A stretch of 42,873 nucleotides of DNA from a virus. The notes beneath the pieces are model-generated. The model was not told the origin of the DNA. It was given only the letters and a program-made list of their open reading frames with translations, and searched no databases. The stretch's first letter is position 1; each line of letters begins with the position of its first letter. Shown here piece after piece: positions 1-42,873 of the stretch. The stretch lies in IMG/VR virus record IMGVR_UViG_3300009011_000023, positions 1 to 42,873 of that record, one strand, 5' to 3'. The translations under genes were made by a program, and so were the position numbers.

Positions 1-582
1 AAATACTTTGCACAGTTAAATACCTATAATCCAGTTTCTAAAGCACGAGTAAGGGAATTAGGGGAATCTAACTATAGTGACTTTGTAGTTAAATTCATCA
101 TGGGAGAGTTTAATGATTTTAAGGAAAAGATTACACATGGATCAATTGCTCCTCGTCAAGAAGCTTTAACTACATTCAATATTTTGTCTGATGCAATTGA
201 TAAAGAGTTTGAAATGAAGAATAAAAAAGATGCTATTCAAACAGCTAGATACCTACTTAAATTTTTCAAGGAACTTTTCTATTCATTCCCTGATGAATTT
301 TTAGGTAACATCTTAGATATAAAAAAAGAAAGCATCATAAATATTCCTTCTATCTTCGCAGGATATGTTACTTTAGCAAAAAGAATGCAACAAGAAGACA
401 TTTCAATAGATGAAATAAACAACATAATCTCGAACATTGATTTCTCAAGAGACAATAAACAATGGCAGAAACTAAAAGTTTTAGATAAAAAAGACATTAA
501 TATAAAAGCTAAAGATAATTTGATATCGTTTTTTGATAAATTAGACTTAACACCCTATAGAGAAAAAGAAGGAGCTAAATAA
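1..582 (+). CDS. 3' end of an upstream phage gene (position of SPbeta yopQ)
   Basis: The reading frame is open from the first base of the window, so this is the C-terminal 193 residues of a longer protein whose start lies outside. An internal ATG at 100 has no ribosome site and is not the start. I see no catalytic motif. The segment is mostly predicted helix and rich in Lys, Glu and Ile. It ends two bases before the repressor gene, so the two are almost certainly co-transcribed and translationally linked. In SPbeta the gene before yopR is yopQ, which is the only basis for that suggestion. Function unknown. Confidence 0.75.
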   Translation, partial: KYFAQLNTYNPVSKARVRELGESNYSDFVVKFIMGEFNDFKEKITHGSIAPRQEALTTFNILSDAIDKEFEMKNKKDAIQTARYLLKFFKELFYSFPDEFLGNILDIKKESIINIPSIFAGYVTLAKRMQQEDISIDEINNIISNIDFSRDNKQWQKLKVLDKKDINIKAKDNLISFFDKLDLTPYREKEGAK

Positions 583-584
583 TA

Positions 585-1595
585 ATGAAGATATCACCAC
601 ATGTACGTTTGTATAATGAAGATGACCTTAAAAAACAGTTCTTGGAGCAATACCCTGAAAGCACACAATACTCTTACGCTTTCGTGTTTGATAAGAGTTT
701 TCCGATGGAAGAGAGACTAGAGAAGGATTTATATAATTTCACAACACAAGAAGTTATCCAAGTGTTAAAGGGAGCTGCTTATTCAACTAAGAACAGTGTG
801 GAATTGGCTTACCGTGTTATAGATTACTACTTAGACTTTGCAACTGGAAAAGGGAAAGTAAACAGTCAATTGAAGGTAACTAATAATATTACTAATGATA
901 TGTTGGATGAGTTTATTAATACTTCTACTAAAACACTGTGGAGTCATAAAGAAGTAGAAGAAATTGTTCATGACTTAGTTAATGCTCAAGATGCTGCTAT
1001 GGTATTAGGTTTTTATGAAGGGATTTCTGGAACTGATTTAGGATACAGCGAGCTTCTAAATTTGAGAAAACAGGATATTGATTACGACAATAATGAATTA
1101 ACCCTTCATAATGATAAAACAGAGGAGATACGAACACTTAAAGTTAGTGACGAACTAATAAGATTGCTGAGATCAGCTTCAATAGAGACGGAATATAGAG
1201 GCAAAAATGGTACTGGCAAAGGAGTTAGAGCTGAATCAGAATTAATTGAGTCTGATTACGTATTTAGAAATGTATTCGCTGGCAGCATAGGCAGCAAACA
1301 TTCTAGTGAGCCATCTAAGCAAGCTCTAGTTACAAGACGATTCGCTTCAATAATGAGTGTTTTTAATTTAGATAATTTCAATGCTAAGAATGTTCGTAAT
1401 AGTGGAATGTTGAAAATGGCTAAGGATTTATATAAGCGTGATGGAGAATTAACAACAGCGCAATTCGAAGAAATAGCACAGCGATACGGAATACAAAAAG
1501 TGAAAATGGGAAATAGCATGGTCTATGCATTTACTCTTTTGAAGAAGTTTATAACTGTTGACAATATCATGAAATATTATCCAGAAGAATTTTAA
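585..1595 (+). CDS. mrpR: MrpR/YopR-like tyrosine-recombinase-fold repressor
   Basis: 336 residues. The second half has the tyrosine-recombinase layout: a box-I-like segment at residues 149-161 (GTDLGYSELLNLR) and a box-II-like segment near 266-274 (NAKNVRNSG). The catalytic set is degraded: the box-I Arg is Gly153 and the box-II His is Lys268, while Arg271 remains. This fits SPbeta MrpR (formerly YopR), known as a recombinase-fold master repressor of lysogeny without cleavage activity that binds repeated operators in the prophage. The start ATG at 585 follows GAAGGAG and is two bases after the preceding stop. The many TTAAATTAATAAATA repeats in this window are its likely operators. An active integrase is less likely because of the lost residues and because the gene starts the early region. 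Family assignment is strong, and the repressor role is inferred. Confidence 0.8.
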   Translation: MKISPHVRLYNEDDLKKQFLEQYPESTQYSYAFVFDKSFPMEERLEKDLYNFTTQEVIQVLKGAAYSTKNSVELAYRVIDYYLDFATGKGKVNSQLKVTNNITNDMLDEFINTSTKTLWSHKEVEEIVHDLVNAQDAAMVLGFYEGISGTDLGYSELLNLRKQDIDYDNNELTLHNDKTEEIRTLKVSDELIRLLRSASIETEYRGKNGTGKGVRAESELIESDYVFRNVFAGSIGSKHSSEPSKQALVTRRFASIMSVFNLDNFNAKNVRNSGMLKMAKDLYKRDGELTTAQFEEIAQRYGIQKVKMGNSMVYAFTLLKKFITVDNIMKYYPEEF

Positions 1596-1700
1596 TTTAT
1601 AGCATAATATACACTTAACATATACAAAAATATACACTAAAATAGATACAATACAAACATTGATCTGTAATGCAAATACAGGTTAATGTATACATAATAC

Positions 1701-1715
1701 TTAAATTAATAAAAA
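1701..1715 (+). repeat. SPbeta-type intergenic repeat copy
   Basis: TTAAATTAATAAAAA, downstream of the repressor gene itself, so possibly a site for feedback control or for a transcript of the non-coding region. Confidence 0.55.
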
Positions 1716-1853
1716 ACATAATCTATATAAGAGTTTCTAAAAATAGCGATATTGTTATATTTGTGTAAAGAAGCCTATATACAAAATACATATTCTTTTC
1801 ACAACTATGATAATATTCGACAAAAATAGACAATGACATGTCGTATATTATGG

Positions 1854-1945
1854 GGTACAATTAGAATTATCAATAGGAAGATTGTACCTAAAAATCCACT
1901 TTAAGTGGGACTGGAAATTACACATAGGCTTAAACTCCCTATGTG
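1854..1945 (+). other. Three consecutive hairpins, possible small RNA or terminator cluster
   Basis: GGTACAAT at 1854-1861 pairs perfectly with 1881-1888. CCACTTTAAGTGG at 1896-1908 is palindromic. CACATAGG at 1921-1928 pairs with 1938-1945. The last ends seven bases from the stop codon of the minus-strand gene. Read on the minus strand, the middle hairpin is followed by ATTTTT, so it could terminate that gene. Read on the plus strand, the cluster could be a small structured RNA. I cannot choose between these. Confidence 0.4.
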
Positions 1946-1952
1946 CGGCATA

Positions 1953-2168
1953 TTAGCGCTCAATCCATTCAAACAATTCGTCAGCATGACATTTTAATAC
2001 TTTAGCTAATTTGACTGCGGTGATAAGTTGGATGCCTTTTCTGCCGTTTATGTAGTCACTAATAGCTTTATGACTGACTCCCGAAAGATCAGATAAGCGC
2101 CTTTGAGTCATGCTTGTTTTGTCTAAATGCTCTTGGATGAGACATCTACCATAATAAATTTCCTTCAT
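1953..2168 (-). CDS. YopS-like Cro/C1-type HTH regulator
   Basis: 71 residues on the minus strand, the only clear minus-strand gene here. Residues 19-45 form a Cro/C1-family helix-turn-helix (TQRRLSDLSGVSHKAISDYI and following NGRKGI), and the rest is the usual short XRE fold ending in ELFEW. It is single-domain, the size of SPbeta YopS, and occupies the same place next to the MrpR-like gene. The ATG at 2166-2168 is preceded on the minus strand by GGAAGG. The upstream inverted repeat at 2192-2221 is a likely binding site. Its divergence from the early genes suggests a switch role with the repressor, which is inferred. Confidence 0.85.
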   Translation of the reverse strand: MKEIYYGRCLIQEHLDKTSMTQRRLSDLSGVSHKAISDYINGRKGIQLITAVKLAKVLKCHADELFEWIER

Positions 2169-2191
2169 CTAGGTGCTTCCTTCCACTTGAA

Positions 2192-2221
2192 TTGCTAAAA
2201 GACGCATTCCTATTTTAGCAA
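2192..2221. promoter_or_regulatory. Perfect inverted repeat, likely operator
   Basis: TTGCTAAAA (2192-2200) and TTTTAGCAA (2213-2221) form a perfect 9-base inverted repeat with a 12-base spacer, in the divergent intergenic region just upstream of the YopS-like gene. The centre-to-centre distance of 21 bases is two helical turns, as for a dimeric HTH repressor. Autoregulation by the YopS-like protein is inferred. Confidence 0.5.
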
Positions 2222-2266
2222 ATATGCCCAGCAAAGGAAAGAATTTTTAAGATTTTCACAATATCG

Positions 2267-2296
2267 TTGGCTTTTATCTCAATTTAAGGGTATAAT
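2267..2296 (+). promoter_or_regulatory. Sigma-A-type promoter
   Basis: TTGGCT at 2267-2272, an 18-base spacer, and a perfect TATAAT at 2291-2296. It reads rightward into the gene at 2392 and is divergent to the YopS-like gene. It lacks the TTAAATTAATAAATA repeat, so it may be controlled differently from the other promoters. Confidence 0.65.
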
Positions 2297-2310
2297 GGAA
2301 ATACAGAAAA

Positions 2311-2349
2311 AGAACACTTGTTCGTAAAGTGGTTCTCTAATACGAACAA
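2311..2349 (+). promoter_or_regulatory. Leader with two overlapping alternative stems or a pseudoknot
   Basis: Lies between the 2267-2296 promoter and the gene at 2392. AGAACACTT (2311-2319) pairs with 2327-2336 (one bulged G), leaving loop GTTCGTA (2320-2326). That loop is exactly complementary to TACGAAC at 2341-2347. The second stem extends to a perfect 9-base repeat, 2318-2326 with 2341-2349. The stems are either mutually exclusive, as in an attenuator, or form an H-type pseudoknot. As DNA it could also be an operator. Confidence 0.45.
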
Positions 2350-2391
2350 CATAGGTAGGATTAAATTTAAAAATAATGAGGGGTAATTAAT

Positions 2392-2619
2392 TTGAAAAAA
2401 CTTGCGACAGGCACAGTAACACTATCAGTAGAAAAAGTTGTAGAAGTAAAAAATGAACGCTCTGCATTTGAAGCTGTATACAATATTTTGAATTCATACA
2501 CTTCAAGAATTGAGAGTTTCAATGTAGTAGATGACGAGGGCAAGGTACATACAATCAAAGTGACAGACTTCGGGGTAGAGTGGGATGAAGTGGAAGACGC
2601 AGAAGAAGATGAGGAGTAA
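2392..2619 (+). CDS. Small acidic early protein, YopT-like
   Basis: 75 residues, TTG start at 2392 preceded by GAGGGG. The body is a short beta-rich domain (FNVVDDEGKVHTIKVTDFGV) with a very acidic tail of Asp and Glu. Size, place immediately after the yopS-type gene and the DDEG...K pattern suggest SPbeta YopT, of unknown function. Followed by a hairpin and a terminator, so it may be a one-gene transcript from the 2267 promoter. Confidence 0.7.
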   Translation: MKKLATGTVTLSVEKVVEVKNERSAFEAVYNILNSYTSRIESFNVVDDEGKVHTIKVTDFGVEWDEVEDAEEDEE

Positions 2620-2699
2620 GATCACTGCCCCAACAGTGAACTCCCCCATCCGCATGTTAAACCCAAACTAGTTCTTTTCTAGCTATGTAGTGATACTTT

Positions 2700-2728
2700 T
2701 TAAGCCGAATATTGCACATTTGGCTTAA
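2700..2728 (+). other. Intergenic hairpin
   Basis: TTAAGCCGAA (2700-2709) pairs with TTTGGCTTAA (2719-2728) over 10 base pairs with one G-U, loop of 9. There is no T-run after it, so it is not a standard terminator. Together with the downstream terminator it gives the 285-base gap 2620-2904 two RNA structures and no gene. Confidence 0.45.
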
Positions 2729-2792
2729 TTCAATGATAACATTATCGACTAGAAATTTCTACAACTATGTTTCTTCTTAACACTAATGCAAC

Positions 2793-2822
2793 AAAAACCA
2801 CTTCAAAAGTAGTGGTTTTTTT
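2793..2822 (+). terminator. Rho-independent terminator
   Basis: AAAAACCACT (2793-2802) pairs with AGTGGTTTTT (2811-2820), loop of 8, running into a T-stretch to 2822. It ends transcription from the promoter at 2267. Confidence 0.75.
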
Positions 2823-2904
2823 AAACTTAAATTATGTATCTTTTTACCTATTAATATTGTATAATGTTGGAGTGTTATAAAAATTATGGAAAAAGGTGAA
2901 TTGG

Positions 2905-3093
2905 ATGAGGATATATGGGCTTTATGCCGAACAATTAGAGCAAGAGATAGTTGAGTATGCTTTAGTTAAGATGGAGATATCCAATGGGGAAGATAAGAGT
3001 GCTAGAAAGGCGTTGAAAATAATAGAGAATTATCACAAGTTACTCAGAGATGCGGATAAAGTAAAAGAAAAACATGGGCGTGTAAGGTGGTAA
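2905..3093 (+). CDS. Small helical protein of unknown function
   Basis: 62 residues. The ATG at 2905 is preferred over a GTG at 2896 because AAAGGTG (2892-2898) is the ribosome site and would overlap the GTG. The product is almost entirely helical and charged (EQEIVEYALVKMEI, KALKIIENYHKLL), with no recognised domain. A TATAAT at 2860-2865 may drive it, but no matching -35 box is evident. Confidence 0.65.
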   Translation: MRIYGLYAEQLEQEIVEYALVKMEISNGEDKSARKALKIIENYHKLLRDADKVKEKHGRVRW

Positions 3094-3175
3094 TTAATAA
3101 TAACAAGCTGCTACGGCAAGGAGTTAAAGCTCTTTGCTAGTACATATTTTAACTTTTTGAAAATTTTATAAAAAT

Positions 3176-3188
3176 AAATTAATAAATG
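3176..3188 (+). repeat. SPbeta-type intergenic repeat copy
   Basis: AAATTAATAAATG, ending two bases before the -35 box of the promoter at 3191-3219, so a bound repressor would cover the promoter. Confidence 0.65.
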
Positions 3189-3190
3189 TG

Positions 3191-3219
3191 TTGACTCTTA
3201 TAAAATAGGATGCTATTAT
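3191..3219 (+). promoter_or_regulatory. Strong sigma-A promoter beside a repeat
   Basis: TTGACT (3191-3196), 17-base spacer ending in TGC, and TATTAT (3214-3219). The TGn before the -10 makes it an extended -10 promoter. It reads into the gene at 3267. The adjacent upstream repeat suggests repression in the lysogen. Confidence 0.75.
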
Positions 3220-3266
3220 GATAATAAGAAATACGAAATAAACAAAAGCAAGATGGTGATAAGAAT

Positions 3267-3452
3267 ATGGATCAAATTTTAGCAACAGAGAGAATACATA
3301 GAGCAAAAGCAGAACTAGATAAAGCATTACGATTAATTGAAGAAGGACAGCTTAGGGATTCAATTAAACATCTAGACTTCTCGAAAGACAGTACGATTGC
3401 AGCGATTCATTTGACACAAGCTGAGATCAGCGAACTTGAAGGAGGTGAATAA
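3267..3452 (+). CDS. Small helical protein of unknown function
   Basis: 61 residues, ATG at 3267. It is predicted to be helical throughout, with heptad-like spacing in the first half (HRAKAELDKALRLIEEGQL), consistent with a small helical bundle. First gene behind the 3191 promoter. Its last codons contain the ribosome site (GGAGGTGA) of the 22-codon gene that follows. Confidence 0.7.
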   Translation: MDQILATERIHRAKAELDKALRLIEEGQLRDSIKHLDFSKDSTIAAIHLTQAEISELEGGE

Positions 3453-3453
3453 T

Positions 3454-3522
3454 ATGTATACATTCCCAATGGCAGAACTAGCTATTTATTTTGAAGAGCT
3501 AGAAGAAAAAGGTTCTAAATAA
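3454..3522 (+). CDS. 22-residue micropeptide gene
   Basis: Reads MYTFPMAELAIYFEELEEKG and two more residues. The ATG at 3454 lies 7 bases after a full GGAGG, as good a ribosome site as any here, and overlaps nothing. The centre could form an amphipathic helix. The stop codon abuts the repeat copy at 3523. It could be a real micropeptide or a translated leader. Confidence 0.55.
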   Translation: MYTFPMAELAIYFEELEEKGSK

Positions 3523-3537
3523 TTAAATTAATAAATA
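3523..3537 (+). repeat. SPbeta-type intergenic repeat copy
   Basis: Exact TTAAATTAATAAATA immediately after the stop of the 22-codon gene. A TAGAAT box at 3549-3554 follows, so this copy may overlap a weak promoter for the DUF3603-like gene. Confidence 0.65.
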
Positions 3538-3578
3538 TAATAACTACATAGAATGAACTTGAAGCTAACAAACTTCCT

Positions 3579-3621
3579 ATCTACTTGTTACTTAGTGACG
3601 AAGCCTTTGTAGCAAGTAGAT
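3579..3621 (+). other. Strong 13-bp hairpin in a leader
   Basis: ATCTACTTGTTAC (3579-3591) pairs with GTAGCAAGTAGAT (3609-3621) over 13 base pairs with one G-U, loop of 17. No T-run follows, and the next ribosome site is about 20 bases downstream. It sits between the 3523 repeat and the gene at 3656, so it is a leader structure rather than a terminator. Confidence 0.6.
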
Positions 3622-3655
3622 GCACTAAAAATGATAATGAGGGAGATGAGAAAGG

Positions 3656-4408
3656 ATGAGTAATCAAAGCTATCTTAATCAAGTAGAAGTTAACTGGACT
3701 GTAAATGAAAAGAATGGATATAACGTTCCTCACTTTGTTGAGTGGATGGAAGATGAGAAATTGATACTGTACACAGTCTTACCAGTTGTAAAGGTGACAA
3801 ATGAACTTTTCAATCACATTGAAAACACATTAGAACACATTCCAGAAGAATTGTTAAAGGATATCGAAGATAAGGCTAAAGTGAAAACCGGATACTTTTC
3901 TTCTACTGAAAAATATGCATTCGTCATTACGAACGGAAATGTAGCACTAGCAGTTAGTACAAACGGCTTAAAAATTCCAATGAAAAAGAGTCGTTTGAGT
4001 CTACAGGATGAAAATTTAGTCCAGTTTAAAACAAGATCACTGGAAGCTAAAGAATATGAATTTAAAAAGAAGCAGCACATTTACAACTATTTATCATTAG
4101 AACCTTCTGTCATGGCAGGATTAACAAGAAAAGAAAGACATAAGAAACAGGTTCTATTCCAAGCATTAGATGATTTGAAGTATGTAGCTGTAAAGAATGT
4201 AGATAAATTAAAATACTTATATGGTGAATGGAGTAACACTCCTTTAAATCAAAAGAAGCAATATACATATGACGGTTTACTTAATAAGATAGGTGAAGAA
4301 ATGAAAGCCGGTTGGACTAAAAATCATGAAAATGTAGCTGAATTTTTAGTTAAACACGATGAATATTTAAGCGAATTGTATCATGCATACGATAAAAGAA
4401 TTAAATAA
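3656..4408 (+). CDS. DUF3603-family protein
   Basis: 250 residues, ATG at 3656 after GGGAG. The pattern of an N-terminal beta domain (NWTVNEKNGYNVPHFVEWM), a middle PMKKSRL segment and a C-terminal helical part with GLTRKERHKKQVLFQALDDL is what I recall of DUF3603, a family found in Bacillus chromosomes and of unknown function. No catalytic motif is visible. A full-length host-type gene at the head of this cluster suggests capture from a Bacillus genome. Family call by pattern memory only. Confidence 0.65.
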   Translation: MSNQSYLNQVEVNWTVNEKNGYNVPHFVEWMEDEKLILYTVLPVVKVTNELFNHIENTLEHIPEELLKDIEDKAKVKTGYFSSTEKYAFVITNGNVALAVSTNGLKIPMKKSRLSLQDENLVQFKTRSLEAKEYEFKKKQHIYNYLSLEPSVMAGLTRKERHKKQVLFQALDDLKYVAVKNVDKLKYLYGEWSNTPLNQKKQYTYDGLLNKIGEEMKAGWTKNHENVAEFLVKHDEYLSELYHAYDKRIK

Positions 4409-4445
4409 ATTTGCTCTTTTACAGAGAGTTGAAGGAGAGGGAAAT

Positions 4446-4895
4446 TTGGAAAAAATAATCATCTACACAGACGGAGGATGTCGAAATAATCAAAATGATA
4501 ACAATATTGGAGGCTATGGTGCTGTCTTTCAATACAAAGGTAAAACTAAAGAGATTTACGGTGGGGAAAGAAACACAACAAATAACAAAATGGAACTAAC
4601 AGCAGCTATCAAAGCTCTGGAAATTATAAAAACAACTAATGTTCCAATTGAAGTTCATGCTGATAGTGCTTATGTAGTAAACGGTATGAATCAATGGATT
4701 CACAATTGGATTAAAAAAGGATGGCGCACAGCAAGTAAGAAACCTGTTGAAAACAAAGACTTATGGATGACATTGAATGATTTGGCAAGTAAACAACAAG
4801 AAATTAATTTTATTAAAACTAAGGCTCATGTGGGCATTGAATTAAATGAAATTGCTGATCAGTTGGCTAATAAAGGAATGGACGAATTAGATTAA
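4446..4895 (+). CDS. rnhA: Ribonuclease HI
   Basis: 149 residues. The TTG at 4446 is chosen over an upstream ATG at 4383, because GGAGAGG lies just before it and the RNase H fold begins there. The four catalytic carboxylates are present: Asp9 (YTDGG), Glu50 (NNKMELTAA), Asp73 (HADSAY), Asp138 (NEIADQLA), with His128 in KAHVG. The basic handle region (WIKKGW) is also present. It degrades RNA in RNA-DNA hybrids, so it could remove primers or R-loops during phage replication and return ribonucleotides to the pool. Length is typical for a bacterial type 1 enzyme. Confidence 0.93.
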   Translation: MEKIIIYTDGGCRNNQNDNNIGGYGAVFQYKGKTKEIYGGERNTTNNKMELTAAIKALEIIKTTNVPIEVHADSAYVVNGMNQWIHNWIKKGWRTASKKPVENKDLWMTLNDLASKQQEINFIKTKAHVGIELNEIADQLANKGMDELD

Positions 4896-4909
4896 AAGGA
4901 GCGTATAGA

Positions 4910-5104
4910 ATGAAAAAGAAGAAAACAATTGAAGATTTATATGATATTGTTCAAAATGAAGGACTAGGATATGCGGTATCGGATTACGTAAATGCAGATA
5001 CAATTGAAGACGATGAGATGAGAAAGCTGTGGGAAAATGCATCTGAAGCTTTAAAGAAAGTCGAAGATGCACTTGATAAATGGGAAGAGGAGAATGAACA
5101 ATGA
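4910..5104 (+). CDS. Small acidic protein of unknown function
   Basis: 64 residues, ATG at 4910 after AAAGGAG. Acidic and helical, ending in KVEDALDKWEEENEQ. No known domain. The stop overlaps the next start (ATGA at 5101-5104), indicating coupled translation. Confidence 0.75.
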   Translation: MKKKKTIEDLYDIVQNEGLGYAVSDYVNADTIEDDEMRKLWENASEALKKVEDALDKWEEENEQ

Positions 5105-5394
5105 TTAAAGTTATTGAGACGAATATAAGTATGGATGATGGAGGAATCTTAAGAGATCATCAGTCAAGAGTTATAGAGTTTGAAGATTGGGAAGATGTGA
5201 TTGATGAGTTTAAAAGTGAAGTCTCAGTTGAAAGAAAAGATGCTCTAGGAAACTTACATGGGCGCACAATACCTCTTAATTCAATGGTTGCTGATTTGAA
5301 ATATGATGATTTTCATCTGAGCTGTAACATTATTAAAGATACCGGAGAAGGATTTTTAATTAAAAGTAAGAAGTTCATGTATCTGATTAAATAA
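5101..5394 (+). CDS. Small beta-rich protein of unknown function
   Basis: 97 residues, start overlapping the preceding stop. Alternating hydrophobic pattern suggests a mostly beta fold. The middle contains DALGNLHGRTIPLN. No catalytic motif or membrane segment. Confidence 0.75.
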   Translation: MIKVIETNISMDDGGILRDHQSRVIEFEDWEDVIDEFKSEVSVERKDALGNLHGRTIPLNSMVADLKYDDFHLSCNIIKDTGEGFLIKSKKFMYLIK

Positions 5395-5428
5395 AATATA
5401 GGTTTCGTAGAATTTTGGAGGTGAGTTA

Positions 5429-5833
5429 ATGGAAGAACTAAAAGTATTCAAGGAATATAGAGAGTGCTGTGGAGAAGAGATGTCTCATGAAGATAAAATG
5501 AAATTACAGAACTACGCTGAAATTTATGAGCACTATCCAAAAGTAGCGTTAAAAGCAGATGTACTTGGCTTTAATCTAAAAGAAATAGATGCCTTAATTA
5601 AAAAAGCATATCAGAATCTTCAAGCGATTATTAATTATAAATATCTACATCAAGAAGTTAGCAGCGTAGAAATTTGTTTGAAAATGATTATGACTCGATT
5701 AGGTGACAATAAAGAGAGGTTTTATAAGTATTTAAATGAGACAAAGTTCAACTTGAATCATGAGAACTTTGAAAAGTACAGCAAAGTAGTGGGAAAACAG
5801 AATGTCTTTACTTTGTGGGCATTAACAGTATAG
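5429..5833 (+). CDS. Helical protein of unknown function
   Basis: 134 residues, ATG at 5429 with GGAGGTGAG eight bases upstream. Predicted all-helical. Two Cys near the N-terminus (ECCGEE) have no partner motif, so metal binding is unlikely. No recognised family. Confidence 0.75.
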   Translation: MEELKVFKEYRECCGEEMSHEDKMKLQNYAEIYEHYPKVALKADVLGFNLKEIDALIKKAYQNLQAIINYKYLHQEVSSVEICLKMIMTRLGDNKERFYKYLNETKFNLNHENFEKYSKVVGKQNVFTLWALTV

Positions 5834-5850
5834 AAAGAGGATGATTTAAC

Positions 5851-6000
5851 ATGACAAGTCCAGAACAAACACTTATTAACGTAAATAGATATGTATTAGC
5901 ATTAACAGGATATGTGAAAGATGAGAAAATTATCAATAAGCTTTATGATGTGTCAGGTGAAATCATGGATCATTTGAATAAAAATAAAGCAAATAAATGA
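5851..6000 (+). CDS. 49-residue protein of unknown function
   Basis: ATG at 5851 preceded by AAAGAGG, 49 codons to TGA at 5998. Helical with a lysine-rich tail (MDHLNKNKANK). The stop overlaps the ribosome site of the next gene, so the small genes at 5429-6401 form one translational chain. Confidence 0.65.
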   Translation: MTSPEQTLINVNRYVLALTGYVKDEKIINKLYDVSGEIMDHLNKNKANK

Positions 6001-6009
6001 GGTGATACA

Positions 6010-6183
6010 GTGAGTGTCTCAAAAGATGAGCTATCTAATAGGGTAAAGGAAGCTTATTTTGAAATGGTTCATCACAGTGGTTTTCCTGAGAAAGATGTGA
6101 TTAATATCATTAAAGGTCAGCTAATGATGGATGGAGTAGGTATTGAGATAATTAAAGAATTAGTTAAAGACTTAGGTAAGTGA
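6010..6183 (+). CDS. 57-residue protein of unknown function
   Basis: GTG at 6010 with GAGGTG 5 bases upstream, 57 codons. Contains EMVHHSGFPEKDVINIIKG and a second helix GIEIIKELVKDLGK, resembling a small helical-pair fold. Unrecognised. Confidence 0.65.
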   Translation: MSVSKDELSNRVKEAYFEMVHHSGFPEKDVINIIKGQLMMDGVGIEIIKELVKDLGK

Positions 6184-6191
6184 GGTAAGGA

Positions 6192-6401
6192 ATGCATAAG
6201 ATTACATGTGGTAGATGTGCAAGGGTAAAGTATAAGTTTGGATTAGAGAAGAGGAAAGAGTTAGCTTTAGGATTAAAAGAAGGAATTAATGAATGTGGGT
6301 GTGGTAGAGTGTTAGTTATTGAGGGTGGAAGATATAGCTTAGATAAGAGTAGTAAGTGGTTAGAAGATAAGCAAATTAATAAAGTGCGAGGGAGAGGGTA
6401 A
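6192..6401 (+). CDS. Small zinc-ribbon-like protein
   Basis: 69 residues, ATG at 6192 after GAGGTAAGG. A CGRC pair at residues 6-9 and a CGCG pair near 36-39 could form a four-Cys zinc site, and the rest is basic. Such small zinc proteins in phages often bind nucleic acid, but nothing more specific is visible. Confidence 0.7.
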   Translation: MHKITCGRCARVKYKFGLEKRKELALGLKEGINECGCGRVLVIEGGRYSLDKSSKWLEDKQINKVRGRG

Positions 6402-6402
6402 A

Positions 6403-7671
6403 GTGAGTTTTATATTTGAAAAGAATAAATTGTATGCTTATTTGGGAAAAGATTTAGTTGATACAATGAAAGCCTACAAAGCATTTATCGCAGGAGGAAC
6501 AATAACAAGTTTATTTACTAATAAAGAAATTAATGATATTGATATATACTTCAGATGTGAAGAAGACGCTATTGGATTTTTAGCAGATATTTGGGATGAC
6601 AGTGGCTATGTAGTATCTCATACTAAAAAAGCTACACAGCTAATGTATGGTAAAAAGATAGAGAGTATTAACATTCAATTAATCCATTTTAATTACTTTA
6701 AGAGTGCAGAAGATATCTTTGAACAGTTTGATTTTACATCATGTATGGGATGCTTTGATTTTGAAAAAGAGGAATTTGTTTTACATGAGGATTTCTTAAA
6801 ACACAACTCACAACGAATTTTAAAGTTCAATAGTGCAACAGCATATCCAATTGTGTCCTTATTACGAGTTAAAAAATATGAAGATAAAGGATTTAGAATT
6901 TCTAAGCCTGAGTTCATCCGAATTGCATTAACTTGTATGAACCTCAACATAAATACATACGAAGAGCTGAAAGATCATCTTGGAGGAATGTATGGAATTA
7001 ACTACGACAAACTATTTGAAGATGTGGAAGATGAAGAGTTTGACTTACAAGAAGCTGTAGATAAAATTGCAGATATTTCATTGAGTGAAGAATACTTTAT
7101 CAAGCCTGCTCCAGTAGAATTCAATAGCTTAGATGAGTTAGCAGAAAACATTTCAACGAAGCCTAAGAAATATATGAACATCAATGACACGCATGTAATT
7201 ATTGATTATCGAGGGTTGTTGAAAACTGTAACGAATGTTCCAGAAAATAAAATAGATATTGATCCAAATACATACTTTGAAGCAGCAAGGTTCTACAAGT
7301 ACGTAAGAAATAAAGACGGAAAATATAAGAGTTTTTACGAAAGCTCATTTGAATACATAGTTGGTAAAATAGTGGTGGCAGCAGAACCTAAAGATCGCTG
7401 GTCAGGCAATCATGCTGGAAAGTTGCATTTCAGTGAAAAGAAAGAAATTCGAAATGCTGAGTATGGAGATAGAACCGGAGCTGCTTTAATTGAAGTCAAA
7501 CTTAACAAAGACGATTTTATAGAGGCAGAAGACGGTCACATCCTTGCTAAGAAATGTTTTGTGATAAGAGAAGTACCTAAAGAGGAATATGCGAAATATA
7601 AAGATAGTAAAGTATTAACTCAAAATGAAATTAATTTTAATGAGTTGATTGGTAAGTTTAGAGGTATATAA
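6403..7671 (+). CDS. Two-domain protein with nucleotidyltransferase fold
   Basis: 422 residues, GTG at 6403 after a GGGAGAGGG stretch. Residues 29-49 (FIAGGTITSLF then NDIDIYF) match the pol-beta-type nucleotidyltransferase signature: glycine pair, Ser/Thr, then Asp-x-Asp as metal ligands. A helical part follows. The C-terminal third (ending AKKCFVIREVP) resembles a separate domain often seen in phage proteins of unknown function. It could transfer nucleotides to RNA, DNA or a protein such as a host toxin target. Substrate unknown. Confidence 0.7.
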   Translation: MSFIFEKNKLYAYLGKDLVDTMKAYKAFIAGGTITSLFTNKEINDIDIYFRCEEDAIGFLADIWDDSGYVVSHTKKATQLMYGKKIESINIQLIHFNYFKSAEDIFEQFDFTSCMGCFDFEKEEFVLHEDFLKHNSQRILKFNSATAYPIVSLLRVKKYEDKGFRISKPEFIRIALTCMNLNINTYEELKDHLGGMYGINYDKLFEDVEDEEFDLQEAVDKIADISLSEEYFIKPAPVEFNSLDELAENISTKPKKYMNINDTHVIIDYRGLLKTVTNVPENKIDIDPNTYFEAARFYKYVRNKDGKYKSFYESSFEYIVGKIVVAAEPKDRWSGNHAGKLHFSEKKEIRNAEYGDRTGAALIEVKLNKDDFIEAEDGHILAKKCFVIREVPKEEYAKYKDSKVLTQNEINFNELIGKFRGI

Positions 7672-7750
7672 GAGTCATTAAAACAGGCATTTTAAGGTGA
7701 TTTAGAGGTTTGAAAACTTTGATTTGATGGGGTTCATAGGAGGGTCACTA

Positions 7751-7888
7751 GTGGAAAATATCACAGTCTTAGAAATTGAAAATAAAATCACAGATAAGAT
7801 TGAACAGTATGAGCAAGAAGGTAAAACAATTAGAGTAGATGAATTGAAGAACTTACTAGGTTGGATTCTATGTGATGATGAATATTGA
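7751..7888 (+). CDS. 45-residue protein of unknown function
   Basis: GTG at 7751 with GGAGGG 6 bases upstream, 45 codons. Acidic and helical. Placed between the nucleotidyltransferase-like gene and the Cys/His protein. No motif recognised. Confidence 0.6.
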   Translation: MENITVLEIENKITDKIEQYEQEGKTIRVDELKNLLGWILCDDEY

Positions 7889-7900
7889 GGAGGAATTAAG

Positions 7901-8248
7901 GTGAAAAATTGGCACATCGAGTTAATGCTGGAAGATGAGCTTTCTAATCAAATTAAAAGCTATAAAAAACTAACAGGAGAAGAGGGAGAGGATTTATTAA
8001 TTAGACTACTTAAAGAATACTTTTATATTTCAAAAGAAGCAGTCAGTATTTACGGAGAAAAATACAGAGAAATCGGAAGAGTGAAAGATTTTGAAAATGG
8101 AGATTCCAAATGCATTATTTGTGAAAAGCCCTTTCATTTATATTGGAATGGGGGAGAATTGGATGATCATAGATGTTGCGGTTTATATTATTCGACTCAA
8201 CATCAAAATACAGATTTGATAATTTATAAAAAGGAGAATGAAAAATGA
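7901..8248 (+). CDS. Protein with C-terminal Cys/His metal-binding motif
   Basis: 115 residues, GTG at 7901 after GGAGGAATTAAG. The N-terminal half is helical. Residues 72-92 hold CIICEKPFH then DDHRCC, a likely zinc site. The stop overlaps the next ATG (ATGA at 8245), so the two are co-translated. Function unknown. Confidence 0.75.
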   Translation: MKNWHIELMLEDELSNQIKSYKKLTGEEGEDLLIRLLKEYFYISKEAVSIYGEKYREIGRVKDFENGDSKCIICEKPFHLYWNGGELDDHRCCGLYYSTQHQNTDLIIYKKENEK

Positions 8249-8562
8249 TTGTACGTGTAACTTTTGCAGAAGATTGTGTAATGTTGTTCGGAGACTCATA
8301 TAAACCTTGGCATATGCAACTTGATGAATACATGTGGTCATTTAAACCTAAAGAAGTATTAAATGTAGAATCGTCATATAGTAAATGGGTTGGCTGGGGA
8401 GGATTGAAATGGTGTCCTGAAGATAAATTCCAGCAACAGCTAAATCGAGAAGGATGTCAAAGTGATGAACCTGATAACCCAAGACCTAGACAGTATGATA
8501 AAATGAATTTTAAGTTTGATAGAGCAAAATATAATAAAGCTTTGAGCTACATTACATATTAA
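8245..8562 (+). CDS. Protein of unknown function, tryptophan-rich
   Basis: 105 residues, start overlapping the preceding stop. Contains many aromatic residues (KPWHMQLDEYMW, KWVGWGGLKW). No recognised family. Probably works with the coupled gene before it. Confidence 0.7.
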   Translation: MIVRVTFAEDCVMLFGDSYKPWHMQLDEYMWSFKPKEVLNVESSYSKWVGWGGLKWCPEDKFQQQLNREGCQSDEPDNPRPRQYDKMNFKFDRAKYNKALSYITY

Positions 8563-8670
8563 AAATAAATACATATGGTTAAATGTTGGTGGCACAACAA
8601 CTAACTAATTGTTACTTTGAGTTGGTATACTCGTTTAAGAATTTTAAAGCGTTCTTCTTTGTAAGATTTA

Positions 8671-8694
8671 CATTCAGTTTTGGCGGACTGAATG
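8671..8694 (+). other. Hairpin in the 8563-8740 gap
   Basis: CATTCAGT (8671-8678) pairs perfectly with ACTGAATG (8687-8694), loop TTTGGCGG. It lies in a 178-base non-coding stretch and is not followed by a T-run. A leader structure for the next gene is possible. Nothing else stands out in this stretch. Confidence 0.5.
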
Positions 8695-8750
8695 ATTGAT
8701 AAAGCGGTTAATTAGAATAAATTGATAAAGGGGATAAAACAATGAGTCAA

Positions 8751-8921
8751 CATGAAATCTTATTTAGCATTACCGAGGATAGTCGAGACGGATTAAATTT
8801 TCAAGTTAAAGGCAGTGAGGTAAAACACATCCTAAATAAAAAAGAAGATGTGTTAGCAGTTATGGATCGATTAAGAAATGCTTTGGTTAATGAAACATAC
8901 CCATTTACTAAAATTAAGTGA
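8751..8921 (+). CDS. Small protein of unknown function, start uncertain
   Basis: The frame ending at TGA 8919-8921 opens at ATG 8751, giving 56 residues with SITEDSRDGLNFQVKG near the start. The AAAGGGG ribosome site lies better for an ATG at 8741, which by my coordinate reading is in another frame and stops after eight codons. The start is therefore unsettled. Unknown function. Confidence 0.55.
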   Translation, partial: HEILFSITEDSRDGLNFQVKGSEVKHILNKKEDVLAVMDRLRNALVNETYPFTKIK

Positions 8922-8933
8922 AAGAGAGGCTGA

Positions 8934-9155
8934 ATGATGCATTTATCGAAGTATCCGGTGATCAGTGAAAAAGGTATTGAATATAGAGTAGATGTTTATG
9001 ACGATGAATTTGGCATCACGAGGGTAGCTATTTATACATACGTAGGTAAGACGAAGCTGTTTAAAAAGGATAAGTTTAAGCATCTATACGGAAATAGTAA
9101 TTACATTGATCTGCATGGAAGCATGACTATGTGGCAATGGCAAAACAACAAATAA
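8934..9155 (+). CDS. Small beta-rich protein of unknown function
   Basis: 73 residues, ATG at 8934 or 8937 after AGAGAGG. Beta-rich in the first half (EYRVDVYDDEFGITRVAIYT), with a basic middle (KTKLFKKDKFK). No known domain. Confidence 0.7.
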   Translation: MMHLSKYPVISEKGIEYRVDVYDDEFGITRVAIYTYVGKTKLFKKDKFKHLYGNSNYIDLHGSMTMWQWQNNK

Positions 9156-9250
9156 AGAAATATGAGAAATTAGAAGAAGGGGAAAGATTGGATAAAGAGC
9201 TGAAAAACAAAGGTATTTCTAAATTTGAAGAATGGAACGGCAAGTTTTAA
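9137..9250 (+). CDS. Possible 37-residue overlapping gene
   Basis: ATG at 9137 in another frame overlapping the end of the preceding gene, 37 codons, charged and helical (KKYEKLEEGERLDKELKNKG). No clear ribosome site, so translation would depend on coupling. Without it, 9156-9296 would be unexplained. Confidence 0.4.
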   Translation: MAKQQIKKYEKLEEGERLDKELKNKGISKFEEWNGKF

Positions 9251-9296
9251 TTCTGTAGAAAATCAATATTTGAAGCAGAAACGAGGAGGGTACATG

Positions 9297-9698
9297 ATGA
9301 ATAACTTAAGAGATAAGTTTATTGAAAAGGGAATTCCATATGATGATATTGATGTAGAAATGATTGAACTATTAGATGTATTAAACTTTGATTTAGGACT
9401 AAAAACTCAATTCTGTTGTTACGGTCACACTGAAAGATATAGTAAACCTTATGTTGTTTTTGACAAAAGCGTTGAGGATAAAGACATATATAAATTAATC
9501 GATCAATTTAATGATGAAAATGTATGTTTTAGTATTGTATTCAATAAGTGGTTGCGGATGGCTCATGTCGGTGAAAGTTTATTGGAAAATTGGAAGTTGA
9601 ATTTCAGTGTTGGATTTAAAGACCCAAACAGTAAAGAAAAATCAGATCATTTGTCTGAAGTTGTTTCTTTTTTTAGAAATTGTAAACCAGTAAAATAG
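9297..9698 (+). CDS. Protein of unknown function with CCYGH motif
   Basis: 133 residues. The second of two adjacent ATGs (9294, 9297) is preferred because GGAGGG ends six bases before it. The upstream in-frame ATG at 9225 has no ribosome site. A conserved-looking FCCYGHTERY near residue 41 resembles motifs of small phage proteins with possible metal binding. Otherwise unrecognised. Confidence 0.7.
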   Translation: MNNLRDKFIEKGIPYDDIDVEMIELLDVLNFDLGLKTQFCCYGHTERYSKPYVVFDKSVEDKDIYKLIDQFNDENVCFSIVFNKWLRMAHVGESLLENWKLNFSVGFKDPNSKEKSDHLSEVVSFFRNCKPVK

Positions 9699-9727
9699 AC
9701 TTTTCACATAGAAAAGGAGATGAATAA

Positions 9728-9967
9728 ATGAAAATATTACTAAATCAATTTGACAACCCAAGAATTTCTGATCAAGTCTTTGTTGGAAAAGGAGATAAGG
9801 TATTCGCAAGTAGAAGCGCAGAAGAGTTTGGATTTAAAGCTGGAAATGAGTATGAGATACAAGATGTTAATGTATTAGGATATCTAAAGATGGAGAATGA
9901 CGAAGGTGTAGTTGACGAATATACAGTGGAATATTTTCAAAAATACAATCCTTTAATTTCGCTATAA
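9728..9967 (+). CDS. Small protein of the KVGDKL-type family, copy 1
   Basis: 79 residues, ATG at 9728 after AAAGGAG. Residues 20-55 (VGKGDKVFA, GNEYEIQDV) resemble the two proteins at 10839 and 11060, which share GDKL...A, (N/R)xYxI and a C-terminal (K/N)xFxY pattern. Beta-rich, possibly SH3- or KOW-like. Function unknown. Confidence 0.65.
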   Translation: MKILLNQFDNPRISDQVFVGKGDKVFASRSAEEFGFKAGNEYEIQDVNVLGYLKMENDEGVVDEYTVEYFQKYNPLISL

Positions 9968-9986
9968 ATCTACCCTTTTACATAAT

Positions 9987-10000
9987 AAAATTAATAAAGG
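9987..10000 (+). repeat. SPbeta-type repeat copy overlapping a ribosome site
   Basis: AAAATTAATAAAGG, whose last bases form the AAAGGAG ribosome site of the Ntn-hydrolase gene. Confidence 0.5.
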
Positions 10001-10011
10001 AGACATAGTTA

Positions 10012-10587
10012 ATGACTTGTATAGTAGGATTAATGCATGACGGTATTGTATATATGGGAGCCGATTCAATGGCTTCTAACGGTTATACAAGAGCTATTAG
10101 GAAAGATAAAAAGGTGTTTAAGTTAAAATCTACAAAAGGAGCACTTGCAGGGTTCACTACTTCATTCAGAATGGGACAGTTGTTAATGTATGCTGACAAT
10201 CTTATTGATGATACAGTGTTTGTAGATCACGAATATCTAGTAACTCATTTCATTCCCAGTATTCAAAAACTATTCGAAGAAGGTGGGTTTAGTAAAAACA
10301 CAAGTGGAGAATTATCAGCAGGAGATTTCTTATTAGCTTATAACAATAAACTATATACAATTTTCTCTGATTATCAAGTAGCAGAAGACATAGAGAATTA
10401 TGCATCATGTGGAAGTGGTGAGCCATTTGCTTTAGGTTCACTATACTCAACTGAAGGAAGTGTTTTGTCACCAGAAGAAAGGATACATAAAGCTTTACAA
10501 GCTGCTAGTGCCCACTGTCCGACTGTTTCCGCACCATATTACATAATGAACACGAAAAATAATGAAGTGAAAGAGTATAACTATTAA
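10012..10587 (+). CDS. Proteasome/HslV-like Ntn hydrolase
   Basis: 191 residues, ATG at 10012 after AAAGGAG. After Met removal the protein would begin with Thr2, and the sequence TCIVGLMHDGIVYMGADSMA matches proteasome beta and HslV N-termini (nucleophile Thr, strand, then Asp in the ADS turn). A Lys in RKDKKVFKL sits where the catalytic Lys is expected. A glycine segment (GSGEPFALGSLY) matches the C-terminal half of the fold. No ATPase partner such as HslU is encoded nearby. Possible roles are proteolysis of a host factor or another amide hydrolysis. An Anbu-like relative is possible. Confidence 0.75.
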   Translation: MTCIVGLMHDGIVYMGADSMASNGYTRAIRKDKKVFKLKSTKGALAGFTTSFRMGQLLMYADNLIDDTVFVDHEYLVTHFIPSIQKLFEEGGFSKNTSGELSAGDFLLAYNNKLYTIFSDYQVAEDIENYASCGSGEPFALGSLYSTEGSVLSPEERIHKALQAASAHCPTVSAPYYIMNTKNNEVKEYNY

Positions 10588-10599
10588 GGAGGTGATTAA

Positions 10600-10824
10600 A
10601 TGAATCAATATGATGAAGATAAATACTTTAACGTCATGATTTATGCTTATAGAGCTGAAAAGGTTGCAGATGGAACGGAAGAACCAAAACTAATAGGTAG
10701 GTATATTAAAGAAAATACTGTACCAAGTCTTGATATTATTAATGCAAAGGTGAAGGAATTAGGATTTGATACATACGAAATCTCAGAAAGAGTGGATACA
10801 GTTAAAAGATATACTATTGAATAA
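10600..10824 (+). CDS. Small protein of unknown function
   Basis: 74 residues, ATG at 10600 with GGAGGTGA upstream. Mixed alpha/beta, N-terminal YFNVMIYAYRAEK. Closely follows the Ntn hydrolase gene (12 bases) and may be functionally linked. Confidence 0.7.
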   Translation: MNQYDEDKYFNVMIYAYRAEKVADGTEEPKLIGRYIKENTVPSLDIINAKVKELGFDTYEISERVDTVKRYTIE

Positions 10825-10838
10825 TAGGAGGATGAGAA

Positions 10839-11045
10839 ATGGTTAAAGTAGGGGACAAACTAATCATGAAATCAGAAGTTGCATTGGAAAATAATATTAC
10901 AGGATCAGACAGAGAGTTTACAATTACGGAGTTACGAGGATACCTACAAAGAGAGCATGGTTTTGAAGTGATATTAGAAAATAAGTCCGGCGAAGTTCTA
11001 CAATGTGACTTTAACTTAAAATATTTTGATTATGTAAAAGCTTAA
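10839..11045 (+). CDS. KVGDKL-type small protein, copy 2
   Basis: 68 residues, ATG at 10839 after TAGGAGG. Begins MVKVGDKLIMK, like the next gene's MLKVGDKLIAK, and both contain an (E/Y)(F/I)xIxE motif about 20 residues later. Duplicate genes in tandem. Function unknown. Confidence 0.75.
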   Translation: MVKVGDKLIMKSEVALENNITGSDREFTITELRGYLQREHGFEVILENKSGEVLQCDFNLKYFDYVKA

Positions 11046-11059
11046 ATAGGAGATGGATA

Positions 11060-11362
11060 ATGCTTAAAGTAGGAGATAAGTTAATAGCGAAAGAAAAGTT
11101 CATGATTAAACATGGAAGTTTGTTCGGCAATAGAAACTACATAATTAAAGAAATATGGAGCTTTGGAGCCAACAAGTATGGATTCCAAGGTGTAGTTGAA
11201 AGTGAAGACGGTAATAAATTATCTGGATTCATCGACATCAATTTATTTTATGTGGCTGAAAATTTAAACCATTTGATTGAATGTCTACTTGAGAAAGAAG
11301 AAATTAAGTCATTCAGCGCAGTAACAGTAGATGGAAAGATAATCAATATGGAATTAACATAA
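11060..11362 (+). CDS. KVGDKL-type small protein, copy 3 with C-terminal extension
   Basis: 100 residues, ATG at 11060 after TAGGAG. Paralogue of the preceding gene with an additional C-terminal beta segment (IKSFSAVTVDGKIIN). Tandem duplication followed by divergence is the simplest reading. Confidence 0.75.
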   Translation: MLKVGDKLIAKEKFMIKHGSLFGNRNYIIKEIWSFGANKYGFQGVVESEDGNKLSGFIDINLFYVAENLNHLIECLLEKEEIKSFSAVTVDGKIINMELT

Positions 11363-11376
11363 GGAGGAAATGGGCG

Positions 11377-12003
11377 ATGAGATGGAAGTGGAAGAAGCTT
11401 CTCATTAAAATCGCAATAGGAATCTTAGCAGCAATGATCCTCGCTGGAGGAACATGGAATATAGCAACTAAACACAGTAATAATGAGCAGAGTAAAATTG
11501 TACAGAAATATAAAATTGGTAAGTATGAGTCTCAAATGATTAATGAAAAAACACTATATGGAGCAATAGATTCAGCACCAAAAGTATTACCTTATACACA
11601 ACCATTTAAGGACATTTCAAAAGATAAGAATGATAATTGGTTAGGCGAAAGACAGACTAGGTTTATAGTTAACGGAACATATAGCTCACCTTTTAAACTT
11701 AAAGATGTGAAGATAAAATACATAGATCAAGAACATGGGATAGTTTATGCTACTTACCCTAAAACAAAAATAGACGTAACTATACAACATAAAGGCGTGT
11801 CATCTGAAAAAATTCATGGTAACTTACGTAGAGAAATGAATGAGGATGAGAAAAAGATATACATAATACATAAAGAAAAAGAATTAGAGGCTAGATACAA
11901 CAAGGATGAAAATGTACTTAAAGAAGCAGATTTATATAAACAAAATGCAATAAAAATAATGTGGATGAATATACCGAATGTGAAATCAATAGTATTTGAA
12001 TAG
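11377..12003 (+). CDS. Membrane-anchored extracytoplasmic protein
   Basis: 208 residues, ATG at 11377 after AAGGAGG. A basic N-terminus (RWKWKKLLIK) leads into one hydrophobic segment near residues 9-26 (IAIGILAAMILAGG) without a clear signal-peptidase site, so it is probably an N-in membrane anchor. The rest is soluble, with a Lys-rich C-terminal helical part. It may face the cell wall. Not recognised. Confidence 0.7.
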   Translation: MRWKWKKLLIKIAIGILAAMILAGGTWNIATKHSNNEQSKIVQKYKIGKYESQMINEKTLYGAIDSAPKVLPYTQPFKDISKDKNDNWLGERQTRFIVNGTYSSPFKLKDVKIKYIDQEHGIVYATYPKTKIDVTIQHKGVSSEKIHGNLRREMNEDEKKIYIIHKEKELEARYNKDENVLKEADLYKQNAIKIMWMNIPNVKSIVFE

Positions 12004-12039
12004 AGAAGAAGATTAATATGGAGAAATGGAGGAGTGTAA

Positions 12040-12237
12040 ATGATTTACGATGTTCAAAATTTATCTAATAGTAAGTTTGAGATTCTAAAGAAATTTGGGC
12101 ATTTACTGTATAATCGTGAGGATCAAGATGGAGGATTAAGCAAGGAAGAAGTTTATAAACTATTAAAAATCTTTGACGAAATAAATTTACGAAGCGTATA
12201 CAAAGAAGGTTTTGAAGCCGGATTAGAAGAGTGTTGA
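12040..12237 (+). CDS. Small protein of unknown function
   Basis: 65 residues, ATG at 12040 after GGAGGAG. Helical with a GGLSKEEVYKLLKIFDEI stretch reminiscent of an EF-hand-like or simple helical pair, but no calcium loop. The stop overlaps the next possible start. Confidence 0.7.
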   Translation: MIYDVQNLSNSKFEILKKFGHLLYNREDQDGGLSKEEVYKLLKIFDEINLRSVYKEGFEAGLEEC

Positions 12238-12242
12238 TGGAG

Positions 12243-12398
12243 ATGAAGATAAGAATTGATTACATAATATACGTGTGGGAAACTTTAAGATTCAACGCAT
12301 TCTATAAAAGCCTCTATAAAGCAGATATTAGCTTATTCGATTGCTGTGACTTTGAATCTTTCAAGGTGTATTGGAGGGAAAAGAATGAACACAAATGA
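12243..12398 (+). CDS. 51-residue protein of unknown function
   Basis: ATG at 12243 (or 12237, overlapping the preceding stop) with GATGGAG before it. Contains many aromatics (YIIYVWETLRFNAFYKSLY). The C-terminus overlaps the next gene by 14 bases, and the ribosome site of that gene (GGAGGG) lies inside it. Confidence 0.55.
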   Translation: MKIRIDYIIYVWETLRFNAFYKSLYKADISLFDCCDFESFKVYWREKNEHK

Positions 12399-12552
12399 TT
12401 TCATTAACATGCTTACAGCGTTTTTACTAGGGCTTCAAGCAACAATCGTTATTTATTTTATAAACAAGAAGGAAAAAGGTTTTGCAATACTATGGTTGCT
12501 ATTTGCAATACTTACAATATGGATCATATCAATTAATCAAATTAATACATAA
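12385..12552 (+). CDS. Small two-span membrane protein
   Basis: 55 residues. ATG at 12385 is supported by GGAGGG seven bases upstream, and an in-frame ATG at 12346 has no ribosome site. Two hydrophobic segments (MLTAFLLGLQATIVIYFI and FAILWLLFAILTIWIISI) are separated by NKKEKG, giving a hairpin with both ends outside. Function unknown. Confidence 0.65.
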   Translation: MNTNDFINMLTAFLLGLQATIVIYFINKKEKGFAILWLLFAILTIWIISINQINT

Positions 12553-12568
12553 AAGGGAGAAGATTAAA

Positions 12569-13303
12569 ATGACAATTAAGAAAGACATTACAGAAATTTT
12601 AGGGTTAGGGCAGCAAGTAGCATTTAAAGATGGAAGTGTAGGCTATATTGAAACGGAAAGTATGCCTTTTACACATTCAGTTGAAGTAGTACATGATTCA
12701 TATGTTAAGCTAAAGGATTTAAAAACAGGAGAATTAACAGCTACATTTAACTTTGATGTACACTATTTATCTCCAAGTTTTACTGGTGAACAGCATTATA
12801 GCACACACAGAGTACGTTTACAGCTTGTAGAAATGTCCGGCAGAGCATTTGAAGACTATCGTAAAAATGTGCGCAATAACACTGATATTACTAAAGATAT
12901 GGCACAACGCAAGCTTACACGTAATATTATTTGTGCTAAGAAGGTAGAGGCTAAAGAGGAACACATTGAGAAAGGTAACACTGCATACCAGTATGGGAAT
13001 ATGTTTATTGTTGTAGGGAAGAAAGGTAAGAATAAGGATAGAGATGTGGTTACATATATTAAGAATGGAAAGAAAGAGAAAATGAGCGCACTAGAAAAGT
13101 ATATGAGCTATTGGGAAGTAGATCAGGAATTATACGCACAATTAAGTGATTTATTAGGCATTGAGAAGGAACATCGCAACGATGGAGTTGAGGATGTACA
13201 TACAGTAAGAGAAGACGTAAATGGTGCATCTGATACGCTTAAACACCGTGTATTTACATTCTTTCAAGGTATGAAAAATCCGTTGAATAAAATTAATAAA
13301 TAA
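12569..13303 (+). CDS. Protein of unknown function
   Basis: 244 residues. ATG at 12569 follows AAGGGAGAAG, and the longer frame from 12482 overlaps the membrane protein gene and is rejected. Mixed alpha/beta with a Lys-rich central stretch (GKKGKNKDRDVV). No motif recognised. Its last codons contain a copy of the repeat (13289-13303). Confidence 0.75.
   Translation: MTIKKDITEILGLGQQVAFKDGSVGYIETESMPFTHSVEVVHDSYVKLKDLKTGELTATFNFDVHYLSPSFTGEQHYSTHRVRLQLVEMSGRAFEDYRKNVRNNTDITKDMAQRKLTRNIICAKKVEAKEEHIEKGNTAYQYGNMFIVVGKKGKNKDRDVVTYIKNGKKEKMSALEKYMSYWEVDQELYAQLSDLLGIEKEHRNDGVEDVHTVREDVNGASDTLKHRVFTFFQGMKNPLNKINK
13289..13303 (+). repeat. SPbeta-type repeat copy at a gene end
   Basis: AAAATTAATAAATAA encodes the last residues and stop of the gene ending at 13303 and precedes the promoter at 13316. 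Confidence 0.55.
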
Positions 13304-13315
13304 TTAAAATAAATG

Positions 13316-13344
13316 TTGACTTACATAGAAAGCTAGTGTAATAT
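13316..13344 (+). promoter_or_regulatory. Sigma-A-type promoter
   Basis: TTGACT (13316-13321), 17-base spacer, TAATAT (13339-13344). A degenerate repeat (TTAAAATAAAT) ends one base before the -35 box. Confidence 0.65.
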
Positions 13345-13395
13345 GTAAATATAGCCGACAAGGAACGTGATCGGTTGAGAAATGAATTAAAGAAT

Positions 13396-13409
13396 AAAAT
13401 TAATAAATG
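13396..13409 (+). repeat. SPbeta-type repeat copy
   Basis: AAAATTAATAAATG, ending 7 bases before the -35 box of the promoter at 13417. Confidence 0.6.
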
Positions 13410-13416
13410 AAAAGAG

Positions 13417-13445
13417 TTGACAGATTAGAAGAGTTGAGTTAAACT
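13417..13445 (+). promoter_or_regulatory. Sigma-A-type promoter
   Basis: Perfect TTGACA (13417-13422), 17-base spacer, TAAACT (13440-13445, four of six). Second promoter of the pair. Confidence 0.55.
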
Positions 13446-13487
13446 AAGAGAGTAGCTAAGACGAGTTGAGATTGAGCTTACTAAGTA

Positions 13488-13503
13488 GTTAAATTAATGA
13501 ATG
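13488..13503 (+). repeat. Variant SPbeta-type repeat copy
   Basis: GTTAAATTAATGAATG, one change from the consensus, downstream of both promoters. Confidence 0.5.
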
Positions 13504-13593
13504 TTAAAGGTGGTGTCTGGTGATGAACACTGATAAAACATAAGGTTAATGTAGCTGAGACGAGATAAGGTGAGTAATGAAGGAGTTGAGTTA

Positions 13594-13821
13594 GTGGAAG
13601 AAGAATTAAAAGAACTTGAAGAAGTAAGAGAACTAGATGATCCATATTTAAAGCTTCATAAAATGGAAGCTATATATGAGGAGTTAAAGTTAAAAATGAT
13701 TAACGATAAAGGTAAACTTCTCAAAGAGGGTAAGGATACGACAGCTATTGATAAATACATAAGCGAGGTAAATGAGCAAATAAACTATATCAAGAATATT
13801 TACCATGTCGAGGAGGAATAA
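13594..13821 (+). CDS. Coiled-coil protein of unknown function
   Basis: 75 residues from GTG 13594, which has AAGGAG 8 bases upstream. An in-frame GTG at 13570 would give 83 residues but lacks a ribosome site. Acidic and helical throughout, with heptad-like leucines. It precedes the 140-residue helical protein and may pair with it. Confidence 0.65.
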   Translation: MEEELKELEEVRELDDPYLKLHKMEAIYEELKLKMINDKGKLLKEGKDTTAIDKYISEVNEQINYIKNIYHVEEE

Positions 13822-13823
13822 GG

Positions 13824-14246
13824 TTGAAAACATTTGAAGATTATTTATTAGAAGAACAGTTTAAGGGGAAGGTTGAGAAGATTCGCAAGGCATTACTAGA
13901 AGAAAACGCTAAGACGCTAGATGAAATTACAAGTAGCCTCAAAGATGATCCTGCTCGTGACGATGAACGAGAAGAAGCTTTCCAAAGTATTTTGGAAGTT
14001 CGAGACTTCATTAAGAATGCATCTTATAGAGAGTTTGCTGGCTCAGATGTGGAAATTCTCATTAAAGAAGTCGGAAAGCATCCGGCAACAGTTGAGACAC
14101 TAAAGAAGAAAATTGAGAATATTGTTAAAGGTGAAGAGGTTAAGCATTTAACTGGTGGAGCATTCAATCTACATATTCCAGTTCAGCAAAGTGGATTCGA
14201 TATCAAAAAGGTTATGGATCAGATTAAACTTCAGCCTCTTAAATAA
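13824..14246 (+). CDS. Helical protein of unknown function upstream of the SSB-like gene
   Basis: 140 residues, TTG at 13824 after GAGGAGG. Helical and charged in the first half, with a C-terminal glycine-containing segment (GGAFNLHIPVQQSG). Its place just before the replication genes suggests a replication accessory role, but no motif supports this. Confidence 0.7.
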   Translation: MKTFEDYLLEEQFKGKVEKIRKALLEENAKTLDEITSSLKDDPARDDEREEAFQSILEVRDFIKNASYREFAGSDVEILIKEVGKHPATVETLKKKIENIVKGEEVKHLTGGAFNLHIPVQQSGFDIKKVMDQIKLQPLK

Positions 14247-14303
14247 AGCTTAAAGTAAAATATAACTTTTATAGAAACATATAATTAAAGAAAATACTTA
14301 ATA

Positions 14304-14320
14304 GTTAAATTAATAAATAT
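14304..14320 (+). repeat. SPbeta-type repeat copy before the SSB-like gene
   Basis: GTTAAATTAATAAATAT, followed by TATAAATTATAC-type AT-rich sequence that may contain a -10 box for the replication genes. Confidence 0.65.
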
Positions 14321-14351
14321 AAATTATACATATAACTGGAGGAATTTTATA

Positions 14352-15290
14352 ATGGCAAATCAAACAACTATTCGACAAGGTGAAAACACAGTAGAAATCA
14401 CAGGAGTTTTAGCAGAAAATCGCTTAGAGTATTACACTTCTCAAGATAAACGTCAATTTATCCGTGGTCAATTTGATGTTAAAACGGCAACTGATGAGAT
14501 TCAAACAATTCACGTATTCTCTTCTAAACTTAAAAAAGATGGATCAGAAAGCGGAGGCTTCAAAGGCTTTGAAACAGTAATGAATGAGTATAAATCAATT
14601 CAAGATGTTGGAGAAGAAGCTGCTGATAAAGTTGAAGTTCGAAACGGTACACTTGAAATGAATGACTATGTTGGTGGTGATGGTCAGGTTAAATCTTATC
14701 CTCAGTTTTCTACATTCTTTGTGAATCGCTTAAAAGCAGGAGAAGAGTTTACTCCAAAGGCTGAATTAACTGTTGAAGGATATATTCAATCTATCTCAGC
14801 AGAAATGAAAAATGGAGAAGAAACTGGTCGATTAAAGCTAAAACTTGTTGTAGCCCTTTTTGGAGGAGCAGTTGCACCATTTGAGTTTATTGCACCAGAA
14901 GGGGAAATTGCGGAGTATATTGATGAAAACTGGGAAGTTGGTCAAACAGTTACTTTATACGCAGACATTGTTAATCGAGTAGAGAAGAAAGAAATTACTC
15001 AAGCAGTTTCATTCGGTAAGCCTAAAGTTAAAACTGTAACTAACAGCGTTCGTGAGTATGTAATCACAGGAGGCAGTGAGCCATACGATGAAGAAAGCCC
15101 GAAAGCTTACACTAAAGAAGTTATTAAAGCGGCTTTAGCAGAGCGTGAAGTTAAACTAGAGGAGCTAAAAAATAAAAAGAAAGATGGTAAGAAAGAAGCT
15201 CCGAAAAAAGGTGGATTTGGCAAAGCAGCTAAAACAGAACCTAAGAAAACAGAATCAATCGACATTGACGAATCGGACTTACCTTTCTGA
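14352..15290 (+). CDS. SSB-like OB-fold protein
   Basis: 312 residues, ATG at 14352 after TGGAGG. The C-terminus ends DIDESDLPF, the acidic DLPF tip typical of single-stranded-DNA-binding proteins, preceded by a Lys/Pro-rich linker (GKKEAPKKGGFGKAAK). The ordered part (about residues 1-250) is beta-rich and long enough for two OB-like folds. It is much longer than bacterial SSB (about 170 residues). The tip would recruit the adjacent helicase, primase and polymerase. The place matches SPbeta yorF. It may be a functional SSB substitute rather than a true homologue. Confidence 0.75.
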   Translation: MANQTTIRQGENTVEITGVLAENRLEYYTSQDKRQFIRGQFDVKTATDEIQTIHVFSSKLKKDGSESGGFKGFETVMNEYKSIQDVGEEAADKVEVRNGTLEMNDYVGGDGQVKSYPQFSTFFVNRLKAGEEFTPKAELTVEGYIQSISAEMKNGEETGRLKLKLVVALFGGAVAPFEFIAPEGEIAEYIDENWEVGQTVTLYADIVNRVEKKEITQAVSFGKPKVKTVTNSVREYVITGGSEPYDEESPKAYTKEVIKAALAEREVKLEELKNKKKDGKKEAPKKGGFGKAAKTEPKKTESIDIDESDLPF

Positions 15291-15329
15291 TACATAAATA
15301 ATTAAAATTAGAATAAGGAGTGATGATTT

Positions 15330-16106
15330 ATAGAGAGTGTAACTGTAGAAAGTAAGATTGTGGCTGGTGTAAAAGAAGCAATGAGCATATTAACAATTGA
15401 TCGAATGCCAACATCTGCTGAACTGAGAAGCAACAATATGACATGGTTGGATTCACTAATAGGTCAAAACGGGGGCTTAGTTAAATGGGCAGATAAACTA
15501 AACCTCCCCCTGAAAAGGGCAAGAGTTTCAATGTCTGAAAAAGAAATAAAAGAAGGCATACTTACTATCAAAAAAGAACTAGGACTAGATAGAATGCCAA
15601 GTAGAAGTGAGATAATAGCTTACACAAAAAATAATTCTTTACATAATCACATAGTTCGAAGTAAGGGCTATAGAGGATGGGCAAAAGCCTTAAGCTTAAG
15701 CATCAAAGAGAGTGAAACAAAAACAGGGCAAGATTTTGAAGAAGAAGCAATGAACATCTTGATAGAAAAAGGATTTTCAGTAGAAAAGATGCCAACAAAA
15801 CATCCTTTTGACTTGCTGATAAATGGAACTGTTAAGGTAGACGTTAAATCTGGAAGAGCATATATGCTTAGAGGGAGTAGATGTCATTCCTTTGGAATAA
15901 ACAAAAACAATGGTTCGTGTGATCTATATATGATTCTTGCTTTAGATGAAAAAGATAAGATAGAGCGAACTTTCATTGTGCCAAGCCATCATCTAAAAGT
16001 CACAACATTGTCAATTGGTGAAAACAGTAAATACAATAGGTACATAGGTAAATTTAGCTTAATGAGTCAATATAGCGATTTTCATCAAAAGTTGGAAATT
16101 GTTTAG
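15330..16106 (+). CDS. PD-(D/E)XK homing endonuclease with N-terminal repeats, ATA start
   Basis: 258 residues if begun at ATA 15330, which lies 9 bases after AAGGAG. The next in-frame canonical start, GTG 15360, lacks a ribosome site. Two repeats near residues 24-60 and 85-120 share DRMP(T/S)xxE and a following (G)xxxWAxxL pattern, as in homing-endonuclease-associated repeats. The C-terminal half carries a PD-(D/E)XK core: HPFDLLI (Asp161) then VKVDVKSG (Asp171, Lys173), with a Glu in the helix before. It is free-standing between SSB-like and Sak4-like genes, so probably a selfish insertion. A Holliday-resolvase-like role is the alternative. Confidence 0.75.
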   Translation: MESVTVESKIVAGVKEAMSILTIDRMPTSAELRSNNMTWLDSLIGQNGGLVKWADKLNLPLKRARVSMSEKEIKEGILTIKKELGLDRMPSRSEIIAYTKNNSLHNHIVRSKGYRGWAKALSLSIKESETKTGQDFEEEAMNILIEKGFSVEKMPTKHPFDLLINGTVKVDVKSGRAYMLRGSRCHSFGINKNNGSCDLYMILALDEKDKIERTFIVPSHHLKVTTLSIGENSKYNRYIGKFSLMSQYSDFHQKLEIV

Positions 16107-16112
16107 TTAAAT

Positions 16113-16125
16113 AAATTAATAAATA
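16113..16125 (+). repeat. SPbeta-type repeat copy before the Sak4-like gene
   Basis: AAATTAATAAATA, seven bases after the homing endonuclease stop and before the leader hairpin at 16143. Confidence 0.6.
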
Positions 16126-16142
16126 CATATAAAACGAATAAC

Positions 16143-16166
16143 GAGGGTGAGTTAATCCTTGCCCTC
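16143..16166 (+). other. Leader hairpin before the Sak4-like gene
   Basis: GAGGGTGAG (16143-16151) pairs with CTTGCCCTC (16158-16166) over nine pairs, two of them G-U, loop of six. No T-run follows. Confidence 0.5.
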
Positions 16167-16208
16167 TAATAAAAACAAAATTATAAATTTATTGGAGGAA
16201 TTATACAT

Positions 16209-17183
16209 ATGGCAAATTTAGATATCTTCGCACCTCAAATCTCAGTAGTAGCAAAAGGCTTAGATGGTAAAGTAATTACAATTTACGGATCAAACAACTT
16301 AGGAAAAACAAAACAAAGCACGCGTATGGCAAAACCATTGTACCTACCTTTTGAAAGAGGATTAAATGCAATTGCAGGTGTTCCCTTTATGCCTATTAAT
16401 AGTTGGTCAGATTTTAAAAAGGTTAACAAGCAGTTAACTAAAAACCCTGACAAAGCTAAAGAAGTTTATCAAACTATTATTGTTGATGAAGTTGATGCAT
16501 TTGCTAAGTATGCTTCTCGCTATGTGTGCTCTCAGTATGACGTTGAGCGAATTAAAGACGGTAATGATGGGTTCGGTCTATGGAAAGAGTATGAAACAGA
16601 AATCTTTGAGGAACTTAATAAGCTATTAGGAGTTGGGTTTACAGTTATCTTTATCGCTCATGCTGAGACAGATAAAGAAGGAAAAGTTCGACCTAAAGGA
16701 GAGAAACGTGTGCTGTCACCAGTAATCGATAACAGTGATATCGTAGTGTATCTACAGTCAAACGGTATCGATGAAGATCGCCAAGTAGTTAAATCAAGCG
16801 CATGGTTAGCTGAAACAGATGAATTCTTTGCTCGTAGTCGCTTTGATTATATTGATACATACATTGAAGAGTTTACGGCTGAAAACCTTGAAAAAACAGT
16901 TATAGAGGCAATTAAACGTCAAGAAGAAGAAGAAGGTATTACAGCAGTTACATATGATCAACAAAAAGAAGTGTATAAATCTGAGGAGCTTACATACGAA
17001 GACTTAATGGCACAAATCAAAGAGCTTGGAAGCAAACTTACTAATCAAGATCGACTAGAAGATGTAACTGACGTGGCTGAAAGAAATCTAGGAAAAGGCA
17101 AGAGAATTACTGAATGCACTAAAAATCAAGTCGAAGTCATGTCAGTAATTTTAGATGAGTTGAAAGATTTATTAGCTGAATAA
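16209..17183 (+). CDS. Sak4-like RecA-family ATPase
   Basis: 324 residues, ATG at 16209 after TTGGAGG. A P-loop GSNNLGKT at residues 27-34 and Walker B TIIVDEVD at 89-96 lie in an N-terminal RecA-type core without the DNA-binding loops of full RecA. The last third is helical and acidic. Size and place between SSB-like and helicase genes fit phage Sak4 annealing/recombination ATPases and SPbeta yorG. It probably loads or stabilises single-stranded DNA with the SSB-like protein. A terminator follows. Confidence 0.75.
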   Translation: MANLDIFAPQISVVAKGLDGKVITIYGSNNLGKTKQSTRMAKPLYLPFERGLNAIAGVPFMPINSWSDFKKVNKQLTKNPDKAKEVYQTIIVDEVDAFAKYASRYVCSQYDVERIKDGNDGFGLWKEYETEIFEELNKLLGVGFTVIFIAHAETDKEGKVRPKGEKRVLSPVIDNSDIVVYLQSNGIDEDRQVVKSSAWLAETDEFFARSRFDYIDTYIEEFTAENLEKTVIEAIKRQEEEEGITAVTYDQQKEVYKSEELTYEDLMAQIKELGSKLTNQDRLEDVTDVAERNLGKGKRITECTKNQVEVMSVILDELKDLLAE

Positions 17184-17190
17184 TTGAATG

Positions 17191-17226
17191 AAGGGAGTGA
17201 AGAGTTGCTTTGCTCCCTTTTGTTTT
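17191..17226 (+). terminator. Terminator inside the replication block
   Basis: AAGGGAG (17191-17197) pairs with CTCCCTT (17213-17219) and the tract continues as TTTTGTTTT. The loop of 15 is large, so termination may be partial. It would set lower expression for the downstream helicase-polymerase genes. Confidence 0.6.
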
Positions 17227-17244
17227 AAGTAAAGGATGGTGTAA

Positions 17245-17724
17245 ATGGCGAAAAAGGTTAAGTGTCCTCATTGTGAAAAAATGATGGATAAGGAATCAGC
17301 AGTTCCACATCAGAAAAGGTATTATCATGAAGCTTGTTTAAAAGATAAGCAAAAGTCAATTGATGATCGTAAAGACTTGATTGCATACATATGTGAATTA
17401 TACAGAATTGATGCTCCAACAGGAATGATGCTTAAACAAATAAAAGAATATGAAACAGACTTCAAATACAAACTTAAAGGTATAGAGCTGGCTTTAAGAT
17501 ACTTCTATGAGACTAGCGAAAATCGTCCTCGTGAGGGAGATGGAATAGGGATTGTTCCATTTGTGTATGAGAAAGCTAAAAAACATTACATGCTAAAGAA
17601 AAATGTAGAAAAAAGTGTGAGAGAGGCAGCAGGGAAAGAGATTGAACAAAAAGTGGTAACTGTTAAGTCTCCAGAAATGAAAGTGAAGAAGAAGATAGAA
17701 CAAATAGATATGAGCACATTATAA
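17245..17724 (+). CDS. Zinc-finger protein of the replication block
   Basis: 159 residues, ATG at 17245 after AAAGGATGG. The N-terminus has CPHC at 8-11 and HEAC at about 28-31, a likely zinc site, followed by a helical domain. It lies between the Sak4-like and helicase genes, in the position of SPbeta yorH. Such zinc proteins in replication operons may be helicase loaders, but this is only suggested by place. Confidence 0.65.
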   Translation: MAKKVKCPHCEKMMDKESAVPHQKRYYHEACLKDKQKSIDDRKDLIAYICELYRIDAPTGMMLKQIKEYETDFKYKLKGIELALRYFYETSENRPREGDGIGIVPFVYEKAKKHYMLKKNVEKSVREAAGKEIEQKVVTVKSPEMKVKKKIEQIDMSTL

Positions 17725-17738
17725 GTGAGGTGTACAGT

Positions 17739-19265
17739 TTGGCAGTATTTGATAAACGGGCAGCATTTCAAGTGATTGGTTGTTTACTACAGAAGCCATC
17801 TTTACTTGAAGAAGAAAAATACCCAATTAACGTAGAGGATTTTAAAGTAAACAGTGAACCATTTTATAAAATTTTATTCGCAGCAATCAACAATTTGTAC
17901 AGTCAAGGCATTGAAGATATTGATTTTGTTATGATTGACAGTTTTCTTTCAAGCTACGATATTCAATATAAGATTTTCTTAGACAATGATGGAATTGAAT
18001 ATTTACAGACTGCTGAAGAAAACAGCAAATTAAAGAACTATGAATATAATTATAATCGAATTAAGAAGTTTAGCTTATTAAGAGCTTATAGTGAAGCAGG
18101 GTTCGATATTAAAGAAATATATGATGATTCTATTGTTTCTCCTAGAGAAAGTGAAGAAATGATGGAAGAGTTTGATAAGATGAAGATTGATGACATTGTT
18201 AATCATTTTGAAGAGAAGCAGTTAAAGATTAGAAATGTATTCCTTACTGACGAGAACAAGATTACTCAACATGCTAGTAAAGGTGCAAAGGATTTAATTA
18301 AGAAATATCAAGAAGAACCTGATTTCGGCATTTCTTTGATTGGTAACTTACAAAACACAATCTTTCGTGGCGCTAAAACTAAGACTGTGTTACTTAGATC
18401 AGCTCCACAAAACACAGGTAAAACAAGGATTGCATTAGCTGAAGCTACAGACATGGCTATTGATGAATTCTATGACTTGAAAACTGAGAAATGGATTAAA
18501 CGAAATAGATGTGAAAATGTATTATACATAAGTACAGAAATGGAAGCTGAATTATTACAACCTACAATCTTAGCTTATATTAGTGGGGTTAAAGAAGATA
18601 AGATCAAAGATGGTTTATGTGATGAAGATGAATTTAAACGTGTTGAAAAAGCAACTGAAATTTTAGATAGAACAAACTTTTGGATTGAATACATACCAAA
18701 CTTTAACACTCAATTAATCGAGACAGTTATTAAGACACATATTATCGAGAATAAGGCACAATATATCTATTTTGACTACATTCACCTTTCTGTACAAATT
18801 CTACAGGAAATGGCTGAGATGTCACGAGGAATGTCTCTACGTGAAGATATGGTGCTATATATGTTTATGTTCCGGTTGGTTCAGATTGCAGAGAAATTTA
18901 ATGTACATATTACTACTGCTTCTCAATTAAACGGAGAGTGGAAAGACACTAAAGATGCTGACCAAAACTTACTTCGTGGATCAAAAGCAATGGCAGATAA
19001 AATACAGAAAGGAATGATTGCGCTAGTGCCAACAAAGGCTGATATGGAAGCGTTAGAGCCTATTCTACGAGAAGGATTCTATCCAGCTCCAAATATCGTT
19101 TATCACATCTATAAGAACCGTATGACAAAACATAAAAATGTGAAGCTATGGTTACACATTGACTATGATACAATGCGAATTCAAGAATTATTCTTAACGA
19201 CAAATGACTATGAGCTTATTGATATTCAGCCTACTGAAATTAAAACAGAAGAACCTGTATTTTAA
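17739..19265 (+). CDS. DnaB-like replicative helicase
   Basis: 508 residues from TTG 17739, favoured over a GTG at 17730 because GAGGTG (17726-17731) is the ribosome site. The N-terminal domain begins AVFDKRAAFQVIGCLLQKP, as in DnaB (early Gly-x-Leu region). The RecA core has Walker A APQNTGKTR near residue 228 and a Walker B-type YIYFDYIHLS near 340. It also has the DnaB-type TASQLNGEW and RGSKAMADK segments. A full-length hexameric helicase, in the position of SPbeta yorI. It unwinds the fork with the primase encoded next. Confidence 0.88.
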   Translation: MAVFDKRAAFQVIGCLLQKPSLLEEEKYPINVEDFKVNSEPFYKILFAAINNLYSQGIEDIDFVMIDSFLSSYDIQYKIFLDNDGIEYLQTAEENSKLKNYEYNYNRIKKFSLLRAYSEAGFDIKEIYDDSIVSPRESEEMMEEFDKMKIDDIVNHFEEKQLKIRNVFLTDENKITQHASKGAKDLIKKYQEEPDFGISLIGNLQNTIFRGAKTKTVLLRSAPQNTGKTRIALAEATDMAIDEFYDLKTEKWIKRNRCENVLYISTEMEAELLQPTILAYISGVKEDKIKDGLCDEDEFKRVEKATEILDRTNFWIEYIPNFNTQLIETVIKTHIIENKAQYIYFDYIHLSVQILQEMAEMSRGMSLREDMVLYMFMFRLVQIAEKFNVHITTASQLNGEWKDTKDADQNLLRGSKAMADKIQKGMIALVPTKADMEALEPILREGFYPAPNIVYHIYKNRMTKHKNVKLWLHIDYDTMRIQELFLTTNDYELIDIQPTEIKTEEPVF

Positions 19266-19281
19266 GGGGTGAGCATCCCTT

Positions 19282-20385
19282 ATGGCATTAGATAAAGATA
19301 AAATTAAAGAAAGCTTAACAGAAGAAGATATAAAGCTCATTCTCACTGATTTAGGTAGTGATTTAAAATTAGCAGACAAAATGATATTCCAAACAGTTTG
19401 TCATAGTGGGAGTAAGCATAAATTACACTACTATGAAGACACTAAGCAATTTCATTGTTACACAGACTGTGGAGATAATTTAGATGTATATGAGCTAACA
19501 ATTAGAGCTAAAAAACACCAAGGGATAGAATTAACATTTCCAGATGCAGTTAAATACATAGCTAGTTTGACAGGTAAGTATTATAGTGCTGATACAGCAT
19601 TGGATAAGGTAAATAGTCACTTAATTAGTGACTGGGAATTTATCAATAGGTACAAAAAGAAGAAGGAAATAAATAAAGAGTTAAAAGTTATACATAATCA
19701 TAATGTGTTTCAACTATTCTCTCCTTATGGACATATCTCATGGCTAAATGAAGGCATTAGTCATGAGACAATGGAGAGATTTAACATAAGTTATTACTTA
19801 AGAGATGATAGAATCGTCATTCCTCACTATGATATGAATAATAATCTTGTAGGTATACGTGGAAGGGCGATGAGAAAAGAAGACGAGGATTCAGGTAGAA
19901 AATATATGCCTTTATTGGTGGGTAAAACACAGTATAATCATCAGACCATGCTAAATCTATATGGACTACATAAGACGAAAGATGCAATAAAAAGGTTAAA
20001 AAAAATAGCTTTGTTCGAAAGTGAGAAGTCCGTTTTGATGTGTGAAGACTTCTATGGAGAAGATAACTTTTCAACGGCAATATGTGGCAGCACATTGTCA
20101 AGATTCCATGTGCAAATCATCTTGTCTTTAGAGGTGGAAGAAGTGTTCCTGTGCATGGATAAGATGTACCACGATCCAGACAGCAAAGAAGCTGAGATTT
20201 ACGCTAAAAAAATTATGAAATTTGCAAACATGCTCTCACCATATTGCACAGTTTATGTACTATGGGATGATTTTGGATGGATAGATTATCGTGAAGCTCC
20301 TTGTGATAGAGGGAAGAAAGTTTTAGAAGATTTAATGAAAGCAAAGTATGAAGTGAAAACTATAAATGAAGGGGCGATTGTGTGA
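19282..20385 (+). CDS. DnaG-like primase
   Basis: 367 residues, ATG at 19282 after AAGGGGTGAG. An N-terminal zinc motif: Cys40 and His41/His46, then Cys59 and Cys63 (HCYTDCG), a variant of CHC2. A catalytic part of the DnaG type follows (residues 170-200, RIVIPHYDMNNNLVGIRGRA) with a TOPRIM-like Glu in ALFESEKSVLMCEDFYG near residue 246. It is shorter than bacterial DnaG (about 600) because the helicase-interaction domain is absent. Matches SPbeta yorJ. It synthesises RNA primers for the DnaE-like polymerase. The next gene's start overlaps the stop. Confidence 0.82.
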   Translation: MALDKDKIKESLTEEDIKLILTDLGSDLKLADKMIFQTVCHSGSKHKLHYYEDTKQFHCYTDCGDNLDVYELTIRAKKHQGIELTFPDAVKYIASLTGKYYSADTALDKVNSHLISDWEFINRYKKKKEINKELKVIHNHNVFQLFSPYGHISWLNEGISHETMERFNISYYLRDDRIVIPHYDMNNNLVGIRGRAMRKEDEDSGRKYMPLLVGKTQYNHQTMLNLYGLHKTKDAIKRLKKIALFESEKSVLMCEDFYGEDNFSTAICGSTLSRFHVQIILSLEVEEVFLCMDKMYHDPDSKEAEIYAKKIMKFANMLSPYCTVYVLWDDFGWIDYREAPCDRGKKVLEDLMKAKYEVKTINEGAIV

Positions 20386-22103
20386 GATATAAGTTGATCG
20401 GAGAGAACGATTTTTTTGTTAACCCTGTTCAGACAATATTGAAAAATAGAGGGATTGAAGACATGGAATCCTTCTTAAACTTAGATGCAAGTGTTACAGA
20501 CCATTGGAGTAAATTAAAAAATATTAAGGGAGCTGCTGAATGTCTAATTGAGCATGTAAAACGTAAGTCTCAAGTTTTCATTCAGGTTGATCCTGACTGT
20601 GATGGCTATTGCTCTAGTGCCATCCTAATTAACTATCTAAAGAAAGTTTTCCCTGATGTAAATATTACATGGAGGCTGCAAGAAGGTAAGGAGCACGGTG
20701 TATTTGTTGACAAAGTTCCTGAAGATACAGATTTAGTAATCATTCCTGACGCTGGCTCAAATCAGTATGATGAACATAAGGCACTAAAGGAAAAAGGAAT
20801 AGATGTGCTTGTATTAGATCACCATGAGACTGATAAGGAATCTGAATATGCAATAGTAGTAAATAATCAACTGTCACCTGAATATGGCAGTAAGGCTATG
20901 ACTGGAGCAGGTATCATACTTGAGTTTTGTAGAGCGCTAGATGATAAGTTAGGCGTTAAGTATGCAGAAGATTATTCAGATTTAGCTGCTATTGGAATTA
21001 TTGGTGATATGGCTGATATGCAAGAACTAGGAACAAGATATAATGCTTTGCAGGGGATCAAAGAAGCTAAGAATCCCCTGTATAAAGCCTTATTAGAAAA
21101 GCAGAATCACTCTATGGGGGGAGAAGTAAATATTATCAACTTAACCTTCTATATTGTTCCCTTGATTAATGCAGTAGTACGTTCCGGCACACAAGAGGAA
21201 AAAGAACAAATGATGAGAGCTTTTTTAGAATCAGACGAAGAGATATTCTATAAGTATCGTGACATTGAAAGATATGAACCTATTGCAATTAACACTGCTC
21301 GTATGATGGGGAATATAAAAGCTCGACAAGGCAGAGCAGTTAAAAAAGGAGTAGAAATTCTAGAGGAGCGCATTGAACAAAGAAATTTACTTAATAACAA
21401 AATTTTAATTGTTAATGTGGCAGGGATTATCGATAAGGATTTTACCGGTTTAGTAGCTAATCAAGTTTCAAACAAATACAAAAGACCAACACTATTAATA
21501 AGACCTGATGCAAAAGGAGAGTGTAAGGGTTCAGCTCGTGGGTATGACAAAGGACATATTAAAGATTTCAAAGAGTTTTTAAACGAAACAGAATTGTTTA
21601 ACTTTTGTGAAGGTCACTCGAACGCTTTAGGGGTGGGTATTGATAGTGATAAGTTGATCGAGGCTAACAACTTATTTAATGAGTTACTGAAAGATGTGGA
21701 AGTGGATTTAAATACATATGAAGTAGACTTTGTTGTTCCTTGTAAACAATTGACTTCTGAACTGGTATTAGAAATACATAAGCATAGAGATGTGTGGAGT
21801 CGCAATGTCGAGGAACCATTATTGGCTATAAAAGATATAAAAGTTAAAGCTAAGGATATCAGCTTCTTTAAGGGAAAGAAAGCAGGTAAGACAGGAACTC
21901 TTAAATTTAAAGCTAATGGGGTAGATGTGGTTAAATTCTACTGTCGAGATGAAGAGTATGAGGAACATTTCAAGGGCAAAGACTTCAATATTGATGTTAT
22001 AGGCAAGTGTGACTTAAATGAATACAAAGGTAAGAAGTTTGCTCAGATCAAGATTGAGGATTATGAAATTACAGAAATAAAAGAAGAGGAATTAATATTT
22101 TAG
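20382..22103 (+). CDS. RecJ-like single-strand-specific exonuclease
   Basis: 573 residues, GTG at 20382 overlapping the primase stop (GTGTGA). DHH-family motifs: VDPDCDG at 69-75 (Asp70, Asp72, Asp74), then VIIPDAG near 119 and LVLDHHETD at 143-151. The C-terminal part (DHHA1 and OB domain) has a GSARG segment and a GEGHSNALGVGI-type glycine motif. Length matches RecJ. SPbeta YorK is annotated as this enzyme. It would process single-stranded ends during replication or recombination. Confidence 0.88.
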   Translation: MRYKLIGENDFFVNPVQTILKNRGIEDMESFLNLDASVTDHWSKLKNIKGAAECLIEHVKRKSQVFIQVDPDCDGYCSSAILINYLKKVFPDVNITWRLQEGKEHGVFVDKVPEDTDLVIIPDAGSNQYDEHKALKEKGIDVLVLDHHETDKESEYAIVVNNQLSPEYGSKAMTGAGIILEFCRALDDKLGVKYAEDYSDLAAIGIIGDMADMQELGTRYNALQGIKEAKNPLYKALLEKQNHSMGGEVNIINLTFYIVPLINAVVRSGTQEEKEQMMRAFLESDEEIFYKYRDIERYEPIAINTARMMGNIKARQGRAVKKGVEILEERIEQRNLLNNKILIVNVAGIIDKDFTGLVANQVSNKYKRPTLLIRPDAKGECKGSARGYDKGHIKDFKEFLNETELFNFCEGHSNALGVGIDSDKLIEANNLFNELLKDVEVDLNTYEVDFVVPCKQLTSELVLEIHKHRDVWSRNVEEPLLAIKDIKVKAKDISFFKGKKAGKTGTLKFKANGVDVVKFYCRDEEYEEHFKGKDFNIDVIGKCDLNEYKGKKFAQIKIEDYEITEIKEEELIF

Positions 22104-22127
22104 TTTACATATTTGATTCCATATAGT

Positions 22128-22141
22128 AAAATTAATAAATA
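22128..22141 (+). repeat. SPbeta-type repeat copy before the polymerase gene
   Basis: AAATTAATAAATAA, ending directly before the GAAAGGAG ribosome site of the polymerase. Confidence 0.6.
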
Positions 22142-22157
22142 AGAAAGGAGTGTTTAT

Positions 22158-23564
22158 ATGATTGGTTGTCATTGTCATACTGATGTATCAAACATTAGAC
22201 TACTAGACAGCACAAACAAAGTAAAAGACTTGCTAAAATGTGCTGTGGAGATGGATTATAAGGGAATAGCAATTACAGATCACGAGGTTTTGTCAGCCCA
22301 TGTTCAAGCTATTAAAACAGTTAGAGAAATGAAGAAAAAGAATATCATGCCTGAAGACTTCAAGTTAATCTTAGGGAATGAAATTTATTTGGTTGATTCC
22401 TTAGAGGAAGTGAGAGATAACTATAAATCAGGTGTAACAAAATTTCCTCATTTCTTGCTTCTTGCTAAGGATGCAATAGGACACGAACAGCTAAGAATAC
22501 TTTCTAGTAAAGCATGGGAAAACTCCTTTTACACAGGAGCGATGGAACGTGTGCCAACTGTTAAGGAAGATTTGGAAGAGGTAGTAAAAGGGAACAGAGG
22601 ACATTTAATTGCAAGTTCAGCTTGTTTAGGTAGTGAAATTAATATATATCTACTGAAAATAAAAGAGGCTGAGATAGAGGATAATCAAGAAATTATTAAA
22701 GAGTACAAACAGAAGATACATAATTTTGTCACTTGGTGTATCGATGTGTTTGGTAAAGATAATTTTTTTATTGAGTTGCAACCAGCTTTGTCTGATGAAC
22801 AAGTCTATTGCAATGAAAAATTAATTGATATCTCAAATGGATATGAATTAAAACGTATTGTAACAACTGATGCGCATTTTCTCAGACCAGAAGACAGAGA
22901 AATACACAAAGCCTTTCTAAATTCCAAGGAAGGAGAGAGAGAGGTTGATGATTTTTATCAAGCTTGCTTTGTTCAAAGTGTAGAAGAAATCAAAAAACAT
23001 ATGATTGACTATATTGACATAGAAATCATTGAAGATGCCATTCGCAACACCGAGTTAATTGGAGAAGTGATTGAAGACTATACAATTGAGCACGATCCTA
23101 TTATTCCAAAAATGGAGCTTCCTGAGTTTGAGTTAAGACATACATTTAAGCCAGCATATACTCAGTACGGGTACATAAAAAAAATGGCTTATTCAGACAA
23201 TGAGCAAGATAGATACTTATTAAAGTTAATTGAAGATGGATTTGATGAGAAACTTAGAAAACCTTCATTAACTAAAGAAGGTTTTCACATTGTCTTAAAA
23301 AGACTAAATGACGAGCTAGGAGAGCTTCACAAGATTAGCCAAACTCTCAGTCAGTCGATGCCTTCCTATTACATCACAGTACGAGAAATCATCAATTTAA
23401 TTTGGGATGATGATTGTGGGGGAAACAGTTTAGCTGGTGTAGCACGAGGAAGTGCAGCAGGATACTTAGTCAATTATTTAATTGATATTACACAAGTTAA
23501 CCCAATCGAGTACAATCTACCCCATTGGCGACACTTGACCGCAGAAAGACCTGAGCTGCCCGAT
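22158..23564 (+). CDS. DNA polymerase III alpha (DnaE-like), exon 1
   Basis: 469 codons, ATG at 22158 after AAAGGAG. Begins MIGCHCHTDVSN, the PHP domain (His4, His6). GNEIYLVD and TTDAHFLRPED near residues 75 and 236 are further PHP elements. The polymerase palm starts near ARGSAAGYL, and the exon stops at LPD, so the last codon is the first catalytic Asp (469). A frameshift gene or pseudogene is excluded by the group I intron that follows. Joined to 24510-27029 it encodes 1308 residues, close to SPbeta YorL (about 1305). Confidence 0.9.
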
Positions 23565-24509
23565 TATTATTAATAGTCGTCTATAGTGGCAACATTATAG
23601 ATTATGAGCTGGTGAACCTGTAATTGCAGGGTGTGGCTACTTAGCTGCTAACGGTGAAAATCTAAGTTAAGTAATTAATATGACAACACCGTGCCAAGTT
23701 CTTGTTTGTGACATCTGAAAGGAGATGTTACATGGAAACTTTAGCGAATATATACAAACTAACCAATTTGAAAAATGGTCGCATCTACATAGGGCAGACA
23801 ACTTTAGAACTACAAGAAAGAATTTGTAACCATCTAAAAAGAATGAGAGACGAAGATGACCAAAGACTTTTATACATAGATATGAGAGAGATAGGAATAG
23901 AAAACTTTTCTTCGGAAGTGATAGACCAATGTTTTGAAAGGCATAAATTTATAGTAGAAGAACATTGGTATAATCACTATTTTGATAAAGGTTTCCCTAT
24001 GTATGACATCAAAAAAGGAGCCAAACACTCTAAGAATACTCGACAAAGACTTTCTCAAGCTAGACAGACAAATAATTTTGATTACTCATCGGATGCATTC
24101 AAAAGCAAAATGAGTGAAAAAACTACAGGTGAGAGAAATGGAATGTTTGGCAAAAAAGGAGAAGGTGCTGTCAATGGACGAATGGTAGTAGCCTATGACG
24201 AACAAGGAGAAACAATCCATAGCTTTGTGTCAGTTGGAACAGCATTGGATTTCTTGAAAATCAAAGGTCATACGGGTCTAAATAAAGCATGTCGCACAGG
24301 TGAGAAATATAAAGGGTATTACTGGAAAAAAGAATGGATAGATCGCTAACTATCACAAACAAGAAAAGGTGTAACGACTAGTCGAAAGACGTACTGTAGA
24401 GGTGAAATTCCTTTATGGGAAGTGCCAGCCATCCTAATGGGATGAAGAGATAGTCTACTCCGTCTTCTCTATGAAGAGTTAAAGTATTCCGAAAGGAACG
24501 GTATAAAGG
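23565..24509 (+). mobile_element. Group I intron in the polymerase gene
   Basis: 945 bases. Exon joining restores the frame exactly as ...LPD|VDIDTEGSKR..., which matches the PDxDxD motif of C-family polymerases. The 5' splice site follows a U that forms a U-G pair in a plausible P1: CGATTA (23561-23566) with TAGTCG (23574-23579). The intron ends in G. Core elements: GTGCCAAG near 23692 and the P7 pair GACTA (24376-24380) with TAGTC (24451-24455). Splice sites could be shifted by one base (PDFDIDT instead of PDVDIDT) with the same length. Carries a GIY-YIG gene. Confidence 0.88.
23732..24349 (+). CDS. GIY-YIG homing endonuclease in the polymerase intron
   Basis: 205 residues. ATG at 23732 with AAAGGAGATG upstream, while an in-frame ATG at 23702 lacks a site. 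The GIY-YIG core is NIYKL (6-10) and GRIYIGQTT (16-24), with the Arg helix (ERICNHLKR) and a following Glu. The C-terminal region has an NGMFGKKG element (NUMOD3 type) and a VVAYDEQGETIHSF repeat (NUMOD1 type) for DNA recognition. Encoded in the P6-P7 loop region of the intron, between GTGCCAAG and GACTA. Its role is intron homing into intronless polymerase genes. Confidence 0.88.
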   Translation: METLANIYKLTNLKNGRIYIGQTTLELQERICNHLKRMRDEDDQRLLYIDMREIGIENFSSEVIDQCFERHKFIVEEHWYNHYFDKGFPMYDIKKGAKHSKNTRQRLSQARQTNNFDYSSDAFKSKMSEKTTGERNGMFGKKGEGAVNGRMVVAYDEQGETIHSFVSVGTALDFLKIKGHTGLNKACRTGEKYKGYYWKKEWIDR

Positions 24510-27029
24510 GTCGATATTGATACAGAAGGGTCAAAACGAGAGCAAATTCTAAGAGCGCTAAAAAGAAAATTTGGAGAATATCAAGTTTTACAGATTGCCA
24601 CTTTCGGAACGGAAGGCTCAAAGTCAGCGCTACAAACAGCTTGCCGAGGCTTGGGCATTGACAGTGATGTAAGTTTGTACCTAAGTGGCATGATTCCGTT
24701 TGAACGTGGTCAGAACTGGTCGCTGAAAGATTGTTTCTTTGGAGATGAAGAGAAAGAAAGGAAGCCAATTAAGGAATTAATTAATGAGATTGAGAAATAC
24801 CCAAAATTAAAAGAAACCGCCTTAAAGATAGAGAATACAATTAACAAACGGTCTAGCCATGCAGCCGGAATTATTATTTACAATGAACACTACTCTAAAT
24901 ATAACGCAATGATGAAAACACCAAAAGGAGCAAACATCACCCAGTTCAATATGGGAGATTCGGAGGCATTAGGTGGGGTAAAATATGACCTGTTAACAAT
25001 TGAAGCCCTAGACAAGATACGTGTTACATTAGATTATCTACTCGAAGATGGAGAAATTGAATGGCAAGGCAATTTAAAAGATACCTACAATAAGTATCTT
25101 CATCCTGACGTACTGACCTATGATGACGAAAAGTTGTGGGAAATGATCGGAGAAGGAAATGTTATGGATTTATTTCAATTCTCTACAGAAGTAGGTCATC
25201 AATCAGTTATAAAAGTTAAACCAGAAAACTTACTTGAGGCAGCAGTAACAAACTCTTTAATGAGGCTTATGGCTGATGGGGATGAGCAGCCTGTAGACAC
25301 TTACGTTAAATTTAAAAAGAATATCGACTTATGGTACGATGAAATGGAAAATTACGGATTGTCTGAACAGGAAATGAAGGTAATGGAAAAATACTTATTG
25401 GAAATTTACGGAGTTGCAGATACACAAGAAGTAGTTATGCAAATGGTTATGGATGAAAAAATTTCAAATTTCACTTTAACTGAGTCCAACAAGTTCCGTA
25501 AAGGTATAGCGAAAAAGATTGAGAAAGAATTAAAAAAGGCTCAAGAATTGTTTTATTCAAAGGGAAGGGAAATAGGAACAAGTGAAAACTTGCTTAATTA
25601 TGTATGGAACGTGCAATGTAAACGACAGTTTGGATATAGTTTCTCTCTGCTTCACACATTAGCGTACAGTGTAATAGCTCTTCAAGAGTTAAATCTGAAT
25701 TACCACTACAATCCTTTGTACTGGAATACAGCGTGTTTAACTGTCAACAGTGGAGGAGTTGAAGATCAATCAACTGATAGCGAAGAGGACAAGAAAAATA
25801 AATCAACTAACTACGGTAAAGTAGCTTCTGCTATCGGAAACATTCGCCAAAGAGGGATTAAAGTTGACTTACCTTATGTGAATAAGGCGAACTTTGGCTT
25901 TAAGCCGGACATTGAAAATGATTCAATTGTCTTTGGTTTAAAAGGGATAAATGGCATTGGAGATGATGCTGTTCACTTGCTAATACAAAATAGACCTTAC
26001 AGCTCTTTTGATGATTTTATTGAAAAAATCCTTAAAACAAGTTTGTTGAAAAAGGGGCAAATCCTACAGCTAATAAAAGCCGGTTGCTTTGATGAATTTG
26101 GTGAACGTGAGGAAATCATGCGAGAGTTTATCAAATATATCTATGAACCTAAGAAGAAGCTTACAACAGCAAACATCAACATGCTATATGAAAATGGACT
26201 GATTCCTGAGAAGTTGAGTCTAGAGTTGCGCTTCTATAGATATAAAGCATACGTATCTAAGCGAGTTTATAAAACTGTTCAGAAACCAAAAGATAAGCTA
26301 TTGATATTAGATGATATATCTAATCGCTTCTTGATGGAACACTTTACAGACGACTTGATTATTGACTTTGTTGATGGGAAATCAATCGTCTCTGAGAAGA
26401 AGTTAAGTAAGGAGATAGATAAAAAAATAGTTAAGCTTAAAGAATGGTTAGCTGAACAAGAAACATTAGATGCTCTAAATAAGTGCCTCCTAAACAACGA
26501 ATTTTTAGCAAATGCAAGTGGAACATTAAGCAAATGGGAAATGGATAGTCTGTCATTTTACTATCATGAGCATGAACTAGCACATGTTGACAATGAGAAA
26601 TATGGAATTGTAAACTTCAGCGATATGCCGGAAGAACCTAAGTCCATTGGTTCTTACAAATGGAGAGGAAGAGACATTGATCAATTTGATATTGTCCGAA
26701 TTGCTGGAACTGTTCTTGATAAAGATAAAAATAAACACACAGTAACCTTATTAACTGATAATGGTGTAGCATTGGTGAAATTCTACGGTGGAGCTTTCTC
26801 ACACTATAATAAACAAATTTCTGAGGTTCAATCCAACGGTAAGAAGAAAGTATTAGAAAGTTCATGGTTTACCAGAGGAAATAAACTCCTCATTGCAGGG
26901 TTTAGACGTGGAAATAGATTCATGCCCAAAGTTTATAAAGACTCCATCTACAATCATACTGTTGCATTAATCAATGAGGTCTATGAGGATGGAAGTTTAT
27001 CTTTACAAACAGAACGAGTACGTAATTAG
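24510..27029 (+). CDS. DNA polymerase III alpha (DnaE-like), exon 2
   Basis: Continues residues 470-1308 with VDIDTEGSKR (second catalytic Asp471). The third palm Asp is in GGVKYDLLTIEALDKI near 628. The fingers and a helix-hairpin-helix-like segment (FGLKGINGIGDDAV) near 950 are present, and an OB-type region near the C-terminus (FDIVRIAGTVL) follows. So the enzyme is complete: PHP, palm, thumb, fingers and C-terminal domains. No proofreading exonuclease domain is seen. It should replicate phage DNA with the helicase and primase above. Confidence 0.9.
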   Translation, partial: VDIDTEGSKREQILRALKRKFGEYQVLQIATFGTEGSKSALQTACRGLGIDSDVSLYLSGMIPFERGQNWSLKDCFFGDEEKERKPIKELINEIEKYPKLKETALKIENTINKRSSHAAGIIIYNEHYSKYNAMMKTPKGANITQFNMGDSEALGGVKYDLLTIEALDKIRVTLDYLLEDGEIEWQGNLKDTYNKYLHPDVLTYDDEKLWEMIGEGNVMDLFQFSTEVGHQSVIKVKPENLLEAAVTNSLMRLMADGDEQPVDTYVKFKKNIDLWYDEMENYGLSEQEMKVMEKYLLEIYGVADTQEVVMQMVMDEKISNFTLTESNKFRKGIAKKIEKELKKAQELFYSKGREIGTSENLLNYVWNVQCKRQFGYSFSLLHTLAYSVIALQELNLNYHYNPLYWNTACLTVNSGGVEDQSTDSEEDKKNKSTNYGKVASAIGNIRQRGIKVDLPYVNKANFGFKPDIENDSIVFGLKGINGIGDDAVHLLIQNRPYSSFDDFIEKILKTSLLKKGQILQLIKAGCFDEFGEREEIMREFIKYIYEPKKKLTTANINMLYENGLIPEKLSLELRFYRYKAYVSKRVYKTVQKPKDKLLILDDISNRFLMEHFTDDLIIDFVDGKSIVSEKKLSKEIDKKIVKLKEWLAEQETLDALNKCLLNNEFLANASGTLSKWEMDSLSFYYHEHELAHVDNEKYGIVNFSDMPEEPKSIGSYKWRGRDIDQFDIVRIAGTVLDKDKNKHTVTLLTDNGVALVKFYGGAFSHYNKQISEVQSNGKKKVLESSWFTRGNKLLIAGFRRGNRFMPKVYKDSIYNHTVALINEVYEDGSLSLQTERVRN

Positions 27030-27042
27030 GAAGGATGATTCT

Positions 27043-27843
27043 TTGTATATAAAACAGATCATTACATATGTGAGGCATAATAAAAAACAGACACTAATAG
27101 ACATTAAAAACTTTTTATTTAAAATTTCATTTTTAGTCTTGCTATTGTTCACGATAGGTAGTAAAATTAATATAAATCAACAAGAGTTACAGATTAAGAG
27201 GTTGAAAGAAGATCAAAAATCATACATAAAGAAAGAAAAAGTTAAAATTGAAGGTTATAATAGTGAAATTAATAAATATAATGTAAAAATAAAGAGTGTA
27301 GAAAAAGCTAATCAAGACTTATCAAACAAGAATAAGCAGCTAGAAGATGATAAAGAGAAGCTAAATTCACAAATTGATAAGCTTAAAGAAGAAAACTCAA
27401 ATTTCAAGGCAAAACGGAAGGAGGTGAATCAGAAAAACCCCGTCAGTAGTGAGTTTCAGAAGGATGATATTACTGTAAAAGACGAGTTTTATTCAAAAGA
27501 TGAAATTAAGAAAGAAAAAGTTGAAAGTGAAACAAACGATACATATTTAGGGGAATACGAGATTACGTTTTACACAAATAACAAAAGTTCTACCGGAAAG
27601 AGTGTCGGTGATCCTGATTACGGAATTACATCTTCTGGAGCTAGGACAAAGGCAGGTGTTACAATTGCTTGCCCTCCCAGTATTCCAAGTGGCACACAGT
27701 TAGAAATTGAGGGAATAGGCATCAGGAAATGTGAAGATGTCGGAGGCGCAATAAAAGGCAATCGTTTAGACATATATGTTACATCTGATGCAGAAGCAAT
27801 GAGATTAGGAAGACAACACAAGAAAGTATATAAAGTAAATTAA
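27043..27843 (+). CDS. Membrane-anchored 3D-domain protein (YorM-like)
   Basis: 266 residues from TTG 27043, preceded by AGGAAGG, whereas the frame's ATG at 26974 lies within the polymerase gene without a site. A membrane span (residues about 24-39, FKISFLVLLLFTIG) precedes a Lys/Glu-rich coiled coil (residues 45-120). The C-terminal 3D domain has ITSSGARTKAG and then CEDVGGAIKGNRLDIYV, with the Asp residues that give the family its name. 3D domains occur in peptidoglycan hydrolases and in YocH-type proteins. Matches the place of SPbeta yorM. Likely faces the cell wall. Confidence 0.8.
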   Translation: MYIKQIITYVRHNKKQTLIDIKNFLFKISFLVLLLFTIGSKININQQELQIKRLKEDQKSYIKKEKVKIEGYNSEINKYNVKIKSVEKANQDLSNKNKQLEDDKEKLNSQIDKLKEENSNFKAKRKEVNQKNPVSSEFQKDDITVKDEFYSKDEIKKEKVESETNDTYLGEYEITFYTNNKSSTGKSVGDPDYGITSSGARTKAGVTIACPPSIPSGTQLEIEGIGIRKCEDVGGAIKGNRLDIYVTSDAEAMRLGRQHKKVYKVN

Positions 27844-27858
27844 CAAAGGGGAGATTAG

Positions 27859-28608
27859 ATGATTAAAGTCACACCTTTAGGAGTCAACGGTGCATTTACA
27901 AAGTATTATCATAACAACTTTGTATTCGAATTAGGTAGTAGAAAGCTGCTTATAGACGCTGGCACAACATTACGAAATAGCTTGCATGATGCAGGATTTA
28001 AAGAAACAGATATCACAGACATCTTTATTACACATTTACATAGCGATCATGTGGGAGGAGTTGAAGAGTTTGCTCAGAAATGTAAGTGGATTTATAGTCA
28101 CAAGCCTAATCTTTGGATTCGATCCGATATGGTAGATGACCTTTATGACATTCTTGAAAAAGGATTGTGTACAGATGGTTTAGGAATCCATGATTACTTC
28201 AAAGTTTGCTTATTGGATTCATGGAGAGGTGTTGGTGGGTTCAACATTGAGAGTCACAAGCTAGAGTTCATCAAAACTGATGAAATGCATTGTAAGGGGA
28301 TGCGCTCAACAGCTTTAAAATTTTACGACTTAAACGGATACAATGTTCTATACTCATCTGATATTAAAAATTTAAAAGACAGTGGATTGATTGAACATGT
28401 CAATTACAGTACGAAAGTAATCTTTCAAGACTGTTCACTAGTTCCGAATAATGTTCACTCTACAGTTGAAGAAGTCATTGAATATTATGGTGAGGAAAAT
28501 AAAAATAAAATTTACGCTATGCATTATCAAGATGACATTGACGCTTTGGAGTTTGATGAAAAGTATGGAATTAGATTCATGATTAAAGGTCGAGACTTAC
28601 TTATCTAA
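27859..28608 (+). CDS. MBL-fold hydrolase resembling Apyc1 cyclic-nucleotide nuclease
   Basis: 249 residues, ATG at 27859 after AAAGGGGAG. Metal motif THLHSDHVGG (His59, His61, Asp63, His64), with further ligands in DEMHCKG, YSSDIKN and YAMHYQDD. The pattern GAFTKYYHNNFVFE, IDAGTTLRNSLHDAGF and VIFQDCSL, and the roughly 250-residue size, match what I recall of Apyc1. That is a phage MBL enzyme from Bacillus phages that cleaves cyclic pyrimidine signals of Pycsar (and other cyclic mononucleotides). It could instead be a general MBL nuclease related to RNase Z. It stands amid replication genes, not in an obvious defence island. Confidence 0.7.
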   Translation: MIKVTPLGVNGAFTKYYHNNFVFELGSRKLLIDAGTTLRNSLHDAGFKETDITDIFITHLHSDHVGGVEEFAQKCKWIYSHKPNLWIRSDMVDDLYDILEKGLCTDGLGIHDYFKVCLLDSWRGVGGFNIESHKLEFIKTDEMHCKGMRSTALKFYDLNGYNVLYSSDIKNLKDSGLIEHVNYSTKVIFQDCSLVPNNVHSTVEEVIEYYGEENKNKIYAMHYQDDIDALEFDEKYGIRFMIKGRDLLI

Positions 28609-28626
28609 TAAAAGGAGCTGCTAATA

Positions 28627-28812
28627 ATGAACTTATCCAAAGAAGATAGGAAAGCATTAATCAATTACATAATTGAGCATCATCCAGTTTATAAGAATCA
28701 CGTTAAATTAGAAACACAACAACTAATCATCAAGGAATTGAAAACTAAATCAAATGAAATGGTTACAGATTTATTTTATCAAGCTGGTGGTAAAGAATTG
28801 TATAGTAGTTAA
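28627..28812 (+). CDS. Small helical protein of unknown function
   Basis: 61 residues, ATG at 28627 after AAAGGAG. All-helical and moderately basic. It follows the MBL-fold gene by 18 bases and is followed at once by a repeat copy and the kinase gene. No domain recognised. Confidence 0.65.
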   Translation: MNLSKEDRKALINYIIEHHPVYKNHVKLETQQLIIKELKTKSNEMVTDLFYQAGGKELYSS

Positions 28813-28824
28813 ATTAATAAATAG
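28808..28824 (+). repeat. SPbeta-type repeat copy before the kinase gene
   Basis: GTTAAATTAATAAATAG, overlapping the last codons of the preceding gene and ending at the TAGGAG ribosome site of the kinase. Confidence 0.65.
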
Positions 28825-28835
28825 GAGTTGTTATC

Positions 28836-29342
28836 TTGACAGTATTTATTCTTGAAGGTTGCGATGCAGTAGGAAAGAGCACACTAAGCACAGCATTGTC
28901 ACAAAAACTTAATATGTCAGTTTATCATGGATCATCATTTGAAGCATCTAAGAGTAATAACGAAGTTTTATTCAATAGCTTTCTAAAATACACTGATATG
29001 GATGATATTATTATTGACCGATACACATATTCAAACCTTGTCTATGCAACGCTTTACAAGGACTATTCAATCATTACATACGAACAACTTGAGCGAATTG
29101 AAGGATTAATTAAGGATAAAGCAGTATTAGTTTACCTCTATGCAGATTCAGAAACAATTAAAAATCGTTTAAGCAATAGAGGTGATGATTATGTTAAGGC
29201 TAATATGATTGATAGTATCTTATCTGAATATGAAAAAGTATTAAGTAAGTCACAACTATTCAAAATGAAATTTGACACTAACAAATTAACAACAGAACAA
29301 ATTGTAAAGAAATTGGCTGGACTACATGAAGTCATCAAATAA
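28836..29342 (+). CDS. Deoxynucleoside monophosphate kinase
   Basis: 168 residues, TTG at 28836 with TAGGAG upstream. A P-loop at residues 7-16 (EGCDAVGKST) and a DR motif (IIDRYTYSN) near residue 55 are the thymidylate-kinase-like signature, with a lid-like RLSNRGDDY near 110. It is shorter than bacterial Tmk (about 210) and fits SPbeta YorR-type kinases. It raises dNMPs to dNDPs for the dNTP pool, complementing ribonucleotide reductase. Substrate base not determinable. Confidence 0.78.
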   Translation: MTVFILEGCDAVGKSTLSTALSQKLNMSVYHGSSFEASKSNNEVLFNSFLKYTDMDDIIIDRYTYSNLVYATLYKDYSIITYEQLERIEGLIKDKAVLVYLYADSETIKNRLSNRGDDYVKANMIDSILSEYEKVLSKSQLFKMKFDTNKLTTEQIVKKLAGLHEVIK

Positions 29343-29547
29343 AGTTTTAAGCAACGTAGAATACATAATCAATAAATACGGTAGCAAGCTTGAAAGTGAT
29401 AATCATTTGCTCGTCTTATACTGGAAAATGTTTGACAAGATAGAAGTTACCAAGAGTACAATTGACACTCAACAGTTTATATTGAAGTCTACTAACTCCA
29501 GCGATATCTTAAATGCTAAGTTATTGCTGGAGGCAATGAAGGAGTGA
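29326..29547 (+). CDS. Small protein of unknown function
   Basis: 73 residues, ATG at 29326 inside the kinase gene's last codons (17-base overlap), which implies translational coupling. Helical, with a STIDTQQFILKSTNSSDI segment. Unrecognised. Confidence 0.65.
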   Translation: MKSSNKVLSNVEYIINKYGSKLESDNHLLVLYWKMFDKIEVTKSTIDTQQFILKSTNSSDILNAKLLLEAMKE

Positions 29548-29553
29548 GTACAA

Positions 29554-29724
29554 GTGGAGGATTATGCTTTATCAATTTTAATTCGAGAAAGAAATATACT
29601 TGAAAACAAATATGGAATGATCACTTTCTTCCCAAGTAAAGTTGAAGAGTATGACAAGAAATTAGAAAGCTTAAATAAAACAATTGAATATTTACAACAA
29701 AGAAATGTACAGGTGAATACATAA
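29554..29724 (+). CDS. 56-residue coiled-coil protein of unknown function
   Basis: GTG at 29554 with AAGGAG 8 bases upstream, 56 codons. The last half is a coiled coil (KKLESLNKTIEYLQQRN). The stop shares its last base with the next ATG (TAATG at 29722-29726). Confidence 0.6.
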   Translation: MEDYALSILIRERNILENKYGMITFFPSKVEEYDKKLESLNKTIEYLQQRNVQVNT

Positions 29725-30002
29725 TGTATACAGAACAGCTACGAATTGAAACAGAAGAAATCAAGCTTGCTAAGAATAGGTTTATTGGAGACGTATTACG
29801 AGAACATAATCTTAAACCTAATGAAGTTAATATTGAGCAGCTACCACATAATAATAAGATAAATATTTATCACAATGGATTCATCTTAGGAAGATTCTAC
29901 ACAGAAGATACATTTACAACAGTTGATGAAGATGTGGTAATTAAGACACATAGATGGATTCTAAGCAAAGATAATTATAAAAGGGAGATTGATAAATTGT
30001 GA
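29724..30002 (+). CDS. Protein of unknown function
   Basis: 92 residues, ATG at 29724 overlapping the preceding stop. A helical N-terminus leads into a beta-rich end (INIYHNGFILGRFYTEDTF). The stop overlaps the next GTG. Not recognised. Confidence 0.7.
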   Translation: MYTEQLRIETEEIKLAKNRFIGDVLREHNLKPNEVNIEQLPHNNKINIYHNGFILGRFYTEDTFTTVDEDVVIKTHRWILSKDNYKREIDKL

Positions 30003-30460
30003 TTATTGCATTAACTATTTTCTTTCTAATGTATCACCTTATTGAATTGCTTAAAGGAAGCATATTGCACACGTTAGCTGTTGAAGTTGGGGAAGATAAG
30101 ATTAGGAAGCATAAAGAGGGATTAGATAACTTTGTTCCTAATAAAGAATTAGACATAAAGCTTGGAGCATATGGGATTGTAGTTTTATTCTTCTCTTTAA
30201 TCCAATTCATGTATATTTGCACAATGATTCAACGTGATCCTTATTTATTCCCAACGGTAGGAATGATCACATACATATTAGTCTTCTACTTGTTCAGAGT
30301 GGTAAAGCCAAAGAAGAAGCCTAATTTATCTACAGAACGTGACATTGAAAAGTATCGTAAGAAGTTGAAGAGTAAATTTAAACCGGTATTCTTATTCAAT
30401 AAATTAGTCATCACATTATATTTTGTTTACATGGTAATTGCTTTAATCTTTGTAAATTAA
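29999..30460 (+). CDS. Four-span membrane protein of unknown function
   Basis: 153 residues, GTG at 29999 overlapping the preceding stop. Hydrophobic stretches at about 1-20, 53-72 (YGIVVLFFSLIQFMYI), 80-98 (VGMITYILVFYLF) and 132-152 (LVITLYFVYMVIALIFV) indicate four membrane spans with Lys-rich loops. Function unknown. Confidence 0.7.
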   Translation: MIIALTIFFLMYHLIELLKGSILHTLAVEVGEDKIRKHKEGLDNFVPNKELDIKLGAYGIVVLFFSLIQFMYICTMIQRDPYLFPTVGMITYILVFYLFRVVKPKKKPNLSTERDIEKYRKKLKSKFKPVFLFNKLVITLYFVYMVIALIFVN

Positions 30461-30480
30461 GATGATTGGGGGTGAGTGTA

Positions 30481-31542
30481 ATAAAGATTGAGAATATTAG
30501 TGAAGGACAGATTGTGAAGAATTATAAGGCTATGTGTGCAGAATTAGATGTTCCAATTGAAGCAGGGAATAGCAAAAAAGCTCAATTAAAGGAGTGGGAA
30601 TGTCATTTTGCATATGAAAGACAGGGCAATAAGTTTATTATTACAGAAATCTATGATATACCAAAAGAAAAAGTAGACGGACGTGGAAAGAGTAGTAAAT
30701 ACGGAGAATTAATTCAATTCTTACTTGCTGATGCGCTATTTAGAACTAAACGTAAACATCTGTCAATTGGAATAACTAAACTTTTAACAACGATTAATAT
30801 GGTCAATGAAAATTACGGATTCTGTAGCACTCGTATAAAAGAAATATCTGAGCACTACAAGATTAACCCTTATGTCATTTACGACTTCTACAATACATCA
30901 AATAGTAATCTTAAAGGTGTAATTGAAACAGCATTAAATAATATGCGAGATAAAAGGGTTTTACGTTGGGAAAAGATAATTAAAATTTGCACATCTGAAA
31001 CAGGTAGTACGCACAGAAAAGCAACGACTGAAGAATGGGACTTAATTGACTACTATGAAGCTAAAGCACTTGAAGAATTTCCTTGCGATGGAATGGAAGA
31101 GATCAGAAAGAGTAGATATTGGAAAGCATTTCGAGAAACAGTGAAAGATTATCTAAATGTAAATACGCATATTAAATATTACTATCATGCTTACTTTATT
31201 TCAGTTCAAGAAGAGTACATTGAAAAAGAAAGAGATAGACTTCTTGAACATATTTTAGATAAGCCTAAGCGTGAAACACTCAGGAAAAAATTAAATGGGA
31301 CTGTAATGGAAAATTTCATTGAAAATGCAGAAAAAAGGCATCTCAAATCATTCACATCAAATAGTAAAATGCGTAAATATCGCATTAAAGACACATATCC
31401 GAAACATATTGAACAACTAGTTGATTTATTAATCAATGAAAGTCAAGGGAGCATTAAGAGTCAACTGAAATCAAACAAGGCTAATGCTGCTAAGGAATTA
31501 CAAAAAGATATAGATAATCATATGAATGCTATGAACTGGTAA
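30481..31542 (+). CDS. Large protein of unknown function, probable ATA start
   Basis: 353 residues from ATA 30481, which is 8 bases after a GGGGGTGA-type ribosome site (30468-30475). In-frame TTG 30466 and GTG 30472 lie within or before that site, and the next ATG (near residue 18) has no good one. Helical and basic. A central LLADALFRTKRKHLSIGI and a C-terminal Lys/Arg-rich part suggest nucleic-acid binding, perhaps a winged helix. No catalytic motif. It ends a block and is followed by a non-coding stretch. Confidence 0.65.
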   Translation: MKIENISEGQIVKNYKAMCAELDVPIEAGNSKKAQLKEWECHFAYERQGNKFIITEIYDIPKEKVDGRGKSSKYGELIQFLLADALFRTKRKHLSIGITKLLTTINMVNENYGFCSTRIKEISEHYKINPYVIYDFYNTSNSNLKGVIETALNNMRDKRVLRWEKIIKICTSETGSTHRKATTEEWDLIDYYEAKALEEFPCDGMEEIRKSRYWKAFRETVKDYLNVNTHIKYYYHAYFISVQEEYIEKERDRLLEHILDKPKRETLRKKLNGTVMENFIENAEKRHLKSFTSNSKMRKYRIKDTYPKHIEQLVDLLINESQGSIKSQLKSNKANAAKELQKDIDNHMNAMNW

Positions 31543-31567
31543 AGAATCAAAATGATAGTAAACGAAT

Positions 31568-31640
31568 TATAAAAGATGAACGTTCATGAGTACTATACAA
31601 GTAAACATACTATATGTGATAAAATTGTTCATCTTTTATA
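31568..31640 (+). other. Perfect 14-bp inverted repeat with 45-base loop
   Basis: TATAAAAGATGAAC (31568-31581) and GTTCATCTTTTATA (31627-31640) are perfectly complementary. The left arm also forms the palindrome ATGAACGTTCAT (31576-31587). The right arm directly abuts a repeat copy at 31641. It could end the preceding transcript, be an RNA cruciform or be a protein site. Confidence 0.55.
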
Positions 31641-31657
31641 GTTAAATTAATAAATAT
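31641..31657 (+). repeat. SPbeta-type repeat copy abutting the inverted repeat
   Basis: GTTAAATTAATAAATAT. TTAATA inside it lies 16 bases before TATGAT (31669-31674), so it may overlap a -35 box for the structured RNA region. Confidence 0.6.
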
Positions 31658-31703
31658 GTTCTAGGTACTATGATAAAGTTATTTTTTATTATTAAAACCT
31701 ATC

Positions 31704-31749
31704 GTCCTGACAACAATTGAGCGCACTTCTCAATTTTGGAGGGCAGGGC
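31704..31749 (+). ncRNA. Candidate structured RNA in the 31543-31840 gap
   Basis: GTCCTG (31704-31709) pairs with CAGGGC (31744-31749), one G-U, and inside it AATTGAG (31715-31721) pairs with CTCAATT (31729-31735). Two stems share an internal loop. The stretch is richer in G and C than its surroundings. The downstream GTAGTGGAATGG segment resembles a tRNA D-arm in part, but no T-arm follows. The 298-base gap 31543-31840 holds this, the inverted repeat, the repeat and no gene. Confidence 0.4.
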
Positions 31750-31840
31750 TGTGAACAATTAGTAATGTAGCGTAGTGGAATGGATAATTTTCATAGACCA
31801 TATCTTTTGAACTTAAATTATTAAATAGGAGGCAGTCAGA

Positions 31841-32062
31841 ATGCTAAAAATTAAACCTAAAAACTTCAAATGTTTAGACTGTGGAAGAGAGCAGTATACA
31901 AAAGATAAGTGTTATAGTTGTAATGGTAAATCATTTGTGAGTTTAATTAATAAAGAAAACGAATTAAGACATTTACTACACAATACACTTGATGTAATGG
32001 ATTTTGATCAATTAAAGCATATTGCAAAGTCTTTGAATATTGGTAATGAACTTATTAACTAA
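31841..32062 (+). CDS. Small zinc-ribbon protein
   Basis: 73 residues, ATG at 31841 after TAGGAGG. CLDC at 11-14 and CYSC at 24-27 form a zinc ribbon, followed by a helical segment. Possibly nucleic-acid binding. First gene after the structured region. Confidence 0.72.
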   Translation: MLKIKPKNFKCLDCGREQYTKDKCYSCNGKSFVSLINKENELRHLLHNTLDVMDFDQLKHIAKSLNIGNELIN

Positions 32063-32080
32063 GAAAAGGAGGTAATTGTT

Positions 32081-32338
32081 ATAGCTAGATTAAAATTTGA
32101 AATGTGGAGATATGAACGTAAACCAAATGAATTTGATGGTTATATGTCAAGATTTACAGATGGCAAAGGTATCTATACAGAATCTTGGTGGAGTAGTCCT
32201 CCTGATTGTATAGATCATGTAGGTGCTGAGTATTTGCGACATGGCTACCGTCATCCAAATGTGAAAACAGCTAGGCATGATGAATTTATTAAACGTAGAT
32301 TCAAAGAGGAAATGGTTAGATTGTGTAAAGGAAATTGA
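32081..32338 (+). CDS. Protein of unknown function, probable ATA start
   Basis: 85 residues from ATA 32081, eight bases after AAAAGGAGG. The in-frame ATG at 32102 (78 residues) has no ribosome site, and a nearby TTG is in a frame that stops at once. Aromatic-rich centre (WWSSPPDCIDHVG) with a basic C-terminus. Unknown. Confidence 0.65.
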   Translation: MARLKFEMWRYERKPNEFDGYMSRFTDGKGIYTESWWSSPPDCIDHVGAEYLRHGYRHPNVKTARHDEFIKRRFKEEMVRLCKGN

Positions 32339-32360
32339 TTAAATAATTGGAGGAATCACA

Positions 32361-32552
32361 TTGAATCAAACACAAGTAGATAATATGAAACATGCCTTAA
32401 GAAATCAAAATAGATTCTATACTGAATCAAATTGCGTTAACTGGAATGAGTTAGTTGAGAAAGGTTATGCAACTAAGCGTGGAGGATGGGAAGAGGATAT
32501 GTCTTACTTTATGGTTACAGAAGAAGGTAAAGCAGCATTGAAGGAGGTATAA
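32361..32552 (+). CDS. Small winged-helix-like protein of unknown function
   Basis: 63 residues, TTG at 32361 with TTGGAGGAA before it. The core (WNELVEKGYATKRGGW...YFMVTEEGKAAL) resembles a small winged-helix domain in strand-turn pattern. Unproven. Confidence 0.65.
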   Translation: MNQTQVDNMKHALRNQNRFYTESNCVNWNELVEKGYATKRGGWEEDMSYFMVTEEGKAALKEV

Positions 32553-32554
32553 TT

Positions 32555-32704
32555 ATGGCTAATACAAGCAAATGGGGAATCTTCATTGGAGACTCACCAA
32601 CTAAAGAATATGAGCATGATGAATATGATAAAGCTATAAGAGACTTAAATCGTCTTCATATGGAATTAGGTTTTAAATGTGAATTAAAGAGAATTATTGA
32701 ATAA
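32555..32704 (+). CDS. 49-residue protein of unknown function
   Basis: ATG at 32555, two bases after the preceding stop, with AAGGAGG upstream. Begins MANTSKWGIFIGDSPTKEYE and ends in a helix. Not recognised. Confidence 0.6.
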   Translation: MANTSKWGIFIGDSPTKEYEHDEYDKAIRDLNRLHMELGFKCELKRIIE

Positions 32705-32706
32705 GA

Positions 32707-32722
32707 GTTAAATTAATATAAA
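32707..32722 (+). repeat. Variant SPbeta-type repeat copy before the LAGLIDADG gene
   Basis: GTTAAATTAATATAAA, with an A-to-T change in the second half, two bases after the preceding stop. Confidence 0.45.
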
Positions 32723-32758
32723 ATCTATCATTTATTGAGAACAGGAAGGGGTGATTGT

Positions 32759-33811
32759 TTGAGTGATTTTAAAAGTACAGGATTTAAAGGAGTATATATA
32801 ATCAGAGGTAAGTATAGAGCCAACATAAAACACAGAGGTAAGAATATCATACTTGGCTACTTTGATGATATTGAAGATGCTAAGGCTGCAAGAAAAGAAG
32901 GAGAAATTAAATATAGAGGAAAATATGCATCTGATAATAACATAACAATGTTTGGCGTTAGGTATTCCTATGATGAATCAGTAGAAATGAAAAAATTGTA
33001 TGATGAAGGCGTAAAGATTTCTGAGATTGCTAAAAAATTCAACACATATGATGGAACTATATATAAAACTTTAAAAAGATACGGACATAAACTAAAAGAT
33101 AGACCAGATCGACATAGAAAATACATCCTAGAAGAAAATAAATTTAACTGTATTGATTCTCATGAGAAAGCATATTGGCTTGGATTTATTAGTGCAGATG
33201 GAAGTGTTTCCAAAAGAAAAGGTTGTAATGGGAGCTTAATTATTACTCTACATAGAAAAGATAGAAGCACATTAGAAAAATTAAGTGATTTCTTTGAAAC
33301 TAATAAGCCAATTAGGGATCACACAGATAAAAATTATGGTGGAGTATATACGGAATTCTCTACTTTTATGGTTACAAGTGGAATAATTTACAATGATTTA
33401 GTTAATTTGGGAGTTGTTGAAAGAAAAACGCTAGTTTTAAAATTCCCTGAAAAACTAGATAGAGAATTCTATAACTCTTATATACTAGGCTATTTTGATG
33501 GAGATGGTTCTGTTTATTCCTATAAGACCACTAGTGAAGGTCGTGAATCAATTAAGAATCAGGTATGTATTTTAGGTACGGAATCGTTATTATTATCATT
33601 TAGAAATATATTAAACGCAGAGTTAAATCTTCCTATGAATAAGTTAATGCAGAAAAAAGGCGCAAATGTTCGACACATTAAATACGGAGCTAAAAAAGAT
33701 ATTTACAAAATCTACAAATGGTTTTATCAAGATATACCACACGACTTGCCTTTACAGCGTAAGAAAGTAATTTTTGAAGATATATGTAAAGAATTTATAG
33801 AGAATAAATAA
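32759..33811 (+). CDS. AP2-HTH-LAGLIDADG homing endonuclease
   Basis: 350 residues from TTG 32759, preceded by GGAAGGGGTGA. An in-frame ATG at 32735 would overlap that site. Residues about 5-55 (GFKGVYIIRGKYRANIKHRG) match an AP2 DNA-binding domain and about 80-107 an HTH (ISEIAKKFNTYDGTIYK). The nuclease part has two LAGLIDADG motifs, YWLGFISADGS near 139 and YILGYFDGDGS near 240, so it is a single-chain enzyme. It is free-standing and probably mobilises itself between phages. Context: next to a structured non-coding region. Confidence 0.85.
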   Translation: MSDFKSTGFKGVYIIRGKYRANIKHRGKNIILGYFDDIEDAKAARKEGEIKYRGKYASDNNITMFGVRYSYDESVEMKKLYDEGVKISEIAKKFNTYDGTIYKTLKRYGHKLKDRPDRHRKYILEENKFNCIDSHEKAYWLGFISADGSVSKRKGCNGSLIITLHRKDRSTLEKLSDFFETNKPIRDHTDKNYGGVYTEFSTFMVTSGIIYNDLVNLGVVERKTLVLKFPEKLDREFYNSYILGYFDGDGSVYSYKTTSEGRESIKNQVCILGTESLLLSFRNILNAELNLPMNKLMQKKGANVRHIKYGAKKDIYKIYKWFYQDIPHDLPLQRKKVIFEDICKEFIENK

Positions 33812-33840
33812 AATAATAAACGCAGCAGGAGTAGAATTAA

Positions 33841-34242
33841 ATGACAAACTTACAAATTAGTGATAATTACATTAGAAAAGGAACTGTAATGAAAGTGAGG
33901 GATGGTGATACATTAGAATGCATGATTTCAAATGGGTATCAAAACTATACATATCAAGCTATTAGATTAAAAGGTATTAACTGCTCAGACAAAACATTAA
34001 AACAAGAAGTATCTAAATTAATGGCGCAGAAAGCAAAGGATTATGTGGTTGATAGAGTGTTAAATAAGGATGTATATGTAGAAAGTTATAAATTTGCAGA
34101 ACGAAGTTTCGATAGATATATGGGAATCATCTATTATCAACAAGGAGATGGCTGGATCAATCTTAATCAAGAATTATTAGATATTGGATTAGCTAAAGTA
34201 TATTTTAAAGGAGCAAGTAAAGTGGAGTGGGAAGATCAATAA
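33841..34242 (+). CDS. SNase-like nuclease with altered active site
   Basis: 133 residues, ATG at 33841 with GCAGGAG upstream. VRDGDTLE near residues 19-26 and IRLKGINCSD near 41-50 match staphylococcal nuclease (Asp21-type and Arg35-type residues: Asp21, Arg42), and FDRYMGIIYY near 90 supplies the Arg87 equivalent. The usual GIDAPE is INCSD, so the catalytic Asp40 is Asn47 and Glu43 is Asp50. Activity may be lost or changed. Lacking a signal peptide, it would act on nucleic acids inside the cell. Confidence 0.72.
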   Translation: MTNLQISDNYIRKGTVMKVRDGDTLECMISNGYQNYTYQAIRLKGINCSDKTLKQEVSKLMAQKAKDYVVDRVLNKDVYVESYKFAERSFDRYMGIIYYQQGDGWINLNQELLDIGLAKVYFKGASKVEWEDQ

Positions 34243-34257
34243 TTAGGAGGAGTGTAG

Positions 34258-34728
34258 ATGAGAAAAGATATTGTTGAAGAGGTTGAGGTTACTAAAAAAG
34301 AACTAACGGTTAAAGAAAAAATTGTAACGTGTAATAAATGTGGTTGTGAAAATAAAGGGCTTGACCGAGATAGTTTCTATGATAGTCAGTTTCAAAATAT
34401 TGACTGTAGTTTTGGATATGGAAGTCCGTATGATATGGAAGCTTGGAATTTTGATTTGTGTGAGGAATGCTTAGTTGAATTTATTAAAACTTTCAAACAT
34501 GTTCCAGATGGTTTTAAATTGGATAGTCACTATATGATTATCAAAGACAGAGAGGAGCATCAAAAAGTTTTTAATGAATGGAAAGCAACTGATAATTGGG
34601 AAGAGTTAAGATTTAAAACATATGAAGAACTGTTAGAATTAGCTCCATTGTATGACCATAATGAATACATAAATGAATTAATCAGTAAATATCATGTTGG
34701 AAAGCCTTTATTGGAGGAGATAGAATAA
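34258..34728 (+). CDS. Protein with four-Cys zinc motif
   Basis: 156 residues, ATG at 34258 after TTAGGAGG. CNKCG near 25 and CEEC near 71 form a zinc site. The following helical part is acidic. The stop overlaps the next start region (TAATGA), so the two genes are coupled. Unknown role. Confidence 0.7.
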   Translation: MRKDIVEEVEVTKKELTVKEKIVTCNKCGCENKGLDRDSFYDSQFQNIDCSFGYGSPYDMEAWNFDLCEECLVEFIKTFKHVPDGFKLDSHYMIIKDREEHQKVFNEWKATDNWEELRFKTYEELLELAPLYDHNEYINELISKYHVGKPLLEEIE

Positions 34729-35108
34729 TGAGTGAATGGAAGCCATTTTTTGAAATAGTAAAGTTAATGAAAGAAGGTGATGTGGCAGAGAATAAATTAA
34801 GTAAAAAGTATGGACTGTACAGAAGTTTAGGATACATTTGTGAGTATGATATTGAAAATGATGTGTCTATCAAGCCATTAGTCTTAAACGTAAATGATTT
34901 AGATGATCTATACAGAATTCGTCCACGGTATATATCACAAGAAAAAGCATTTAAAGCTTTATCTGAAGGTGGAACAATTAGGGGCTACGATGATGAAGGT
35001 GGCTACTATGAATTTAATTATGATGATTCAATTGAATACATATATAATCAATATCCACTGCTAAATATAAGTGATATTGTGAAATTCAAGTGGATAATTG
35101 TAGATTAA
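34728..35108 (+). CDS. Protein of unknown function, SSB-binding or DUF-like
   Basis: 126 residues, ATG at 34728 overlapping the preceding stop. N-terminal WKPFFEIVKLMKEGDVAENK, then a beta-rich end. The acidic, Tyr-rich middle (GYDDEGGYYEFNYDD) is notable. No recognised family. Confidence 0.65.
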   Translation: MSEWKPFFEIVKLMKEGDVAENKLSKKYGLYRSLGYICEYDIENDVSIKPLVLNVNDLDDLYRIRPRYISQEKAFKALSEGGTIRGYDDEGGYYEFNYDDSIEYIYNQYPLLNISDIVKFKWIIVD

Positions 35109-35161
35109 TTTCTACATAAAAGGTGCATTTCAAGGCAAATAAATTTAAAGGAGAATGATAT

Positions 35162-35395
35162 ATGGATAAGATTGTAGTTTCGCCATACTTAATGGAAGAT
35201 GATTTGTATAAGCAAAAAGACTTTCGTGAAAAATTAAATCACTATAATGAGCTACTATACAGTAATAAATTAAGATCATTAGAGTTTTGCTATGGTGATG
35301 TTCCAATTAGTATTTCAAGAGTAGGCAATGGAGGATATGCTGATTTCCCAATGTTTTATTCAAGACCAAAGAATAGTTATGGATTGAAGCGATAA
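35162..35395 (+). CDS. Small protein of unknown function
   Basis: 77 residues, ATG at 35162 after AAAGGAG. Contains a GNGGYADFPMFYSRP segment and a basic end. Not recognised. Confidence 0.65.
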   Translation: MDKIVVSPYLMEDDLYKQKDFREKLNHYNELLYSNKLRSLEFCYGDVPISISRVGNGGYADFPMFYSRPKNSYGLKR

Positions 35396-35407
35396 GGAGG
35401 TGAATTA

Positions 35408-35605
35408 ATGATTGAAATCAATGAAGATGTTAAGCCTTATCATCAATGCTCATTCTGCGATACTGAGACTAAAGCAACACATTCTATAACAATCAAGACA
35501 TCGCCTAATAGTTCCCATTCAATGAGAATGTGTGGATACCATGTTTGGAAATTTGTAAGTGATGCAGAGCATCAAGCACGTAAATTCTACAAGGAGGTAA
35601 ATTAA
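35408..35605 (+). CDS. Small zinc-binding protein
   Basis: 65 residues, ATG at 35408 with GGAGGTGA. CSFC at about 14-17 and CGYH near 42-45 form a probable Cys3His zinc site. Its stop overlaps the next ATG. Confidence 0.7.
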   Translation: MIEINEDVKPYHQCSFCDTETKATHSITIKTSPNSSHSMRMCGYHVWKFVSDAEHQARKFYKEVN

Positions 35606-35967
35606 TGATTAGAGTTAACAGGAAACGTAGACTTAAACTTTTAGTCGCTGCCGGAATTATTGTATCTGGTTTTGGTGCAGGTACAATCGCATTACATAAT
35701 AACACTAATACATACACAGTAACTGTAACAGGTAAAGAAGTTAAAAATTCTGAGGATGAAAGTAAATATCTAATTTTCACTGAGGATCAGAATGAAGTAC
35801 CTAGAGTATTCGAAGACACAGACTCTATTTTAAGATGGAAATTTAATTCATCTGATATGTATGCTCAATTGAAGGAAGGTAAGAAATATAAGATTGATAC
35901 ATATGGGATTAGATTTGCTCCTCTATCAATGTATGAAAATATCTATGATGTAAAGGAGGTGAAATAA
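35605..35967 (+). CDS. Membrane-anchored DUF1523-like protein
   Basis: 120 residues, ATG at 35605 with AAGGAGG 7 bases upstream, overlapping the preceding stop. A basic start (NRKRRLKLL) and one membrane span (VAAGIIVSGFGAGTIAL) precede an extracytoplasmic beta domain with ESKYLIFTEDQN and KFNSSDMYAQLKEGKKY. That pattern is common in small phage membrane proteins (DUF1523-type). Role unknown. Confidence 0.68.
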   Translation: MIRVNRKRRLKLLVAAGIIVSGFGAGTIALHNNTNTYTVTVTGKEVKNSEDESKYLIFTEDQNEVPRVFEDTDSILRWKFNSSDMYAQLKEGKKYKIDTYGIRFAPLSMYENIYDVKEVK

Positions 35968-36192
35968 GTGGATGAAAAAACTTATATCTACAGTAGATTA
36001 AGATACTTAACCGAAGAAGTTGAACATTTAACAGAAGGATTAAACAAGCAACAAGATTCAATAGGTAAGCTAATTGAAATAATTAATCATATGCAGTCAC
36101 ATGAGTATATACATAAGCAAGCTCAAACAGCTAAAACAATTGAGTTAGATGAGAAGTTGGCAATGGTTAGAAATATATTGAAGAATAAATAA
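35968..36192 (+). CDS. Coiled-coil protein of unknown function
   Basis: 74 residues, GTG at 35968 with AAGGAGGTGAAATAA before it, adjacent to the previous stop. Helical, with a heptad pattern (LTEEVEHLTEGLNKQQDSI). Confidence 0.7.
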   Translation: MDEKTYIYSRLRYLTEEVEHLTEGLNKQQDSIGKLIEIINHMQSHEYIHKQAQTAKTIELDEKLAMVRNILKNK

Positions 36193-36207
36193 GGAGGTGA
36201 AATAACA

Positions 36208-36339
36208 ATCGATCAGAGTATTGATATAACTGACATTACTGTGTATAAACAGGGGAAGGATGGGTATTTGAAGGAAATATCAAGCTATGATTTAGGAAAG
36301 TTGATTCCTATAGAATGTGAAAGAGAGGAAGATGAATGA
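36208..36339 (+). CDS. 43-residue protein, probable ATC start
   Basis: No ATG/GTG/TTG opens this frame at a suitable place. AAGGAGG (36191-36197) is followed by an in-frame ATA at 36202 and ATC at 36208, and the latter has a 10-base spacing. The frame runs 43 codons to TGA 36337, overlapping the next ATG. Acidic end (ECEREEDE). Confidence 0.55.
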   Translation: MDQSIDITDITVYKQGKDGYLKEISSYDLGKLIPIECEREEDE

Positions 36340-36476
36340 GAGACGCAATTGATTTGAGTCCGCCTAAAAAGAGTATGCCGATTACAGATGAAACAGTCAA
36401 AAGAGTCTTTGGTGATAATCCTTTTAAGGATGCATATAAGAGGTATTTAAATAAGAAAAGAAATTATAGAATATGA
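36336..36476 (+). CDS. 46-residue protein of unknown function
   Basis: ATG at 36336, overlapping the preceding stop, with GAGAGGAAG upstream. Basic C-terminus (KRYLNKKRNYRI). Its stop overlaps the next ATG. Confidence 0.65.
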   Translation: MRDAIDLSPPKKSMPITDETVKRVFGDNPFKDAYKRYLNKKRNYRI

Positions 36477-36637
36477 CTGTACAAATATTCATTATCGCTG
36501 CGTTTATCATTCCTTATATAGTATTGTTGATAAATGTGTGTAGGAAGGAAGAGATTTCTCTTGGATATTTTGTGATTGCTTCTTTAATGGGTTCAATTGG
36601 AAGTATAATTTCTTTTCTAGGTTTTTTTGAAAATTAA
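36473..36637 (+). CDS. 54-residue two-span membrane protein
   Basis: ATG at 36473 inside the preceding stop (ATGA). Two hydrophobic stretches (IFIIAAFIIPYIVLLI and FVIASLMGSIGSIISFLGF) with a Lys/Glu loop. Part of a set of tiny membrane proteins. Confidence 0.65.
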   Translation: MTVQIFIIAAFIIPYIVLLINVCRKEEISLGYFVIASLMGSIGSIISFLGFFEN

Positions 36638-36662
36638 CAATTGAAATAGGAGGTGATAAGTA

Positions 36663-36776
36663 TTGTGGGAGTTTGCTAGAGAGCATCCGTTTATGTTTCT
36701 AATACTGTTTTATTTAACAATAATGGGTATATCAAGTGTTGTTAGTTCTATTGCGAAAAATATTCTATTAAAATAA
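36663..36776 (+). CDS. 37-residue single-span membrane protein
   Basis: TTG at 36663, nine bases after AGGAGG. The central segment (FLILFYLTIMGISSVV) is hydrophobic. Possibly a membrane micropeptide. Confidence 0.55.
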   Translation: MWEFAREHPFMFLILFYLTIMGISSVVSSIAKNILLK

Positions 36777-36791
36777 GGAGAGTGAAGATGA

Positions 36792-36995
36792 ATGACACTA
36801 AGAGTGAATAATGACAACTCAAATTTTAATGTAGTACCTAACAATGTAATTATCATGTGTGAAGACAAGGAAATGATTACATTGAAGCCAAATGGTGATA
36901 TTTATGTCAAAGGTAAATTAGTAGAAAATGATATTGAAGTTGTAGATGGAATGCGTGAGCTTTTACGCTGTCATAAAATTAAAAGGAGTGAATAA
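36792..36995 (+). CDS. Small protein of unknown function
   Basis: 67 residues, ATG at 36792 after AAGGAGAGTGAAG. Beta-rich (NVVPNNVIIMCEDKE, NGDIYVKGKLVEND) and acidic. Resembles small phage tail-associated domains in pattern but no assignment is safe. Confidence 0.65.
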   Translation: MTLRVNNDNSNFNVVPNNVIIMCEDKEMITLKPNGDIYVKGKLVENDIEVVDGMRELLRCHKIKRSE

Positions 36996-36998
36996 ATA

Positions 36999-37322
36999 AT
37001 GGCATATGAATTTAAATTCAAGCCCAAGCAACTAGTAAATGTAGAGGGAAGTCAGAACGTTGGAGAAGTCCGAATGGTCAAGGTTGAGCATTTTTTAGGA
37101 AAGAATGATGTAGATGTGATTGAAAATGAGAAGTATTATGTTAAAGTGGGTATGGTATTTGATTGGTATCCAGTGCATAAATTAAAATTAGCCATCGATA
37201 ACATGGATTATATTGATCCGGCAGCAATGAAAACAATTGATTATTTATGTACAGATGCACATTTAGATAATAAGAATTTTGATGCAATTATAGAATCCGC
37301 AGCCAATGAGGATGTTAATTAA
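36999..37322 (+). CDS. Protein of unknown function
   Basis: 107 residues, ATG at 36999 after AAAAGGAG. Beta-rich first half (FKFKPKQLVNVEGSQNVGEV) followed by a helical end. Not recognised. It ends shortly before the methyltransferase. Confidence 0.68.
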   Translation: MAYEFKFKPKQLVNVEGSQNVGEVRMVKVEHFLGKNDVDVIENEKYYVKVGMVFDWYPVHKLKLAIDNMDYIDPAAMKTIDYLCTDAHLDNKNFDAIIESAANEDVN

Positions 37323-37344
37323 GTTAGAAACAATCAAACAAAAA

Positions 37345-37360
37345 GATAAATTAATAATGG
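37345..37360 (+). repeat. Variant SPbeta-type repeat copy before the methyltransferase
   Basis: GATAAATTAATAATGG, overlapping the ATGGAG ribosome site. Confidence 0.45.
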
Positions 37361-37370
37361 AGATGATATA

Positions 37371-38558
37371 TTGAAAAAGACAATGATTGAATTATTTGCA
37401 GGAGTTGGCGGCTTTAGATTAGGATTTGAACGAAATGGATTTGAAACCGTGTGGGCTAACCAATGGGAACCGAGCAAAAAGAAACAAGATGCATATGAAT
37501 GTTACGTACATAACTTTGGAGAAAAAGAAATACATAGTAATCAAGATATAAATTTAGTAGATGAGAAGACGATTAATAATCATACAGTATTAGTCGGAGG
37601 TTTTCCTTGTCAAGATTATTCAGTTGCTCGTACTAATGCAGAAGGAATCAAAGGAAAGAAAGGTGTTCTATTTTGGGATATCATTCGATTATTAGAGGCT
37701 AAACGTCCACCATTCCTATTATTAGAAAACGTTGATCGCTTATTAAAATCACCTTCTAAACAAAGAGGTCGAGACTTTTTAGTAATGTGCTCAGAGTTAA
37801 ATCGATTAGGTTATGGATTGCAATGGAGAGTGCTAAATGCTGCTGATTATGGACTTCCACAGAAAAGACGAAGAATTTTTATTTACGGATTTCATAAATC
37901 AACTGGCTACTTTGAACAATTTAGCTCAATAGAAGATAAAATTACTCATAATTTCTTTACCGATGAATTCAATATAGATGGGGCATCTGAAAAACATAAC
38001 GTAGTAGAATTAGATTTAGGCAATGATGTAGTAGAAGTGTCTGATACATATCAAGCAAACTTACATAATTTTGGATATATGATTAATGGGAAAGTACATA
38101 GTGTAGAAATTATTCCTCAAAAAACAGAAGGTGCTACATTAGGAGAAATGTTAGAGTCAAATGTAGATGAAAAGTATTATTTAAATGAGGATGAATTAGA
38201 AGCTTGGCAATACTTAAAGGGAGCAAAGTCTATTCCACGTGTGAGTAAAACAGGTCATGAATACGTGTTTACAGAGGGCGCTATCGCTTTTCCTGATTAC
38301 CTAGATAGACCAGCTAGAACCATGTTAACAAGTGAGGCAAGTAAAAATAGAAGTAGTCATGTTGTGCACGATCCAGAAACAAATCGACTACGTAAAATCA
38401 CACCTGTTGAAGCCGAACGTATCAATGGATTCCCTGATAATTGGACTCAAGGGTTATCTGATAGAATGAGATATTTCTGCATGGGTAACGCATTAGTAGT
38501 TGGATTAATTGAAAAGATGAGTAAAACATTATCCGATATTATTGACAGGGAGGTGTGA
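37371..38558 (+). CDS. DNA cytosine-C5 methyltransferase
   Basis: 395 residues, TTG at 37371 after ATGGAG. Motif I ELFAGVGGFRLGFE at 7-20 (AdoMet site), catalytic PCQ at 79-81 (Cys80, GGFPCQDYS), ENV motif LLLENVDRLL near 122, QRRRIFIYGF near 164 and the C-terminal FCMGNALVVG near 369. The region about 185-320 would be the target-recognition domain. SPbeta has a phage-encoded C5 methyltransferase (MtbP) protecting against host restriction, and this is probably its counterpart. No restriction nuclease gene adjoins it, so it is an orphan. Recognition sequence unknown. Confidence 0.93.
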   Translation: MKKTMIELFAGVGGFRLGFERNGFETVWANQWEPSKKKQDAYECYVHNFGEKEIHSNQDINLVDEKTINNHTVLVGGFPCQDYSVARTNAEGIKGKKGVLFWDIIRLLEAKRPPFLLLENVDRLLKSPSKQRGRDFLVMCSELNRLGYGLQWRVLNAADYGLPQKRRRIFIYGFHKSTGYFEQFSSIEDKITHNFFTDEFNIDGASEKHNVVELDLGNDVVEVSDTYQANLHNFGYMINGKVHSVEIIPQKTEGATLGEMLESNVDEKYYLNEDELEAWQYLKGAKSIPRVSKTGHEYVFTEGAIAFPDYLDRPARTMLTSEASKNRSSHVVHDPETNRLRKITPVEAERINGFPDNWTQGLSDRMRYFCMGNALVVGLIEKMSKTLSDIIDREV

Positions 38559-38559
38559 C

Positions 38560-38748
38560 ATGAAAGATTCTACAAGAGAAGATACATTACATAGCATTGA
38601 TAAGATTAAGACGTTTACAGATCAACTAGAGGAATTGTGTGAAGTGAGCAGTATGACTCAAGGTGAATATAAGATGTGTGAGAAAGTGTTTAATTCATTG
38701 AGGTTATCTACAGATGATGTAGAGGATAATGTTAAATATTCAGGATAG
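38560..38748 (+). CDS. Small helical protein of unknown function
   Basis: 62 residues. ATG at 38560 is preceded by GGGAGGTGTG, and the in-frame ATG at 38542 is within the methyltransferase gene and lacks a site. Acidic helical protein, nearly abutting the methyltransferase stop, so probably co-translated. Confidence 0.65.
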   Translation: MKDSTREDTLHSIDKIKTFTDQLEELCEVSSMTQGEYKMCEKVFNSLRLSTDDVEDNVKYSG

Positions 38749-38762
38749 AGGAGCGATGGCTT

Positions 38763-38942
38763 ATTATATGGTTAACAGTAGGTATTGTAATAGCCTATTT
38801 GATTATAGGTCTGTACTTTGTTAGAAATACCGGATTCAGTAAAATAACGGTTTTGTTTTTATGGATGTTTTGGTTGCCAGCTTTATTATTCGTCATGTTG
38901 ATATTGCTTATTGCAAAAATTAAAGGTCAGTCTATCCTATAA
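38763..38942 (+). CDS. 59-residue membrane protein, probable ATT start
   Basis: The frame from ATT 38763 has no ATG/GTG/TTG before hydrophobic sequence begins, while AGAGGAG (38747-38753) is at normal distance (9 bases). The nearby ATG at 38756 is in another frame and stops after 22 codons. Two spans (IIWLTVGIVIAYLIIGLYF and FLWMFWLPALLFVMLILLI) flank an NTGFSK loop. Confidence 0.55.
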   Translation: MIWLTVGIVIAYLIIGLYFVRNTGFSKITVLFLWMFWLPALLFVMLILLIAKIKGQSIL

Positions 38943-38974
38943 ATTGTCCATTTTATTGAATTAAAAAATAAATA

Positions 38975-38990
38975 GATAAATTAATAAATA
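38975..38990 (+). repeat. SPbeta-type repeat copy
   Basis: GATAAATTAATAAATA, ending 4 bases before the -35 box of the promoter at 38995. Confidence 0.65.
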
Positions 38991-38994
38991 ACTA

Positions 38995-39023
38995 TAGACA
39001 AACGAAAACGAGCATGATAATAT
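38995..39023 (+). promoter_or_regulatory. Sigma-A-type promoter for the reductase cluster
   Basis: TAGACA (38995-39000), 17-base spacer, TAATAT (39018-39023), with the repeat directly upstream in the same arrangement as at 3176-3219. Confidence 0.65.
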
Positions 39024-39086
39024 AAGTACATGAGATACGAGAGGGGCTGATGCGATAGAGTTGAGGCTTTGAAGAAAGGGTAAAGA

Positions 39087-39103
39087 GTTAAATTAATAAA
39101 TAA
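39087..39103 (+). repeat. SPbeta-type repeat copy
   Basis: GTTAAATTAATAAATAA, between the promoter and the gene at 39162, so in the leader. Confidence 0.65.
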
Positions 39104-39161
39104 AATTGTAAGATCGTTGGAGCATTAAAACAAAATTTCAGGTGAATGGGGAGCGATAATA

Positions 39162-39368
39162 ATGGGTTTCAACGGATCAAATGCAACAAATAAAAAAGTG
39201 ACTGAATTACATAATAGTGAAGATGCAGCGAAGAAAGAAAGAGAACGTTTAGCAGGGTTAGCATATGCAGAGATGGGATACATAAGCTTAGGAATTTCAG
39301 ATGAAGGCTCATACGCAGAAAGTGAAGCGGACAACACGACATATCAATTATTCAAAGGTTTCAACTAA
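39162..39368 (+). CDS. Small protein before the reductase gene
   Basis: 68 residues, ATG at 39162 after GGGGAGCG. Contains an Arg/Glu-rich helix (EDAAKKERERLAGLAYAE) and ends TTYQLFKGFN. Short distance to the reductase suggests a link, but no nrdI- or glutaredoxin-type motif is visible. Confidence 0.65.
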   Translation: MGFNGSNATNKKVTELHNSEDAAKKERERLAGLAYAEMGYISLGISDEGSYAESEADNTTYQLFKGFN

Positions 39369-39377
39369 ACATAGATA

Positions 39378-39393
39378 ATTAAATTAATAATAA
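39378..39393 (+). repeat. SPbeta-type repeat copy before the reductase gene
   Basis: ATTAAATTAATAATAA, in the gap between the small gene and the reductase start. Confidence 0.55.
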
Positions 39394-39429
39394 AATAAAC
39401 TATAAAAACAGACTAAGAGGAGTGCTTAT

Positions 39430-40227
39430 ATGACATTAATCACAAAAGACAGAAAATCACATGTTCAAAAATCAGAGTTTGACGAGAATCGTTTTCGTAA
39501 ATTTATCAACGAGATTGTAACGGACTCTGATCGAGAATATGATAAAAATACAATTGAGAATTTAAAAACGAAATTAATTGAAGAAATCACAACACGACAC
39601 AAGATTGAAGCTGACAAACTATTTGACTTAATTATTCGTGAGGTAAATGACTTAATCAGTCCTAAAACTCCAGAGTATACTTACTTATCAGCTTCAGCTT
39701 TACGAAGAAAATTATACAAAAAAGTATCTAAAGAGCGTGGATTTGATTATAAGAAGGGTTACGGTGACTACTTACCATTTGTCCGAATGATGACAGAAAA
39801 AGGGTTGTACTCAGATGACATCCTTAACTCTTACTCAGAAGAAGAAATCGCTGAGGCAGGAAGTTACATTGATAAGGCAAAAGATAAGCTGTTCTCATAT
39901 GCAGGACTTCATCTTTTAAAAGAAATCCATTTAAAGAAAGATTATGATGGAACACCATTAGAACTAATGCAAGAGCGATTCCTTTCAATTGCTATGTATC
40001 TAATGAAAGATGAAGAAAAGTCGCAAAGAATGAGCTTAGTAAAAGAAGCATACTGGGCGCAAAGCAATCATTACATTGGAAATAGCACACCCACAATGAT
40101 GAACTCTGCAAGTCCAAACGGAACTTTATCATCTTGTCATATCGTAACATTCTCCGATGATTTAGATGGAATTATGAATGGTTTAAGTCAGGTAGCTAAG
40201 TTCAGCCAAAATGGTGCTGGATTGGGT
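39430..40227 (+). CDS. Ribonucleotide reductase large subunit (class I), exon 1
   Basis: 266 codons, ATG at 39430 after AGAGGAG. N-terminal ATP-cone-like region (residues about 5-100), then the start of the catalytic domain with a redox Cys in GTLSSCHIVTF near residue 236. The exon ends at the codon for the second Gly of GAGLG. The frame would run on into the intron and stop at 40240 without splicing. Joined to exon 2 it gives GAGLG|IYGGFLRSKGSW, the same spacing as GAGIG...RALGS in E. coli NrdA. It reduces ribonucleotides for phage DNA synthesis. Confidence 0.9.
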
Positions 40228-41395
40228 GAGAGAGCCGCTTAATAAACGCCCAATTAAAACCCTGTGAACCCAAGCCAAAGGGGTGTACAGTAATTATACT
40301 GTGCTAACGAGGAAACCCTAACGTATAGACGAGGGCAATCTCGTGCCAAGCTAAATTGATTAATCGAATTTAAAAGGAGGTGAGTAAATGCAACTGGTAT
40401 ACAAGATAACAAATAAAATTAACAATAAATTCTATATAGGGAGAACTAAGAATTTTAAAGAAAGAAAAAGAAACCATATTAGACTTTTAACTAATAATAA
40501 GCATCACTGCATCCATCTTCAAAATGCATGGAATAAGTATGGGGAAGAGAATTTCTTATTTGAACAATTTAAAATTTTTAACACAGGATTAGATCACGAT
40601 GATTTATATCTAGTTAAAAGCTTAGAGCAACATTTTTTAGATAGCTACATGATAAGCGAACATTTATACAATACATCCAAGAACACGGAGAATTTCTACC
40701 TGATTGGTAAAGAGCATCCTAATTTTAAATCCCATCCTAAAGAATGGGTAGGAGAAGAAGGGTACTTGAAACTTCAGCAACATTACCAAAGAGATTTTAG
40801 TGGAGAAAACAACTCTTTCTATGGTAAAGCCCATTCGGATGAAACAAAAGAAATATTGAGAGTTAAATGTCCTAATTATGGTGAAAAGAATGGTTTTTAT
40901 GGTAGAACTCACACTGATGAGTCTAAGAAACTGATGTCTGAAAAGGCTAAACTGAAGACAGGTGATAAAAATTCTTTCTTTGGAAAAACTCACTCAGATG
41001 AATCTAGAGATAAAATATCTAGAGGGAATAAAGGAAAGATAAAGGGAATACCTAAAAGTGAGGAACATAGAAGGAAAATGAGTTTAAATAATTCACAGTC
41101 TATAGGGATTAGCATTGATGGAGTTAAATATCGAAGTTTCAACGAGGCAGCAAGAATACTTGGAATTGGTAGAAAAGTTGTTTCAAAGAGAGTTCATAGT
41201 GATGACCCTATGTATTCAAACTATATAATTATAAAATAAAACAATCAATTTAGAAGGTGTAACGACTATCGAAAGCACGTCTTTGACGGAAGTGAGTAGA
41301 GTAGGTTAGAAATTGGCACTAACCGAAGCGCAGGGATAAACAAGAAATTGTTTATATGAAATAGTCTAGTCCTATAGGAAACTTTAGGGTAACTG
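40228..41395 (+). mobile_element. Group I intron in the ribonucleotide reductase gene
   Basis: 1168 bases. P1 is clear: exon ATTGGGT (40221-40227) pairs with GCCCAAT (40248-40254), with the U-G pair at the splice site. Exon 2 begins ATTTAT, whose TTTAT can pair with ATAAA beside P1 (P10). Intron ends in G41395. P7 is GACTA (41264-41268) with TAGTC (41362-41366), and GTGCCAAG near 40343 is shared with the polymerase intron. Carries a GIY-YIG gene. Confidence 0.9.
40388..41239 (+). CDS. GIY-YIG homing endonuclease with NUMOD repeats
   Basis: 283 residues, ATG at 40388 with GGAGGTGAG. GIY-YIG motif VYKITN then NKFYIGRT (residues 4-20), with the Arg-rich helix ERKRNHIR. The C-terminal half has a series of NUMOD3-like units (NNSFYGKAHSDE, KNGFYGRTHTDE, KNSFFGKTHSDE, GIPKSEEHRRK) and a final NUMOD1-like part with an HTH (FNEAARILGIGRKVV). 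Intron-encoded homing enzyme, larger than the one in the polymerase intron because of the extra repeats. Confidence 0.88.
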   Translation: MQLVYKITNKINNKFYIGRTKNFKERKRNHIRLLTNNKHHCIHLQNAWNKYGEENFLFEQFKIFNTGLDHDDLYLVKSLEQHFLDSYMISEHLYNTSKNTENFYLIGKEHPNFKSHPKEWVGEEGYLKLQQHYQRDFSGENNSFYGKAHSDETKEILRVKCPNYGEKNGFYGRTHTDESKKLMSEKAKLKTGDKNSFFGKTHSDESRDKISRGNKGKIKGIPKSEEHRRKMSLNNSQSIGISIDGVKYRSFNEAARILGIGRKVVSKRVHSDDPMYSNYIIIK

Positions 41396-42873
41396 ATTTA
41401 TGGGGGATTCCTACGAAGTAAAGGCAGTTGGATTCGTGGGTACAAAGGAAGAGCAACAGGAATTACACATCCAGCACGTTTGTTAAGTGTATTAGCTGAA
41501 TACGTGAATCAATTGGGAGCTAGAAAAGCTGGATTGGCTCTTTACTTACCAGTGTGGCATTTGGACATTTTTGGATTCTTAGATTTAAAATTAAAAACAG
41601 GATCGCAAGAAACAAGAGCACATTCAATTAAAACAGCAGTTTGTTTACCAGATGAATTTATGCGTAGATTACGAGATAAGAAAGTGTTCACGATTTTCGA
41701 TCCGTATGAAGTAAAAAAGAAATTAGGAATCGACTTGAACCGTCTGTACGATAAAAAGAAACTTAAAGATGGAGAAGAGCCAAATGCAGAAGATCACGCA
41801 TTTACATATTATTATCGAATTGCCGAACAATCTACAGAGATTGAATTGCGACAAACAGTAAATGCTACTGACATTTATAAATCAATTTTTACAGCACGTA
41901 AAACAGGTGGAACGCCTTATTTATACTACAGTGATACAGCAGCTAGATATAATCCTAATCCGCATGTTGGAATGCCTTTTGCATCGAACCTATGTTCTGA
42001 AATAATCCAGAATATGGAATATGATGAAAAGACTGCTCCAGAGTTAGATGAACAAGGATTTGTTACTATTAAGTGGAAAGGCGAGGGGTTGGTTACTTGT
42101 AACCTAAACTCGATGGTATTAAACAACGTGTACACGCAAGATGTAGATGTTCAGCGTGTGGCTGATATTCAAGTACGTATGTTGGATAACGTAATTAGTC
42201 ACAATAGAACAGTTGTTGCGCAAGCCACTCACACAAATAATCTTTATAGAGCTGTAGGAGCAGGACAGCTAGGGCTTACAACTTTATTAACAGAGAAAGG
42301 CATTCGTTGGGAATCAAAAGACGCTGCCGAATATGTAGCTGGAATTGAAGAAGAGATTCATAAAGCAACAATCATCGCATCTCACAAATTAGGTGTTGAA
42401 AAAGGAAGTTATCCTTTATTTGAAGGATCTGACTGGCAAACTGGAGATTACTTTGATAAGCGAGGATTCTTCTCTGATGAATGGGTAGAGGTCAGAGAGT
42501 TAGCTGGTAAAGCTATGCGTAATGGTTATCTTCAAGCTGTTGCACCTACTTCATCAAACAGTATTGTAACGAACAGTTCTCCTTCACTTGATCCATTGTA
42601 TGAGGTTGTATATCGTGAAGAAAAATCAGGAATGAATGTAATCATTACTCCACCAAACTACAACAATAAAACTAAATGGTTCTATAAATCAGGATTTGAA
42701 ATGGATGAAATGTGGGCAATTAATATTATCGCAGCAGCGCAGAAATTTATAGATCAAGGTATCTCGCATAACATGCATGTGTTGAAGTCCATCAAAGGTT
42801 CTGAGATGTTACGACTAGATTTAGCAGCATGGCAGAAAGAATTGAAAACAATTTATTATACATACACAGAGGA
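41396..42873 (+). CDS. Ribonucleotide reductase large subunit, exon 2 (truncated by window)
   Basis: About 492 further codons, open to the end of the window. Contains the thiyl-radical segment ASNLCSEIIQ (Asn, Cys, Glu) near residue 468 and a second redox Cys in VTCNLNSM. GAGQLGLTTLL and a C-terminal APTSSNSIVTNSSPS (phosphate-binding PTASS-type motif) are also present. All core residues are present, so the enzyme should be active. The C-terminal redox Cys pair and the small subunit would lie beyond the window. Confidence 0.92.
   Translation, partial: MYGGFLRSKGSWIRGYKGRATGITHPARLLSVLAEYVNQLGARKAGLALYLPVWHLDIFGFLDLKLKTGSQETRAHSIKTAVCLPDEFMRRLRDKKVFTIFDPYEVKKKLGIDLNRLYDKKKLKDGEEPNAEDHAFTYYYRIAEQSTEIELRQTVNATDIYKSIFTARKTGGTPYLYYSDTAARYNPNPHVGMPFASNLCSEIIQNMEYDEKTAPELDEQGFVTIKWKGEGLVTCNLNSMVLNNVYTQDVDVQRVADIQVRMLDNVISHNRTVVAQATHTNNLYRAVGAGQLGLTTLLTEKGIRWESKDAAEYVAGIEEEIHKATIIASHKLGVEKGSYPLFEGSDWQTGDYFDKRGFFSDEWVEVRELAGKAMRNGYLQAVAPTSSNSIVTNSSPSLDPLYEVVYREEKSGMNVIITPPNYNNKTKWFYKSGFEMDEMWAINIIAAAQKFIDQGISHNMHVLKSIKGSEMLRLDLAAWQKELKTIYYTYTE

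Follow-up and report, generated by a model that had tools for sequence, protein, structure and literature searches.

The locus considered here is an open reading frame (ORF) at positions 27859 to 28608, on the plus strand, of a 42,873-base IMG/VR record; the whole stretch is referred to as the window. It raises the question of whether an SPbeta-like phage carries an Apyc1-type enzyme and uses it against host Pycsar defense, as an earlier note made from the sequence alone had proposed on account of the size of the product, its THLHSDHVGG site, and several flanking patterns. We favor the reading, with a probability of about 0.72, that this gene encodes an Apyc1-family class II cNMP phosphodiesterase that the phage uses as an anti-Pycsar factor. 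The protein is of a known kind, and the interest lies in the Pycsar-linked branch to which it belongs.

Gene and family assignment

The ORF begins with ATG and encodes 249 amino acids. It is preceded by a ribosome-binding site, AAAGGGGAG (27845 to 27853, plus strand), which was read directly in the sequence, begins immediately after the stop codon of the preceding gene, and ends ahead of the ATG at 27859. THLHSDHVGG corresponds to residues 58 to 67, and the DNA pattern of this motif had a single match in the window (at 28033), compared with 0 expected from 100 shuffles. The same protein, at 100% identity, is present in a second IMG/VR record (L002), which is 99.97% alike across 15.6 kb, and a different phage (L003) has a relative with 83% amino acid identity. 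For the window and L003 genes, the NG86 method gave a dN of 0.102 and a dS of 1.794 (dN/dS of about 0.06), and YN00 gave 0.112 and 1.243 (about 0.09). Given the ribosome-binding site, the relatives in L002 and L003, the low dN/dS, and the presence of all metal ligands of the metallo-beta-lactamase (MBL) site, the ORF is a real gene under strong purifying selection, and the coordinates and site described in the earlier note are confirmed.

The top Pfam model for the protein was Anti-Pycsar_Apyc1 (PF23023), which scored 93.6 bits against a cutoff of 50 over residues 5 to 229 of 249; general lactamase models gave 50.6 and 32.4 bits. Among PDB sequences, the best matches were all Apyc1 entries (7t28, E value of 3.8e-28; 7u2s, 6.6e-25; and 7u2r, 4e-24), followed by other MBLs at 2e-6 and weaker. 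An AlphaFold model, for which the input was an alignment of 40 sequences (39 hand-chosen from 119 loci, plus the window protein), had a mean pLDDT of 95.9. When this predicted model was used in Foldseek, ranks 1 to 4 were all Apyc1 chains; in VIA-align, ranks 1 to 3 were the Paenibacillus Apyc1 proteins 7U2R and 7U2S (Z scores of 32.4 and 32.1), which are the closest folds, and SBSphiJ Apyc1 7T28 (Z score of 30.3, 33% identity), with the next family at 26.2 and the rest lower. Profile, predicted fold, and metal ligands thus support placing the window protein in the Apyc1 family, and it is at this family level that the resemblance noticed earlier holds.

Homologues are called "ribonuclease Z/BN" in several phage records, and RNase Z has the MBL fold, a like metal site, and the same HxHxDH motif, so the gene could in principle encode a phage RNase Z that processes tRNA 3' ends. 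We regard this as highly improbable. The NCBIfam model TIGR02651 gave 41.7 bits against a cutoff of 292.95 and covered residues 17 to 76 only, the window protein has 249 residues versus about 302 to 307 in RNase Z models, and true RNase Z proteins (L144 and L136) branched outside all Apyc1 rows in the tree described below. In the profile and structure comparison that the earlier note had suggested, Apyc1 was closest and the RNase Z match was local, the best profile being Anti-Pycsar_Apyc1 rather than RNase Z or another MBL clan. No tRNA genes were found in the window, and on the basis of profile, tree, and this lack of tRNA context, the RNase Z identity was rejected.

The distinction between Apyc1 and Bacillus subtilis YhfI (6KNS) matters because YhfI prefers cAMP and cGMP, according to Hobbs et al. 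(2022, PMC9117128). YhfI shares the MBL fold and HxHxDH motif with the window protein but is only 16% identical to it in a structural alignment, with a Z score of 26.1 and a phmmer E value of 0.0078. A YhfI ortholog (L164, which matches 6KNS at 3.9e-59) has DHVADLG at the position of the DHxGGxEE of Apyc1 proteins, and in the tree it fell together with RNase Z, apart from every Apyc1 row; since the branches are long, this placement is support rather than proof. The tree and the profile together led us to reject a YhfI-type cAMP/cGMP phosphodiesterase. A PADLOC match of the window protein to LmuA was also discarded, being weak and confined to the shared metal motif.

Active site and proposed reaction

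The HxHxDH metal-binding motif (H59, H61, D63, and H64; 28033 to 28050) and residues H144 (28288 to 28290), D168 (28360 to 28362), and H222 (28522 to 28524), all encoded on the plus strand, are invariant in the 40 aligned sequences. We take H144, D168 (bridging), and H222 to be metal ligands from knowledge of the family. E69 (28063 to 28065, plus strand), which is kept in at least 90% of the aligned sequences, is the equivalent of E74 of SBSphiJ Apyc1 in the alignments, with the correspondence set by residue counting in the SBSphiJ sequence; a catalytic role for E74 is described by Hobbs et al. (2022, PMC9117128). One clade relative, that of Priestia, has S in place of E69, which counts against the main reading.

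The same source describes Apyc1 as a homodimer that hydrolyzes cCMP and cUMP as well as cAMP and cGMP and blocks Pycsar, with a second catalytic residue, Y112 of SBSphiJ Apyc1, coming from the opposing protomer and an additional loop, absent from YhfI, that extends into the pocket for the nucleotide (Hobbs et al. 2022, PMC9117128). Y112 aligns to a gap in a length-variable loop of the window protein, where CTDGLGIH has no tyrosine. The missing counterpart counts against the main reading, though this is tempered by the solved proteins 7U2R and 7U2S, which also have no tyrosine at this position, so that Y112 is not a family-wide residue. In the region of the pocket loop, the window protein is of Paenibacillus-like length, as judged by alignment. 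Compared with the Apyc1 proteins of Bacillus phages SBSphiJ and BSP38 (7T28; Hobbs et al. 2022, PMC9117128), the window protein is alike in its PF23023 match, size, seven ligands, and E74 equivalent; it differs in belonging to a separate clade, in its shorter loop without a Y112 counterpart, and in its carrier, which is SPbeta-like where theirs are Herelleviridae.

From its fold, its ligands, and the cyclase-linked relatives described below, the window protein likely acts on cyclic mononucleotides. Residues H59, H61, D63, H64, H144, D168, and H222 would bind two metal ions, which would orient the cyclic phosphate of 3',5'-cNMPs so that the ring could be opened to yield the 5'-NMP. During infection or prophage residence, the enzyme would remove the cCMP or cUMP made by host Pycsar cyclases, leaving PycTM or PycTIR effectors untriggered. 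We infer catalysis, the pyrimidine range, and the anti-Pycsar role; that the enzyme would shield the phage from Pycsar is the explanation that we prefer. Phages with apyc1 deleted were left to future work by Hobbs et al. (2022, PMC9117128).

A clade with Pycsar-adjacent members

In a tree of 56 hand-chosen rows, the window protein fell inside a 27-row clade (support, 99/98). Outside this clade are the SBSphiJ/BSP38 group and a Paenibacillus group; the latter includes 7U2R and 7U2S, whose loop lengths are similar to that of the window protein. The clade is made up of three viral rows together with genes of Brevibacillus, Ureibacillus, Lysinibacillus, Kurthia, Sporomusa, and related genomes and of a Priestia plasmid. 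Its motif context (PLGVGGAFT..YHNN, DAGTT, and FQD) differs from that of known Apyc1 proteins, and we know of no member that has been tested experimentally.

Two clade genes lie beside Pycsar operons. On the Priestia aryabhattai plasmid NZ_CP128553.1 (L181, 4213 to 9741), a clade gene whose product is 39% identical to the window protein stands head-to-head with a PycTM gene, the two starts being about 150 bases apart. The effector was recognized by PF18967 (45.3 bits versus 27.2) and by the PADLOC PycTM model (1.7e-29), and after it the operon has two tandem unknown proteins that are related to each other, a protein annotated as an adenylate/guanylate cyclase that bears a TPR-S domain, and an RyR protein. 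SIR2, PLD, and TIR genes are also present in this plasmid region. On the G025 chromosome (L227, 4003 to 9753), a clade gene faces a 137-amino-acid ORF, a cyclase, a PycTM gene (PF18967, 49.1 bits), and the pair of unknown proteins seen in Priestia. The gene order is rearranged relative to Priestia and the clade enzymes are 43% identical, which makes these two separate loci. The Pfam cyclase model fell below its cutoff on these Pycsar cyclases (a third of the kind, in L282, scored 18.1 versus 21.9), and the term "cyclase" therefore rests on NCBI annotation for Priestia and on homology for G025, whose protein is 34% identical to that of Priestia.

The Pycsar link was counted over 101 bacterial and plasmid loci, from which 4 duplicates were dropped to leave 97. 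Clade loci, defined by a score of more than 200 bits with the clade profile, numbered 26, and 21 of them were flanked by 6 kb or more in each direction; the other 71, mostly of Paenibacillaceae, include L020, which is a clade member in the tree but scored just under 200 bits. A PycTM gene lay within 9 kb at 2 of the 26 clade loci versus none of the 71 other Apyc1-like loci. PycTM is rare, and by simple arithmetic chance alone would give about 0.003 such cases in 26 loci, a figure to be used as a guide only, since defense genes cluster and the Priestia case had been noticed before counting. Among 398 Bacilli genomes, 36 had a P0001 match and 6 had PycTM; both were present in 2, on different contigs. 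A survey of 261 genomes of one family found the clade gene in 24, PycTM in 6, and both in 2, adjacent in G025 and apart in G246. From the effector side, we examined stretches reaching as far as 9 kb to the left and right of 12 distinct PycTM genes, some of them shortened by contig ends, and only 1 of the 12 had an Apyc1-like gene nearby; the MBL match at another of the PycTM loci (L284) was weak, at 23.9 bits, and the Priestia locus, found from the enzyme side, is outside this count. Our literature search returned no report that places an Apyc1-like gene inside or next to a Pycsar operon; the search was incomplete, and such a report may exist.

Evidence against an anti-Pycsar role also comes from the same clade. 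Most of its members are chromosomal, have a conserved nucleotide-metabolism neighborhood, and do not adjoin Pycsar; in Ureibacillus and Lysinibacillus (L011, L013 to L016, L018, and L019), the genes around the clade gene encode a LOG-family protein, a pair of deoxynucleoside kinases, and a deaminase. In Brevibacillus dissolubilis (L010, 5996 to 9928), its head-to-head partner is a CHASE2-guanylate cyclase (114.3 bits versus 21.9) rather than a Pycsar gene, and a GAF-HD protein closely follows the clade gene, an arrangement that looks like a complete cyclic-nucleotide signaling unit. The apyc1-like genes of the Herelleviridae phages examined adjoin ribonucleotide reductase genes, and the survey of Tesson (2024), as related in PMC12774641, makes the case that Apyc1 originated as a housekeeping enzyme of bacteria. 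All of this would fit a general, host-derived phosphodiesterase that acts on cAMP and cGMP or recycles cyclic nucleotides during replication or lysogeny. We consider this unlikely as an account of the phage gene, given the two Pycsar-adjacent members inside the clade of the window protein and the scarcity of an obvious cAMP circuit to serve: of 25 genomes with a clade gene, only one, G006, had a recognizable class III cyclase (PF00211). G006 has three such cyclases, one of which adjoins the clade gene (C22, 277869 versus 275657); among 34 Paenibacillus-type genomes, 5 had PF00211 cyclases, in no case adjacent to the Apyc1-like gene. The distinct clade and its different motif context would also suit an enzyme that degrades the signal of some other cyclic-nucleotide or nucleotide-derived defense system instead of cCMP or cUMP, but this is improbable, as fold and ligands best match Apyc1 and it is PycTM effectors that clade members neighbor.

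For the anti-Pycsar reading, the Pycsar-adjacent relatives strengthen the guess at function and suggest where the phage may have got its gene. The ring nucleases of type III CRISPR systems offer an analogy, which we draw ourselves: signal-degrading enzymes serve there as off-switches of the host in their cellular form and as anti-defense factors in their viral form, of which phage examples are named by Hobbs et al. (2022, PMC9117128). The folds and signals are unrelated to those considered here. Tentatively, and as a possibility toward which we lean less than halfway, the clade may include built-in off-switches of Pycsar operons, that is, signal-degrading enzymes placed divergently beside a cyclase and PycTM, one of which SPbeta-like and other phages might have captured as an anti-Pycsar factor. 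The enzyme of the window would then possibly derive from such a bacterial off-switch, and its gene would be the phage-borne counterpart, in an SPbeta-like setting, of the divergent genes at Pycsar operons.

An accessory slot in an SPbeta-like genome

The window has the make-up of an SPbeta-like, temperate-type phage. Its replication block (20382 to 27029, plus strand) includes RecJ (20382 to 22103) and two DNA polymerase pieces (22158 to 23573 and 24651 to 27029), the C-terminal one of which is 65% identical to YorL of SPbeta and phi3T, and the order Sak4, DnaB, primase, RecJ, polymerase, and YorM is that of SPBc2. With these genes upstream, the description of the locus as a replication-region gene was right. 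The left neighbor (26974 to 27843, plus strand) encodes a yorM-like 3D-domain protein of 289 amino acids (phrog_6631 and Pfam 3D). To the right lie a 61-amino-acid ORF, taken from the ORF list (28627 to 28812, plus strand), and a yorR-like thymidylate/deoxynucleoside kinase of 168 amino acids (28836 to 29342, plus strand), identified by profile matches and SPBc2 order. Being the SPbeta gene yorR, this kinase was dropped as a hint to function.

In SPBc2 and phi3T, the yorM-yorR interval is occupied by yorN, yorO, yorP, and yorQ; in the window, it is filled by the apyc1-like gene and the 61-amino-acid ORF. L003 has a different replication block, and here the only DNA that it has in common with the window is 27845 to 28664, which corresponds to the gene and its edges. 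A 47% relative (L090) is found in yet another setting. In Staphylococcus phage SPbeta-like 2 (L004, 14989 to 15726), an MBL relative of 24.8% identity, labeled ribonuclease Z, comes right after RecJ; its presence in an SPbeta-type replication block suggests repeated acquisition. Since the settings differ among the SPBc2/phi3T slot, L003, L090, and the Staphylococcus phage, the apyc1-like gene, on comparative evidence, behaves as a movable accessory gene. Relatives were present in 66 of 50,697 phage records, none above 60% identity, with 34.6% at the best place, and a megablast search of positions 20000 to 42873 of the window against phages gave no match.

The DNA polymerase gene itself (22158 to 27029) is divided into two ORFs that flank a GIY-YIG homing endonuclease ORF (23702 to 24349). 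The split probably reflects an intron; no Rfam family reached its threshold in a search for a group I intron at this position. Elsewhere in the window, at 39430 to 41239, a piece of a ribonucleotide reductase large subunit is followed by another GIY-YIG homing endonuclease ORF.
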